Assembly (NCBI GenBank): GCA_030248295.1
Contig: JASANH010000838.1
Location: 186,001 to 250,000, forward strand
DNA: 64,000 nt
Reading direction: 5' to 3'
Source: Mesodorylaimus sp. YZB2_4
Taxonomy: Eukaryota; Nematoda; Enoplea; Dorylaimida; Dorylaimidae
This document shows positions 1-64,000 of the stretch, piece by piece. The position numbers and the translations under genes were made by a program. Position 1 is the stretch's first letter; every line of letters starts with the position of its first letter. The notes beneath the pieces are model-generated. The model ran no database searches. It had not been told where the DNA came from and was given only the letters and a program-made list of their open reading frames with translations.

Positions 1-84
1 GACCCTGATATTATTCTGACAGTTGCAAGGTTGGTGGACGGTTGCCGGTTGATCGAGCTACCTGAGACGACAAAGTACAGAAGA

Positions 85-1416
85 ATGGCATCGCCGCCGC
101 CGCTGCCCCCCCGACCAATGCAAAAAGACCGCCACTCACATCGTCAAGGCCATCAAGCGGAGTGTGAGCAAACATACGACATCCGGATTGTCGACCCAAG
201 ATATCACGACCCTGCTGCTCGCCGTCGGGCCCATCTTCAGAGATCAGCCGATGCTCGTCGAGGTGTCGTTGCCTGTTTCGGTGTGCGGAGACGTCCATGG
301 TCAAATCGGCGATGTCGTCCGCCTGTTTGATCAGCACGGTTGGCCGCCCAAGATGCGTTACTTGTTTTTGGGTGAGTCGAGTGCGAAGAAGGCCAAATGT
401 CGCGTCCTTTTTTACAAATACGAAGGTTCTGATCCTACATAAATTTCCCATCTTTAGGGGACTACGTCGATCGCGGTCCAAACAACGTGGACACGATCTG
501 CCTCCTGTTTGCGCTCAAATACCTCAATCCGGACGACTTCTACTTGCTGCGCGGCAACCACGAGACGAAGCCAGTCAATGACGTGTACGGGTTCAAGGGC
601 GAGCTACAGCAGCACTTTCCAGCCACTCCTCAGCTCGACGCAGGCCTTCAGTTGTGGCAACTCTTCAACGTAAGTCTCGTTCGTTCGTGGAAAAGAATCC
701 TTCGTGACGTCGACCTTGGTTTCAGAAAGTGTTCAGCCAAATGCCATTGGCGGGGTTGATCGACGGGCGAATTCTGTGCATGCACGGTGGCATCTCTCCC
801 GACCTGAAGAGCTTGGATCAGATTCGTCAGGTGAAAAGGCCGTTGACAAAGTTTCCAGACAAGGGCATCGAGATCGATCTGCTGTGGGCGGACCCAGACC
901 CTAACCGGGAAACAAAAGGTGAGTCCCACCCACCTGGCCTTCAGTAGACTTCAAAGACTTTAACGCGTTTTTTTGACGAAGGATTCGTGCCAAGTACTCG
1001 CGGTGTATCGTACACGTTCGGATCGGATGCGGTTATCGACAAATGCGAAGAGTTGCAGCTGGACATGATCGTGCGCGCGCATCAGGTACAGTCACGAGCC
1101 TTCTCGTTCTTTTACATAGCAGGCTATTTTCAGGTGGTGGTAAACGGCTTCGAGTTCTTCGCCGATGGTCGGATGATGACGTTGTTCACGGCGCCCGACT
1201 ACTGCAACCAGTTCGAGAACGATGGCGGTGTCCTGCTGATCGAAAAGAGCGGTGAATGCAAGATTAAGGTAACTGTGAGCGATATCGTCTCTCGAGGTTT
1301 CCCGCCAGCATAGTTTCTCCTTTCAGCAACTAAAATCGAGAGCCAAGGTCGCGAAGGCGGACCCGCCGAAGGCTGGAGAAAAGTCGCCAAAGTCAGAAGA
1401 GAAGCCCCCGAAATGA
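85..1416 (+). CDS. PP1-like serine/threonine protein phosphatase
   Basis: Metallophosphatase of the PPP family, expected to remove phosphate from Ser/Thr. Six exons join cleanly, with introns at 372-457, 670-725, 919-981, 1086-1133 and 1269-1326. All family signatures are visible: GDVHG, GDYVDRG, GNHE, the MHGG histidine and RAHQ, so both metal-binding sets are complete. It is divergent from canonical PP1 (for example FTAPDYC where PP1 has FSAPNYC) and ends in a short Lys/Pro-rich tail. The start is uncertain. The ATG at 85 opens a Pro-rich leader in frame 1, but the phosphatase domain runs in frame 2 from about 113. The switch falls on a run of seven C at 106-112, so either one C is extra (assembly error or mutation) or the true first exon lies outside the window. 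Catalytic competence looks intact. Nematodes have expanded sperm-type PP1 genes (gsp-3/gsp-4 type), but this assignment is inference. Confidence 0.9.
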
Positions 1417-2559
1417 ACGATGCCGAGAGATCGTCAATGTGATGCGTGGTGACGTGCGATCGTGATGTCCCTGTTGTGCAGCTGCAGTGTCGACTAAAGC
1501 GAACAAAAAATGAGCTGAATGGTTTGCTCCAGCATGAGTTGCCTCCGTTTTAAGCGATAGAACCTTATCTACACCGCGCTGTAGTCTCGCGCGCAATGAA
1601 AGCCCACTTCGACCATGGCCCATCTCACCTCACGCGCCAAGCTCGTGAATCGAAAACGCAGGTTTCATACGACGTCGAAAAGAATCAGCCAGTATCACAC
1701 AGAGTAATTCTCACATGCTTGGGGAGTCTCAAAAGGCTGCGGCTACCAGCCGTATCAGTCAGGCAACGAAGGACCTCCACCACGTCAGGATCCATGTCTA
1801 AGGCTTTTTGAAGTTGGCCATGGGCGTCGCATTTGGTACAAAGAAGGGCACATAAAAAAGCGCATTAGCCAAGGTTTAACTTTTGATCGGCAGGCCAAAA
1901 GCTAAGGCATGATATGAAGCGAAGCGATACCAATCTTTGTCTCCTTACTCTTTGAGATCCCATGGCATGGTGCAATGCCATGTATGTGGGGGCTTTAGGG
2001 CGTAGCTTGCCGCTAGGGCCCTCCGCTCTGTCTTTAGACATTTACGTATTTCTCTCATTCATTTATGACATCTAGGTTTGGCACTTATAGAATTCCATGG
2101 AGCCACAAGTACGGATGCCTCTAAAAACTATGGCAAAAACCATCAAGCTACCAGATGTGATCACGATCGTAGACCTGAAGTCTTTGTTTCTGCTCTACTT
2201 GCGGCTATGTGTTATTTGTTCCTAAATTTCCTGTTATCCACTTTCATGTTTAGTCAGAGTTGCGGCGTATGACCAGCTCTAGGAGTAGAAAGGACACAGT
2301 TTCATGGGCCTTCAAAGAAGTATTGCTGACCCGTGACTGAGCCCTTTGTTAGCGTAACTAATGTCGAATCATTCAGAGTGCACAATGATGGGCGACAAGC
2401 CAAGCTGTGCTACAGAACAATGAATTAGCCTTTGCAGAACATGATGATTTTGGTGTGTGCGTTCAGTTGTCGTCCAGTAGGAAAGGACCAGTCTTGACTG
2501 TGGGCGGTTATGAATTACACGGGCTGCTTGACTTGAAGCAGAATTTGAGTTTTTTCGGC
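1417..2559. other. intergenic region, nothing recognised
   Basis: No convincing coding region. Short open frames here lack family motifs and plausible splice structure. The 3' part may contain decayed upstream sequence of the retrotransposon that becomes recognisable at about 2560. Confidence 0.6.
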
Positions 2560-2931
2560 CAAGCGCTTACGGTTTGTTTTCCAGGCGTTTGTGGCTATTG
2601 TCGGCAGCATTCCACAACGATCCGCTGGCTGTGCACATGGGAGAGGATCGTACTTACTCACGTCTGGAAGACAGAGTGTATTGGCCTTCAATGCGTAAAG
2701 ATGGGCACCAATACTGCAAGTCGTGCCTAATCTGTGCTCGTAGAAAGCATCCTCATCGCTGGGGTAAAGCTCCTTTGGTTTCTATACCAGTTGGTGCTCT
2801 AGTCGAGCGTGTCACCATGGACATATGCTTTTGCGATGACAGATATGCGTACAGAGACGGTAGCTCGTATCTTTGTGGAACACATTGTTTGCCGGTTTGG
2901 ATGCCCGCGTTCAATCTTGACCGACCTGGGT

Positions 2932-3218
2932 TATGCTATGCTATGCTTTGCTATTTTACGTCACCCAAGCACGTTGCCATGCACTCAAACGGGGCGTCAC
3001 AAATAAAAATGAAATAAAAGTCACGAGAGCTTTCGAAGTTGTCATGAAATATGCTGTATAAAACATGGATATGAACTAAAAGCCATTTCATATCGAAGAT
3101 CATTCCACAAGATCATTGCTGAGTATTCGAATGATTGCTTGCCTGCTCTTGCACTTTTCAGTCCGAATTGCGTGCAGAACATTGATCATAGCACATGACG
3201 ACTCGTCACTCGTTCACA
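2932..3218. repeat. insertion inside the integrase core
   Basis: Integrase coding stops after ILTDLG and resumes with SQFTSDLIKN at about 3219, which together would give the usual D-x-GSQFTSD motif. The roughly 285 bp between carries no coding similarity, starts with a TATGC short repeat and is AT-rich. No terminal inverted repeats or clear target duplication were found, so its type is unknown. Confidence 0.5.
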
Positions 3219-3545
3219 GTTTACATCGGACCTGATAAAGAACATCTGTCGATTTTTGAATATTCGCAAGTTGTCCACTACGGCCTATCGTCCACAATGT
3301 TACGGACAAGTGGAACGATATAATAAAGTGTTGATCGACTGCATCGCCGTCTACACGAGTGCTCACCAAGAAGACTGCGATGTGTTCATTCCTTTGTTCG
3401 CATTTCGCACCAGCGTGAATTCGTCGACTGTTTATTCGCCAGCTCAACTCGTGTATGGCCGTGATTTGTCGTTTCCCATTGACTGCGTCTTTGGATTGGA
3501 CGGGGCTCGACAGTTTTTGCGTGTCGATTACGTGACGTACTGTAG

Positions 3546-4322
3546 TTGAAGCAGAAGTTGACGGATGCATACAGGATTGTAACAGAAGAAATCGCAAAGT
3601 CACAACAAGCTCAAGCCCAGCAGTATAACAAATCAGTTCATCGAATGCCATTCAAGGTCGGATCATTGGTGATGGTCAAGAGAAACGCAGCGCCGAGAGG
3701 CTTGTCGACAAAATTACTGGATCGATTTTTGGGGCCTTGGGCCGATAAAGGATGATACAGGATTCTTGCAATGCCTTTGCCTATAACCACGTGCATTCGT
3801 CCTCTACTTCAGCCTGGATCAGATAAGTTGGTTCACGTAAATCATTTGCAGTTGTTTCATGGAGACGTGTCTGGTCGAGTACAGACACCCAGTGTTGCTG
3901 CGTCAGCATCAAGGCAGGATGCGCTCACGGATCATGAGATTTTCGTTGATAGCGATCAAGAAGAATGGGTAGATGTGGGAGGAGAGGAAGGAGGCATTTA
4001 TACACCTGGTGGGTTGACAGCCTTTCCTCCTGGTTCGTTAGTTTGGGCGAAGATGAGACATGTGCCATGGTGGCCTGCTCGTGTTCTGCCAGAGTCGGAA
4101 GCTTTGTGGCCGAAGCCGCGTACAAGAGGACCATGGGTTTTGGTATATTTTTTCAATGATCGGAATCGACAGGCTTATGTGCATCAGAGTGACGTCGAGG
4201 AATATTTCGCCAGCAGGGACAAGCACTCGTTGAGGAAATCGAATATCCTCGTGGCTATGGCTGAGTTGGAGCAATTCGCAGACTCTCAAGCGCGCAATGC
4301 AGTATCGGAGGCTTTGGAGTAA
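3546..4322 (+). CDS. integrase C-terminus fused to a PWWP domain (one stop codon)
   Basis: An open frame containing the integrase tail and then a PWWP domain, interrupted only by TGA at 3753-3755. Before the stop are the helical linker and GPY/F-like segment. After it (numbering from the Met at 3771), residues 18-30 resemble the VHVNxL end of retroelement integrases and residues 58-74 are an acidic linker. Residues 88-150 are a PWWP domain: LVWAKMRHVPWWPARVL, then LVYFFNDRNRQAYV. The PWWP core (99-102), the cage Trp and the strand Phe residues (127-128) are present. PWWP domains in host proteins bind methylated histone lysine (H3K36me type) and DNA. At the end of an integrase, one could steer integration, as chromodomains do in chromoviruses. 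The domain assignment is seen in the sequence; the targeting role is inference. I know of no described integrase with this domain but cannot search. Confidence 0.8.
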
Positions 4323-6246
4323 ACCTTAGTTCGCTGGCGGCTAGCATCTCGCTTTTTTGCGTTTTGGTTTTTCTCTCTTGGTCGGGCCGCCCTAGTAAAC
4401 GGCTGCTCTCGTATCGCGTCTCGGGTCGCCCCTATATCGCGTGGCACGGCGGCCAGTTCACAGGAGGTGCCCCTAGCTTCGCGGGAAGAGTGGGATTGTG
4501 GTTGGGGCTTGCGAATGTAGTGTTTATTCACAAGCACCAACAGCGATAAGTCCAAAAACGAGACTGAACAAGCCTGGGGCTGACGACCGGTGTGATGAAG
4601 TTGGCTGGGTTGTGACCTACCGACCTAACCACACCACACTCAACGAAGCTTACCCAACGTGCGTTGGCGATAGGGCGTGGATTGATGTTGACGCCGTGTG
4701 CCCAAAATACGTGCCATATGCGCGATCAGAACAAAGACACAAAAACGTGACCCAAAAGATACGAATTTATCGACTTGACGTTGATCGCACCAAATATAAC
4801 CCTCCTTATATACATTGCCTAAAGCACGTACCTGGGAAAGAAAACCAGTCACAAGTAAACAGATACAAGGAACTGCACCCATCATCGATCACAAAAACCA
4901 GTCAAATGCATACGTCCAGGCAGGCGAAGAGACACCATTCCAATTCGTGATGCGCAAGGGCTAGCCTAAATCCGAGGTCAGAAACGGGGTGAAAGTGCAT
5001 GGTGGAGCCAATAAATTGGGGATATGATAATGAGTCTGATCTATGCCTAACTTGCTTTCCTTGACTGATGATATAAACGCTGGCATGGTCCAATCATCAG
5101 GCGGGAAATTCGAATATGGAAGTAGCCTTGTCACACTGGTCCGCTAGGCTCGTCCGCCGTCCAGCCCCGCCCTGCCTTAGCCCGGCTAATCGTAAGACAG
5201 GAAAAGAGGGTGGACGACGGTGAGACCCCTAGTGGAACAGACGACTGGCCGACTGGCCCACAGGGTCACGCTTTGTTTAAAAAGGGGACGAGTTTAATGG
5301 GCGTGAATACCTTATCTGCTCCTATCAGTGCACTGATTCAGAAATTATCTCTCCTAGGTCAAAGCCAGACACGAGGCTGATTGTGAGAGCGAGATCGAGG
5401 CCGAGTGACTGGTTTGGTTTGCACGTATTGGGCGGTGCCTGGTGTCCACATGGTGGGCCCACGTGGTATCCTTCCCCCCCCCCCCCCCATCTTGGTATTT
5501 CATAGGACGAGGAATCTGGGTGGATACCTTATCAGGACGCATAAATTATACACGAGGTGCCGTGGGTTGAGTGGGTTCGTTCCTTGGCTAAGACCCTCCA
5601 TTGGCTTGTCCTAGTTTGCCCTCGGGATAGACCAAGGATTTCACTGAGCGGGGTAGAGTTGCAATTCCTCAACATTCTTCAGCACAAATACAAAATTCCG
5701 ATAGCAAATCCCACTGATCGCAAATGACTGACTGCTCGGAAAAACAGCACTTGGAGTCAGCGACGACTTCCTTCGCAATATTCTGTATCGGCCTAATTTT
5801 GCACCGCTGCTTACGACAGCAGAGAACCGTCACTCCTCTGTCATAATCTGTTCTATCCGGCCTGTGTTTCTGAATAGTTGAGGGCCTTCTTTAGCTCTTC
5901 ATGAATACAGCCTCTGGCCTGACTTGATTTTAAGCCATTTCAGATCGCCCGAACCCGATCTCAAGCAAGCAAAACCGCCATTTTAAAACATTTCTTATTC
6001 ACACTGGTTCCCTTTCTTGAAGGCTGCTGTGCAAGGACCATTTACGGCTTTTGATAATATCCATCGTACGTCATCTTCACCGTCTTGTTGTAGTCTGCTA
6101 TGCCAAACTGTATTTGGCTTTCTTATCATGCTGGGTGTGTACGCCATCGTCCCATGGGTCAGGAGGGGAGAGAAATACAGCGGCCAAACTGTGCATAGGC
6201 TCATTCATTCTCTGAGCGAGCTGCCAAGTAAGAACACGGCGGAAGA
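4323..6246. other. intergenic region with a C15 tract
   Basis: Nothing coding is supported. It may hold the 3' flank or LTR of the upstream retroelement, but no paired LTR was found. A homopolymer of 15 C lies at 5474-5488. Confidence 0.55.
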
Positions 6247-9200
6247 ATGCTTCCAGCTTTACTGCTCGTTTTAACGCTTACTCTAGCCTTTATATAGTAA
6301 GTGAAGCGTACCAAAACGAAGTGTAGTGAAAAATAGGGATCATACGTTTTAGCCATCTCTACAACCGAAATCAGATATTCAAGCGGCTTGGTATCCCTGG
6401 CCCTGAACCTAAGCTACTCGTTGGAAATATATTTGATGTGTTTGGAGAATCGAATGTAAGAGTTATATCTTATCCTTTGATAGAGCAAGGCACACAAAAA
6501 ACTTTAGCCTTTAGCGGGAATTGAGCCCTCGCCTTTTGAAATTATAGGGCTCCTGGTTTTTAATCCGGGTCGCGTCCGACTCCTAAGCATCCACTTCTGG
6601 CTAAACAACCAGTCCAGCCCCGTTGGTGCCACAGAATCGGTCATTTTCAGGTTCAGCCCTTGCAACTAAAAAAATGGACCAAGCAATACGGACCTGTATA
6701 CGGGTAAGGTTGTGGGCCTGAGCATTATGCCTTGGATTAGAATGTCTCATTTAGATATATGGAAGGAGGCCGACCGATGTTGGTCATATCCGATCCAGAA
6801 ATGTTGCAAGAAATCATGGTGAAGAAATTTGATTATTTTCATGGACGAAAGGTGAGCTACAGAAAATAGCCATACTTAAATTCATATAGTGCTGTACTTC
6901 TGTACCCACTTCAGGAATTCGCATTGCAACTGGATCCAGACAGCAGCGATGAGCGAGTGGACATGTTCATGGCCCGTGGTGCCAAATGGAAACGATTGCG
7001 CGTCATCAGCAACCCCACTTTCACTGCAGCTAAGATCAAACAAGTAGTCTTGAATGCCCTTCAGACAGAATTCGCAATGCATTTCTTTCAGATGATACCA
7101 AAAGTTCATGCTTGCATCAAAGAGGCCTTGGAAATTCTAGAACAGAAGCGTCTTTCTGGGAAGAGCTTTGATATTTACAAGTGTGGTTGATTTTGGACTT
7201 GCATGGTCAGTTTTTAGCGTGGTTTGTGTTTAGAGTCTATCAAGCATTGACAATGGACGTGATCGGTCGTGTGGCGTTCGCAATGGAGACATCAGTCCAG
7301 AGAGATGAAAATAACGACTTGCTCAGGTTGGGCAACGGTCTCTTCCGAAGACAACGGGGTCTGATTTTGTTTCTGCCGAGTATGTATGTACTGTATGCGC
7401 ACAGAAGATGGTCGTTCCAGAGTGGGGTCGATTTTCGGCCTTCTCCCGTGGGGTAGGGGGCTGAGGCTATCCTGCCAGTCTGCTGATCTGCCGCTCTCTG
7501 CTTCGTATGGTGCAATAGCTAAAGCTATGGTGCAATGCAATATCGGGGTCTTGGCCTAGCGGGTAGGCGTCTGCCTCTCACGCTGGGTGCGCACTTACAG
7601 GGGAGGGTTCGACTCCCGCCTCGGTACAAAATGATTGTCGTTTATTGTGTTCCTTAGCCCTCGAATGCGCTGTATAGTGCTTGGCTATGGATAAAGTGTG
7701 ACATGACATGAGCTTCATTAGTAACGCTCTTCATTAATACAGTACGTTACCGTACATACCTCATCTCCACTCCTTTTTGATTGAAAATCTGAAAATCTGA
7801 CAATCAGTGCAACGAAATTCAGTTGTATTTCAGCCATTCTACCGATGTTACGACCACTGGTGTTCTCCTTTGCGTTATACACGGCTGCGCTGAGAAAAGT
7901 TGAGTGGGTATTCCTGCATGATCGAATGAACAAGCTGGTGGAAGCAAAACGAAAAGAAAAGGTACAGCATGGTTTCTGATAATCTATTATTTATTTTCTA
8001 TCAATCTGAAAATTGTTTTCTATCATTTGTTTCCAGACAAGCAACACTGGCAGCGATTTTATCGAACTACTGCTAAATGCTGAAGCTGATCCTAATGACA
8101 CTAGCTTTGATACTGCTGTCGATGGAGATGGGTCCATGAAAGCATTGAGCATTAAGAAGAAGCTGACAACTGGGGTAAGTTCACATGCGGGTGTAGGCTT
8201 GTCTGAAAAGCGCCTTCTGCAGCAAAACCGCAGTTGGGAGCATCACTCATGGAAGCGAGGTTTAAGCTACGAACCAGGTCGGAAGACATGATTGTCTCCG
8301 CTGACCATCCCCCAAAACTCCAGACGGATGTATAGCGTGACAGGCGAGTCTTCGCAAGAGCATTAAGTGGTCTCAATAGAAGACAGGACTGCAGAAAATC
8401 TATCATAACGATCATCGTTGTAGGAAATCGCTTCACAAAGCTTTCTGTTTCTGCTCGCTGGATACGAAACCACGTCGACAGCCATGGCCTACGCGACTTA
8501 CTTGCTCGCGAAGCACCCAGAAGTTCAAGAGCGTTTGTTGGCCGAGATCGATGAACATTTCTTAGATGGTCAGGTGGGAGTCCTCATTTAGCCTGGGTAT
8601 GAGGAGATGATGACACTGAATGTGCTATCATTTAGGAGATCAACTACGAGTCTGTGCATAGGCTTCAATATCTAGACAGCGTTATCAACGAGACATTGCG
8701 CCTCTACCCCTTGGGCTCCCCGTAAGTCTGTTACAAGAGTTGTGCACAAATATTTAGTTTTTCGCTTTAGTGTAGTCGCTCGGACGTGCATGAAATCATG
8801 TACTATAAAGGGTGTGAATATTCAAAAAGGTATTACCGTACTGGCCGACGTGTGGTCCATGCATCACAGCGAAGATATATGGGGACCTGATGCCAAGGAG
8901 TTCAAACCTGAGAGGTTAGTTCTATATTCTTGTGTCAACTATGTGTTACAGTACTGCTTGTTGCAATGACTTTACCTCTTTCACGAGTCCTGGACTGTCC
9001 TTCAGATTCCTACCCGACTATTCCCCCAAGCCGTCGCATCCATTTGCTTATCTTCCATTTGGTGGAGGACCTCGCATTTGCATTGGTATGCGCTTCGCAT
9101 TGCTGGAGTTAAAAATGGCTCTATGCTCTATCCTACTGCGATATCGCTTTAAGTGGACACCAGAAACACAAGTAAGTGCAAACTGCCCTATTTAGTTCCC

Positions 9201-9304
9201 TGTTAGCTATGCTTCAGTTTTAGGAGCCTTTGGAAGTTCGATTCACGGAAGTGACTGTAGCGCCTCGCTATGGTGTCCACGTAGGACTGGAGAAGAGAAA
9301 CTGA
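6247..9304 (+). CDS. cytochrome P450, clan 3 (CYP3/CYP13-like), tandem copy 1
   Basis: Haem-thiolate monooxygenase of the endoplasmic reticulum, 519 residues in 14 exons: 6247-6296, 6353-6455, 6651-6703, 6755-6851, 6915-7043, 7092-7180, 7234-7379, 7834-7961, 8037-8174, 8424-8573, 8636-8721, 8771-8914, 9006-9171, 9224-9304. The N-terminus is a hydrophobic signal anchor followed by a basic stretch and the Pro-rich hinge GIPGPEP. All P450 landmarks are present: I-helix AGYETTST, K-helix ETLR, the PERF region and haem-binding [10 protein letters not shown] with the axial Cys. The haem-loop context ([13 protein letters not shown]) is typical of clan 3. Length is normal and no lesions are seen. Intron 7 (7380-7833) is long because it holds a tRNA-derived SINE; intron 2 holds a tRNA-like sequence. 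The substrate cannot be read from sequence; clan-3 enzymes often oxidise xenobiotics or lipids. Confidence 0.95.
6513..6592 (-). repeat. tRNA-like sequence in P450 intron 2
   Basis: Read on the minus strand, the segment has a box-A-like start, a possible anticodon arm, a long variable region and a box-B-like GGCTCAATTCC in a potential T arm. It looks like a degraded class-II tRNA or a SINE head. Folding was not computed. Confidence 0.25.
7542..7710 (+). repeat. tRNA-derived SINE, family 1, copy 1 (in P450 intron 7)
   Basis: The head at 7542-7626 has box A (TGGCCTAGCGGGTAGGCG), box B (GGGTTCGACTCCC) in a T stem, and a 7-bp acceptor-like pairing between ATCGGGG and CCTCGGT with wobble pairs. 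A body of about 80 bp follows. Head and body recur at 52694-52850 with scattered differences, which points to a SINE rather than a single tRNA gene. Confidence 0.6.
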
Positions 9305-10390
9305 GACACGATTGCCATTACTACTATTATTAGCGACATGATACGATGCGATAGCGAAGGAAGGTGACTTTGTGCATCAAAGATTTAGGCAGATATGGTG
9401 GCCTCTATGTCTGTGCCTCATCTTGTTTGCGATGCAATTAAACAGGCTTTCAGTAGAACGTAGTATTGCCCTTTGACATCCTTGTGTCGAATACTGTAGC
9501 TGATAATAAAGAGCAAGAATCAGAAAACAACGGCAGTGATGTACTGTATTCAAATTTTCTGCACCAGCACGTTTAGGATGTATATACTGTACGCATGTAT
9601 ATGCACAGAATGCTGAAATGACAGTGAACGCACCGCTATTGACAACAGTATTACGGCCAAAAATAAGGGAACACAAATATCGCGGGAACGCAGGGGTGTA
9701 TCAGTCACAAATCTTTCAGATACAAACATTAGCCAGAGCTCTTTTAGATGCTCCATTCATGCACGCATTGTTTTCCGATTGTGAGCCATATAGATCAAGT
9801 GCATATTCGTATGTAGGGAACTGGTTTTACATTCGGATTCCCCACTCGAACAAAGTTAGTTTTCGCCAGCAGTCAAGCTAGGCGGACGTGAGAGGAATAC
9901 CGCACCAGCAGGTGGTTTCTTGGCGCTGGCATCCCATAATATAGAAAACTAGCCTTAAAAATTTTGAGGTTTGCCTTACAAACGACCCCAAAGTCTATGC
10001 GCCCATTCACACAGCGGCGTATCTCCGATCGCAAGTGTCCACAGACTATCTCCACATGCGGTCACCTTGGATCATACAAGGGCCAGGGCCTAACCCACGT
10101 CCTGCCACGCAAAATCAGTGAGGGCTTATGGTTTACAAATCGACTTCCGCCTTTTGGATTTGAACCCGGAAACCAAACGGCTCATAACCAAGCAACAATT
10201 AAATTTGCGTCTCTGTTTGGATCAGATAATTGTACATATTCTATCCTGACCACGCCCACACGTACAACCTCACAAAAACAACAACCATGCTCTTATTAAC
10301 CGCCGTTAGATGTGGCGTGAGATACGCCATCGCGAGAACGGAGGAACATGTGTACAGCGCTATCAGCGATTTATCACTTTGTTGCCAGGC
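9305..10390. other. intergenic region between the P450 genes
   Basis: No gene is supported. An AATAAA at 9505-9510 could serve the upstream P450. On the minus strand near 10155-10175 there is a box-B-like GGGTTCAAATCC, possibly another SINE relic, without a convincing box A. Confidence 0.5.
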
Positions 10391-10397
10391 TATAAAT
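10391..10397 (+). promoter_or_regulatory. TATA box of P450 copy 2
   Basis: TATAAAT lies 79 bp upstream of the ATG at 10470, a plausible core promoter position with a short 5' leader. Confidence 0.4.
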
Positions 10398-10469
10398 GCG
10401 CTTGTTTTAACCGCGTTCTTCAACTGGCGAGACCCAGTTTGGGAGCAGAGACAACGACTATAAGCTACG

Positions 10470-12958
10470 ATGCTTCTGGAACTATTTATTTTGATCACTG
10501 GCCTTGCGGTCCTCCTGCATGTGTAAGTAAACCTGCGAAAGCCCTCATCAGAGTTAGAAAAACTTCTGTTTCAGCTACTTTACATGGAGAAATGACGTAT
10601 TCAAGCGGTTGGGCATTCCTGGTCCAAAACCAGACCTAGTTGTCGGAAACTTGTTCCACGTGTTTGGTGACAAAAAGGTAAGAGTTTGAAAGAAAAGGAG
10701 AGTTTCATAAGCCGTGTAATTTTTTCCTGTGAACAGGTACAACCGCATGAACTGCAAAAATGGACAAAGGAATTTGGACCTGTTTATGGGTAAGCTGCAA
10801 CCTTTGATTCTGTGTGGACTTGAAGTGAGGAAGAAATTTCAGGTTTTACGAGGGAGGACTGCCAGTTATGGTCACCTCAGACCCGGACATTCTGCAGGAA
10901 ATTCTCGTCAAGCAATTTCAGAATTTCAATGGCAGGAAGGTAATGCCCGTAGATGTTTGGATGTTTGGGTCCTTATGTGATGATTTGTCTCGCATTAACA
11001 CACGCCTAAATTGTCGTGCAGGAATTTGCCATACAACCCAATCCAGAGGAAGGTGGTGATCGAGTGCACATGTTCTTGGCTCGAGGTGCGCAATGGAAAC
11101 GACTTCGGGTCATTTCGAACCCAACATTCACTTCGTCGAAGATCAAGCAAGTACGACTATAATCTTCCACAACCAGCCAGAGGTAACATTATGTCGTATT
11201 TTAGATGCTTCCAAAAGTGCACGACTGCGTGGATGAAATGATGAAAGTGCTAGAAGAGAAACGACAGGAAGGGAAAAGTTTTGACATATATGGGTAAGTT
11301 GTTCGTACCCCAGACGTCGACAGCTGATATCTGCTAGTAATCATGAAATTTTAGGGTCTACCAAGGACTGACTCTGGATGTAATTGCTCGAGTGGCTTTT
11401 GCTTACGAAACCTCTGTGCAGAGGGACCCTGACAGTGAATTACTCCGCTTTTGCAGTGGCGTTTTCCGCAGGCCTCCATCATTCATCTACTTGGCAGCAT
11501 GTAAGTATTGGTTGTTAGGGATAGCAAATGTACAAGCGTGGACCGCTCGCGAGATGCCCGCGAATGAAACAGCCAAACAGAGCACAGTCTAGTGTCAGGG
11601 TGAGATCAAGCACTGTTCTTGCAGGTCTCTTCCCATCCATCCGACGTTATGTGTATTACTACGTTCGTTTACGAAGCAAGTTTGTGCAAAGTGATTGGGA
11701 CTTTTTAAGGGATCGCATTGGTCGAATTATTGAAATTAAAAGAAAGCAGAAAGTGAGTTTTGGCCGTGTTCTCTCTCTTCTATTATTTTTATCCCGCTTT
11801 ATTGAAGGCCAGCGGGCTGCAGGCTTCTGTGGATTTCATTCAGCTAATGCTCGATGCTGAAGCTGATCCGAATGAGATGGATTTTAAGAACGGGGCTGGT
11901 AAGCTGACGAAGGAAATGGAGGTCAAAAAGAAGCTAACGCCAGGAGTAAGCTTACAGGGCAATACTCTTTTGGGAATGAGCTAAGAGATTTTACTTTAGG
12001 AAATCGCTTCGCAAAGCTTTTTATTTATTTTGGCCGGATTCGAGACAACCTCAACATCGCTCGCTTTTACCAATTACTTACTGGCTACACATCCAAAAGT
12101 GCAAGATCGACTGTTGGAAGAGATTGATAAACATATTGAGAAGGCTGAGGTAAGCTGATTGTTGGTGGATGGCTGAGCATAAGTTGTGCTGGGTATCTGC
12201 ATCAATTACATGCTGGGTCCGCTTTCTCCTTGGCAGGATATCAATTACGAATCTGTCCAAAAGCTTCAATTCTTGGAATGCGTTATTCAAGAAGCCTTGC
12301 GGATGTATCCATTGGCATCAGCGTAAGAGAGAGAGAAAGAGAGCTGCTTTAGGCCATTTCCTGTGTCATTTAGTGCTAAGCATAGCACAAAATATTTGCA
12401 TGCAAGTTATTACATGTGCAAAGTTTCGACCGAGACTCTTCCTCTGTGAAACCTGGTGCTGCTTTCAGAGCTGTAAGCCGACACACAGTGGACTCATGCA
12501 CTATTAAAGGATTCACTTTCCCTGCTGGCATGGATGTGGTTGCTGATGTGTGGTCAGTGCACTACAATGAGGATTTGTGGGGACCTGACGTGAACGAATT
12601 CAAACCCGAGCGGTACAGTATTCATTGCAGACTTGTACTTGACGTTGACGCATCCTTGTCCCTTTTAGGTTCGCTTCCAAATCGCTTCCACATCCCTTTG
12701 CCTATATCCCATTTGGTGCGGGTCCCCGTACTTGCATTGGAATGCGATTCGCCTTGCTGGAAATGAAGGTGGCCCTGTGTGCAATTTTGAAGAAATATAA
12801 GATTGTGGAGACGGCAGAAACGGAGGTGTGCTTGAAAAAGTCATCCGCTTGGACTGGTATCAAATTTCTTGTTTCAGAAGCCACTTCAGTTACGCTTTTC
12901 CCAAATCACACTGGCGCCAAAGAACGGTGTGCTCGTGAAGCTGGAAGATCGAAAGTGA
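10470..12958 (+). CDS. cytochrome P450, clan 3 (CYP3/CYP13-like), tandem copy 2
   Basis: Second tandem P450, 517 residues, 14 exons: 10470-10522, 10575-10677, 10737-10789, 10843-10939, 11022-11150, 11205-11293, 11355-11500, 11625-11752, 11808-11945, 12000-12149, 12237-12322, 12469-12612, 12669-12825, 12878-12958. Twelve exons have the same length as in copy 1; only exon 1 (+3) and exon 13 (-9) differ, so the pair arose by tandem duplication. Landmarks: N-terminal anchor, hinge GIPGPKP, I-helix AGFETTST, K-helix EALR, haem-binding [10 protein letters not shown]. It appears functional. The introns are nearly all small. The proteins are clearly related but diverged along their length, so the duplication is not recent and the substrates may differ. 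Confidence 0.95.
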
Positions 12959-13373
12959 GGTGATAGGGTGCTTATACAGAGGGTGAATGTATTTGTAACA
13001 GAAATACTATCGTGCTTTTTGGCTGGGGTGCCAGTGATGGCTCTAAGTTATTAATCCTCTGTTGAAGGCTGATATGATTAATATCTAATTGCGTCTTGGG
13101 GTTTGTATAGTAAAGAATCCTCAAATATCGAGTTGGGTGATATTGCGTTCACATACTGGAACACGTACAGCAAAGAAGCTATTTGAAGCAGCAGGATAAC
13201 CTGGATGACATGTCAGCTCATTCAAGTATCTGACAAACCAGTGTGTCCCGCATTGGATGCAGAATCAAATCATGAGGGCCATAATTTTTAATTCCGCAAC
13301 ACACAGGTCCAATTCAAACTTCTGCAATAAAATCCTACTGAGCGTATTGATTATTTCAGCATTGTATTTTTAG
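12959..13373. other. intergenic region, nothing recognised
   Basis: No coding similarity found. An N-terminal exon of the downstream kinase pseudogene may lie here but was not identified. Confidence 0.5.
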
Positions 13374-14488
13374 GTAGAATACATGGAAGCGCCCATTCAC
13401 ATTCTCAAGTGGGAAGTGTTGGTCATGCGGAAGTTGACGAAGACCGGTGCATAACTCAACGCGATTCCTGGACTGCGGCCGAAACTTGAACGGCGACTAC
13501 TTCTTTTTGCGCAAACCATGGTTGGGCAGAATCTGGAGAAGCTGCGAGAGAACTTGCCCGAAAGCGCTGGCGGACGATTCTTGTTGCGAACTGTTCTGCA
13601 CGCGCCTGCAAGGAAGCTCTGCAAGGGCTGATGAAGCTGCGCGACAGCGGGTGAGTGCCTGAGCGTTTCTTCGTGGACAGTAAAGCCCAAAGTATAGTTC
13701 GATGCGATGCGTCAAATAAGCGTGCGATGCGACACTTTTGGGTCAACTGACAATGTAAAAAGGTGCCTGAAACGTCGCATCGCAAGCTTATTTGACGCAT
13801 CGCATCGAACTATACTTCCAGCTTAACTCTCTCCGCTCGCTTGCAGATACCTGCACCGCGACGTGAAGCAAGAGAGCTTTGCGATCGGTCGGCCACCAGA
13901 TACGAAGTGTGTGTACGGGATGGATCTGGGAATGGTTCGGGAATGGCGAAGCGCCAAAGGGAAGCCGATCCATTCGCGAAAAGTGGCTCCGTTCGCGGAA
14001 AGTGGCTCCGTTTCGTGGCAGCCTAAAGTATGCACCCGTGACCGCGTTGAAGCAACAAGAGCAGGGTTGATGCGAAGACTTGTGGGTCTGGAAAAACTCC
14101 TCGATTTGACGAGCAGATCGTTGCCGCGGCCACCCGTGGTAAGCACATCCCGCGAGCGGGGCACTCATCGTCAATCAAAGACCCAGCCCACCTCTTTTTA
14201 AGAGGCAAGGACATCTATGAAAAGCTGAAGAATTTTGCCGCCGCGAACGAGAAGCTGCATAAGAAGCCGTCCCAGTTGATCCGATCAGCGCCGAAGGAGT
14301 GCACCAAGATTCGCAATTACCTGACCACGCTAGCTTATGAGGCGGACTCCGACTACGATCACATCGAGGGCATCCTGCAGCGGATCTGCGAACGCAAGGG
14401 TTACACGGACAAAGGAAAGCTCGAATGCGAAGATGGTGGCCAGTTTTTCAAGGAAACGCAGATGGGTACCTGCGGCAGCAGTTGCTGA
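13374..14488 (+). pseudogene. casein kinase 1 / TTBK-like kinase pseudogene
   Basis: Pieces of a CK1-family kinase appear in order. From 13374 there is an N-lobe segment (LKWEVLVMRKLTKTG), then the strand region STRFLDCGRN in another frame, then MVGQNLEKLRENLPES. The catalytic loop YLHRDVKQESFAIG and DLGMVREW start at 13847, then PFRGSLKYAP in a shifted frame. A C-lobe end (SDYDHIEGILQR) runs to the TGA at 14486-14488. Lesions: frame changes near 13440, 13500 and 13575, a 19-bp tandem duplication at 13973-14010 that shifts frame, and TGA at 14068-14070 and 14107-14109. The activation segment has DLG where kinases have DFG. One intron (13651-13846) holds a MITE. The sum of lesions argues for a pseudogene. 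CK1/TTBK-like kinases are greatly expanded in nematodes and many are sperm-enriched (family knowledge). Confidence 0.85.
13690..13817. mobile_element. hairpin MITE in kinase pseudogene intron
   Basis: Inverted repeat of about 43 bp per arm. Left arm 13690-13733 starts AAGTATAGTTCGATGCGATG; right arm 13774-13817 is its near-perfect reverse complement, with about 40 bp between. The size and structure fit a miniature inverted-repeat transposable element. No target duplication is obvious. Confidence 0.7.
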
Positions 14489-16144
14489 GCGTGATCGATG
14501 ATGTGATCGTGTCTTCTATTTTTCTGCTCGTTCCTTGTGCTGTGAGTGCGAAGGAAAAAACTGAAAAGGATGGCTGGCAGACATGGTAAGGAGGAATGTG
14601 AAAACTGCGACAGCGTATCTTGCCTATGTAAAAACAGACTAATCAAGCTAGTCACGCCATCTGGGGCGAAAAGTGTGGATGTCACCAACGTTTTTAATCG
14701 TGCCTATCTGGCATGCGCTTCCTTTTCGTCCAAGATAGATGGTTTCCTCCAGTGTCCGCGTAGTGATTGCTCGACCCGCTGAATTCTCCCTTTCACTCTA
14801 GGAATCAACCGTTTTCTTGTTTTTGAGGAAATTAACGGGTAGGATATTTTACCTCCAGTTGGCGGACACACCGACTTCTCGCAATCTCTTTTCCCACTTT
14901 TTTCAAAACATGCATTGCTCCAGCAGAAGCGCGGTAACGGATGGGTGCACCAAACTATCCGACAAGGCCTCATTACTTTTCACATTGTTTCTCGGCAGAG
15001 ATTTGTCTAAACCTATCTGTCATCGTGATTTCTTTTTTAGAATCCGCTTTAAAGTTGCGCCTTCTTTCGAAGATGCATATGTGGATCCTGAGTTCTGCAT
15101 GTGGTCTCTGTGTCGGAGTGCAGGATGTCTATGCGCTGTGTAACCAAGCCTGGCAGGCGTAGGAGGTAGGTGGGTGGCCGACCGAAGTCAGCAGGACAAA
15201 AACTCCGACTGGAGCAGGCAAGTCTTGCGACTATAATTACGGCTGAAACATCAACCCAAGGGGAGAGTATCGATTACTCTCCTCCACTTGCCATGGCCTA
15301 CCAGGCATGATGGTTACAACGGTTTTTTTCTTTTTTAAAGGGGCGGCTCAGCTGGCTCGGATTCAGATTATTAGTTCCCACTTGAATCGAGATTTATTTT
15401 GTGCCATGCTCAACTAAGCATTCGCCTTGGTGGCTACTACAAAAGATAGGAACTACGTGCGCACTCGCTCATTCTCATTCGAGGCATTTGTGCAGATCTC
15501 TGCATTCGCCATATGGGTAAAAGTACTAAAATGTAGAGCTCTGTAAAACGATGTGTTAAACAGAAGTGACGCTCGCACCTTTTTAGGTTAAGTACATTGT
15601 TTTACCAAATAAGAACGAACATGAAAGAACTTCATTATTTCGGTAGCAGTTCATAAGGACAGGTCTTGCAGCAGTAAGATTTGCCCTTCCGATAATCAAA
15701 TGCAACACTCGGGCAAAACTGTAAAACAAAAACTTGACTTAGTGTGCTCCTAGTGTCATTTCATGCGGCAAGGTCGTCCCCGTTTCTGGTGATTAGTCCA
15801 AAGAATCCTGACCTGACAGAGACAGTTAATGATTTCTTGAACTTTTCAGATCCCCTTCTGTGAAATATTACTACCACTCGCGGCGAGTCCTACGGCAAAA
15901 GCGACCATCCAGCGGCGCGTGTCGTCTTGATAGACCATCGGAAGTGCGCCAACTAGGTGCGTTATTGTAGTGACGAAAAGTAAAGTCGGAGCAAATGTCC
16001 TAAAAAGGCGAGTCGAGGTGATAGTAGGTCACGAACGGCTGGAAACGTGCGTGGTGCAGGCATTTCTGCCCCAGCAACCTACACTCATTTTGCATCTCAT
16101 CTATCAAGGACTACGAAAGAACTTGGACTATTTTCGAGGACGGC
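14489..16144. other. intergenic region upstream of the collagen gene
   Basis: No supported gene. Short open frames near 14546-14780 and 14817-15160 have no recognisable motif and no splice support. Confidence 0.5.
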
Positions 16145-16151
16145 TATAAAA
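16145..16151 (+). promoter_or_regulatory. TATA box of the collagen gene
   Basis: TATAAAA lies 110 bp upstream of the ATG at 16255, in the range expected for a core promoter plus a short 5' leader. Confidence 0.5.
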
Positions 16152-16254
16152 CCAAAGGCGTAATTGCCCTTGTGAATATTGCAGGTGTTGGCCAGACCTT
16201 GATCACTTTGATTATAGTGTACTATTCTAGAACCCAACTATTCGCCTAGTCAAC

Positions 16255-19200
16255 ATGGCCGATGCGGTGCCTGATGAAAAGAGACTAGCGGTTGCGAGGC
16301 GTCGAAAAGCAGCCTCCTCAGTCAGACTAGCTACTGCATTAGCAACTTTGCTCAGCGTGGGTGCTTTGGGCGCGTGCTTTATTATGGGTCCATTGATCTA
16401 TGGTGAAGTACAAAACCTTTGGCGAGAATTGGATGAGGATATGGAATCTTTCAAGGTGGGTCAGTGGTGAAGGAAGAGAGAGAAGATGCTGATTAATTGT
16501 ATTTTAGGTAACATCAGACGAGATCTGGGGTGACATGATGACAATATCTGCTGGCAAGCGATTTGCTCGTCAAGGCGGATATGGAATCCCAGCAACAGCT
16601 CCAGTGGCTCCGCCAACCCAACCTGTCGGTCCTGGTGCACCATCGGCGGCTGCGCCAGCTGTTAGCGCACCAGCTCAGCCAGGAGGTGCAGCACCATCAG
16701 AGGAAGGCGAGCCACAACCACCAGCCTTTGGACCTCCAAATGCCGGGCAACTGGGAGCCAGTGTCAGCTCAGCTGGAGGACCACCTGGCACCTTACCTCA
16801 GGCACCTGGACCATCGACCAGTGGTGGTGGATGCAGTAAGTGCGCTATAATTCTGAAATATGCGCACCGTCATCACCTGATTCCAATTCTGTTTATGTAG
16901 GTTGTGATAGAAGCGCCGCTGCCAAATGCCCAGCTGGCCCTCCAGGGCCTCCAGGATCCCCAGGCGAAGCTGTAAGCAACCTGCCCACGGGCCTCGTGAT
17001 CGCCCGCATATTTCACCTTTTCATTTTCAGGGTCCCGATGGCATCCCAGGTCACGACGGGATGCCAGGTCAAGATGCTCCCGATGTGACAGCATCCAAAC
17101 AGAATGGAAAATGCCAAGAATGTCCGCCCGGTACGTAAAGTATACGAATCTGCACGTATCTTATTTCGAAAACTCACTGGAATTTCAGGACCACCGGGAC
17201 CACCAGGCCTGCCAGGCGCCGCAGGCCCTCAAGGTATATGACTGCTTGGCTGGATATACTTGTGCGAAGAAACCCTTTCAGCTTTTTTTTAAGGCATGAA
17301 AGGAGCTGATGGAAGAGCAGGCATGCCAGGAAGTGATGGACAGCCAGGGACGCCAGGTGAGACGTGAAAGCATATGAGCATGGCGGACTTATTACAGTGC
17401 TATAATTTAGGTGAAATGGGGCCAACTGGACCACCTGGCCCAGACGGAAATCCAGGTAAGTCATTGTCCCATCCTATAAAACGTAAGTGCCGTTAAGAAG
17501 TATATATTTAAGGACCGAAGGGACCACCTGGAGAGGGAACGACGCAAATTAAAGGAGTCAAGGGAGAAAAAGGAGCAGCAGGCCCAGTTGGGCCTCCAGG
17601 TGAGAAAGGACCAAAAGGAAAAGATGGCGCCAATGGAGAACCAGGAGAGCCAGGCCCACCTGGACCGCCAGGTCCACCTGGAAAGGCAGGTGATACAGGT
17701 AAGCAATACGGCATTAATGACCGGTAGTCAACAGTATCATAATAACGGCTTTAGGAGCACAAGGTCCAGCTGGTGAACAAGGCGCGCCGGGCAGTGACGC
17801 TCAGTATTGCCCATGTCCAGCGCGGCAGCCTCAATCGTCCAGTCGTGCAGGTCCAGAGCCAAGCGCTGGTGCATCCGAAGGAGGAAAATCTGGCGAAAAT
17901 GCCCCTGCTGCTCGTCCTCAGCCATCCGCGACCGCTGCTTCAGGCCAATTATCCAATGCAGGAGCCGAAGCTGCAAAGCCGCAAGTAGCTCCAACACTTG
18001 TACCGCCAATCGTAATAGCTCACCCGCCACCACCACCAAATACCTCCGCTGCGCCGCCTGTTGAGCCTGTACCTGCGCCAGCGCCAGCTGAAAGTGTAGC
18101 AGTGCAATTAACAGCTGTTCCTCAACCCCCATCAATTACTCCCCCAGCTCAGCTAAACTCGACACCTGGTGGTATTCAGTATGCTTCTGCGGTTCAACTA
18201 TCCTCTCCAGCAACTCCAGCGCCCGCACCTGCACCAGCTCCAGCGCCAGCGCCAGCACCAGCACCAGCCCAAGCACCTGCTCCAGCTCCAGCTCCAGGTC
18301 CAGCATCAGCACCTGCGTTAGCGCCAGCACCTGCACCAGAACCTGCACCTGCTCCAGCGCCGGCTCCAGGTCCAGCACCGGTGCCAGCGCCAGCACCAGC
18401 GCCAGCACCAGCGCCAGCACCAGCGCCAGCACCAGCGCCAGCACCAGCGCCAGCACCAGCGCCAGCACCAGCGCCAGCACCAGCGCCAGCACCAGCGCCA
18501 GCACCAGCGCCAGCACCAGCGCCAGCACCAGCACCAGCACCAGCACCAGCACCAGCGCCAGCACCAGCCCCAGCACCAGACCCCGCACGAGCGCCAGCAC
18601 CAGCGCCAGCGCCAGCACCAGCGCCAGCACCAGCGCCAGCACCAGCGCCAGCACCAGCGCCAGCACCAGCGCCAGCACCAGCGCCAGCACCTGCTCCAGC
18701 ACCTGCACCTGCTCCAACACCTGCACCAGTTCCAGTTCCGGCTCCAGCGCCTGCACTTGCACCGACGCCAGCACCAGCACCATCACCAGCTCCAGCACCA
18801 GCACCTGCTCCAGAACCCGCACCTGCGCCAGCACCTGCTCCAGTTCCAGTTCCGGCTCCAGCGCCTGCACCCGCACCAGCGCCAGCGCCAGCGCCGGTAC
18901 CAGCACCAGCACCAACTCTAGCACCTGCTCCAGAACCCGCACCTGCTCCAGCACCCGCACCTGCGCCAGCACCCGCACCAGCACCAGCTCCAGCACCGGC
19001 TCCAGCTCCTGCACCTGCACCAGCGCCCGCGCCTGCACCCGCACCAGCGCCAGCTCCAGCACCAGTACCTGCCTCTGCATCGGCAACCTATGGAGTCCCA
19101 AGCGGTGCTTGGCAGGCTGGACAACAGCCCGCTTCTACTTCGGTTGGTGCTCCTTCAACGCCATCCGCCCCATCATCGGCTGCTTCTCCATCAAAGTCCT

Positions 19201-19481
19201 CGTCATCAGAGCCACCTTCTAACGCTCCTTCATCGGCGCCAGCTCCGGCTCACCTCGAGTCTCTTCCCTCGTCTCAACCTCCAACTGCTTCACAGGGCAC
19301 TCCAGCTCCACCTGCCGCTGCGGAAGGTCCAGGAGCAGCACCAGTACCAGCTCCTACTGCACCACCACCTAGTGCTCCATCGAGTGGCGGATCACCTCCA
19401 GCAATACAGCCACCGGTGCTCCCATCTGCGTATCCAGCCAGTGCTCTCAGCAAGAGACGGAGACAACACCATCGCCATTAG
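16255..19481 (+). CDS. nematode cuticle collagen with a long Ala-Pro C-terminal tail
   Basis: Structural protein of the cuticle, 921 residues in nine exons: 16255-16455, 16508-16835, 16901-16971, 17031-17130, 17189-17233, 17294-17356, 17411-17455, 17513-17698, 17755-19481. Residues about 24-50 are the hydrophobic segment of the nematode cuticle collagen N-domain, followed by [10 protein letters not shown] and DEIWGDM. RFAR in GKRFARQ fits the R-x-x-R pro-protein convertase site in homology block A. A Pro/Ala/Gly linker leads to Cys-flanked Gly-X-Y blocks. The last block ends [11 protein letters not shown], where most cuticle collagens stop within a few residues. This one continues for about 550 residues of Pro/Ala-rich sequence with a core of roughly 290 residues of Ala-Pro repeats, ending in a basic KRRRQHHRH. 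The tail is in frame with no lesion. Several Gly-X-Y exons begin with split Gly codons, which helps confirm the splicing. Confidence 0.93.
18211..19080 (+). repeat. tandem repeat encoding (Ala-Pro)n
   Basis: A 12-bp unit GCACCAGCGCCA and variants encode Ala-Pro-Ala-Pro; the most uniform part is 18370-18690. Codon use in the repeat strongly favours GCA/GCG and CCA. Occasional Val, Thr, Glu, Leu or Ser break the pattern at the edges. Unequal exchange probably changes the copy number. Confidence 0.9.
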
Positions 19482-20575
19482 TCGCGACAATGTGATTAGT
19501 GCGAGTCGAATTACCTGATTAGGCTGGTAATTTTTTAGCCAACTAGGATTTTTCTATCCTTTGTTTACCTTTTGATAGGTCTTCTTTATTCCAGTGTTCA
19601 GTTTATTGTAGCGCGTATATGCTGTAACTAAATCTGTTTCCTTATGTGTTACAGAGAGCAGAAGATTTTCCAATGCATACTTGTACATATACGTAAGTGG
19701 CAAGTTTATTACGACACCCTTACAGTGTGAGGACCGAAAGAAGGCCTAATTACTGTAGCTGAAATCAAAAAAACTCTCTCCTGAGTTGCTCTTCTAAAAA
19801 TCCGGAAGGACTGTCTGACTTTACCAAGCAGTGTTGACCAGCTCCTCATCGTCAGGCACACTGACACAAAGATAGTTAGCCCGAACACGTCTAATCTTTG
19901 CACAGCGCCCTGCGCTGCACAGCCTTTGTCGGTGATGGGAGCGTGGCTTGCTACATCAGTAATCTCATTGATATCAACGTACACATACCAGCTTGTGTGC
20001 CTGAATCTTAATACCCTGTATAAACATGCTAAGTTGACAGCAAAGGCATTCTTTTTCCGCATCAGCTTTGAAAGCCGCCACAAAATGCAGCTTTCCCTTT
20101 TTGGCGGGCGTTATCTTCTCGTTGGTAGCACTTGTTGTCGGAGCTCCCAGATTGCCCTCACAGTTGTCACCCGTGACAACTGTGAGGGCAATCTGTGGAC
20201 GATGATCAGAGGCCCTTGGGTGCTTGAGAAAGCGGTTTTTGTATTGATTTCGCCTTGCCACTTTACTATCACTGGTGAATGGGCGCATTGTTCCCTTGCC
20301 ATGCAATTGTCGCCCAGTGCTGACGCGAAGAGTTACAGATGGCATGACTGTTGTCTTAGATCATAAAGCGTGAAATCCAACCCTGTGCTCCTATAAAATA
20401 GCCATTTTAGGCAGTTGCATTGCTTATACCTAGGCACTGCTCGCAATCACGCAGTCTGATAATGAGCTACGTTCTCGCCATTTACCTGTTCAAACCATCT
20501 TTAGGCTACTTCCAAACTTAGCCAATCATCCCATTCAATAATCAACTCATTTGCGTGAACCCAGTTACTGAATTC
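19482..20575. other. intergenic region containing a perfect palindrome
   Basis: No supported gene. Open frames on both strands at 19700-20370 have no motifs. Contains the palindrome at 20148-20195. Confidence 0.5.
20148..20195. repeat. perfect inverted repeat, 23-bp arms, 2-nt spacer
   Basis: The left arm CAGATTGCCCTCACAGTTGTCAC is matched exactly by its reverse complement at 20173-20195, separated only by CC. It can form a tight hairpin or cruciform. Confidence 0.9.
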
Positions 20576-20924
20576 ATGGCATTTCAAACTGCCGCTCCGA
20601 ATTGCGGTGGTATGTCCCTTATAAAAATTTCCCAACCTTATCGATTTAAATTTCCAGTCTTTCAGCGTGCTTCAAACAACTAGAAGAGAAACTGGCTGGA
20701 AAACGTTTGCTGGGATCAGACTTGCCACAATGCGATAATAGCACAGGTAGGCCCTGTACAAGCATCGACCCATCCTCAAATGACTGAAGACCATTTTAGG
20801 CGACTATAGGCCGCTTCATAAGTCACACGATGGCTATCGCTGGTGTGTGGATCCGAAAACGGGAGCAGTTCAAGGCGAGAAACATCGTTTTGATGACAAG
20901 ACCCCATTGACATGCGAGCACTAA
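20576..20924 (+). CDS. small thyroglobulin type-1 domain protein
   Basis: Exons 20576-20609, 20666-20746 and 20800-20924 give 79 residues if the ATG at 20576 is the start. The domain runs from CFKQLEEKLAGKR through LPQCDNSTGDYRPL to GYRWCVDPKTGAVQG and a final TCEH. These are the C1, C2, C5 and C6 landmarks of thyroglobulin type-1 domains, including the WCVD core. The usual QC (C3) and the first Cys of CWC (C4) are both absent, so one disulphide is lost cleanly. Such domains inhibit cysteine or aspartic proteases or act in extracellular proteins. No signal peptide follows this ATG; an upstream exon is likely, since the frame stays open to 20522, but it was not identified. Confidence 0.65.
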
Positions 20925-21954
20925 TCCTGACCCGTGTGAGCTACCAATAAAAGCACAGATATTGTCTTTGCGCGTCATTAATTTCATAACTGCGACTTGA
21001 ACAAATTTAGCTCCTGAAAACATCGCATGCTAGGCTATTATGTAAATTTATGCCTCCTTCCTCTTCACCCTCCGGATGCGTTATGCCTGCGAGAGCCCAC
21101 GAGACCTCTCCAAAGGGGTCGTACTTACGATCATTAAAATCATCGATCTGTTGTCGGACTTTTTGCTGGTCGTTGGCGTGAGCGTTCTCAGTAGACAGTG
21201 CATCATCAGAAAAAAAGCAATTTTCTGCAACATTCTCGTCGTTTCTGATACTATGACGAACAGAAGAATACCATGAGGGTTTAGAAGAATATATGAAAAA
21301 CTGTGTTTTTGATTCTGAGTAGCCGCAGGGTAGCAAACTGAACAGCACTTCTACCATCGTTCTCCCATACCTTTGTACTGTACCTTGTCGTGAGCGCACT
21401 GAAACTCTACATCAAAACGTGCGTTATGTGTTATTAGTTACCGTAATGCCCTCACATTAGTGTACCCCAAATGCACTCTAAAACGAAGTCTGTATGCGCA
21501 TAATCGAGAGTATTAGTGACGAGATAGCAAATGGCAAGGGCACTCAAGCATCGTCTGGTAAACGACCCTACGCACGAAACAAATATCAAGAGCAAATATA
21601 TCTCTTTTCGGTGCAGTTGGCAAAAATGAGAGTGCAAAGTACAACGAAGTCAAATAACATCATACCTGTGAAAATAAGAAGGAAAACTTGGACTCCAAGC
21701 AGGAAACATCTCACGGCAATTGGGCACGTAGCTAGTTTTGGGCCCTTCTCATTTTACCCCAGTAAATACGAGTAAACTTTGAACCTCAACAGCAAGAAGG
21801 CAAAATATCCACACGCAAGTACGTCATTGCCAGCACCGAGGATCGGTTTTGCCAGCCTGGCTGAGCTAATTCGCACGCAACCCCCGGCACACATTAAACA
21901 AAACAAGCCCTGTTTCCCACGTCGCATTCACCGACGAGCACGCCTCCACGTTCG
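20925..21954. other. intergenic region, nothing recognised
   Basis: No supported gene on either strand between the thyroglobulin-domain gene and the cyclophilin promoter. Confidence 0.5.
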
Positions 21955-21961
21955 TATAAAA
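21955..21961 (+). promoter_or_regulatory. TATA box of the cyclophilin gene
   Basis: TATAAAA followed by a GC-rich stretch, 94 bp upstream of the ATG at 22049. Confidence 0.5.
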
Positions 21962-22048
21962 GCCGGCGGGACTCATTGACGAAACAACAGGCTTCTCGTT
22001 CCACTTTCAAGAAACCCATCGAAAGGTTGATCTTCAAGTTTTCTAAGC

Positions 22049-22745
22049 ATGGTCGTAGTCTGTACTCGTACTCTTCCTCGCCAACTATCTGAGGCGTTGG
22101 ACTTAAAAAGGGTACCAAATCCACGCGTATTCTTTGATATTGCGGTGGACGAAATACCGTTGGGAAGGGTCGTGTTGGAATTGGATATGGAAAGGGCGCC
22201 CAGGACCAGTGCCAACTTTTTGGCTCTGTGTAAGGGCAGCCACAGGAGGACTGTTGGTAAGAACAAATCAAACATTTACAAATGAGATCTATAGCATGCA
22301 ACTCCTTCCAGATGACCGATTACACTACGATGGGACCATCTTTCATAGAATTGTATCGGGGACATACTTATGTGGAGGTGACATAATCAACCGCAATGGC
22401 ACAGGTGGAATGTCCATCTATGGCGAGACATTCCCTGATGAAAAGACAGGCCTTAGACACGACCATGCGGGAGTATTGTCCATGGTCAACTATGGACCAA
22501 ATTCGAGCAGCTCTCAAGTAAGTTCACTTTGCTCGAACATTTTTATCCAGTGCGAGAGCTCTCCTTTGTTTCAGTTTCTTGTGACTCTTAAACCGATCTC
22601 ATGGATGGACGGGTTTTTTGTGCCTTTTGGAAGAGTGGTCAAAGGGCTGGATGTACTGGAGAAGGTGTGCAATGATTACGGAACTGAGTTGGGTCTGCCA
22701 ACGACCAACGACGTGAAGATAGTTGACTGCGGTCAATTGGCATAG
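22049..22745 (+). CDS. divergent cyclophilin (peptidyl-prolyl isomerase fold)
   Basis: Three exons (22049-22256, 22312-22517, 22575-22745), 194 residues. A 23-residue leader precedes the cyclophilin fold, which starts [10 protein letters not shown] and ends [10 protein letters not shown]. The fold landmarks are clear: [55 protein letters not shown]. By alignment to cyclophilin A from memory of the family, Arg55 and Trp121 are kept, but Phe60-Met61 become Thr-Tyr, Gln63 becomes Cys, Phe113 becomes Leu and His126 becomes Phe. Catalysis and cyclosporin binding are therefore doubtful. The gene is otherwise intact, with conventional introns and a TATA box, so a non-enzymatic binding role is possible. 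A cytosolic location is likely, as the leader is not a typical signal peptide. Confidence 0.9.
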
Positions 22746-23980
22746 ACGGTCTGTCTTGTGTGTATTGTGCAGTGTCTGAACGTGCGAAAATATCCTACCA
22801 GCCCCTGTAAATACCAAAATTCTATGACGTGTTTTGTGTTCTCCTATAGGTCAGATAAGATTAATGAAACCAATATTGACGTTGCGATCCTGAGTCTTAT
22901 AGCGTGAATAAGATTCGTGGATAAAAGGAGACACAAAAGACGCAATCAGCATACGCAGCAAGTATCAGAAGAGGCACACGGAGGACTGGCGCGGGCGACA
23001 TAAGCCTGCAGCAGCTGCCGAAATTTTCTTCGCAGGAGTAAGTCTACCAAGCCAGTTGATTCGAGACCACAGATCTTAATCGTTGATTGTGTTATTGGAT
23101 GCATGAGCTAGTCAATTCTGTTCGGATCCGCTTAACACGTCTGCACAAGTGGCCGAGCTGCATGAAGATGGCCGATTTCATGTAATTGTTTTCTCGCTTG
23201 CTGCTTACGACAAAATGGTGTTTAGGGTTGAGATTGCTTGGATTCTGGCTTCTGGTCTACCAACAGCCATATGGTACTCGCACTGTCCGTGCTCGGTACT
23301 CCGTACTCGCACCATCCGATTGCAGAGAGCGAGCGAAATGTTATGTGAAATCGGTCATCTTCATGCAGCTCGGCGAGTTCAAATGCAGATGTGCTGCTTG
23401 TGGTCCCTTTGTAGAAAGGCGCTATTGAAAAGAGCAATATTCGATCAGAGATGCACTTGAGCCGATGGTATTCCAGCATTCCAGCACCGGGGTTATTAAT
23501 CACAAAGGATTTTGAGTGTCAAAGAAAGCAGGCCTACTTGCGCATCAGAGAGGCCGAGAAAGGGGAAAATAAACCCAGTTCCAGGCCTCGCACCGCACAT
23601 GCATGCACGCGCAAGCCTGACATAAGGCTGATCTGTGTAATAATCGGATGACCATAATGATCAGTGCATCTCCGATGATGTTCATGTAATTAGAGTAGAG
23701 TGGCGTTTATAGCCTAAGTTGTTTTTGCAGGACGAGCCGGAACAATAATGCCTTTTTAGTGACTTCAAAATGCAAGCACTTCGAAGGAAAGAGAGGATAC
23801 TGCATTACTGATCGGTGGCAGGATCTCAAGATTGCTCGCTCATTAGCCAGGTACAACGAGGTCCATTTCGCGCATTTTACTCACACAGAAACTTATCGAC
23901 GTAACATTCTCAAGCCAAAGCCAAACACTAGCACCTCTGAACCTCATCACTCCGCCGTCACTCATCACCTCGCGTTGTCT
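22746..23980. other. intergenic region with a TIR element
   Basis: No supported gene. Contains the inverted-repeat element at about 23130-23400. Confidence 0.5.
23130..23400. mobile_element. non-autonomous TIR element
   Basis: The left segment from about 23140 contains GCCGAGCTGCATGAAGATGG; an imperfect reverse complement lies at about 23324-23390. Similarity extends about 65 bp with mismatches, around a core of about 130 bp with no coding content. The structure fits a MITE; exact ends and target duplication could not be fixed. Confidence 0.5.
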
Positions 23981-24628
23981 TCACACGTTCACAGTAACCG
24001 ACTGCACCGAATGCATTTCGGGCTTGCTGCTGCCGAAGCCGACGGTCATTGACTGGATGCTGACATCGCTCGCGCTGACACGCGCCGTCTCGCTTTTGTT
24101 CACTGTCACCAAACTGGTCCACTGGTCGAGACTGGCATCCACACCAGTCGATGCGTACGAACGCGGTCCGCGAACAGGGATGACGCCCATCTGGAAAGAA
24201 GAGCATGGTTTGTTTCAGGAAGACGGAACTTCGTGAAGCTCACGAGCCCCATTCGGGATAAATACGGCAAAGACCCAGACTCCTTCACCCAAAATTACCT
24301 GGCCGATCGAGCGCGGGGAACCAGCTTCGTCTGCAGTCGATCCTTCGAACAGGCTCGCCGTTTTGGCTGACTGAGGTCCTACTGATTTCGTCTCGTTTGT
24401 GAGCTCGATCGGCGCCGAAGCCTCGATCTGTTGCGGTTGTACGGCAGGCGGCAACGGCTGGTGTTGCTCGAGCGCACTTTGCGCGTCCGGCTTGTGTTTC
24501 TTTCCACATGCGCACATCAAAGCCACCATCACCAAACCGGCCAAAACGGCGACGGCGATCACCACCATCAGCACCATCATCCCGATCGGCGATCCCACGT
24601 CCATCAACGAATCGTGGAGGGGCGCCAT
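23981..24628 (-). CDS. small single-pass membrane protein, unknown function
   Basis: Two exons (24628-24299, 24190-23981), 179 residues from the MAPLHDSLMDV start. A short N-terminus is followed by one transmembrane helix (about residues 14-37, MVLMVVIAVAVLAGLVMVAL) ending in CACGKKHK, then a Ser/Gln/Pro-rich cytoplasmic-type tail. An earlier Met in the same frame at 24721 is possible. Exon 2 is supported by a TTTCCAG acceptor and a frame open to TGA. The gene is transcribed away from the neighbouring membrane-protein gene at 24913, sharing a 284-bp upstream region. No family recognised. Confidence 0.6.
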
Positions 24629-24912
24629 TTCCAATTCCTCGGTCAATGTCTCGACGACGACGCAACTCACGAACCGGCTATCCACCAAGATGAAAAGATG
24701 CGCACTAATGGATCTGATCAATGCACCTGAAGCCGACTTTACAGTTCCGTGTTGGTAAACTATAGTTCATTCAAAAATGCAAGGTGTACTGGACATTGAA
24801 CCTGGTGACCGCCGTAGGCGGGTGAGGGGTTAGAGCGTCGGGATGCGGCTCCGTCCACTTTTTCTGTTTTTTCTTATCGAAGGTGAAGTTTAAGCAGTTT
24901 GCCCGAAGGATC
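24629..24912. promoter_or_regulatory. putative bidirectional promoter region
   Basis: Only 284 bp separate the start codons of two divergent genes that both encode small single-pass membrane proteins, so they probably share regulatory sequence. No TATA box is evident. If the upstream Met at 24721 is used, the region shrinks to about 190 bp. Confidence 0.4.
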
Positions 24913-25660
24913 ATGAGCACGGCCGACTTTTTGATTTCAGGCTCATTGCATGCTCTGCCGATGTCTCCGCATTTCAATCGGTTTGTCGAAACGAGGGTGA
25001 AAGAGAATACGACCGACTTCACCGAATTCTCCCGCACTGACTTTGCGCACTCGACTGTTTCACATCGAAGAGATTGGATAAATTCATCAAGCTCGAGCTC
25101 AGGTAAAATTTAGTCATTTTTGATTCCCTAATCATTTGTTTAGATCCGAATGATGCAGTGCAGGCACAGGAAGGAGGGGAGGCCGGTCATTTGCTGGGGT
25201 CATCGAAGGAACCCAAAGCTTCTGGTAAGCTTGACCTTTTATGAACCGTAAGGAGGTACAGGTCGGTTTCACCAGGGGGAGGTGGCATGGAATGGATTCC
25301 CTGGGTCATAGCGGTTGCCATCGTTGTCCTTGGCCTGCTCATCCTGGGTCTTCTCTTCATCTGCATTCGACGAGAAAGGAGCAAGAAAGATGCAAAACGG
25401 GAAAAGCGGACTGAAAAGAAAGCTACTCCCGCTGAACAAAGTAAGCGACTCCACTTGGGGCGGCCTTAGGCGACTGCAAATACGGCACTCTGCGCGGCTC
25501 GTTTTCAGAGAAACCGATCTCTCCGGACTACAAAGAGGCCAGTCCCAATCGAAGCATGGTGTGCGAGTCATGGAGCGGCCGAAGCGTTGAGGAAGACTAC
25601 AGCACGAACATGACCTCGCACCGAGACAACCAATGGCCCAGTGTCGCGCCAGGCCTTTAG
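24913..25660 (+). CDS. small single-pass membrane protein with basic juxtamembrane segment
   Basis: Four exons (24913-25102, 25144-25224, 25276-25440, 25509-25660), 195 residues. A polar N-terminal half of about 95 residues precedes one transmembrane helix (WVIAVAIVVLGLLILGLLFI). Then come a strongly basic stretch (RRERSKKDAKREKR) and a Ser/Asp-rich tail ending at TAG 25658-25660. The basic side suggests the C-terminus is cytoplasmic. The same frame continues open for 102 codons beyond the TAG (25661-25969), so either readthrough, a missed intron or a nonsense mutation is possible. Head-to-head with the membrane protein on the other strand. No family recognised. Confidence 0.65.
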
Positions 25661-25969
25661 GCCCAAGATACGATCGTGGATGCAGGGTCACCATCTCCTC
25701 TCGCGCATTCTTCGACCGTCGATACAGGTGTCCCTGCCGGATTGATTTTCGCGGTCAGACGAGCTGGTTCATCGCCAAGTGCCCGCAAAGGGCGTAGAAT
25801 TATGATCGAAGCCGATGATAGCCCTTCGATTAGACCGGCGAAAAGGACGGAAGTCTCAATCGTCCGTGAGGACTTGGAGAAAGCTGACCAAAACGACTCT
25901 CCTCACCACACATTGTCTTCAGTTTCGGTGTCTGACCGTGAGAAGGATCAGCAACCCCAAAGAGGTTAA
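25661..25969 (+). other. in-frame open extension after the TAG of the preceding gene
   Basis: 102 codons without a stop in the same frame, ending TAA at 25967-25969. Composition (Ser/Asp/Arg-rich, SSVSVSDREK, IRPAKRTEVS) matches the preceding cytoplasmic tail, suggesting it is or was part of the same protein. Confidence 0.45.
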
Positions 25970-26749
25970 AGAAACTATTCGACGAGTGGCGTCCTCGAAG
26001 AAGTTAGGAATGACGAAGACAGATGTGATAACTCTGTCAGTACTGTGAAATGCTGTATCTGTGCTCAGTAATAACAAAATCTCTTGTGTCTGCGTCTGCT
26101 GGGTCTTTGGTACTCGCGACGATGCTATAACCAATCGTGCTTGCATCTGGTTCAATTCTACGAGAATTGGCGTGGCGTCCCATTTGGGGATGTTCGGTGA
26201 CCTACATCTTGCTCAGTTATCGTAGCATTCGCATTTCGTCCTGTTTGACATCTTTGTTCATTAATCACAACTCTGTTATTTTATGAACCCCATCGTTCCA
26301 GTGTCCTCAGTCTTCTCGGAGGCATGTTGACTTCTGAAAGGACTCTAAAGAGGCAAAATTAGGCTACCAGTACATCCGAATTCCGAGTTAGAGTTACAAT
26401 TTTGAAGTACATACATGCGCGAGTAAGTTTCTAACATTAGAAAGCTGCGTGCAGAGGCCGTATTCATGAAGCGTTTCCTCGTGAGCTTTTTGATGAGGTG
26501 ACCATCTTACAGTGAGGTGACAAAACCTTGTCATTCATGAAACTTTTAAGGTGACCAAGTTGATGTCACTGCTCAGAAAAATCAAGCTTGACTTAAAAAC
26601 GGCATTCATGAAACTTCAGTCGTAAGAAAATAAAGCCAACTCTATAAGGTGACAAGAAAAAATCCTGAGGTGGTCTAGACCACCTCAAAAATTTTATCGT
26701 CGAACTGTTTCTTTTAAGTTGTGATTAAATAAGCTGCGAACAAGCGAAA

Positions 26750-27796
26750 ATGGATTTTCTGGACCTCGACGGAGATTTGGGGCTAATTGAGCAACGACGC
26801 CCAAGTATATTTCGACCTCGCTTCGATGCATTCAACGAATATGACGACAAGGACTTTTTACAACGATACCGCTTCACTAAAGATGGTGTAAATGATCTGT
26901 GCACGCTTTTGCGAGCCGATTTGAGAAGAAACACACATCGTCGACATTCCTTAAGTGTTCAACATCAAGTTTTAGCGGCTCTCCGTTTTTATGGCAGTGG
27001 CGGGCCATATCAGTTGTTGGACGGTGATAGCTTGGGACTGTCTCAACCAAGCGTTTCTCGTGTCCTCACTTCGGTGTCAACAGCGTTATGTCGACGATTG
27101 AATGATTATGTCAAAATTCCTGAAGGGGACCATGCACAAGAATGCGTACGCCAGTTCTACAATATTGCGAAATTTCCTGGAGTGCTTGGATGTATTGACG
27201 GTACGCATATTGCAGTTTTGCCACCATTCGAACATCCTGAGCAATATTTGAACAGGAAGAATTTTTACTCGATCAATGTTCAAGTTGTGTGCGATTATCG
27301 ACTAAAATTCACGAATATCGTGGCAAAGTGGCCTGGATCAACACACGACTCTTTCATTTTGCGACAAAGTGCCTTTTGGAATAGCTTCGAAAATGTCAAT
27401 CGACGCCAGGGCATCATCTTAGGCGACAGTGCTTATCCTTGCCGATATTGGTTGATGACACCTATCGATAGGCCTGCTGCTCCACAGGAACAAAGTTTCA
27501 ACAGAGCCCACAAACGTACTCGAGCCAAGGTTGAGAATGCAATCGGACATTGGAAACGAAGGTTTGGGCTACTTCATGTTCAATCACGTCGAGCACTGAA
27601 GAATGTCTTGCTGGACACAAAGGCCTGTGCTGTTTTGCACAATTTAGCGAAGGAATGGAGCATGCCTGAATTTGAAGGCGAGGATGATGAGGAAAATGAT
27701 GATGATATGAATCCCCCTCACGCAGCCAATGAAAACACAGACGACGCTGGCAAACGGCGTAGGCGTGTTATTGCCTATGCTAATTTCAATTTCTAG
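26750..27796 (+). CDS. PIF/Harbinger transposase (HARBI1-like nuclease)
   Basis: Single uninterrupted exon of 348 residues, the usual size. The DDE nuclease motifs are all present: GCIDGTHI (first Asp), WPGSTHDSFIL, LGDSAYP (second catalytic Asp) and KVENAIGHWKRRF (catalytic Glu). An N-terminal helical region (RFTKDGVNDL, SQPSVSRVL) provides the helix-turn-helix. The tail is acidic, ending in KRRRR. No frameshift or stop, so the enzyme may be active. In this superfamily a Myb-like partner brings the nuclease to the nucleus and the ends; here that partner gene is damaged. Confidence 0.95.
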   Translation: MDFLDLDGDLGLIEQRRPSIFRPRFDAFNEYDDKDFLQRYRFTKDGVNDLCTLLRADLRRNTHRRHSLSVQHQVLAALRFYGSGGPYQLLDGDSLGLSQPSVSRVLTSVSTALCRRLNDYVKIPEGDHAQECVRQFYNIAKFPGVLGCIDGTHIAVLPPFEHPEQYLNRKNFYSINVQVVCDYRLKFTNIVAKWPGSTHDSFILRQSAFWNSFENVNRRQGIILGDSAYPCRYWLMTPIDRPAAPQEQSFNRAHKRTRAKVENAIGHWKRRFGLLHVQSRRALKNVLLDTKACAVLHNLAKEWSMPEFEGEDDEENDDDMNPPHAANENTDDAGKRRRRVIAYANFNF

Positions 27797-27948
27797 CTGT
27801 TTCAATGTGCATACAATGTCACCTTCACAAGTTCACTATTGAATCAACTGCATATGCGAGAATCCGTACCGAATAAAGGCATATTGCCACTGACACTTAT
27901 CAGCCCACTCCCCAGCTCAGTTATCCTCAGATCCCATACAGCTCAATG

Positions 27949-28342
27949 TTATCCTTGATGATCACCAGCAACCTGATTAGTTTCGTCCACGGCGCGGTCA
28001 GGAGCACTTAGTACGGGTAAAGCTTGAATGACGATCGTTGGCTCACGTCGGTAATGCTCTTCCATCAAATCGAAAACAGTACCCACCCGGTCCAGGAGTA
28101 CCTGGAATTTAGCATTGGCATCAATGGTTGAGTTCGCGGCTTCTAACTGGGCCTGTAATACTTGCTGTTGTAGTTGACGAATTTCGATGCTGCTATCTAA
28201 TAAGCTCGATTTTTTCATTGTTAAATTCACGCGCTTAGGCTTGGTTTTCCTCTTGGGTTCATGGTCCCATGAGGAAAGATATATTTTTGACGCAAAAAAA
28301 ATCAGCGATTTCATTTTCTTCCTCATCAGTGAAATTACCCAT
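27949..28342 (-). pseudogene. Harbinger Myb/SANT-like companion, internally deleted
   Basis: On the minus strand an ATG at 28342 starts MGNFTDEEENEIADFF, like the first helix of the Myb/SANT-like domain, and stops within 27 codons. The frame beside it contains a basic segment (KRKTKPKRV) and a coiled-coil C-terminal part (EIRQLQQQVLQAQLEAANS) ending at 27949. Most of the DNA-binding domain is missing and the two parts are out of frame, so the partner protein is not made intact. Confidence 0.65.
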
Positions 28343-28991
28343 TTTCCAAAATAAGAAAGGATTTTCCAAAATAAATCTTATGAGTTTGAGGGCATTAGAC
28401 CACGGTTTGCGCGCTGTTGAAGCTCGTTGCAGTCACCTTAAATTCTAGTGACCTTATTTTATTGCGGTGACTTTCATGAATGGGAGTAAAATTTTAGGCC
28501 TTGCTCGAGTCACCTCACGAGAAACTATGGTGAGCTCACTGGGTTTTTTGCATTTAAGTTCACTGTATTTATAGTCACCTCACACTAAACTCTCTGGTCA
28601 CCTCACCGTAATTACAGCGAGCGTTCATGAATACGGCCTCAGGTTGTTCATGGTACGAAGTGTGCATGTCGTTTGCGACTTAGTTATGATTTTGATCAAC
28701 TTTTGACAGAGCTCAAACAACGAAAGGACACGAAAGAAAGTACAGTGAGATGCAGGATCAATGCAGTAGGGTACTGCGCTATAACCGGTTCCCATCTCTC
28801 GTCAGCAAGACGTCTCAGCTGGGGGCCTGCAAACTCAACCCCACAATCAAGCCATGCTGTACAGCTTTACACTCGCAGGAGCTGGCAGGCGTGTAACTGT
28901 ACAATATCTGGCACTTATAAGGTCGCTTCGCACTACAGTTTAGTCATTCGTGTGCGAAGTCAGTGGATCGTGTGGTCGTCGCAAATCGAGA

Positions 28992-29833
28992 ATGGACCCG
29001 CTGTCGTTCCTGATTCTGTTGTTCGGCGGCGCGCTCATGTTCCTGTTGGTGCACAAGCAGCGAGTCGAAAGCGGACAAGAGGGCCTGCCGTTCGGCCAAC
29101 AAGCCTTCGAACTGATCGATCAGTACTCGGGACTGAATCTGACGCCGATACCTCGAGTTGCTCCACCGCCGCCAGTCGTGCCGCAGCAGCAAGACGCCGG
29201 GCAGCCACCCGTGCTCGCTCCCCCGCCCATGCTCGCTACACCACCGCCAGTGCAAGAACTGCCACCGCCCTTTGGCGCCGACGCAACGCCGCTACCGCCA
29301 GCTGCGCCGCTGCCCCAAGAGGCACCGAAGGAGGGAGAAGAGGAGGGCGCCGACGAAGGAGGGCCGAAGAAGAAAAAGAAGGTAAGTCCTGGAAGGGTCT
29401 GATCCGGTAACTTCAGACTGCACCCTGCATTCTTCCTTTTCAGTCCAAAAAAGGGAAGAAAGGCAGCAAGAAGGGCGGCACTGCGACGGAAGAAGGGGGC
29501 AAAAAGAAGTCGAAGCGGTCCAAGAAGAAGAGCAAAAAGTCGAAGAAGGGCAAAGAGGCCGAGGCGGGAGCGGAACCAGGCGCGCCGGAAGGTGGCGGAG
29601 GGAAGAAGAAGAAGTCGAAAAAGTCGAAACGCAGCAAGAAGTCCAAAGGCGGATCGGAGGCGGGAGGAGAGAGCGGTGGCGAGAAGAAGAAGAAATCGAA
29701 GCGATCGAAGAAGTCCAAGAAGGGCAAGAAATCCAAGAAAGGCAAGAAATCCAAGAAAGGTGGAGCCGAAGTGCCCGAAGGTGGAGCGTCGCCGCCGCCG
29801 CCGCAGCTAGAAGAAGCCCCTGCCGACGTGTGA
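28992..29833 (+). CDS. membrane-anchored Pro-rich, Lys/Ser-repeat protein
   Basis: Two exons (28992-29381, 29444-29833), 259 residues. Starts MDPLSFLILLFGGALMFLLV, one N-terminal hydrophobic anchor, then a Pro-rich region (about residues 55-110). A highly basic tail follows, built from KKSKKS, SKRSKK and KGKKSKK repeats interspersed with Gly/Glu-rich spacers, ending PPPPQLEEAPADV. Low complexity prevents family assignment. A related start in inverted orientation lies at 30348-30480. Similar anchor-plus-charged-tail design is seen at 49780-50869. TTATAAG about 75 bp upstream may act as a TATA element. Function unknown; the tail could bind nucleic acid, membrane phosphates or acidic partners (inference). 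Confidence 0.75.
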
Positions 29834-30174
29834 TGAGCAAGTGATCGTGGGTGATGACTGACCGTTGTACGCTGGCTGTGTCTTCTCTGCCTCTCGAGTT
29901 CTCGCCTGTGTCTTCTGGTGAATGAACAGAACAACGTCGCATAACATGGCTAAATGCAGACAGCGGGGCTGCACTGGCCGTAATGGCAGGCCATTCGTCC
30001 GAATGCAGTTCAGCAGGCAGACGTTGGTCACTCTGCATGCCTTGGCCAGGAGTCGGTGAACGAGAGCGACTTATACAACCTCGCATTGCAAGCCAGGGGC
30101 GTCGAAAATCTCGAACAGAGCATGAGTCTCTTCTTTGCGGTGAGCCACTTCTTCCGCCACTTTCATGAACTTCA
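29834..30174. other. intergenic region, nothing recognised
   Basis: 3' flank of the Lys/Ser-repeat gene, no supported gene. Antisense open frames over 29292-30086 are shadows of the repetitive coding sequence. Confidence 0.5.
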
Positions 30175-30346
30175 TGACTTTCATGAATGGGAGTAAAATT
30201 TTAGGCCTTGCTCGAGTCACCTCACGAGAAACTATGGTGAGCTCACTGGGTTTTTTGCATTTAAGTTCACTGTATTTATAGTCACCTCACACTAAACTCT
30301 CTGGTCACCTCACCGTAATTACAGCGAGCGTTCATGAATACGGCCT
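30175..30346. mobile_element. duplicated right end of the Harbinger element
   Basis: 172 bp read as identical to 28468-28639, including the terminal inverted repeat and subterminal repeats. No left terminal repeat was found. It is either a truncated non-autonomous copy or the product of abortive repair, and recent by its identity. Confidence 0.85.
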
Positions 30347-30480
30347 CTGGGTGCGCTGGTTACACCCACTGTTACGATCAGTACAGTCTCGAACAGCCGA
30401 GGGAGCAGCGAGAGGGAGTCCATTCTCGACTTGCCACGACCACTGTCTTCGCACTGGAATGACAAAACTAGTCTGAGGCC
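30347..30480 (-). pseudogene. inverted fragment of a paralogue of the 28992 gene
   Basis: On the minus strand an ATG at 30423 starts MDSLSLLPRLFETVLIVTVG, resembling the MDPLSFLILLFGG start of the 28992 gene. Similarity continues upstream into non-coding DNA (GTCATTC...GTGCGAAG...CAGTGG...TCGAGAATGGAC in both). The similarity ends at the junction with the Harbinger end at 30346, and the frame then runs to a stop inside the transposon end. It is a truncated copy or a gene broken by the insertion. Confidence 0.6.
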
Positions 30481-31355
30481 ACATACCCAACTACCAAACA
30501 TTGCAGTAAGACGTCAGCTATATCTGGTGCCGAGTCCTGCGGTGCAAAGCTGTGTTGCACTGCTTTCGTGGGGTTTGGGCTTGCATACCTTAACTGATAC
30601 TGTTTCCTGACGAGAGACGGGCATACTTTACTGCAGAAGGTACTCTGCAACTATGACCGCCGCCATCAAAACCAGGAAAAACCAGTCCTAGGAAGAAGAA
30701 CTAGGTAATGGCTCCTGCCGCGATTCAGGAAATGGCGGGCACCTTTTGCTGAAATTTTTGTCTCCCACGAGAATTCTGTTGCTTATTAAGAGCTACTAGT
30801 GCGACCCAATGCGTGTATGCATCCATTTTGCCAGAAAAAATTAGAAGGTTTTGTGATATGGGGATCTAACCAGATGCATTAGGGAAAACCAATCCGAAAT
30901 TGCCCCTTCATTGCCAGAATATTCTTAAAATTGACTGCGAACACAATTCAATGCAATCACAAAAACCTAAGAAATCGAAATCAAAACACTGAATTCATAC
31001 TACTAAAAGCAGAAGCGACAGCGCCCCTAAAACGTAATCCACATGGCTGCTCCTGTTGACGACGTCGCACTCGAAGCATTGTGATTCTCGGAATCCGTCA
31101 ACGGTCTATGAGACGGGACGTACAAAATGGGATTTCCCTCTATATTTCTGCGGCTGGCGCAGGCTGCGGCAGACTGCAAGTTTCTCGCCGCCGACGGAGC
31201 TGCAAAGGCGGAAGCACGATGCCGATGATGCAAAGGCGGAAGCACGATTCCGATGATGCATCGGCGGACATAGTGACGTCGCAGCTTGATGAGACGAACT
31301 AAAAATTCATTTAAAAAAGTACTAACGATCAGTCGAAGATGAGATAGCGAGCTGC
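30481..31355. other. intergenic region with a 28-bp tandem duplication
   Basis: No supported gene. A 28-bp unit (AAAGGCGGAAGCACGAT core) is repeated twice at 31202-31257 with one mismatch. Confidence 0.5.
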
Positions 31356-32358
31356 TTACAGTTTTTCAGAGGGCTGCTTCTTCCCTCTCGCCGATTTCAG
31401 ATGGTGCAATTCGTGCTTAGCGTCTTCGTACTGAAAGGAGAGTAAAGGAGAGGTCGGAGTAAAACATGGGCCTAAATCTAACTTTCAGCATACCTTTCTT
31501 AAATGCTCGTCGCTGCTTCTCTGGTACGCCGCCTTCTCCGTTTCGATCCGAGTCAAAGACCTAAAAGGAGAGCTTGCTGAGCTACAGTACGCCCAATGCA
31601 CACAAACCACACCCACCTCACTCTTGGAGCTTTTTGATTTTGAAGCGCAAAATTTTATTTTCGTCCGCGTAGTCATTCCGCTGTTTTTCTGCCTTGATGG
31701 ATTTGTCTAGAGCCGAAGTAACCGCTCCTTGGGCTTCCTTTAATTGATTCGATAACGAGGAGACCTAGAGCAGAGTAAAAAGTATTGACAGCTGTCCATA
31801 CAAAAGGGTCATCTTGGCATGCGAGTAGCTAGCCAGTAGAACGGTGCTCCTGGCCTGAGCGAAGGCTTCAGTCTCACGACAGTCTCAGTCGTCAGTCGTC
31901 AGTCTCTTTGTAAGAAATTGCCTAATCCTGACCAGTTTTCTTTTTGTGCTGGGTCTGCCCTGATGGCGTGGCGGGGCCGGCAGGCTGAAAAACTGATTTG
32001 CTAAATCCTATCCCCTCGCATTTCAATATCAGGACTGTATCGCTCCTACAGCTTTCTCATGGGCAAGGGCCCAGCTAGCCCACCTTCTGGAAGCCAAGCA
32101 AGACCATACCTGTTCTTTCAGCACTTGATTTTCGTGAACGATCGGAACTGATGACGAGCCTTGGTTTTCCTCGACCCAATTGAAGAATACTTTTTCGACG
32201 ACATCGGCTCGCGTGGCATTTCCTCTGCAAACTATGCATCGGCCATGGCGTTCCAACCACCTGATAATGCAATCGAGACAAAAAGTGTGCCCGCACTTCA
32301 AGACGGCGATACTCCGCAAATCGATTGCTTTCAAACAAACGCTACATTGACAATGCAT
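31356..32358 (-). CDS. RING-finger coiled-coil protein, TRAIP-like, short
   Basis: Four exons (32358-32110, 31764-31622, 31560-31494, 31430-31356), 177 residues. The first 55 residues are a C3HC4-type RING finger: CSVC near the start, CGHTFCLDC, then CIVC. It is followed by VVEKVFFNWVEE, which matches the IxKxFF segment after the RING in TRAIP-type ubiquitin ligases. The rest is a predicted coiled coil (LKEAQGAV...IRFKIKKLQESLTRIE style heptads) with a basic end. TRAIP is a nuclear E3 ligase acting at stalled replisomes and is much longer, so this is a truncated paralogue, a worm-specific short form or an incomplete model. RING Cys and His ligands are all present, so ligase function is plausible. 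No lesions seen. Confidence 0.8.
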
Positions 32359-32759
32359 GGCTGCAAATCGAGCGCTCGGGCCTTCGAAGACGGGGAACCA
32401 CAGGTCACCAAAGGAGAGACCCAAGAGAACCGCAAGTCACCACCACCTACTCCAAGCAGGCATATGGATACAGACTGGTGAGCAAGTGAGGTACACGAAC
32501 ATACGAAACTGGATTCAAGGAAAGAGCCACGTGTCTCCGCCCACTAGTCCTAAAACCTGAGCGGTTCATGAGAGCAGCCAAATTCTGCAGAGCGAACCCG
32601 ACCCGCACTGGGCGAGTAGGTACGTAATGCTGTATAATTAGATGGCCCAATTTTCATCAGATATAGTCTTCGGACTCTTGGTCTAGCGGTTTCATGAGCA
32701 AATGGAAGGCTCGCAGCATGCTCATTCTAGTCCAGGGTAGCGCAAACTGTCATTAAAGT
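32359..32759. other. intergenic region, nothing recognised
   Basis: Upstream flank of the RING gene. A box-A-like GGTCTAGCGG near 32682 lacks a matching box B. Confidence 0.4.
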
Positions 32760-33243
32760 ACTTTTTAGAATTTTTATCGGGTCCCGTGACGCCCCAGTTC
32801 CCTACGGGACACCAACCCGTTTTGCCTACGTATAGCCAGCCAGCAGTCAGATTATGATAAGCGAGGCCCCGAGGCGACCAGATCTCACAGAAGGGATGGA
32901 CCTTCCCGACTCGTGTTCGGGAACCAGTTTCCAGACCTCTACTCGTTCGGCGTCCGCCACTTGCTTGTATCGAGTGCGTCGTCCAAAGCCAGGTGTGCAA
33001 GGTCAGCGACGGACCTGCTAAATCGCCGCCGTCGTCTTAGAGTTCCCACTCTGAGAACGGGCTTACGAGAGAGCCTACTTTACCAACTGCCCGAACCCCG
33101 ATACTGACCCTGGACGGTCAAATAGGTTCCCTCTTTAGTAAACTGCCGTCCTCAGCCGGAACAGAACTGCTGCCTCCCAGTCGGGGTTGCTGACCCAAGC
33201 AATGAGGGGCAAACGCCTAGACCAACTGATCGCGAGCCGCCGC
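32760..33243 (-). repeat. tRNA-derived SINE, family 2, copy A
   Basis: About 480 bp, matching 35275-35764 along most of its length (shared blocks such as ACGGACCTGCTAAAT, CTGAGAACGGGCTTAC and CTCCCAGTCGGGGTT). Read on the minus strand it begins with a tRNA-like head at about 33165-33243. The far end is AT-rich (ATAAAAATTCTAAAAAG). Confidence 0.65.
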
Positions 33244-33362
33244 CGCTCTAAGGCACTTTTGAGTGTTTCTGTGTTCAAATTGTTCAGCTCATTTCGTCTT
33301 CAGCACATCCGTCATCGGACCACGCTCAGGCACAGCATACGACAAGGTACATCACTCGATCA

Positions 33363-34909
33363 CTAACGGCCGTGGTGCTTGGAGACGTAATTCTTGAGCA
33401 TGTCGACGACTTGTTCCATGGTCGGTCGGTTGGCGTTCTTCGACATGCTCGCGTTGGCGATCTCCGCCAGCTCGGGCGGCATTCCACGCGGCGGGTCGAC
33501 CCTCTTTCCCTCGTGCAGGTACTTCATCACGGCGCGCACGTCCATCTTGTGGCTGTTGAAGTACTGCTCGTACGGATTGCGGTTGTTGTTGTACATCTGA
33601 AGGACAGGGTGTGCATTTCAGGCCAGCACGTCCAACAGAAGCACTCACCTCGAGGATCAGGATGCCGAGGCTCCACACGTCGCTCGATTTCGTTCACTCG
33701 CGCGTCTGCAACGACTCCGGCGGCATGGAGAAGACGGGCAGCTTCCGCTTGGTGGCGAGTTCGAAGTGGTCCGGGGCCATCCTCGACAGGCCAAAGTCGG
33801 CGATCTTCACGACTGTCCGGTTGCCCACCTTGTGCGCCAGGCAGTTAAGAGAAACGATGTCCCTAAAAATACCGTCTTTGCAAACGATGGCGAACCGTAG
33901 CCTCGGCTTGCCTGTGGATGATGTCGCGCTCGTGGAGGTATTGCATGCCAAGCAAACCGCGCGCTTTGCCCTCTTCCGTCAGCTTGTCCTGTTCCAACAG
34001 CTTATCCAGCGATCCGGCTGAAGAAGGGGGCAAAAATGATATTCGAGGAAGCCCAGGGCCAGTCCGCTTACCATTGCAGTACTCGAGGATCAGCTGCAGC
34101 TGCGGCGCTCCCGACGGTCCGGCACCGAACGACACTCCGCGGATGGTGACGACGTTCTCGTGGTCGAGCAGGCTCATGATCTTCGCCTCGGCCAGGCACT
34201 CCTTGCGATCTTTCTCCGAGCTGTCCCCCGTCAGGATCTTCACGGCCACCGTCTCCTCTTTTCCCTTCCGACCGGCCGGCAGCAGCTTCGCACGCCACAC
34301 TTGGCCAAAGTTTCCCTGAAACGATGAGCGCATTAGCTTATTTGGGCCTGCTCTTGTCCAACACGAGACCTCACCGCGCCCAGCTGCTTCTCCAGTTTCA
34401 CGCGCTTCGGATCGATCAACTCGAACTCGACCATGGCCGGAGTCAGCAACTTGCAATGGCCCCCTTTCGTCACGGGATCCTGCGTGTGGTAGTAGTGGGC
34501 CAGCAGTCCTTGCAGGGTGTTGAACACGGGGCCATCGAACTTGTACTCCTGAAAGGCCAACATACAAGTCGGCACTGCCGTTAGGGCAGCCTTCGAAAGG
34601 CTTTAATCCATCTGACCCTCAGCATCAGTGCAAGTCACTTACCCGCTGTCGCTAGCCGAACTTCAAGTGCACGATTTCTTGATTGTGGTTCACGCTGAGC
34701 ACAGTTCCCCCGTCCGATCCGCGACGCAGCAAGAAGTCGCCCTCTCTTCAGCAGATCGACCACGAATTGTCGCTGCAGGTCTTGGTAGAAGATCTTGTCG
34801 ATGTCGAGCTGGAAGCATAGAAATAGCACAGAAAATTGTCGAAGCTTTATCAGGTACTCACCGTCGCGTCTGACTTTTCGCTCGTGTTCGTGTGCGATGC
34901 ATGCGACAT
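33363..34909 (-). pseudogene. SH2 domain-tyrosine kinase (Fer/SPE-8-like) pseudogene
   Basis: Seven exons: 34909-34862, 34808-34643, 34548-34375, 34315-34072, 34017-33912, 33862-33649, 33596-33363. Layout is a short N-terminus, an SH2 domain (FYQDLQRQFVVDLLKR, then an FLLRRGSDGG strand, then FNTLQGLLAHYY) and a kinase domain: GNFGQVWRAKL (Gly loop), VAVKIL (Lys), IIHRDIVSLNCL (catalytic loop), KIADFGLSRM, SDVWSLG. This compact SH2-TK form is expanded in nematodes, where SPE-8 acts in sperm activation (family knowledge). Lesions: a one-base insertion in GGG at 34740-34742 inside the FLVR region, TAG at 34652-34654 and TGA at 33694-33696 just before TKSSDVWS. Intron 5 starts with GC rather than GT. 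Motifs remain very well preserved, so loss is recent or some lesions are sequence errors. Confidence 0.85.
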
Positions 34910-35274
34910 GGCCAAGCCGACTTCCAACAATCTCGAAATGTAAAAAGAGTAGCAGCATGGTCGTCCTTAATGGGTCGGCCACGAGCGAAGGAGGAGCACG
35001 AAGTAAGCCCGGAACACGAACACCACAGCCTTGAAATAAAACCTGCATGAGCAAGATCCACAGACGACAGCAATGCTGTGCTGTGCTCATGAGATCTGCT
35101 CGACTGGCAATTCTCACATGGCAAGCTTCAAAAGCCCACCCTTCCCGAACATGGCGACATTCCAGGGGGGGGGGGGGCAACTGGCCACTAAACGAAGGGC
35201 GTGGTGGTGCTTGTGGAAGTCATTGGTGATTTAGAATCAGCCACTGCCTCGCACAGGCCCCCCAGGAAAGTCAG
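34910..35274. other. intergenic region with a G13 tract
   Basis: Nothing coding. Homopolymer of 13 G at 35165-35177. Confidence 0.5.
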
Positions 35275-35764
35275 GAATTTTTTAAAAATTTCTGTGGTTC
35301 GGGCCCCGTCCTGCACGGGACTTCCAACCCGTTTTGCCTATGGCCGGCCAGCAGTCCTGATATGATAAGCGAGGCCGTGAGGTGACCAGATCTCGCAGAA
35401 GCTTCCCTCTGTGCCTCTCTACTAGGAGCACCTCCACACGAGGGCATCCTGTGCCAGCACCAGCGTCCCACGATGATACTGGGCGAGAAGTGAGGGACCT
35501 TCCCGACTGGTGTTCGAGCAACAGTTTCCAGATTCTTTACTCGTTCGGCGTCCGCCCCTTGACGGTACCGAGTGATTCGCCCACAGCCAGGGGTGCAAGG
35601 CCAGCGACGGACCTGCTAAATTGCCGTCGAAGAGTTGTTCTCCCTCTGAGAACGGGCTTACTAAACTGCCATCCCCAGCTGGAATAGAACTGCGACCTCC
35701 CAGTCGGGGTTACTGGCCCAAGCAATGCGGGACCAACGCCTCAACCAAGTGAGCCACGGCGGCT
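35275..35764 (-). repeat. tRNA-derived SINE, family 2, copy B
   Basis: Read on the minus strand, the head (35764 to about 35680) has box A TGGCTCACTTGGTTGAGGCG and a box-B-like GCAGTTCTATTCC. The body matches copy A at 32760-33243 but carries about 80 extra bp at about 35401-35480. The 3' end is AT-rich. Confidence 0.7.
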
Positions 35765-36368
35765 CTCATTCAAGAATTTCACAGCTGTTAAAGAATGGAG
35801 GGGAGAAACTACACACTTGTCTGCGTACAGTTCTTGAATCTTGTACTCCTGCTAGATTGTTGCGGAACCGTGGCAGCGCAGCATCATGTCATGAGTGTGC
35901 ATCTGGGTTACTCATAGATAGTTCCAGGCTCGTGATATTCGGGATCGCCGTCGTAGCAGCAGAAAAAGCGAACAACATGTACAAGTGATTACCGCTATGA
36001 CTCCTCTGGCAATGAGATGCCCCAAAACATCTCGTACTACACTGCAGCATTTGCTAGATAGTAGGAGCTTCACTCTCAAACACTGCTAATCGTAAGTGTT
36101 CTTGGCTGTACAGACTGTGCGAGTACATGTCACACTCACTCATTGTCCAGAGCTGGGCCCTAAACGAATGAGTCTTTTATGATCCTGACTCCATCACAGC
36201 CCACTACCATAAGAGAACACAGCACCCAGACGGGTACATAATTCACGCTGCCCAGCCTCCAGACTCGTTCTGATATCATATCAGTCAACAAAGGCAATAA
36301 GAAAGTGTAAATATATCACAGACCTTGTACCACCGACCACTCGCCACAATTCACCACACAAAACATGA
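35765..36368. other. intergenic region, nothing recognised
   Basis: 3' flank of the dehydrogenase gene; no coding similarity. Confidence 0.5.
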
Positions 36369-38744
36369 TCAACGGATTTGAGGAAAGTGCAACTGTGGTC
36401 TCGCTTCAGTGCTGGCATCATCTTCTCTCCACAGCTGTGTCACAGTTTTCAGCTGCGTGTAGAAATTGACACCCTGAAATGAAACTGGCCTTTCCGGATG
36501 CCAGCAAACCGTAAAACAAGAACCACTAACCGCTTTCCCATAAAAGTTCATATCGCCCAAAAATGATCCGCGGTTACCAGTGAAAGAGAACATGGGCAAG
36601 GGCACAGGAATCGGTACATTGACTCCAATATTACCCACGTCAACCAACTGAGTAAACTTTCGAGCCGTGGCGCCATTAGTTGTGAAGATAGCTGTGCCAT
36701 TCCCGTATGGATTCTTGTTTATTATATCCACAGCTTCGTCCAACGTCTCCGTGGTCAAAACACAGAGAACAGGACCGAAAATTTCTTCCTTATAACACCG
36801 CATCGATGGCTTAAACGAAAAAGTCAGCTCATATATTCTACAAAAATGAGAAACAAAACCTTACTTTGACATCAGTCAGAATAGTTGGCCCAACAAAATT
36901 TCCTTTCTCGTATCCTTTCACAACGATGTCCCGACCGTCCAAGGCCAACTTAGCGCCTTCCTTTTTCCCACTTTCTACTAATTCGCAAATACGCTTCTTA
37001 GCTTGAGGGGAAATAACTGGCCCGAGATCAGTGCCTTTCTCCCATCCTGAAGAAAATTCTTCGAGTAAAAATGCCAAAACACTAAGCCAAACACTCTCAC
37101 CAGCACTGACGTGAAGTTTCTTCGCTTTTTCAGTCAATTCGGGCACCCACTCCTTCGCTTTTCCCACAAACACTGCTGTCGATAGAGCCATGCATCTTTG
37201 ACCCGCTGCTCCGAAAGCAGCAGCCACAAGCTAAAATTAAGAATCGCACCATATGCCGTGTCTAACATTTCAGCCAAACAAATACCAACCAACCTGATTG
37301 ATCGTAGAATCCTTGCTGGCATCTGGCATAATGACCCCGTGATTCTTGGCCCCCATATTCGACTGGACACGTTTGCCATTCTTCGATCCCGTTTCGTAGA
37401 TGTATTTACCCTAAGAAACTAGACATATGGGCACAAAATCTTCACGTCAGAACAGAGCACATTGCTTACGGCTTGATCTGATCCCACAAATGAGATAGCC
37501 CTGATATCAGGGTGCTCGCAAATGAACTTGACAGATTCGTGGGCGCCGTGTATAACATTGACGCATCCATCGGGAATACCAGCCTCCTTGGCAAGCTCCA
37601 TCAGAAGCATGCAAGCACCGGGATCACGTTCCGATGGTTTCATGATCATAGTGTTGCCGCAAACCAGAGACATGGGAAACATCTGCAACAAAAACATGAA
37701 GGCTAGAAAAAAAGATTTTACACAAACAAAATTTCTTACCCAAAGCGGAATCATAGCAGGGAAATTAAACGGGGTGATTCCGGCCGTGACTCCCAACGGG
37801 ACTCTGAAACTAACCGTGTCCATGTCCTTCGATATGTTCGGTAATGTTTCTCCGAGCTGTAAGCTGGTAACACTGCACGCGTGTTCGACCACTTCTTAAA
37901 ACAGGCTATTATGACAACACCAGGCCCCTTGCACCAGGTTTCCCAGTACTTACGCAAACCACGCATGACATCGCCATCTGCATCGGCCAGAGTCTTTCCC
38001 TGAACAGGATAAATGCAAGTCATTTCTGACCGAGACGAGTGAATTCCATACGCATACCTGTTCCCGCGTAATCGATTCAGCTAGACGACTCTAAAAAACA
38101 GAGAGCGCAACAGACATCACACATGTTTCCTGACCATAGTACTGCAGAATGCAGTACTTTATCTCGTCGAATTAGTTCGGCCAGCTTGAACATGCATTGC
38201 TGACGGGTCATAATGGATGTGCTGCTCCATGATTTGAATGCCTTCTTGCACGACTCGACAGCCGCTTCCATTTCTTCTCTTGTGGCTTTCGGCACCCGAG
38301 TAATCAGCTCATTGGTAGCCTAGAATAAAAAGGACCGGATAAAACTAGCTTTGCAAAATACCAATTTACCGGATTGTGTAAATCGATCCATTCCTTTGTC
38401 TTCGATTCCACTGGTTTTCCGTCGAGCCATAGTTTGGTAGTGTGCTGAAAGTAGAAAATTCTGGACTAAAAATGTACGGATGCGGTTTCAGAAAGCACAG
38501 GCTCTGCCAGCTGAGATAATGCCAATCGGCAAGATATGCCCTGACATTCTCTGCCAAGATATGCCAAGCGTGTCGGTCGCATGAAATAGGTATACTGCAG
38601 AATTATACGCGAGATGGACACTAGACCTAGTATGTGCAGCACTCATTTCGTGGCGAAGTGAGGCAGGAGGGGGGACAACAAATGCAAATAACTTACGACA
38701 GAAGCCGAGCTGGCGAGACGGCGATGTAACGAAGATCGTCGCAC
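36369..38744 (-). CDS. ALDH6A1: methylmalonate-semialdehyde dehydrogenase (acylating), mitochondrial
   Basis: CoA-dependent aldehyde dehydrogenase that converts methylmalonate or malonate semialdehyde to propionyl- or acetyl-CoA in valine and pyrimidine breakdown, in the mitochondrial matrix. Twelve exons give 514 residues without the first Met: 38744-38697, 38444-38370, 38319-38158, 38090-38058, 37999-37954, 37894-37740, 37682-37470, 37410-37294, 37230-37101, 37046-36865, 36809-36531, 36473-36369. The first visible exon is Arg/Ser-rich ([16 protein letters not shown]), a good mitochondrial targeting sequence; the exon with the start codon was not found. Strong matches include [57 protein letters not shown] (catalytic Cys), EEIFGPVL and [16 protein letters not shown]. 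Phases are consistent throughout and length fits the family. One short exon (33 bp) is typical of nematode gene structure. Confidence 0.95.
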
Positions 38745-39104
38745 CTAAAATGTGTGGACGAATTTCAGTATCATTTTTTGAAAGGCTACTGTAGGTGCAA
38801 TTGGCCCGGCCCACAGAAAGATGACCAACTGCAAAACATTGCACACCCTACCTGCTGGGCGATCAAAGCAAAGCGTGTCACATGAAATACAACCATATTT
38901 TTAACAATGCACGTAAAAAATGTGCAATCTGATCACATGTGCTGATCGATGTTTATGTTTGTGTTGATCTCTCTTCCCAGAAGATTCTCGTGTCCATCAG
39001 CTTCCCGCGTTAAAGCAGACAAAATATTTGACTGTCTGCTACAGCGCGCGAAATAACAAATCGCTCAAAAAATCACGGGATCAGTCGACGACGGACGACC
39101 AGCG
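38745..39104. other. upstream region of the dehydrogenase gene
   Basis: Should contain the missing start exon and promoter of the dehydrogenase (minus strand); not resolved. Confidence 0.4.
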
Positions 39105-39862
39105 AGCGTTGCCAGATGCAGCTAGAATCCGCTAGATCTGGTGGATTTTTTGCCCGACAGCGGGATAAACAGCGTATTGACTGTTTTAGCGGAATTCGCA
39201 GCGGATTTCAGGTTTTTTGGCGGATTCTGGCGGATCTGTGTAAATCTGGATATAGCAGCCTATGTGCGACCATTTTTGAAGCAACATGCCCTTTTTCCAA
39301 GACTTGCTGAGGCAGTTTTGTCCGCGTGTTTGTGATCTGAAGGGTCGATTATACGAGTGGGGAAAGAAATGGGGAATTTAATTTTTAGAACATCCCCAGG
39401 CCTATCTAATGTATTTGGCGACAAATTCACCTCAGGTTCACATAGTACCTCAGTTTAGTCGGTACTAAATAAAGTCAGAGTCCTTGCTCCGCTCGTCCTT
39501 GGCTCCTCATTCTTCAGTATTGTATGCTCTAAGTTGCACACTTTGCATAAGATTTAGACAGAGCAGGGTGGTCGGTGGCTTCAGGGCGTCCTTTTTTGTT
39601 GTTCAATCCCCTCCCGTTCCCCTTACGGTGTCTCTCGCCCCAGCGTGTGTCTCTTGAAATTGACGTGCACAGTGTGGGCGATGTGTGAGTAAACGCTATT
39701 TGTTCTACCTCGCGATTTATCCAAAACTAGTCGCTAAAATATCGCTTTTTAGCGAAAAAATTTTAGCGGATTTTTCGGCGGATTCATTAGGTATGACAGC
39801 GGAAATTTAGCGGATTTTCAGGTCCCTGGCAGCGAGTTTTCATTTTTGCATCTGGCAACGCT
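39105..39862. mobile_element. non-autonomous DNA transposon with 16-bp TIRs
   Basis: Perfect 16-bp terminal inverted repeats AGCGTTGCCAGATGCA (39105-39120) and its reverse complement (39847-39862), flanked on both sides by GCG, a possible 3-bp target duplication. The interior has no gene but many subterminal AGCGGATTT-type motifs in both halves, which often bind a transposase. About 760 bp. Confidence 0.75.
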
Positions 39863-42800
39863 GCGGACGACACATCCGGCGATTTGGTCCTCATTTTAGT
39901 TGTCTGTCTTCTATCTTAACGTTTTCATTTCTCGAAAAAATTAGTTGTCTTATCACAGAACAAATTGGGATCGGAAGAGCGATCGAAAGAAATTCAATTT
40001 GGTAAGTCTCTTGAGCTAGGTTCAGGCTCTCTGATTAAGAGAACAAGCAGTTCGAGCCAAGTTCCTCTAAGGCTTTGTCTGAAATTTTCCCCGAGCTTTT
40101 CTTGTTGATTTACATTTGTGGAGGCTTCTGCTAGCTAACCTGTTCTTGGCTCTCGTTTTTATGTGAAGCAGCTCTGAGTTGTTTGCTCGATGCTTGCTTG
40201 GGGCGATTAATCAAAAATCTTTGCCGGGTTGGTAATACTGGCTCATCGTCAAACGGAGGAAGATAATGTGACTGCATCGCTGTCTGTTAGTTTAAAAATT
40301 GGCCGACGCGTCTTACGATTAGTCTAGACTTCTTGAACTGAAGTTTGCAGGTGGCAAGTGCTTTCACGGACTCTGCATTCCATCGTGCTCCTTTGCTTAC
40401 TCATTCGATGTTTCATTTCAACATACGAGTGCATGTTGAGCACACATTTTGCTTGGGCAACGTAGTGATGACCGAGCATTTCGTCATGAATGTTGGGTGC
40501 TGATTAGTCATTGGGTTTGATGTCCTGTTTGAACGCCACGTACGATTCGCAGACTCGTGACGCAAACAGGTGCGGCACGTAGCCATTACTGGCCATAAAG
40601 GGCATTTGCTTTTAGCTGTCGTTCATTTTTGTGTGCTTTCAGTCTGGCCATAGACTCTATTTTCTGTCGACTGATCAAATATCTTGCGAGAATAAGGGTT
40701 CCTAAGGGTCTGATCGAGGTAGAGAGACCGGTTTTTTATTCTAGTCCATTTTTGATGAAGCGAGCTGACTTGGAAATATAGTCCCTCGAGCGGCGAGGTC
40801 TTCTTCGGTCATATATCGCCATTTTCGTAATCCGCCTCATTCCCGTGTGTTTTATTTCGTCTCTATACTAAACGGTGTTATATGCGTGACCAGGGAGATG
40901 GAATTTCGAGAATTTGGTTTTCGTTTCCTTCTATCTTAGTTTCAGTTATCTCGCTTTTCGAAAGTTTGGCTGAGTAAACTTAGCTTAGCGTAGTTTTGGA
41001 TGATTTGAGCCGCCGTTTTTCTCAGTCAGAAGAAACTGGGACCTTCTTGCTGAAACTGGCGATATTTTTTCTGGAAAGTCCTCGATAAAACGGTTCACGT
41101 TGATCAATTCGGCCATGATTAGTCATACCCGATTATCGTTTCGATGATGGTATTTGAGATCATGCATGAATTCATCTCAACAAAAAAGGCTTTTCTATGT
41201 TTAGTCGTCGGCACAGGCATCCTCGTTTTGACTCTGTAGCCATTGGCGCAAGAGAACGTTCATATTTGAACAAATTCTGTCCGTGACGTTGATGCATTTG
41301 TGCGTGTAATTTTTTTAGACAGGTCTGTGCGAGGACACTCTGTTTTGTTGACGCCTTGTCTTCAAGACGGGGGTCAAAAAGTTACTAAAAAAGGAACCGG
41401 ATTTATCGCTTGAACACTCATCTTGCTGTTACATTGTTCAAAAACGACAATGGCCTTTATTTGAGTACGTTGAGGGTATTTGGTTGTAGTGTTCTTGTTG
41501 CGAGGAACTAGTCGCTTTCGCTTTTCATAATCTATTTTGGAATTTAGACGTTCACTAGCATTAGCGAAGTGAATTGCTTATTCATTGTTGTGAAGTGTGG
41601 AGGGTGCGGGCTGGCTGGCCGGCTTGGCTTGGCTTGTTTGCGTGTCTTATGATGCAATTTTCTGATCGCTAAACCGTCTTGGCCACCTATTCACTCAGGA
41701 TTTACACCCGCGTGTGATGACGAGTTAGCAACAGAAGGCATTCTCATCAACTGTGAGAGAATAACCGTAATTTTTGCGCTTGGTGATAATAAAGAGATAG
41801 AAAAGCTGAGATGGGCTCGGGCACTAGGGATCTACGTATGGGTGGTGGGATGCTAGCTTGGGAGGGATTTTGCCTGAAAAATATCAATGCTGTCATAGTA
41901 GCATTCAGTGTGAAATTGGACCGATAGATGCTGGTCTATACTTTGAGTCGGGGATTATGAGCTGACTGAACTGATATGAATTTGACGTGTCGGAATGGTT
42001 ATTTTATCAAATCGTTAATTGGGAAAGGTGAAATTATTGAAGAAACGCCCATAGAGGACATGAAAAAATTATTGCGTGCGTGAACGTACATACGTAGTTA
42101 GAGATACTATTTATGGTGACATGATTGCGCTCTTTTCTCGAAGGTGTCTGAGCATATAGTATGGACATTTTTCGCATGAATCCTCATCTAGATAATTTTG
42201 CACCATGGTAACATTTATTCCGGTCTTCTAGCCGTCATATATTTGGAATTGGGTGGCATATCGGTTTTTCTGTCCGTCCATCCATAGTCCGTGGGACTGT
42301 GCGCGCATGGCTTCATAGCTAGCCTAGCCATGGCATCAGTTTAGTCACTATTGAATAAGGTACGGGTCCTTGGCTTTCATTGGCGCTTAAAATTCCAGAG
42401 AGGCGAGACTGTGTTTCTAGTTCGTGACCCGCATGCGTGCGGGTTCCCGGTCTCAATTTGACAGAGTTAGGATTTTCCTCCAGACTTATATTCTTGCTCA
42501 TCGATCAAGGAAAGCTTGGGCTAGACTGATCGTTGTCGTGGTTTTTTGTGGTCTTTGCATATGTTTAAGAAAAAGTCGGGGTCGGAGTGCATTAGCTAGC
42601 ATTCTAGAAGCGCTGAGCTTTTTGTCGTAGCTAGTGTTGTTTCTATTATCTCCTAGGTCTTTCTCTCTCGGCGTAAGCTAGTAGTTTCCTCTTCATGCTA
42701 GGTGGCAGCGGGCAATCAATAGTGCGATGCCCACGTTGGTATCACGTTTCGTTAGCTTTCTCGCTAGCTTTTTTCCCTTGAAAGCTGTTTTTTTTGTGAG

Positions 42801-42979
42801 CACTAGGTTATAGCGCTTAAATTTTTTGTGGTGAATGAGGTTGGCCTAGTTTTGCCATGTATTAAAAGCTAGCTATTTGTTTTTAGAACAGGCCAACTGC
42901 GGCTTTAATTTCCGTTTGTGCTATATCGAATTTGTGCGAGGTTGGTTCGTTGGCGAGTAGGTACGCTAACCGTTTATTG
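39863..42979 (+). other. long non-coding region, probable 5' UTR intron of the reticulon gene
   Basis: About 3.1 kb, T-rich on the plus strand, with no coding content. A possible non-coding first exon ends at 40001 (CAATTTG before GTAAGT) and could splice to the reticulon exon near 42950. This is inferred from the donor alone. Confidence 0.4.
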
Positions 42980-45900
42980 ATGGATCAATCGGGAAGGCCG
43001 TTGACGGCGGTGGACGAAAAGCGTCAAGACGCGGCATCGACGGACCATCATCACCAAGAGCAACATGTCAGCTTTCACAGTCCGCCCGAGCAACATCGTC
43101 GCGAACAAGCGGCATTTTCATCGAAAGCCGAAGATTACGAAAGGGAAGAAGAAGAAGAGGAGGTTGACGAAGAAGAAGAAGAGCGAGCTTTTGAACAACG
43201 ATTGTTGGCGGCTCAACAACGCAATCAAGAAGAGCAGTCGAAGCCAGTTTCCGCTGCGTCGCCACACCATCACCATCCTCCACCGGCCTCGCCACCAGAT
43301 TCCATGGATTCAAACGATTTTGTCAAGCTCGAGAAACCTCACGATCTGTTTAATGCACCGACGCAACCCGAAGTCGAAGTTCATTTGATCAACAGAGAAG
43401 AGGAAATAACGCCTAGCGACGATGTGGCTCCTCCTATCGGAGACGATCTAAGGTTAGTACGAATGGCGGTGCTCCTGATTGAAGCGAGCAAGCAGCCAGG
43501 CGGCCCGACCCTCTTTAGAATGGTTTTTAAATAGCGCGACGAAGTTATGCGCATTGGGTGAACCTGCATTCGCGGGTGCGCCCGGGTGCCTCGTTCTGCC
43601 ATATTGCATGCGTGCGATTCAAGCCAGTCGCACGAACGGAGTCTAGTCTCCTTGTCAAGACTTGTGCAACAAGCCGATGGAGTTCAAAAATCAATTAGGA
43701 GGGGAGAAGTTTTTATTGGGGTCGGGTTTTAGTCCATGAGTTGCCTATGCAAACACTTCTTTCCTTTACTGGTTGCGCGCGATGGTTGATAATGGAGAAC
43801 GTTAACGAATCTTTTTATCTGTTTGTAGCGACTTTGCTCCATCGCCGCAGGACGCCGCTCACGATTTAGCTGATCGAGCTCATCAAACTCTCGAGCAATT
43901 TTTAGCTTCGTCTGGGGAAGCGGCTGGTGGAAAAGCCGAAGCTTCATTCATGCATCGCGGAGGAGAAACGGCGCATCGCGTCGCCTTTGACGACGACGAT
44001 GAAGAGACATTTCGCCGACAGGGCCCACTAACCCTCGGCCATCCAGTAAGTATACAATAGATGTGCGCGTGGATAGTTTGCGTAGGGGTAAGGAAGACGA
44101 TTTGCTAACGGGCTTGATACCTGTCTTGAGATGAGGGGTATACTGTGCTAGGAAAGGAATTCGAAGTGCACCAATGGAAGGTTCTCTATGTTTGCTCAAA
44201 TTGGTGGAAAAGGTCAGTGAGATGGTTTTCTTAGGGTAGACGAAATGGAAGTGATATATGCTGCCTTGTGTGCATCAGCAAAAGTATTGTGGGGTTGTGC
44301 TGCTTGTTTCCTGAGCACTGGTAAATTGTGTAGGCAGCTCGTATATATGATAAATGGATTGCGCGAAGTTTTATTGGCTCAAATCATCGAGACTAAAACG
44401 AGAATGTTTTCGGGCTGGTCCTATTTCGCGACTCATCTCGTTGGAACAGGTTTTGCTTCAGTGGGGGAGGCGAGCGAGAGTGGTGTGATAAGACCAGTTG
44501 ATAAACTGAAACAAAACATTAATCCTTGTGTTGGGTGAGAAAACAATTGTCAACTGCGTTATTCTCTTTTCAGGCAGTCGAAATAAAACCATTGCATCGC
44601 GAAACGGATCGTGGATTGTTGGACGAAGCGGAATCGCCGAATTTGACTGAACAGTACGAGGCTGCTGGTGGAGACGCGGCGGCATTGGTAGGCGAATTCG
44701 CGTCGAAAATCACGCAAGACGCTCAAGAAGGCGCTTTCAAGGCGAAGGAAATTATGGAGCACGGAGCTTTTAAAGGGAAAGTAGCGTTCGAAGAAGGAGC
44801 GACACGAGCCAAGGATACGGTTGGAGATTTATTCGGTTTCGAGGAAACTACGGAGGGCGAAGCGGAAGGATCTCCGCCCCGTAGTTACAGTATTGAACAG
44901 CCGGAAACGCCGATTATTTTGCCTCCAGCTCGACCACCAACTCCGCCGAGACCACGAGCACCGGACGCACCTGAAACACCTCCAGTATTGGACCTGGGAG
45001 GACCGGCTCATCCGCACGTGTATCCACCCTACCAACGTAAGCCGTCGTTGAAGATGACACCCGGCACACTGGGACTGACTTCGACGGGGGTTATCCAGTT
45101 CGATGCTCCCAGTGGTGGCAAGGGGCCTTGTTTGTTCGATTGGCGGTATTGGGATAAGAACGGTAAGTAGGCTAGTTGGTCGTTACCTGTTGTACAGGTA
45201 TCCAAGGCTCTTATCAGGACCAGGCGGATAGGATAGGGTAGGAGCCTGGACTACCTTTCGATCCTCCTGGCTGTTTCAAACGATCGTTATTCGTCTTCCT
45301 TTATCACCGTAAGTTTTTATTTCACCTTTCCCAAGTTCGAGCGGAGTTCATCGATATGGCGGCAAAGTCAGGACAGGACGTTTTGTGCCGTGCCCTGACT
45401 TGGAATGCGAAGGTCAGACTGGCGAAATTGGTCTAAAAGGAGAGGAGAGACGTTGCGTTCACCTTCGTATTAGACGAGGGCATCGTTGAAGAGTGGCTGC
45501 CTTTTGAAGAGGATTGGGTTGATATTGCTTGCTGAAACAATTCAGTGATGGGTTACAGAAGACCAAAAATTGTTGCTAAGCCTTTGCCATCGAAAGGGCC
45601 AGGTAAAGTGAGCATGGCATGGTTTAGTGTGTATCTTATCGTGTATGGTGGCTGTGTAGTAGGGGTTGTTTGAGTAGGTGTTATCACCATTTTTTGGACA
45701 GTTGGTTAGGAATGGGTGGTTTATGATAGGAGCGCATGACCAAATAAGGCGGCATTCGATTCGAATTGATGAGAGCACAAAGTCCATGTGTGTGGTGTTT
45801 GCTTGCCCTAGTATCTTCTCGCTTCCTTTTGCGTCCTCGCCGATGTCGATTGGGGACGTCGGGCTCATAATTATAAAGGAGGCGGGCAAGGCGGGTTTGG

Positions 45901-48061
45901 TCTCGTGCGGATAAAGCGGCAGAATTGTCGAGCAGATGTGCTGTGGGGTTTGGGTCTGTTGTCGCCCGTTTGCGTCTTGGTCATGGCGGTCTGAATTGAA
46001 TCGCGGTGCCGATTGGTAGTCCCGCACTAATCTAGAACGTATAAAACGCGTCCTCGGTGGATGGATGGACGGTTGCGGTCGGTGGAAGGTTGTTGGGGCT
46101 ACTTTTCCTGTATTGATTTGTAAGAATCGTTTTGAATGCGGCGAGTCTTCTAAGGCTTTCTTGCCTTTCTTACTACACGCTCGGGTAGCATTTTGGCATT
46201 GGACCAAGTGGGAAGGAGGGAATGGAACTGGGCGAATTGGGAGGCACGGACAACGATGGAGGTTTTGGGCTTGGTTGGATAATGCACATATAAGGAGTAG
46301 AATGCTCTTTGCGGAGCTGTTGTTGCCCGGGTAGCCAGAACTGGGGGGGTGACCGCAGTCAGGCTGGACGCTGTAGGAGTTAATGAGAATAATAGCTTTG
46401 TTTACGACGACCTTGACTGGACTCGGATTTTAATTGGGAATATGAATTTAGAGGTCAAATATCAAGTTAGAGTTTGCCTGTTTGTGCGGGGGAATCGAAT
46501 GGTTGGGGGAATAATTATGGCGGAATCGGACACTGGCGTTGTTTTGATAGTTACGGATAAGAAAACAAGGTTGGGTAGTTGACTTGTTGTGGAGTGTGTC
46601 CTAACATTTTAGCCGCTTCGACTCGGACTATCTAACACTATGGCAAACGTATTCAGGGCATTGTATACTGGTATTTACTACCTGATCGACTTCCTTTTAC
46701 GTCTTTGTTGGCGTTTGAGTTTGATTGTGGTTTTGAGCCTTTACGTTTATTTGATCGTTGATATCTTACGACGAGCAGTGAGCACACGTCCTGCTGGTAA
46801 GTTGAATGGGGTGTGAGTGGTTTTTGACGAGCTGCTTGAAACGTTCGAAACTACGATAAGAGTCTCCCCCGGCCTGGCCTAGCCTGGTGACGAGAGAGAG
46901 TGGTTAGTTTTTATTTGTTGACACAGACTTTGATGGGGCTGTAGATTGGTTGAATGCAACTTTTTCTGGAAGAGGGGGGATGTCGGTAGAGGGAATGTTG
47001 AAGAATAGTTGATAGAAGGGTTCTCAGTTGGAACGAACGACGACTCTTGAATGCATTTTCTTGTTTTTGCGCACTCGTCTTGTCAGTCAGTGTACTCAGC
47101 TTGTCGGAAACGCACTGGCTGGCTGTGTTTATGCTGTTGGAGGAAAAGGGTTTATGGACGGTTGATGGCGTTATTGATTAGGGCTGTATTCAATTAGGCG
47201 ATGAGCTAATCTTGTTGACGACGACTGATGGTGTTATTCTAACTGCTGAGGCCAAGCAAATCTGAATAAGGCTTTAAGTCAGTTCGATCTGCGATTGAGT
47301 GCAGGTTGGCAGGAAGAGGCAACAGGGTTTGAGGAGTGACTGTGTGTTTTTCTTTTCAGTGCTGGACTTGATTTATTGGCGAGATGTGAAGAAATCGGGA
47401 TTGGTCTTCGGCGTGACATTGGCCTTACTGATATGCTTGGCCGTGTTCAATATAATTACAGTCGGTTCGTATTTGGGTTTGTTGGTGTTGATCGCGGCGC
47501 TGGGTTATCGAACGTATGCCGGCGTTATGGGAAAGGTGCAGAAAACGGAGAATAAGAATCCGTTCCAGTAAGTCAGATTTGATCGGGTGTGGTAATGGCT
47601 GATACATGGTTGAATTTTTAGACCTTTTTTGGAGCAAAATCTGGATCTGCCTCAGGATTATGTGCACGAGCAAGTCGACGTATTTTTGAAGTATACGAAA
47701 GATTTAGTCCATCAACTAAGGCGTCTATTTTTCGTGGAGGATTTATGCGATACGCTAAAATTTGCGTTGCTGCTGTGGGCGTTGACGTACGTCGGTGCTT
47801 ATTTTTCGGGCACGGCTTTGATCATTTTGGGTAAGGAGGAGGCTTTGTTATCTTGAATATGGTTTGGTAAGGCTGTGTTTCTTTCTAGCATTCGTCGGGT
47901 TATTTACGTTGCCAAAGGTATACGAATTGTATCAACCTCAGATTGATCAGTACTACGGCATCGTGGAATCGAAAGTGAAACAAGCTAGCGATATCGCCCG
48001 CGAGCAATTGGACAAAGTGCCGTTTTTTAAGAAGCAAAAAACGCAAGAGAAGAAGGAATAA
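42980..48061 (+). CDS. reticulon (long and short isoforms)
   Basis: ER-shaping membrane protein, homologue of C. elegans ret-1. Long form: exons 42980-43452, 43829-44045, 44574-45162, 47360-47567, 47622-47830, 47889-48061, 622 residues. The first three exons encode an acidic, His/Pro-rich, poorly conserved N-terminus. The last three encode the reticulon homology domain: VLDLIYWRDVKKSG, a first hairpin (LALLICLAVFNIITVGSYLG), a loop, a second hairpin (TLKFALLLWALTYVG), then LPKVYELYQPQID. The end KKQKTQEKKE resembles the basic C-terminal ER signals of reticulons. An alternative first exon at 46640-46796 joins in the same phase and gives a 248-residue short form. No lesions. Reticulon hairpins bend tubular ER membranes. 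Confidence 0.95.
46640..46796 (+). CDS. alternative first coding exon of the reticulon short form
   Basis: ATG at 46640 opens MANVFRALYTGIYYLIDFLL, a 52-codon hydrophobic exon ending in GTAAGT with phase 1, the same phase as the exon at 44574-45162, so it can splice to 47360. It would add one or two membrane segments before the reticulon domain. A TATAAAA at about 46041-46047 may belong to an internal promoter. Its use is inferred. Confidence 0.65.
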
Positions 48062-49779
48062 GGTGGGAATTGTAAAAGAGAAAAATGGATTTTAAATTTC
48101 GCTTGCAGGCGTGGCGTATGTCTGCGTTTTGGTTTGATCATTTACCAGTACTTTTGTTCTGATTTTAGAGTATTTAAGGTCAGCTTTTGTGGGCTTTGCT
48201 CATTGTACTTGTTCAACGGTTCTTATTTTTTTGATGAAAAGTAGTAATTTGATTGAATTTATCCTGACCACTTTGTCTTTTCCGGAGCACCTTAATGGCG
48301 TGTGACGCTGATGGTCTAGTTTACGATGAGATTATTGGGCAGTGATAAGAGGCGTGTTTCGGTGTTGATGATTCAGATGCTGAACAGCTCGTGTGGATTT
48401 ATTGTCATGCTAATGCGTGGATGCTTTTCTGTTTGAACGTGTGGTGAAAGAAATGGAGTGCAGTTCCGCGAGACTTTGTGTGTCCTTGATGGCCAAGAGG
48501 ACTCGGGACGTGGAGGGCCTCCCGGTGTCTGATCGACGTGTGGTTGCTGCCTTGGGGATATGACACTGCAGGGGGTCGGGGATAGAATTTAGGTTGCCGC
48601 TTTGAATGGTGTGCCTGTTGGGGATGAGAAACAGATCAGGGACTGGCTCGCGATCAGCAATTGCAATAGAAATCAAGGGCCCGCATTACCCATGACTCGA
48701 CTATGCAGTGCAGTCTGGTCCTCAGCTGCCGATGCTGCAATTACATGCACCAAAAGCAGACACACGAAGCCTGGAAAAGACTGCCAATCTCTACCTTACA
48801 TAGAGCAAAAAATACGGGATAGGCGCGGGACTATGTGCAGTGCAGACTAGCCTAGTCTGTACTGTATGAGGCATTTGAGAGCACTACCATACTGTGACAT
48901 GGCTATGACAATACTGGCGCAGTTTCCATGCAGTACCACCCAGCTCAATATAGCCGTTTGTTGGGTACGACCATGCCACGCTGAAAATACGGCATCCCGT
49001 CAGATCCTGCCAAGTGTTATCGGGACGAGCACACTGGTGTGGGGCTTTGGAGTCTACAAAAACGCTGGCCGTTGTTGTTGCGTGCCTGATGATTGCCGCG
49101 TTCGGACTGCAAGCGTTATACTTTTGATTAGAGCTTGTGCGGCACTGCCGCCTTGCTGTTGTTGTACGGATTATCAAACCTGGTGACCATTTATCACCTG
49201 CAGCGATTCTTCCTCGACAGCACGATGGAATTTGGTGCTCTTTCCATAGTCTACTTTGTCCTTAACAACGCAATGGGGTGTACGGCCTTGCTGACTATTA
49301 TGTCGAAGGGAGAAGTAATTAGTGCTTGAGTAGTGGAGCATGCCCACTGGTCCCTTTTTTCAGGAGTCATCACATTCTGCCGAAAAGTCAAGATCAAGAC
49401 TGTATTTTTGGTGTTCCCACAATACGCCCTGGGCGGTGGTCTCGTCGGATTGACGTCTAGCCATTATCGATAGCAAATGCGAGAGGTGACGAGAAATGCG
49501 GCTAACTCTTTTGATTGTTAGGGTCGTCTGCTACGTTGTGTCCGTGCGCTCATTGCGACAAGATTTTGCCGACTGGCTGATATTTGATCAAAAGTATGTT
49601 GCGAGACTGCGAAGGTGATGGACTGAGGAAAATCGCTGCATTCATGTCAGATCTGTGCTATGATGCCAGCTGCAAGCCAAGCCACATGAGTCGTCATCGC
49701 AAAGGCACAGAGATCACTGGTACAAAGCACAGAGGCACGCAAAACGAGCATTTGAACAGCGGCTCTATCGCACGGATGA
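48062..49779. other. intergenic region with a possible membrane-protein fragment
   Basis: No confirmed gene. At 49135-49329 an open frame encodes hydrophobic stretches (ALLLLYGLSNLVTIY, FGALSIVYFVL) and may be an exon or relic of a multi-pass protein. An acceptor-like GATTAG precedes it, but no joining exons were found. Confidence 0.35.
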
Positions 49780-50869
49780 TCATTTCCTGCCTTTCTTTCC
49801 TTTCGGGGATGGCTTCTTGGTTTGTCCGCCGCCTGGCTTATCGAACACGTTCGATTGTGCCGCCGCCAACGTTGCTTGCGGAGCTTCCGACATTGCAGGT
49901 GCCGCGGCCTTCTTCCCGCCTTTCTAGAATAGCAGTAAGAATGAGAACAGCCGTCGACTCTCAGTCAGAGGGAGCTTACCTTGTTCTTTGGGGACGACGC
50001 TGGCATGAGAGAAAGATAGGCGCCTTCGCCCTTATCTTCCCCCGATCCCTAAAAGGGAGACCCGTCAGATAGCGCGTTTTTAGTACGGTATATGAAGCTC
50101 ATACCTTGGCGGTCGATTTGTCGAACACATTCGACTGAGCCATGGCCATCGTTTCTTGAGGGGCCGGATCGGCGGCTGCTGCTTTCTTTCCTTTTCCTTT
50201 GGGCGACGCTTTGCCCGTCTTCTTCGTCCCTTGCTTTTCTGTCGCCTGTTTCTCAGACACCTGTTTCTCCGACACCTGCTTCTCCGACTCTTGTTTCTCA
50301 GATCCTGCCTTTCCCGACTAAAACGAGGGTGGCTGCGAAGAAAACAATGTTCAGATCCTGGTCTTACCTTGGCGCTTGCTTTTCCCGAAACCGCACTCTT
50401 GGCGACGGCCGACGACTCTCCCGGTCCTTCGCCCTCCTCCTCTTCGGCTGCCTTCTTCGGTGAGGATTTCTTCTTCCCTTTGGGACCTAAAAAGTGCCTT
50501 GGTTGACGAGGAAGGTGGAACCGAGACCAAGCCCTAACTAAGGCATCACCGCTTACCTTTGCCCTTGCCTTTCTTCTTGCCAGAGGTTTTCTTGCCGGCT
50601 GCCGTGCTGGCTTCAGTCGCCACTGCCGATGCGTCTCCGCCTTCGCCTTCGCCTTCTTCGCCCTCGCCTTCACCGCCACCCTCGCCCTCACCTTCTTCCT
50701 GGTTCTCGGCTTCCTCGCTCTTCTTGCCTTTCTTTTCCTTCTCTTTCTTGGCGCAGAGGTGAACGATAAACGGTACTGTCGCCACCAAGCACACGACCAA
50801 CACGATCAACCAGACCCACGGCCACGACTGCTCACCGTCCACCGACCTGCCGAGCCGCATCGGAGCCAT
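49780..50869 (-). CDS. membrane-anchored Lys/Glu-rich protein with internal repeats
   Basis: Five exons (50869-50557, 50486-50367, 50317-50105, 50048-49980, 49923-49780), about 285 residues. A short N-terminus is followed by one hydrophobic anchor (WVWLIVLVVCLVATVPFIV) and CAKKEKEKKGKK. Then comes a low-complexity tail rich in Glu/Gly and Lys/Ser. Exon 3 has at least five EKQ repeats with spacing of four residues (SEKQVSEKQ). The block AQSNVFDK occurs in exon 3 and again in exon 5 after a similar APQ-x-T lead, so the tail has an internal duplication. Layout resembles the gene at 28992 (anchor plus basic tail), without clear sequence identity. Function unknown. The start is the first true ATG; an in-frame GTG lies four codons upstream. 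Confidence 0.75.
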
Positions 50870-52693
50870 CTTCGCGAACACAGACTGATGTCAATCCGAC
50901 CGCGCACGACCGTGACCGCGCACAACAATGTCGTGTATCCGATCCCTTTGCGTCTGGCACTACTTACGCATTGTAAAGCTGTCCGAGGTCTTGCGAAACA
51001 TGACAGCACCAGTTAAAAACTAGCAGAGCATGCATTTAGTTATTCACTGTTGATGTGACCATGTTTACGAAGACCATTCTTCACAGAGCAAAATTTGTGA
51101 TACTACAAGAATGTAGCTATTTATTACGTTTAGCCTCTCGAATCTTATCGGCAAGGAAATCGATCAATGAACGAGGTGTTGTTTCGTCAACCACGTCGGC
51201 GCTGATGACTCTGGTGAAGGACTGCTTGCCCGAAGCTCAACTCACGGCCGACTACGGGTGGCGAAGATATACTGGTCGAATAGAAGCGATGAGTTGGACG
51301 TGAACACACGTAACTCTATGTTGGAACGATTCTTACGCCGTTTGGACAGCGTCAAGTCAGCGTTGCGTTTTGAGCATTACAGTCCCCATTGTGGAAGTTT
51401 GGAAGAGGCAAGTGTTTGTCCACATTATTGATCGACGTATTGACTTAATGCTTGTCTTACTCATTCATCCCACAACCAATTGACTCGAGGAGCTGACGAG
51501 GGGCACTCAGGAACCAAGCTGGTCCGGGGCAACGAAGGTCTGGCTTAAAATCCAGTTGGAAGCTCAATCGACTTTGGTAAGAATAGATTCTACCAAAAGC
51601 CAGAATTCAAGCTAGAAATGTCATTTAGTGATCAATGCTTGTTTGAAGATGTAAAAGTAGAAAGAAAGCCGTCAGAGAAGGCACGCGGTCTCAGCCTAAA
51701 AATTCTTCAGTTGGGTGCCTTGTTACAGAAAGTGAACAAATCTGTTTTATCACAGCCTGGGTTTATGTAACCAACTTGGACCTTCGAATTTCAGCGCTTC
51801 CTGTGGGCAAAGCGAGACGTGTGCCTGATTCTCAATGTTTCCTCATGTCATGCGTGTTGGTGGCTTTATCCATGGGTCTGAACTTACTCAAGACCACGCC
51901 GGAGAACGAACAGAGTCTGGCATTTGGTCCTGAGATGTACGGCCCGGGTGAAGCGATCTTCTTCAACATGGAGTCATCTACTTTGGACCAGTTTGCGAAT
52001 CGATTAGTGACGGAGTTTATGGAAGCTGCTGTACTAGCTCCATCGTGTCAAACAGATGCTGATTAATCGTTATGGTGGGGTTTAGACATAGAAATTTCGA
52101 TCAGAAAAGTGTGAGAGTTTCAAAGTCCTTGTGAGAACGGGTGGGGCTATGGAGTGCAGACGCTCAGACGTGCTTCCCATCCGCTATCGTCCGAGGAAGT
52201 CGATGTCCAATTCAGGGTTCCCTAATGTGGAGGCACTTTTAGTAGAGAGCAGCGGGAAGCTTCCGTGTGGTCGGCGCACACGTCCTGTCTAATACTATGA
52301 TTTGACTAACGTAATGGCCGGCTATGGGCCAAACTGCAGCCAAGCCAAAATTCGATGATCGATGATCGATGTTCAAGACAAGTGTGGCAAATTTTACGAC
52401 GCCTTCCGTGAGCGGGTCTTCCATCAATGAAAATTCCTTGTCGTGCACATGCGTGTCTGGTATCGAGGTGGATGGTCTTTGCTGGGTGCATTTTCAAATA
52501 ATGGGAGGTGCCTTTCGTTTTAGTCCTGTCCAGCTAGGGGTGACTTCTCGCCTCCACCGCTAAATCGCTCTTCCACGGCAACGCTGGCCAAAGCAGCCTG
52601 AATCAAATTGAACGCCACTAACAGAACCGGCCACTCCGAAATCAGCGATCTTGTTTAACAAATTTTCCACGTTCAGAATGCTGCTTCGTTTTG
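50870..52693. other. gene-poor region with unassigned open frames
   Basis: Two stretches look weakly coding. About 51270-51420 reads YWSNRSDELDVNTRNSML and further; 51776-52066 contains LAFGPEMYGPGEAIFF. They are not joined by an obvious splice structure and match no family I know. Possibly a decayed gene. Confidence 0.3.
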
Positions 52694-52850
52694 GTGTCGT
52701 GGCCTGAAGGGAGGCGTCTGCCTCTCACGCCAGGTGCGCGCGTACGGGCGAGGGTTCGACTCGCGGGCCGGTAAATTATTTCGTATAAAATGTGTCCCTT
52801 CACCCTCGAGTTCGCATAAGCGTTTGGTGATGTGGTAAAACATGAACATG
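52694..52850 (+). repeat. tRNA-derived SINE, family 1, copy 2
   Basis: The head at 52694-52773 shares GGCGTCTGCCTCTCACGC and GAGGGTTCGACTC with the copy at 7542. The body that follows is also related (CCCTCGA...GCGT/GCTTGG...ACATGAA). Same orientation as copy 1. Confidence 0.6.
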
Positions 52851-52920
52851 GTGTCAGGGGATGGCTGTACGTAGTTATTGCATAGTCAGATTGGATGCCT
52901 GAGAGCCACCGCCAATCGCA

Positions 52921-52973
52921 GTGTATCACACCCAGTTTACTTAAACCGCACCAGGCAAAGATATGCGCAGCAC
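52921..52973 (+). repeat. dispersed 50-bp repeat, copy 1
   Basis: GTATCACACCCAGTTTACTT followed by a similar GGCAAAGATATGCGCAGCAC; an inverted copy lies at 57311-57361 with a few mismatches. Flanks are not clearly shared. Confidence 0.65.
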
Positions 52974-55900
52974 GTACTGTCAGGGGTGTGGTGTTTGGGA
53001 GTGAGATCTTATGGGATAGACAATTGACACAATGGTCTGGCAAGGTACTACTTCAATCCTATATATTGATATATGATACTGGTCTATTCGTACCTGTGAA
53101 GTCGATTATGGAAGTTCAGCATCTGGTACAACTTCATCTCGGACTGGGTCGATTCTGACGGGCAATACTTTCAACGCTGCCAAATCGCGAGTGAGTTTAT
53201 TTCGATATAGTCATTCGACAATCGATCTGCTGCCTGATTTGCAATTGCGCGGGCAAGCTTTAACCTGGCGATCTGAGGTCTGGGTCGCTTGCGGTTAGTG
53301 TTCGCGCCCGTTTTCTGATATGAAAACTTGTTTCGTGTCTCATTCCGTAATGGACAAAAAATGTAAGGGTGTGCTAAGTAAATAAAAACGGATTGTCGGC
53401 ACTTTGGTTCCACCACGTACCTGTGGGATATCTTCGTTCTCGTTCACGAGTTTTACTGAGCCTCTTTTTTGTGAGTTATAAAAGGAAATTTGAGAAAAAT
53501 CAGTTGTTACACGGTCGGAAATGTGGAAATGGCTTCGAATGTTGCCAGAGGTGAGGATGTCTGAATCTTCTAAAGGGCTAGCTAGAGGAGCTGGTCAAAA
53601 AGCGCGCCTCGCAACGAAGCATGACCTGGTACCGGTATCGAGTTTGGTGTTTGGTGAACAAGGAAACGGTAAGCACCAGTGCCTGCTGTATGGCCTCAGA
53701 CGCAGTGTAGCTTCAGGAATAGGCCCTCTGAACGGCATAAATGTCCTGCATGAGTATATTATGTTGTGCGAATGTGTATATACACGCCTTATGTGTCAGC
53801 AGTATGGTCAACATTTGATTTCTAGCGGAAAATACGAGCCTGCCGCTGCGAGCGAGGATTCCGGACCAGCAGGGACTAACGAAGCTGTCGCCAACTGAAG
53901 TGAGCTGCTGGTGACTAAATGCAACAACGACAGTAAGTTGCAATGCTGCTAGATGGCTCTTTTAAAATACTTCAATAATTTTTTTAGAAACCAGCAGAGG
54001 GTAGTCGAGTCAAAGATACAAATGTTGGTCAAGTTTGCAAGTAGGAAGTGCCGACGGGAACCCTGCTCGACCAGATTGAAGTCCAGCGAGCACATTGTCT
54101 CGAGAACAACAGAAACGGAAGGGGCCCAGTCACGGTATACGACCATCGCTTGGCCAAAATATTTCGAGTCGAAGCGGATGCAGGCATTGGCGGGACCAGC
54201 GAACCAAGATCAACGGTTGAAGCAGTGCAAAAAGGACGCTCACCTGGCGATCGAATCAGATATGGCAATCAATGTATCATCAATGCCCATCACCCCAGTC
54301 TCAGAAATGTATGGATTCTCTGACCGCGATTTAATGGGGGGAGGAATACGAAGCGAAGGCTGTTAAAGTTCACATCAGATTGACGACAGAAAACGGCTGG
54401 CATCAAAATATCGTCGTGCAAAAAGCGGGTCTGAAAATATCACCAGGCGAGGGTCATATTGGTGCATCAGTTGATCGTATTTTTACCTGTTCGTGCTGCT
54501 CTGGAGGAGGAAATATCCTCGAAATTAAATGCGCGCAAAGTCACTCACCGACACCGCCGCCACGGACTCTCTCCCATACTTAAAACGCGATGCACTTGGA
54601 AAAGTCAAGCTGAAACAGGACTGCACCTATCACACTCAGATAAAAATGCAAATGGGTGCAGTATTTGGAAATTGCATCGCGCTTAGCTTTTTCTGTGGTC
54701 GCCGTTGGGTGACCGCGTCGGGGAGCCTCAAGACCTTCGTTCTATGTTCTAGCGCGCAATTGACTTACTTTTATGCCTGTATGGTTGCTTGTATTTAATT
54801 TCGATAGCAGATGATGAGGAGTAGGTACAGTAATCGTTGACTTGTCGTACATCACAGAATTCGATTTGAGATATTTGAACGCAGAAAAAGTGATAAGACC
54901 TGCAAAAACATCCAGTCCAGTCACATTTCCACACTAGGTGAGGTAATAGCTAAGAAAATTGCGCTAACATCATCCATCAGATGCAACATGCGGTTGGAGA
55001 CGACGATGTGTGGAAATGGGCCAAACTCTGACAAGCAAGCGCATCATCTTGTTCTAGCGCTATGAACTGGTCTTGAACTGCTGCTGTATCCAGTCCCAAA
55101 GCCAATAAAAATTCGTCTTTCTTGACCCGTTTGAGTGGTAACGACGGATGGTTCGGCCATTTGATCTTGGACGGTACTGCTGTTTTTGGTGCGAGACTGT
55201 CGTCAGTGGCTACTAGCTTTAAACGGGCGGAAACTGAAAAGATACACAAGTTATGGGTTATGGAAAGGTTTCTATTCCTTTGCTTGCGCCATAGTGCCTA
55301 TGCAGTGCCGATGTACTGACGAGGGGGGGGGGCAAAACCCCATGAAACTTGACAAGACTGTCCATGGTTTTTTTAATAGCCTTTCACTTCTCCTACGGTG
55401 CATGCAGTAGTTCCTACAACCCTCATCCCATGCACCTTCACAATTCACGGCCAACAGTTCACCCAGTCTTACCTTCGGTTACTTCTTGCCCATCTTCATC
55501 TCACCCAGGACATGGACAATAGATTGTAGCTTCCAATCGTTGTACTGGACTGGCAGTCAAATCCAGAAGGGCACTAGCAACGACGTTTTTGTCATTTATA
55601 ACTTCTCCACTATTTCTTTTTCCATGGATCACTTCCCCTACTTCGTCCACTTGGCGTGCATCACGAATCTGGCTGTGCCTGACATCACTTTGCCCCGTGT
55701 GTAGGACTGGATACCGATTATCGTTGGTCAGTCGGCCATCGACAAAGTGACGAGAACATATTCTCACATTGTTCCAGTGACCTGAAGGCGGCGTTGTTCG
55801 ACTGATGTGTTTGATCCAAGCGTCCCTCTTCGTCAGCCTTTTTTAAAGTGCATGAATCCCACCGCGCGCTTGCCATATTCACTATCGCATCCTTTAATGT

Positions 55901-56157
55901 AACCGCAAAACATATGCTGAAAAACCAAGAACTCACAGTAATACTGCCACTCATTTTCCTTGTCAACTTACTTTCGCCAGTTCTGAAAACAATGTCGTAT
56001 CTGACCACATTTAGAAAAACGGCTTCGTGTGAACCACGTGAACGAGAACGAAGAATAATCCCACAGGTACGGGGTGGAACCAAGGTGCCAACTATCCGTT
56101 TTTTTTTGGAAACAGGAAACACGTTTTTATATCAGATAACGGTCGCGAACACTAATC
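52974..56157. other. gene-poor region with unassigned open frames
   Basis: Possible exons at 53521-53630 (ending in a donor after GGAAACG) and an open region at 53990-54366 (ESKRMQALAGPANQ, or VEADAGIGGTSEPRS in another frame) suggest a decayed or unrecognised gene on the plus strand. A TAG interrupts one reading. Nothing certain. A G10 tract is at 55323-55332. Confidence 0.3.
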
Positions 56158-56703
56158 GCAAGCGATGGATACTTCGTCGATGCAGTTCTGTGATAGGTGC
56201 ACTTTGGAGGAAACTGGGGAGACATGCACCGCCACCTGTTTTTATGAAAGTTCATGATTCATGTGTAAGATCAATTTTAGAATATGGTTGCGTAGCATGG
56301 GATCCTGTTTTACAGACTGATATTGATCAATTTGAACGTGCTAATAGCACGCAATTAGGCTAGCATTGAACGACTTTACCACTTGTTATTCTGATGCCTT
56401 GGGTAAAGCTGGTTGGTCCACGCTTTTCGAGAGAAGGAAACGTTCGAAACTGTCTCAGTTTTATAAATTTTATCATGGTATTCATGATTTTGGAAACGCC
56501 CGTTTTATTCACAAATCTGATTTTCGTGCTAGTGCTCGTACGTGCGAAGCCCATCATCTGGTTGTCCCCAGGCATTTTACTGAGTCATATAAACAAAGCT
56601 TTATATATTCGTCGACTGTTTTATGGAATGCTGTGCTTGCTGAGACTATTTTTATGGGGTTTTCACGTTTTCATTCTGGCATTTCTAAATTGCGCTTTTA
56701 ATC
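56158..56703 (+). mobile_element. non-LTR retrotransposon (jockey/CR1-type) 3' remnant
   Basis: Two adjoining open frames encode the C-terminal part after the reverse transcriptase palm. The first has LRRCSSVIGALWRKLGRHA and SCVRSILEYGCVAWDP (common in jockey and CR1 groups). The second has LGKAGWSTLFERRKRSKL, PRHFTESYKQSF and STVLWNAVLAE. A frameshift and stop near 56360 separate them. The polymerase YADD region and endonuclease are missing, so it is a 5'-truncated dead copy. Confidence 0.8.
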
Positions 56704-58064
56704 TGTGCATAGTATGTTTTTCCTGTGTCTCTCGCTCCTTGAGTGCGTGTATTTGCTTGGGCGGTGAGTAAAATATGAGTATGAGTATATGGTTTCAACC
56801 CTTTATGGGCTTTGCTTTTCGTACCTGATCAATTTTGTAATGTGGAGTAGTGAAAGATATTCGCTATCTGACGATATTTTGGTTTCAACCTTTTTGCTTT
56901 TACTTTTCGCCTCATAGTCAGACGGTGGTAGGACGCATAGTTTGGTTACTGATCCTTTGCGAGTGCATTCTTCGATGTGAGGATTTGCTGGTGTGGGCAG
57001 TGGTAGCCCTGCTGAATCGGTGAGGTAGTACTGTCAGGGGTCTTGGGTCACCTTTAGGCCTACACTCAACCAGCTCCTGGTCGTCAGCAACATTTTCGAT
57101 AACAACCAGTCGATTGCAATCAGCATCGATGGAATCTGCGTAGTCCAGCCATCGAGAATATTCTAGAAGAACCAGTGAGAACCACTGATACATGATGACC
57201 AGCGATATCACCAGTGACCATGCAAGGTGATATGATGACCAGTACTCCATACAAAGTGTCCTGTTCTGGGTGCGTACATATAAGGTGCCGTCTTCCTTGT
57301 CTGCGGGCCAGTGCTGCGCATATCTTTGCCGGGTGCGCTTCAAGTAAACTGGGTGTGATACAGCAGGACCAAGTTGCTAGCGCCAGTGACAAAAGCTGGC
57401 AACAATTGAAGATCGCTGCACTAAACTTTCAAAAGCAGGTTACTGCTCGCTCTTTCAGCAGAATTTGTGTTAGTGAATATTGATCCGCCGTGCCAAAAAA
57501 ATCAAGGTATGTACATTATCGAGATTCCAATCTGGTCTAATTTTAACGTAAGGCTTTCATTCGCTGGTAAGTGTTTATCAGGTACCTTGGAAGTGTCAAT
57601 CTTTCGCTGATCGTGAGCCCAGCCAAGTCATGCAAGTAATCACCGCTGCTCACTTGTCAGTTGTCGTCGTGGTGTCTCGAAGACCGCTCCCAGCCACAGA
57701 ATCGCGGGGCCTGCCATACCTACCGCCAGAAAAAAGTACTTGTTGCATACAGAAAGGTATGCCGCTGCCCATTGTGGCATATAGGTCCTAAGAATCCGAT
57801 AGATGAAGGAATATTTTTCATGAAAACATATTTTCTGAATGACGTTTTTAAAACACGGGGATAACCAGTGAGGTTCTTAAGCTTACCTCAAAAAGCAGTA
57901 GACGACTTGACACCTGCGCATCACTGATGTGCGTCTTACAGTAAGCATGAGTCAAATCGGCAAAAATCGAAATCGAAATCGTCGGATATTTTTACTTTCT
58001 GGTCATTGAAATCGTCCGTCTGTCCTGTTGGTTGTAGGAAAGATTGCATATTTACCGAGCGAGA
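56704..58064. other. intergenic region with one dispersed repeat
   Basis: No supported gene. Includes the inverted copy of the 50-bp repeat at 57311-57361. Confidence 0.5.
57311..57361 (-). repeat. dispersed 50-bp repeat, copy 2 (inverted)
   Basis: Reverse complement of 52921-52973 with a few mismatches. Confidence 0.65.
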
Positions 58065-60597
58065 ATGAGTACATCTCGAGGTGGTGGCGGCGGTGGTCCT
58101 CCTGAAAACAATCCCAATTTAAAGACAAGTCCGTCATTGGCCAAGTGCAATAACGTCAACGCTGCTGTCGTGGCCCCGTTTGCACCGGATGCGAATGGTG
58201 AAGCAGTGTCTCCTGATGCGGCTTCCAGCAGCAGCCATTCGGAGAATGCCCCGAATATCGGAGTGGGTAGTCGAGTTCAAGCGACGCCACCAGTCCCCTC
58301 ACGACCACTACGATTCCCAAATTCAACCAGCAAAGTAAGTCTTTTTTAGAAAATAGGGTAGGCTACCGTGTATGCGCGGTAAAGTGTTTTTTGACTTGGA
58401 AATAAAGTAGGCCTTGGTACAAGCATGACTCACAACTTGCATAGTGAGCAAATGATTGCATTATCCCACGGCGACCGATTTTCTTAGCATTCACGATCAT
58501 GATTAGTCCACAATAGAATGTCTTCATGTTCCATCGAAATCAGATGTTTCATAAGTTCTCTTTTTAGTCAAGCCTATCATCGTCGATGCTGCTTCTCAAT
58601 ACTAATCCAGATTATAACCGCCATGATCAGCAAATTCGGAATCGGCAACGAAGCGGAACCAGCGACGATGGAGTGGGCAACGAAGATGCGAAAGCGACCG
58701 TTCGACAACGAAATGCTGCCATGTTATTCAATGAGCTCATGGCTGATGTGTGGTTTTTGGTAGGTGCAGATCGACAGGAATCTCCTGAACGCATTCCGGC
58801 TCATTCATACGTATTGGCCACTGGTTCGAGTGTTTTCTACGCGATGTTCTTTGGCGGATTCTCGAAGAAAGCCGATATCGATGTGCCCGATGTTGAATCA
58901 AAGTCCTTTCGTATTCTGTTAAAGTAAGAGGGATATTGCGGTAGGACATAACTGATTGACCGAGAAGCATGCGCAATGGACTGGATGGGTTCTGCCCAAG
59001 TATGGGAAAGGGGGGTGGTAACGGGGGTACCCCCTCCCCCCCCAGCTGGGCTGGTTAGGACATTGAACCCTTCCTCTCGAAACCCCCCCTTAGGGAAAAG
59101 AAAGCAAGCAAAAGCGATCAAATTGTATGTGGGCAGGACCAAGACCTAACCTGACTGACCAAGCCCTGGCCTCCAGTCCTGCCAGCCTACAGTACAGTAC
59201 TGTATGTAAACAGTCATACAACTCACTCACTCGACTCGACCAAAAACCTGACCTGTCTCACACGCAATCACTATCCCCTCCCCCTCCCCTCCCCCCCCCC
59301 CCCCCCCAAACCCCCTTTAACCCAGCCGACCTTGCCCATACTTGGTTCTGCTGCGGTACTTAAGCACGTAGTGGGGTCTTTTAGCAGTCGTGTACCTCCT
59401 TAGAAAGAGCCCCATGGCGTTAGTGGGGGTGTGTATACGCAGGCATTTAAGCACGCAAACTTTCCGGGGTCTTTTCTAAGATTTGCTTGTTTTTCAGATA
59501 CTTATACACGGATGAGATCGACTTGAGTTTCGATACAGTCCTCGCAACGCTGTACGCTGCCAAGAAATACTTGGTCACTCATCTGATTCGCGCTTGCATC
59601 GACTTCCTAGAAGCCACATTGACCGCCCGGAACGTGTGCTTACTGCTGTCACAGCGACAACTGTTCGAAGAGGAAGAATTGATGTGCAGGTACGTGTTGT
59701 GTTGGTTTGGTTGCCTCCTTGTAGTTTCGAACGATAAGTTCTTTCAGATGCTGGGAGATGGTGGACGCGCAAGCGGAAATGGCTCTACGCTCGGATGGAT
59801 TTGTTGACTTGGATATCGAATCGGTAAAGCTAATCATTGAGCGAGATACGTTGAACGTACGATCAGACGTCTCAGTATTCGAAGCAGCATTGCGATGGAC
59901 GGATGCGGAATGTGCTAGGCGTCAGCTAATGCCAACAATTGAAAATCGACGAATTATTTTGGAGCCAATTATCGAAAACATTCGACTTCCAACTGTGCCG
60001 GTTGAAGAATTCGCTAATGGACCGGCTCAGTCGGGCTTATTAGACTCACGCGAAGTGGCCGATATCTTTTTATATTTCTTTGCTCGAAATAAGCCATCGT
60101 TACGCTTCATCACTCGACCCCGCATTGGGTTGACTTTGCGTCGGTGCCATCGTTTTCAGTCGTGCGCTCACGCGTCCAATCAATGGCGCCATCGTGGACG
60201 TTGCGATTCGATTCAGTTCTCAACCGATCGTCGCGTCTTCGTCACCGGGTTCGGGCTGTATGGATCGTCCAGTGGATCAGCAGAATTCAAGGTTTGCATC
60301 GAATTGAAGAAAGCTGGGCAATCGCTAGCCATAGTAAATACGAAACTGTTCTGCGATGGTAGTTCCAACATCTTCCCCGTCTACTTTGTGGAACCTGTTC
60401 AAGTGGAACCAGACGTTTCGTATACGGCTAGCGCTGTGTTGGAAGGATGCGAGTTGTGTTACTTCGGTCAAGACGGTCAGTCCGAAGTCACCGTGGACAA
60501 TGTCACCTTCCAGTTCCAGTGCTCAACGGAAAGTACGAATGGGACGGTCGTGCAAGGAGGACAAATCCCAGAGATCCTATTCTTCTGCGGCAATTAG
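58065..60597 (+). CDS. BTB-BACK-PHR domain protein, BTBD3/BTBD6-like
   Basis: Four exons (58065-58334, 58568-58923, 59498-59689, 59748-60597), 555 residues. After a Ser/Pro/Gly-rich N-terminus of about 125 residues comes the BTB domain (ELMADVWFLVG, HSYVLATGSSVFYAMFFGG, LYTDEIDL). The BACK region follows (VLATLYAAKKYLVTHLI, WEMVDAQAEMALRS, VFEAALRWTDAEC, VEEFANGPAQSG). Last is a PHR domain (CHRFQSCAHASNQWRHRGRC, VFVTGFGLYGSSSG, YTASAVLEGCELCYFGQ, ending GGQIPEILFF). Order and motifs match BTBD1/2/3/6 proteins, which serve as Cullin-3 adaptors; BTBD3/6 relatives act in neuronal development. Conservation is high and no lesions are seen. The intron at 58924-59497 contains a C17 tract at 59291-59307. 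Confidence 0.95.
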
Positions 60598-61322
60598 AAG
60601 TGGTGAGCGCCTTGCTCTTGCGTAGATGCGTTGAAGAATAACTCGACATTGTATTTGCGTGTTGCTTGACTGCGAATCTCTGTATATATAGAACTTGATA
60701 ATAACAAAACTTTTGTTTGATTGTTCTCCAGATTTATTTTTGGTCAGCATTTTTCTGTGGGTTGATTTTCAGTGTCAGTTATTTCGTTCTTTTCACTGCA
60801 TAATTGATCTTGGTGGTTGGGAATGCTTTTGATGTATTTATAGTTGATGGAAGGCAGTGGCTTCTGAAATTGTAATGGCATAAATGATTTGCATATTTTT
60901 TTAGGTGGGACATTTTTAGTGGAGCATCTTGCGCTGAAGATAAGATAGAGGAGGCAACGGAACTAGTTTTGCGGAAACTTCGTGCTCGGATTCTGCAGTT
61001 TGTCTAGGGAACACTAAAGTTATAACGACTCTATGTTGTACGTGTTGCGGGCATAGTGGCGAAGTATGTACCTAATACGGATATGATAAAACGTGACGTC
61101 TTGTAGAGGCTGGTCTGGCTATCGATCCTCTGCAAAGAGCCAGCAACTGGGAGCGTTACTCGTCAGGGTGATGTTTCAGCCATGAAGCAGATCGGAAGAC
61201 TAGATTGGCTGCTCCCGGGTTTTTGCGTGGTGTGGCGCAAAACCACTGGTCACTTCCTTCAGTGATACGGGCCATATGTATTACAGTCCGTCCAGAGATA
61301 TAGTGTCACAGATATCAGCTTA
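60598..61322. other. intergenic region between convergent genes
   Basis: 3' ends of the BTBD-like (+) and AGMO (-) genes face each other here. No other feature is recognised. Confidence 0.6.
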
Positions 61323-63861
61323 TCACTTCACTTTTTTATCTGCTGTCTTCGCGCGCAGTGTGAAATCAACTTGGAACACGTTCTTCCTGAACATCATCAT
61401 GAGCACGAACCACAGTGCTGCCGACAGAAAGCTTCCCACTTGCACAATGGTCAGCATGGTTCCCGGTGGCCACGCGTATGGGTTGATGCGATAGTAATTG
61501 ATAAGAGACCGGGCTACTTCAACGTAGCCTATCCACCATCTGCAATGGGTAGAGTGGTAGAGGGGATGGGAGGGATGTGCAGGGTGGTACTCACACTCTG
61601 TCCAAAGCATTGCCTAAGGTGAAGTAAGCGAGCGCAATCGAAAACGCGTATTCCAAGTGGACGCTCCATGGAAAGATCTGGAGATGGAGGGTAGGTTAAA
61701 GTGGTAGGAGACGAGGTTGGAACTTACCTTCATTCTGGGTATAAATGATTTGTAATTCATCAGGATGGCTATGCAGTGATAAAGGGCGTAGACGGAGACC
61801 CAATTGGCTACCCCTGATTGGTATTTGACCACTGGGTACTCGATCTGAAATAGGCTGGGTGAATCATTGTAAGGTGTGCGAAGAGAGGGGCTTACTTCAG
61901 GAATGTCAGCCAGATCACCTAGTCGAGGTTTTCCTGGGGCCCAACCAGGGCCATAGAAGATAGCTTTAAGCTTATTGGTTAGTCCGTTCATGGAGGGCAC
62001 CTTTTCGAAAAGTATGTGAACGAGGTGGCCGAACTGAAAGAGAGGTCACATCAGTAGATCAGTTTCTCATAATGATCCGATTGTGTACTATGAGGCTTAA
62101 ACCCTTGCCATAACCTATAGTCCACTTAGGATGGATACAGGCTGCAACCATGTAATATCGATATAACGACCTTCAGGGGGGGGGGGGGGTGAGAGGAGCC
62201 ATCTTCAGCCCGTGTGCCTGTAAAGGGTCTCGTGGAACTCTCCGTCTCTAGTCGAGAAGGAGCACAAACACAGGTGTCTATCACGCATCACGTGATCGCC
62301 AAGATACTAGACCTTAGCAAAAGTGCCCGCCGAGATCCTACCAGAAGAGTATCTTGAGACGTGAGTGATACGACAAGAAAACACACTGGAGTTCAGAAGA
62401 CGAGTCCATTCTAGGGAGTGAGGGTAGTAGAGCGAAGCAGAGACCAGTGGGGGGAGATCTCCTTAGGCCTAGTCTGGGATCATCCTTCCCTACGTGGGTC
62501 ACATCGTTTGCCTGGGGTGAAGGACGAGTCACCCACCGTCAGAGCAAGGGTAACAGAGCAGAGATAACTTGATAGCATTCCCTGTCAGTTGATCGTGAGA
62601 GCCGAACCAAGACCGACTGGGTTCCAGCTGAGCTTAGCTGACCATGGCGACACAACCAGCTACGCCAGACCCCCACTACGTCAGTATACCTCAAGTTTAA
62701 TTGGGTCGTAGCACATGATATTGTGCGTGAGACCATAAACGACGGGTTCCGAATCTAGTTCGGGTTGAAACGTCCCAAATAGTCGATCCCATATGATCAA
62801 AGTACCAGCATAATTCCTGTCGATGCAGTACCGGTTTCGTCCATGATGTACCCGATGGTGCGAGGGAGTATTAAGAATCCATTCCAACGGCCCTAGTCGA
62901 CCAATGACTGGTGTGTGCGTCCAGAATTGGTAAAGCCGATTCAGTGCCTCGTGGGCCATGTGCATGGCGGGCGGGATGAAAAGCGCTTGCGGCAAGTAGA
63001 AAATGCGGGCGAATACTTGCTGGAAGAACCCCATCCTGAAAGACAGGTTTATAAAAGGGGGTATAGGGACGACAGGTAGGTCATACCTGAGTGCAGTGGC
63101 CAAGGTAAAATATTCGGAGTTGTGATGGGATTGATGTATCGCCCATAATATATTGATTTCTACGAACAGAACACGGGCACTCTTGCTCATAACATTGGCT
63201 CATCACTGCCTCTTACCGTGTGCTGCTCTATGAAGCCAATAATAAAAGAAATCGACAGTAAAGAATGTAATGATCCATGTCCATGCCGATTCTGGTGGAA
63301 GTGGATAAATGCACCAATGCTCGAACACCCACACGTACATTGACATTTCTATTGTCCGCATGACTACCCTGAAGTAGGACGCGTTTTTGCCTGTTCTCCA
63401 GCCCACCAAATCCAAGCCTGGTGTGTATGCCTCATAAAGGAGGAGTAGCTAATTCTTCGATTCGATTAGTTCGCTAGACAAGATGTCCCAGTGGCCCCCA
63501 GAGTTATCACCTATCAGCTTTATAACATGCAGTACCACTTACTTGTTTAATACAGTTTGAAAAAACCCTGATGTGCCCGATATGAGAAAATCATGGAAGT
63601 TGTATTCGTCTTTCATTCCTTTTACCCGACACATAAATATATCGAGACCGATCAGTAGAAGAAACCAAGGAATAGCCTATCAGGAAACATAAACTTATTA
63701 ATGGCAGAGGGAATAAGCAAATAACAAGATTCTACTTCATCAAGGAATAAAGGCACATCTTCCAGAGTTCGATAAGTAGTCTCCCATGGGGTCACCAAGT
63801 AGAACATCTTCCTTAATTGCAGTCCATAAGGACCAACGATTTCAGCCAGCGAGTACCCCAT
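61323..63861 (-). CDS. AGMO: alkylglycerol monooxygenase (AGMO)
   Basis: Integral ER membrane di-iron enzyme that cleaves ether lipids with tetrahydrobiopterin; homologue of C. elegans agmo-1. Nine exons: 63861-63736, 63676-63543, 63417-63217, 63159-63087, 63035-62690, 62033-61896, 61844-61728, 61677-61595, 61539-61323. The histidine boxes of the fatty-acid-hydroxylase superfamily are complete: WLHRAAH, HQSHH and HRVHHGRN. Highly conserved blocks follow (RYCIDRNYAGTLIIWDRLFG, VVYGLTHNI, FYGPGWAPGKPRLGDL). Several transmembrane helices lie before and after. The junction between exons 2 and 3 is off by one base in my model, so a tiny exon, another splice site or an indel exists there. Exon 1 uses a weak donor (GTAGAA). 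A G13 tract lies in the intron at 62176-62188. Confidence 0.92.
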
Positions 63862-64000
63862 GCTTATTGAAGATTTAGCGGATCAACAGCGAATACTTAT
63901 AATAAGGGTAAGGTGAACGAATGTGCGCAAATGTACTCACAATACTGATGGAACGACTACACTCTGCGAGAACAAGTCGTCTTTACGTCACGTAATGGCG

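What the first reader, a model, noticed from the sequence alone, without database searches (positions are those of the whole stretch)
3546..4322. Retrotransposon integrase ending in a PWWP domain
The integrase tail and a clear PWWP domain (GSLVWAKMRHVPWWPARVL ... LVYFFNDR) lie in the same frame, joined by an acidic linker and broken only by one TGA. Chromodomains at this position target chromoviruses to heterochromatin, and the host PWWP protein LEDGF tethers HIV integrase to H3K36-methylated genes. A built-in PWWP would be a self-contained version of that logic, aiming insertion at transcribed chromatin. I know of no described element with this fusion.
Basis: partly seen in the sequence, partly recalled or inferred. 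Interest (0 to 1): 0.88.

Follow-up and report, generated by a model that had tools for sequence, protein, structure and literature searches.

The report
Retrotransposon integrases with built-in PWWP readers
A large group of jumping genes in this genome carries, fused to the end of its integrase, a PWWP domain, a module that in host proteins reads chromatin marks and that would likely tell the element where to insert, as chromodomains do for other retrotransposons.

Summary
The window copy (2599-4462) is a dead, 5'-truncated Ty3/gypsy remnant, but its tail is a true PWWP domain (Pfam 2.1e-15; fold match). Relatives in the same genome carry gag, protease, RT, RNase H, integrase and PWWP in one open frame (2153 aa in the copy checked, between 182-bp LTRs). 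Of 146 PWWP matches in the genome, 116 lie behind an integrase, including all 35 in frames of 1000 aa or more. Six divergent lineages carry it; five form one clade, the sixth groups with a metagenomic pol that also ends in PWWP. Where measurable the domain is under purifying selection (dN/dS 0.10-0.12, 3 of 9 pairs). One pair of copies shares pol but differs from the linker onward, as if tails are exchanged. Targeting of H3K36-methylated chromatin is inferred, not shown: the methyl-lysine cage looks complete in two E families, nearly so in the window lineage, degraded in B and C. No paper listed in my searches describes the fusion.

The parts
2599..2825 (+). Integrase zinc-binding (H2C2) remnant
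   Evidence: blastn 92% to C180 copy; PF17921 3.4e-17 in the frame 2532-3014
2817..2932 (+). Integrase core remnant, first part, after a deletion of about 70-77 bp
   Evidence: blastn 93% to C180 copy
2933..3211 (.). Insert that interrupts the integrase core; identity unknown
   Evidence: gap between collinear matches (L004 976 and 974)
3212..3546 (+). Integrase core remnant, second part
   Evidence: blastn 89% over 3212-4374 and tblastn 87% over 3214-3537 to C180 copy
3546..3752 (+). Integrase C-terminal part up to the GPY/F motif
   Evidence: translation; 88% identical to C180 copy over 3546-4319
3753..3755 (+). In-frame TGA of this dead copy
3756..4031 (+). Rest of the integrase C-terminal part and acidic linker
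4032..4289 (+). PWWP domain
   Evidence: PF00855 57.4 bits; AF2 model and fold match
4320..4322 (+). Terminal stop of pol
4382..4462 (+). Last 81 bp of the 3' LTR; most of the 3' UTR and LTR deleted
   Evidence: 92.6% to the LTR of the C180 copy, same terminal TTCACA

Best explanation
This is the dead end of a Ty3/gypsy LTR retrotransposon whose integrase carries a C-terminal PWWP domain, which likely tethers the integration complex to nucleosomes and so would choose where the element inserts. SHOWN: the fusion in one open frame, with gag-pol and LTRs in the copy checked; its presence in six lineages and in a metagenomic relative; purifying selection where measurable; PWWP sequence and predicted fold. 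INFERRED: pol is cut so that PWWP stays on the mature integrase; PWWP binds the H3 tail at methylated K36 together with nucleosomal DNA, as in LEDGF; insertions therefore favour transcribed, H3K36-methylated chromatin, most credibly in lineage E (DNMT3B-like cage) and lineage A (three of four LEDGF cage positions). In lineages with a degraded cage (B, C) the domain would bind DNA or another partner. The tail can apparently be exchanged between related elements (F lineage), which would let an element change its address.
Against: No binding or insertion-site data. The Y18 position is not Y, F or W in A, C, D, F and P0018; W21 is L in C and A in B; E2 has L at F44; A2 has L/I at 15/18. In PSIP1, M15A and Y18A strongly reduce specificity. 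dN/dS could be computed for only 3 of 9 pairs; in C, F and two of three E pairs the PWWP has slightly more amino-acid change than the linker before it. 30 of 146 PWWP matches are not integrase-linked. Only 1 of 120 listed relatives elsewhere carries PWWP; two other searches found none. The AF2 model rests on two sequences, pLDDT about 65-84 over the domain.
Confidence: 0.62

Rival explanations
1. The PWWP tail is a nucleosome or DNA tether without mark specificity: it improves integration in chromatin generally, perhaps like an extra SH3-type integrase domain.
For: Cage residues degraded in B and C, partial in D, F, P0018, yet the domain is kept and under purifying selection in C and F. LEDGF's PWWP alone binds the H3K36me3 peptide very weakly (KD 17 mM) and needs DNA contacts (PMC3663649, passages).
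Against: E1 and E3 keep F/W/F at the aromatic positions, and E1 matches DNMT3B and NSD2 best among solved structures.
Confidence: 0.25
2. PWWP has a role other than target choice, for example nuclear entry, RNA or particle function, or hiding the element from silencing.
For: Function untested here.
Against: Its place behind the integrase GPY/F module is the place of the chromodomain in chromoviruses (PMC2774666, passages).
Confidence: 0.1
3. Chance insertion of the remnant beside a host PWWP exon.
For: None found.
Against: Open fusion frames in many copies on different contigs and a metagenomic relative.
Confidence: 0.01

Closest known systems
Chromoviruses (Ty3/gypsy with chromodomain behind integrase)
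   Same: Ty3/gypsy pol order, GPY/F module, C-terminal chromatin-reader type domain behind integrase (PMC2774666 and PMC11541908, passages)
   Different: PWWP instead of chromodomain; 8 chromodomain reference rows branch apart; chromodomain matches of this genome lie in frames of at most 859 aa
LEDGF/p75-lentiviral integrase tethering
   Same: PWWP linked to integrase; LEDGF cage M15, W21, F44 kept in the window copy and A1
   Different: Host protein acting in trans through an integrase-binding domain there (PMC4176367, passages); same polypeptide here
LTR elements with other captured epigenetic domains (methyl-CpG-binding domain in arthropod elements: title seen in a reference list only; m6A demethylase in orchid Ty3/gypsy, PMC9289625: search listing)
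   Same: Host regulatory domain captured into an LTR element
   Different: Other domains and functions

Membership tests
Ty3/gypsy (Metaviridae) LTR retrotransposon | Order protease-RT-RNase H-integrase in one pol | tested here: met
   RT, RNase H, integrase in this order in six lineages; protease over cut-off in C, just under in A, weak in D, not matched in the B, E, F pieces scanned
Ty3/gypsy (Metaviridae) LTR retrotransposon | GPY/F module behind the integrase core | tested here: met
   GP[YW] motif before the tail, read by eye in all six lineages; Pfam SH3_Tf2-1 and Integrase_p58_C matches, where present, are below cut-off
Ty3/gypsy (Metaviridae) LTR retrotransposon | LTRs and target-site duplication | tested here: met
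   182-bp LTR pair and 4-bp TAAT in one copy, C180; not tested in B-F
Ty3/gypsy (Metaviridae) LTR retrotransposon | RT branches among Ty3/gypsy elements | tested here: met
   trees with relatives found
Chromovirus | Chromodomain behind integrase | tested here: not met
   Tail matches PWWP PF00855; no chromodomain match in the pieces of six lineages scanned
Chromovirus | RT/IN branches with chromodomain elements | tested here: not met
   8 chromodomain rows fall in another clade of 13 rows, 100/100
PWWP domain family (PF00855) | Score over the curated cut-off and PWWP fold | tested here: met
PWWP reader of H3K36me | Methyl-lysine cage (PSIP1 M15, Y18, W21, F44) | tested here: inconclusive
   F/W/F at 18/21/44 in E1, E3; M/V/W/F in A1 and window; degraded in B, C
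PWWP reader of H3K36me | Binding to H3K36-methylated nucleosomes | not testable with these tools
   needs a binding assay

The most novel reading that the evidence does not exclude
A previously undescribed, old clade of PWWP-bearing Ty3/gypsy elements, the euchromatic counterpart of chromoviruses: the integrase itself reads H3K36 methylation and steers insertion into transcribed genes, merging HIV integrase and LEDGF in one protein, and elements trade the PWWP tail as an interchangeable address label.
Probability: 0.4. Interest if true: 0.92.

Novelty: new variant of a known kind. Interest (0 to 1): 0.82.

Why it matters
Chromodomains behind integrase are the classic way LTR elements choose chromatin. 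A PWWP at the same place, in several families of one genome and in a relative elsewhere, would be a natural cis version of the LEDGF tether. It makes a clean test possible: elements with and without PWWP, and with complete or degraded cages, live in the same genome, so the effect of a reader domain on insertion sites can be read from natural insertions. A protein that joins integrase to an H3K36-type reader would also inform integration-site research.

Tried and rejected
Chance join to a host PWWP exon: rejected. Relatives by single-protein search: the lineage E region gave no hit among 1970 candidates, the lineage A2 region three hits without PF00855; only the seven-sequence profile found P0018. 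One origin of all PWWP tails: not decided; C + P0018 joins the rest with only 58/77 in the RT+IN tree and 30/73 in the RT tree; the quick tree gave SH-aLRT 80. Insertion sites: right flanks of five A1 copies (882-885 bp) and one 403-bp left flank were read; they are mutually unrelated and I recognised no gene in their frames, but no family scan was run on them; not a test. Species: TTAGGC arrays present, SL1 with up to 1 mismatch absent, a tardigrade-type telomere repeat absent; no name obtained. Papers PMC6673714 and PMC2259100 are not held.

Rows dropped: the RT cut lost eleven rows that spanned too much and two too short, and the integrase cut ten. In one search four long-branch rows (Archocentrus, Coffea, Cordylochernes P0012, Haematococcus) and lineage A1 (its RT and integrase lie on separate pieces, not joined) were left out, leaving 51 rows. 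The reference rows were chosen by hand: 41 of the 123 proteins found. The 53 loci are not a random sample: they were fetched by similarity to the window, by score or by frame length. dN/dS: 9 pairs were run, 6 gave no ratio (saturated or identical at synonymous sites).

Full report
What is in the window. The frame 3546-4322 carries the integrase C-terminal part, an acidic linker and a PWWP domain, with one TGA inside. Pfam gives PF00855 57.4 bits against a cut-off of 25.6. The zinc-binding domain of an integrase lies upstream (PF17921). Comparison with a relative whose frame is open shows the whole remnant: 2599-2932 with a deletion of about 70-77 bp, an insert at about 2933-3211, 3212-4374, and the last 81 bp of a 3' LTR at 4382-4462. 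Gag, protease, RT and RNase H are absent. This copy is dead.

The fusion is real elsewhere. In the same genome (145 Mb, 1067 contigs) the tail piece has 85 matches at E <= 0.001, among them 88-89% identical copies in open frames of 2153, 2153, 2130 and 1424 aa. Read in pieces, the copy at C180 has CCHC zinc knuckles with a sub-threshold gag match, a protease match just under the cut-off, RT and RNase H, and integrase and PWWP. It lies between 182-bp LTRs, TGTAG...TTCACA, 98.9% identical, with a 4-bp TAAT duplication. Five copies (C180, C48, C55, C267, C183) share the LTR ends but have unrelated right flanks, so they are separate insertions.

It is a whole group, not one family. A PF00855 search of the genome gave 146 matches, all over the cut-off; 173 candidates, 150 scored, so a lower bound. 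By coordinates or fetched DNA (an integrase match within 0.8 kb, or a zinc-binding domain within 2.5 kb, upstream on the same strand), 116 of 146 lie behind an integrase, and so do all 35 in frames of at least 1000 aa; 30 of 146 could not be linked and may be host genes or decayed copies. For 53 matches I held the DNA around the hit; one had too little upstream sequence, and all 52 others have integrase upstream, 49 of them in the same frame. Of the 150 best H2C2 hits, 49 have PWWP downstream, 48 of them at 922-1071 bp. Not every gypsy element has it: 101 of those 150 H2C2 hits have no PWWP match within 2.5 kb, and 29 of 109 long integrase matches have none behind them. Two elements without a PWWP match that I fetched (C151, C500) end in a proline-rich tail. 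Six lineages differ clearly: A (window), B, C, D, E, F; each has RT, RNase H, H2C2, rve and PWWP in one frame (A1 was read in pieces, A2 in one). Chromodomain matches number 70, none in a frame over 859 aa.

Outside this genome. A profile of seven sequences from the six lineages found 6917 proteins at E <= 1e-10 (only the 7968 candidates sharing most words were scored); 120 were listed. One of 120, P0018 (1158 aa, JGI source, contig 3688 bp), carries PF00855; 33 of 120 by my count carry a chromodomain. P0018 is 55-59% identical to three lineage C sequences over 1004-1161 aligned residues. Its organism is unknown. Two narrower searches found no PWWP relative.

Descent. In the RT tree A, B, D, E and F form one clade (97/94) and C + P0018 another (100/100). 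With RT and integrase together (A represented by A2) the values are 100/99 and 100/100; the union of both has 58/77, so one or two captures are possible. The two non-PWWP elements of the genome and the 8 chromodomain elements lie outside both. Branches among the PWWP lineages are at least as long as those within the chromodomain clade, which suggests an old capture.

Selection and exchange. PWWP dN/dS is 0.11 between C419 and C982 (integrase 0.10), 0.12 in F, and about 0.10 between A1 and A2, where synonymous sites are near saturation; the other six of nine pairs gave no ratio. In all three A comparisons the linker has more amino-acid change than the PWWP; in C, F and two of three E comparisons the PWWP has slightly more than the linker. 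So the domain is constrained, but in several lineages it is not a conserved island beside a free linker. Two F elements are 89-100% identical over about 4.0 kb of pol (mostly 95-100%) and drop to 69-74% from the linker through the PWWP; this looks like a tail exchange between related elements, an inference from one pair.

What is known. Chromodomains behind integrase define chromoviruses and also occur in some Ty1/copia elements of diatoms (PMC2774666, passages) and in a brown-alga element (PMC11541908, passages). Full-text searches for PWWP with retrotransposon+integrase (17 listed), gypsy+LTR (5), Ty3+integrase (6), LTR retrotransposon (27 of 28), at least three of PWWP/polyprotein/reverse transcriptase/transpos (30 of 719), nematode+retrotransposon (15 of 17), and for chromodomain and H3K36 combinations (20 of 64, and 15), listed no title or abstract start that describes a PWWP-bearing LTR element. 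PWWP passages read in six further papers concern host proteins or the domain family. Subscription papers, preprints and repeat databases were not searched.

Verdict. A new variant of a known kind: Ty3/gypsy elements whose integrase ends in PWWP. The anatomy is near certain, the targeting role likely, the mark specificity open.

Noticed in passing
L076 and L077 (C68 and C216): F-lineage copies 89-100% identical over about 4.0 kb of pol, then 69-74% from the linker through the PWWP: apparent tail exchange.
   Followed up: partly
C267, C1033, C85, C325 (coordinates): Four close pairs of PWWP copies in opposite orientation a few kb apart; real inverted pairs or assembly palindromes.
   Followed up: no
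window 2933-3211: 279-bp insert of unknown identity inside the integrase remnant, starting with TATGC repeats.
   Followed up: no
window about 53-1414 and 6300-12000: A gene with protein-phosphatase-1 type motifs and tandem cytochrome P450-like genes (direct repeats about 3.8-4.2 kb apart); named from motifs recalled, no family scan.
   Followed up: no
own genome, e.g. C15:246076-246754 and 506601-506994, C60:2-137: TTAGGC arrays, 1573 overlapping exact 30-mers against 0 for the reversed control, partly inside contigs; no SL1 with up to 1 mismatch.
   Followed up: partly
C53:605169-606332 and C232:141459-142622: Frames of 1692 aa with integrase 90% like lineage F but no PWWP match listed: divergent or lost tail.
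   Followed up: no
own genome, chromodomain search: Many repeated partial chromodomain matches (profile 1-38 or 1-42), often in frames of about 72 aa, perhaps another mobile family.
   Followed up: no
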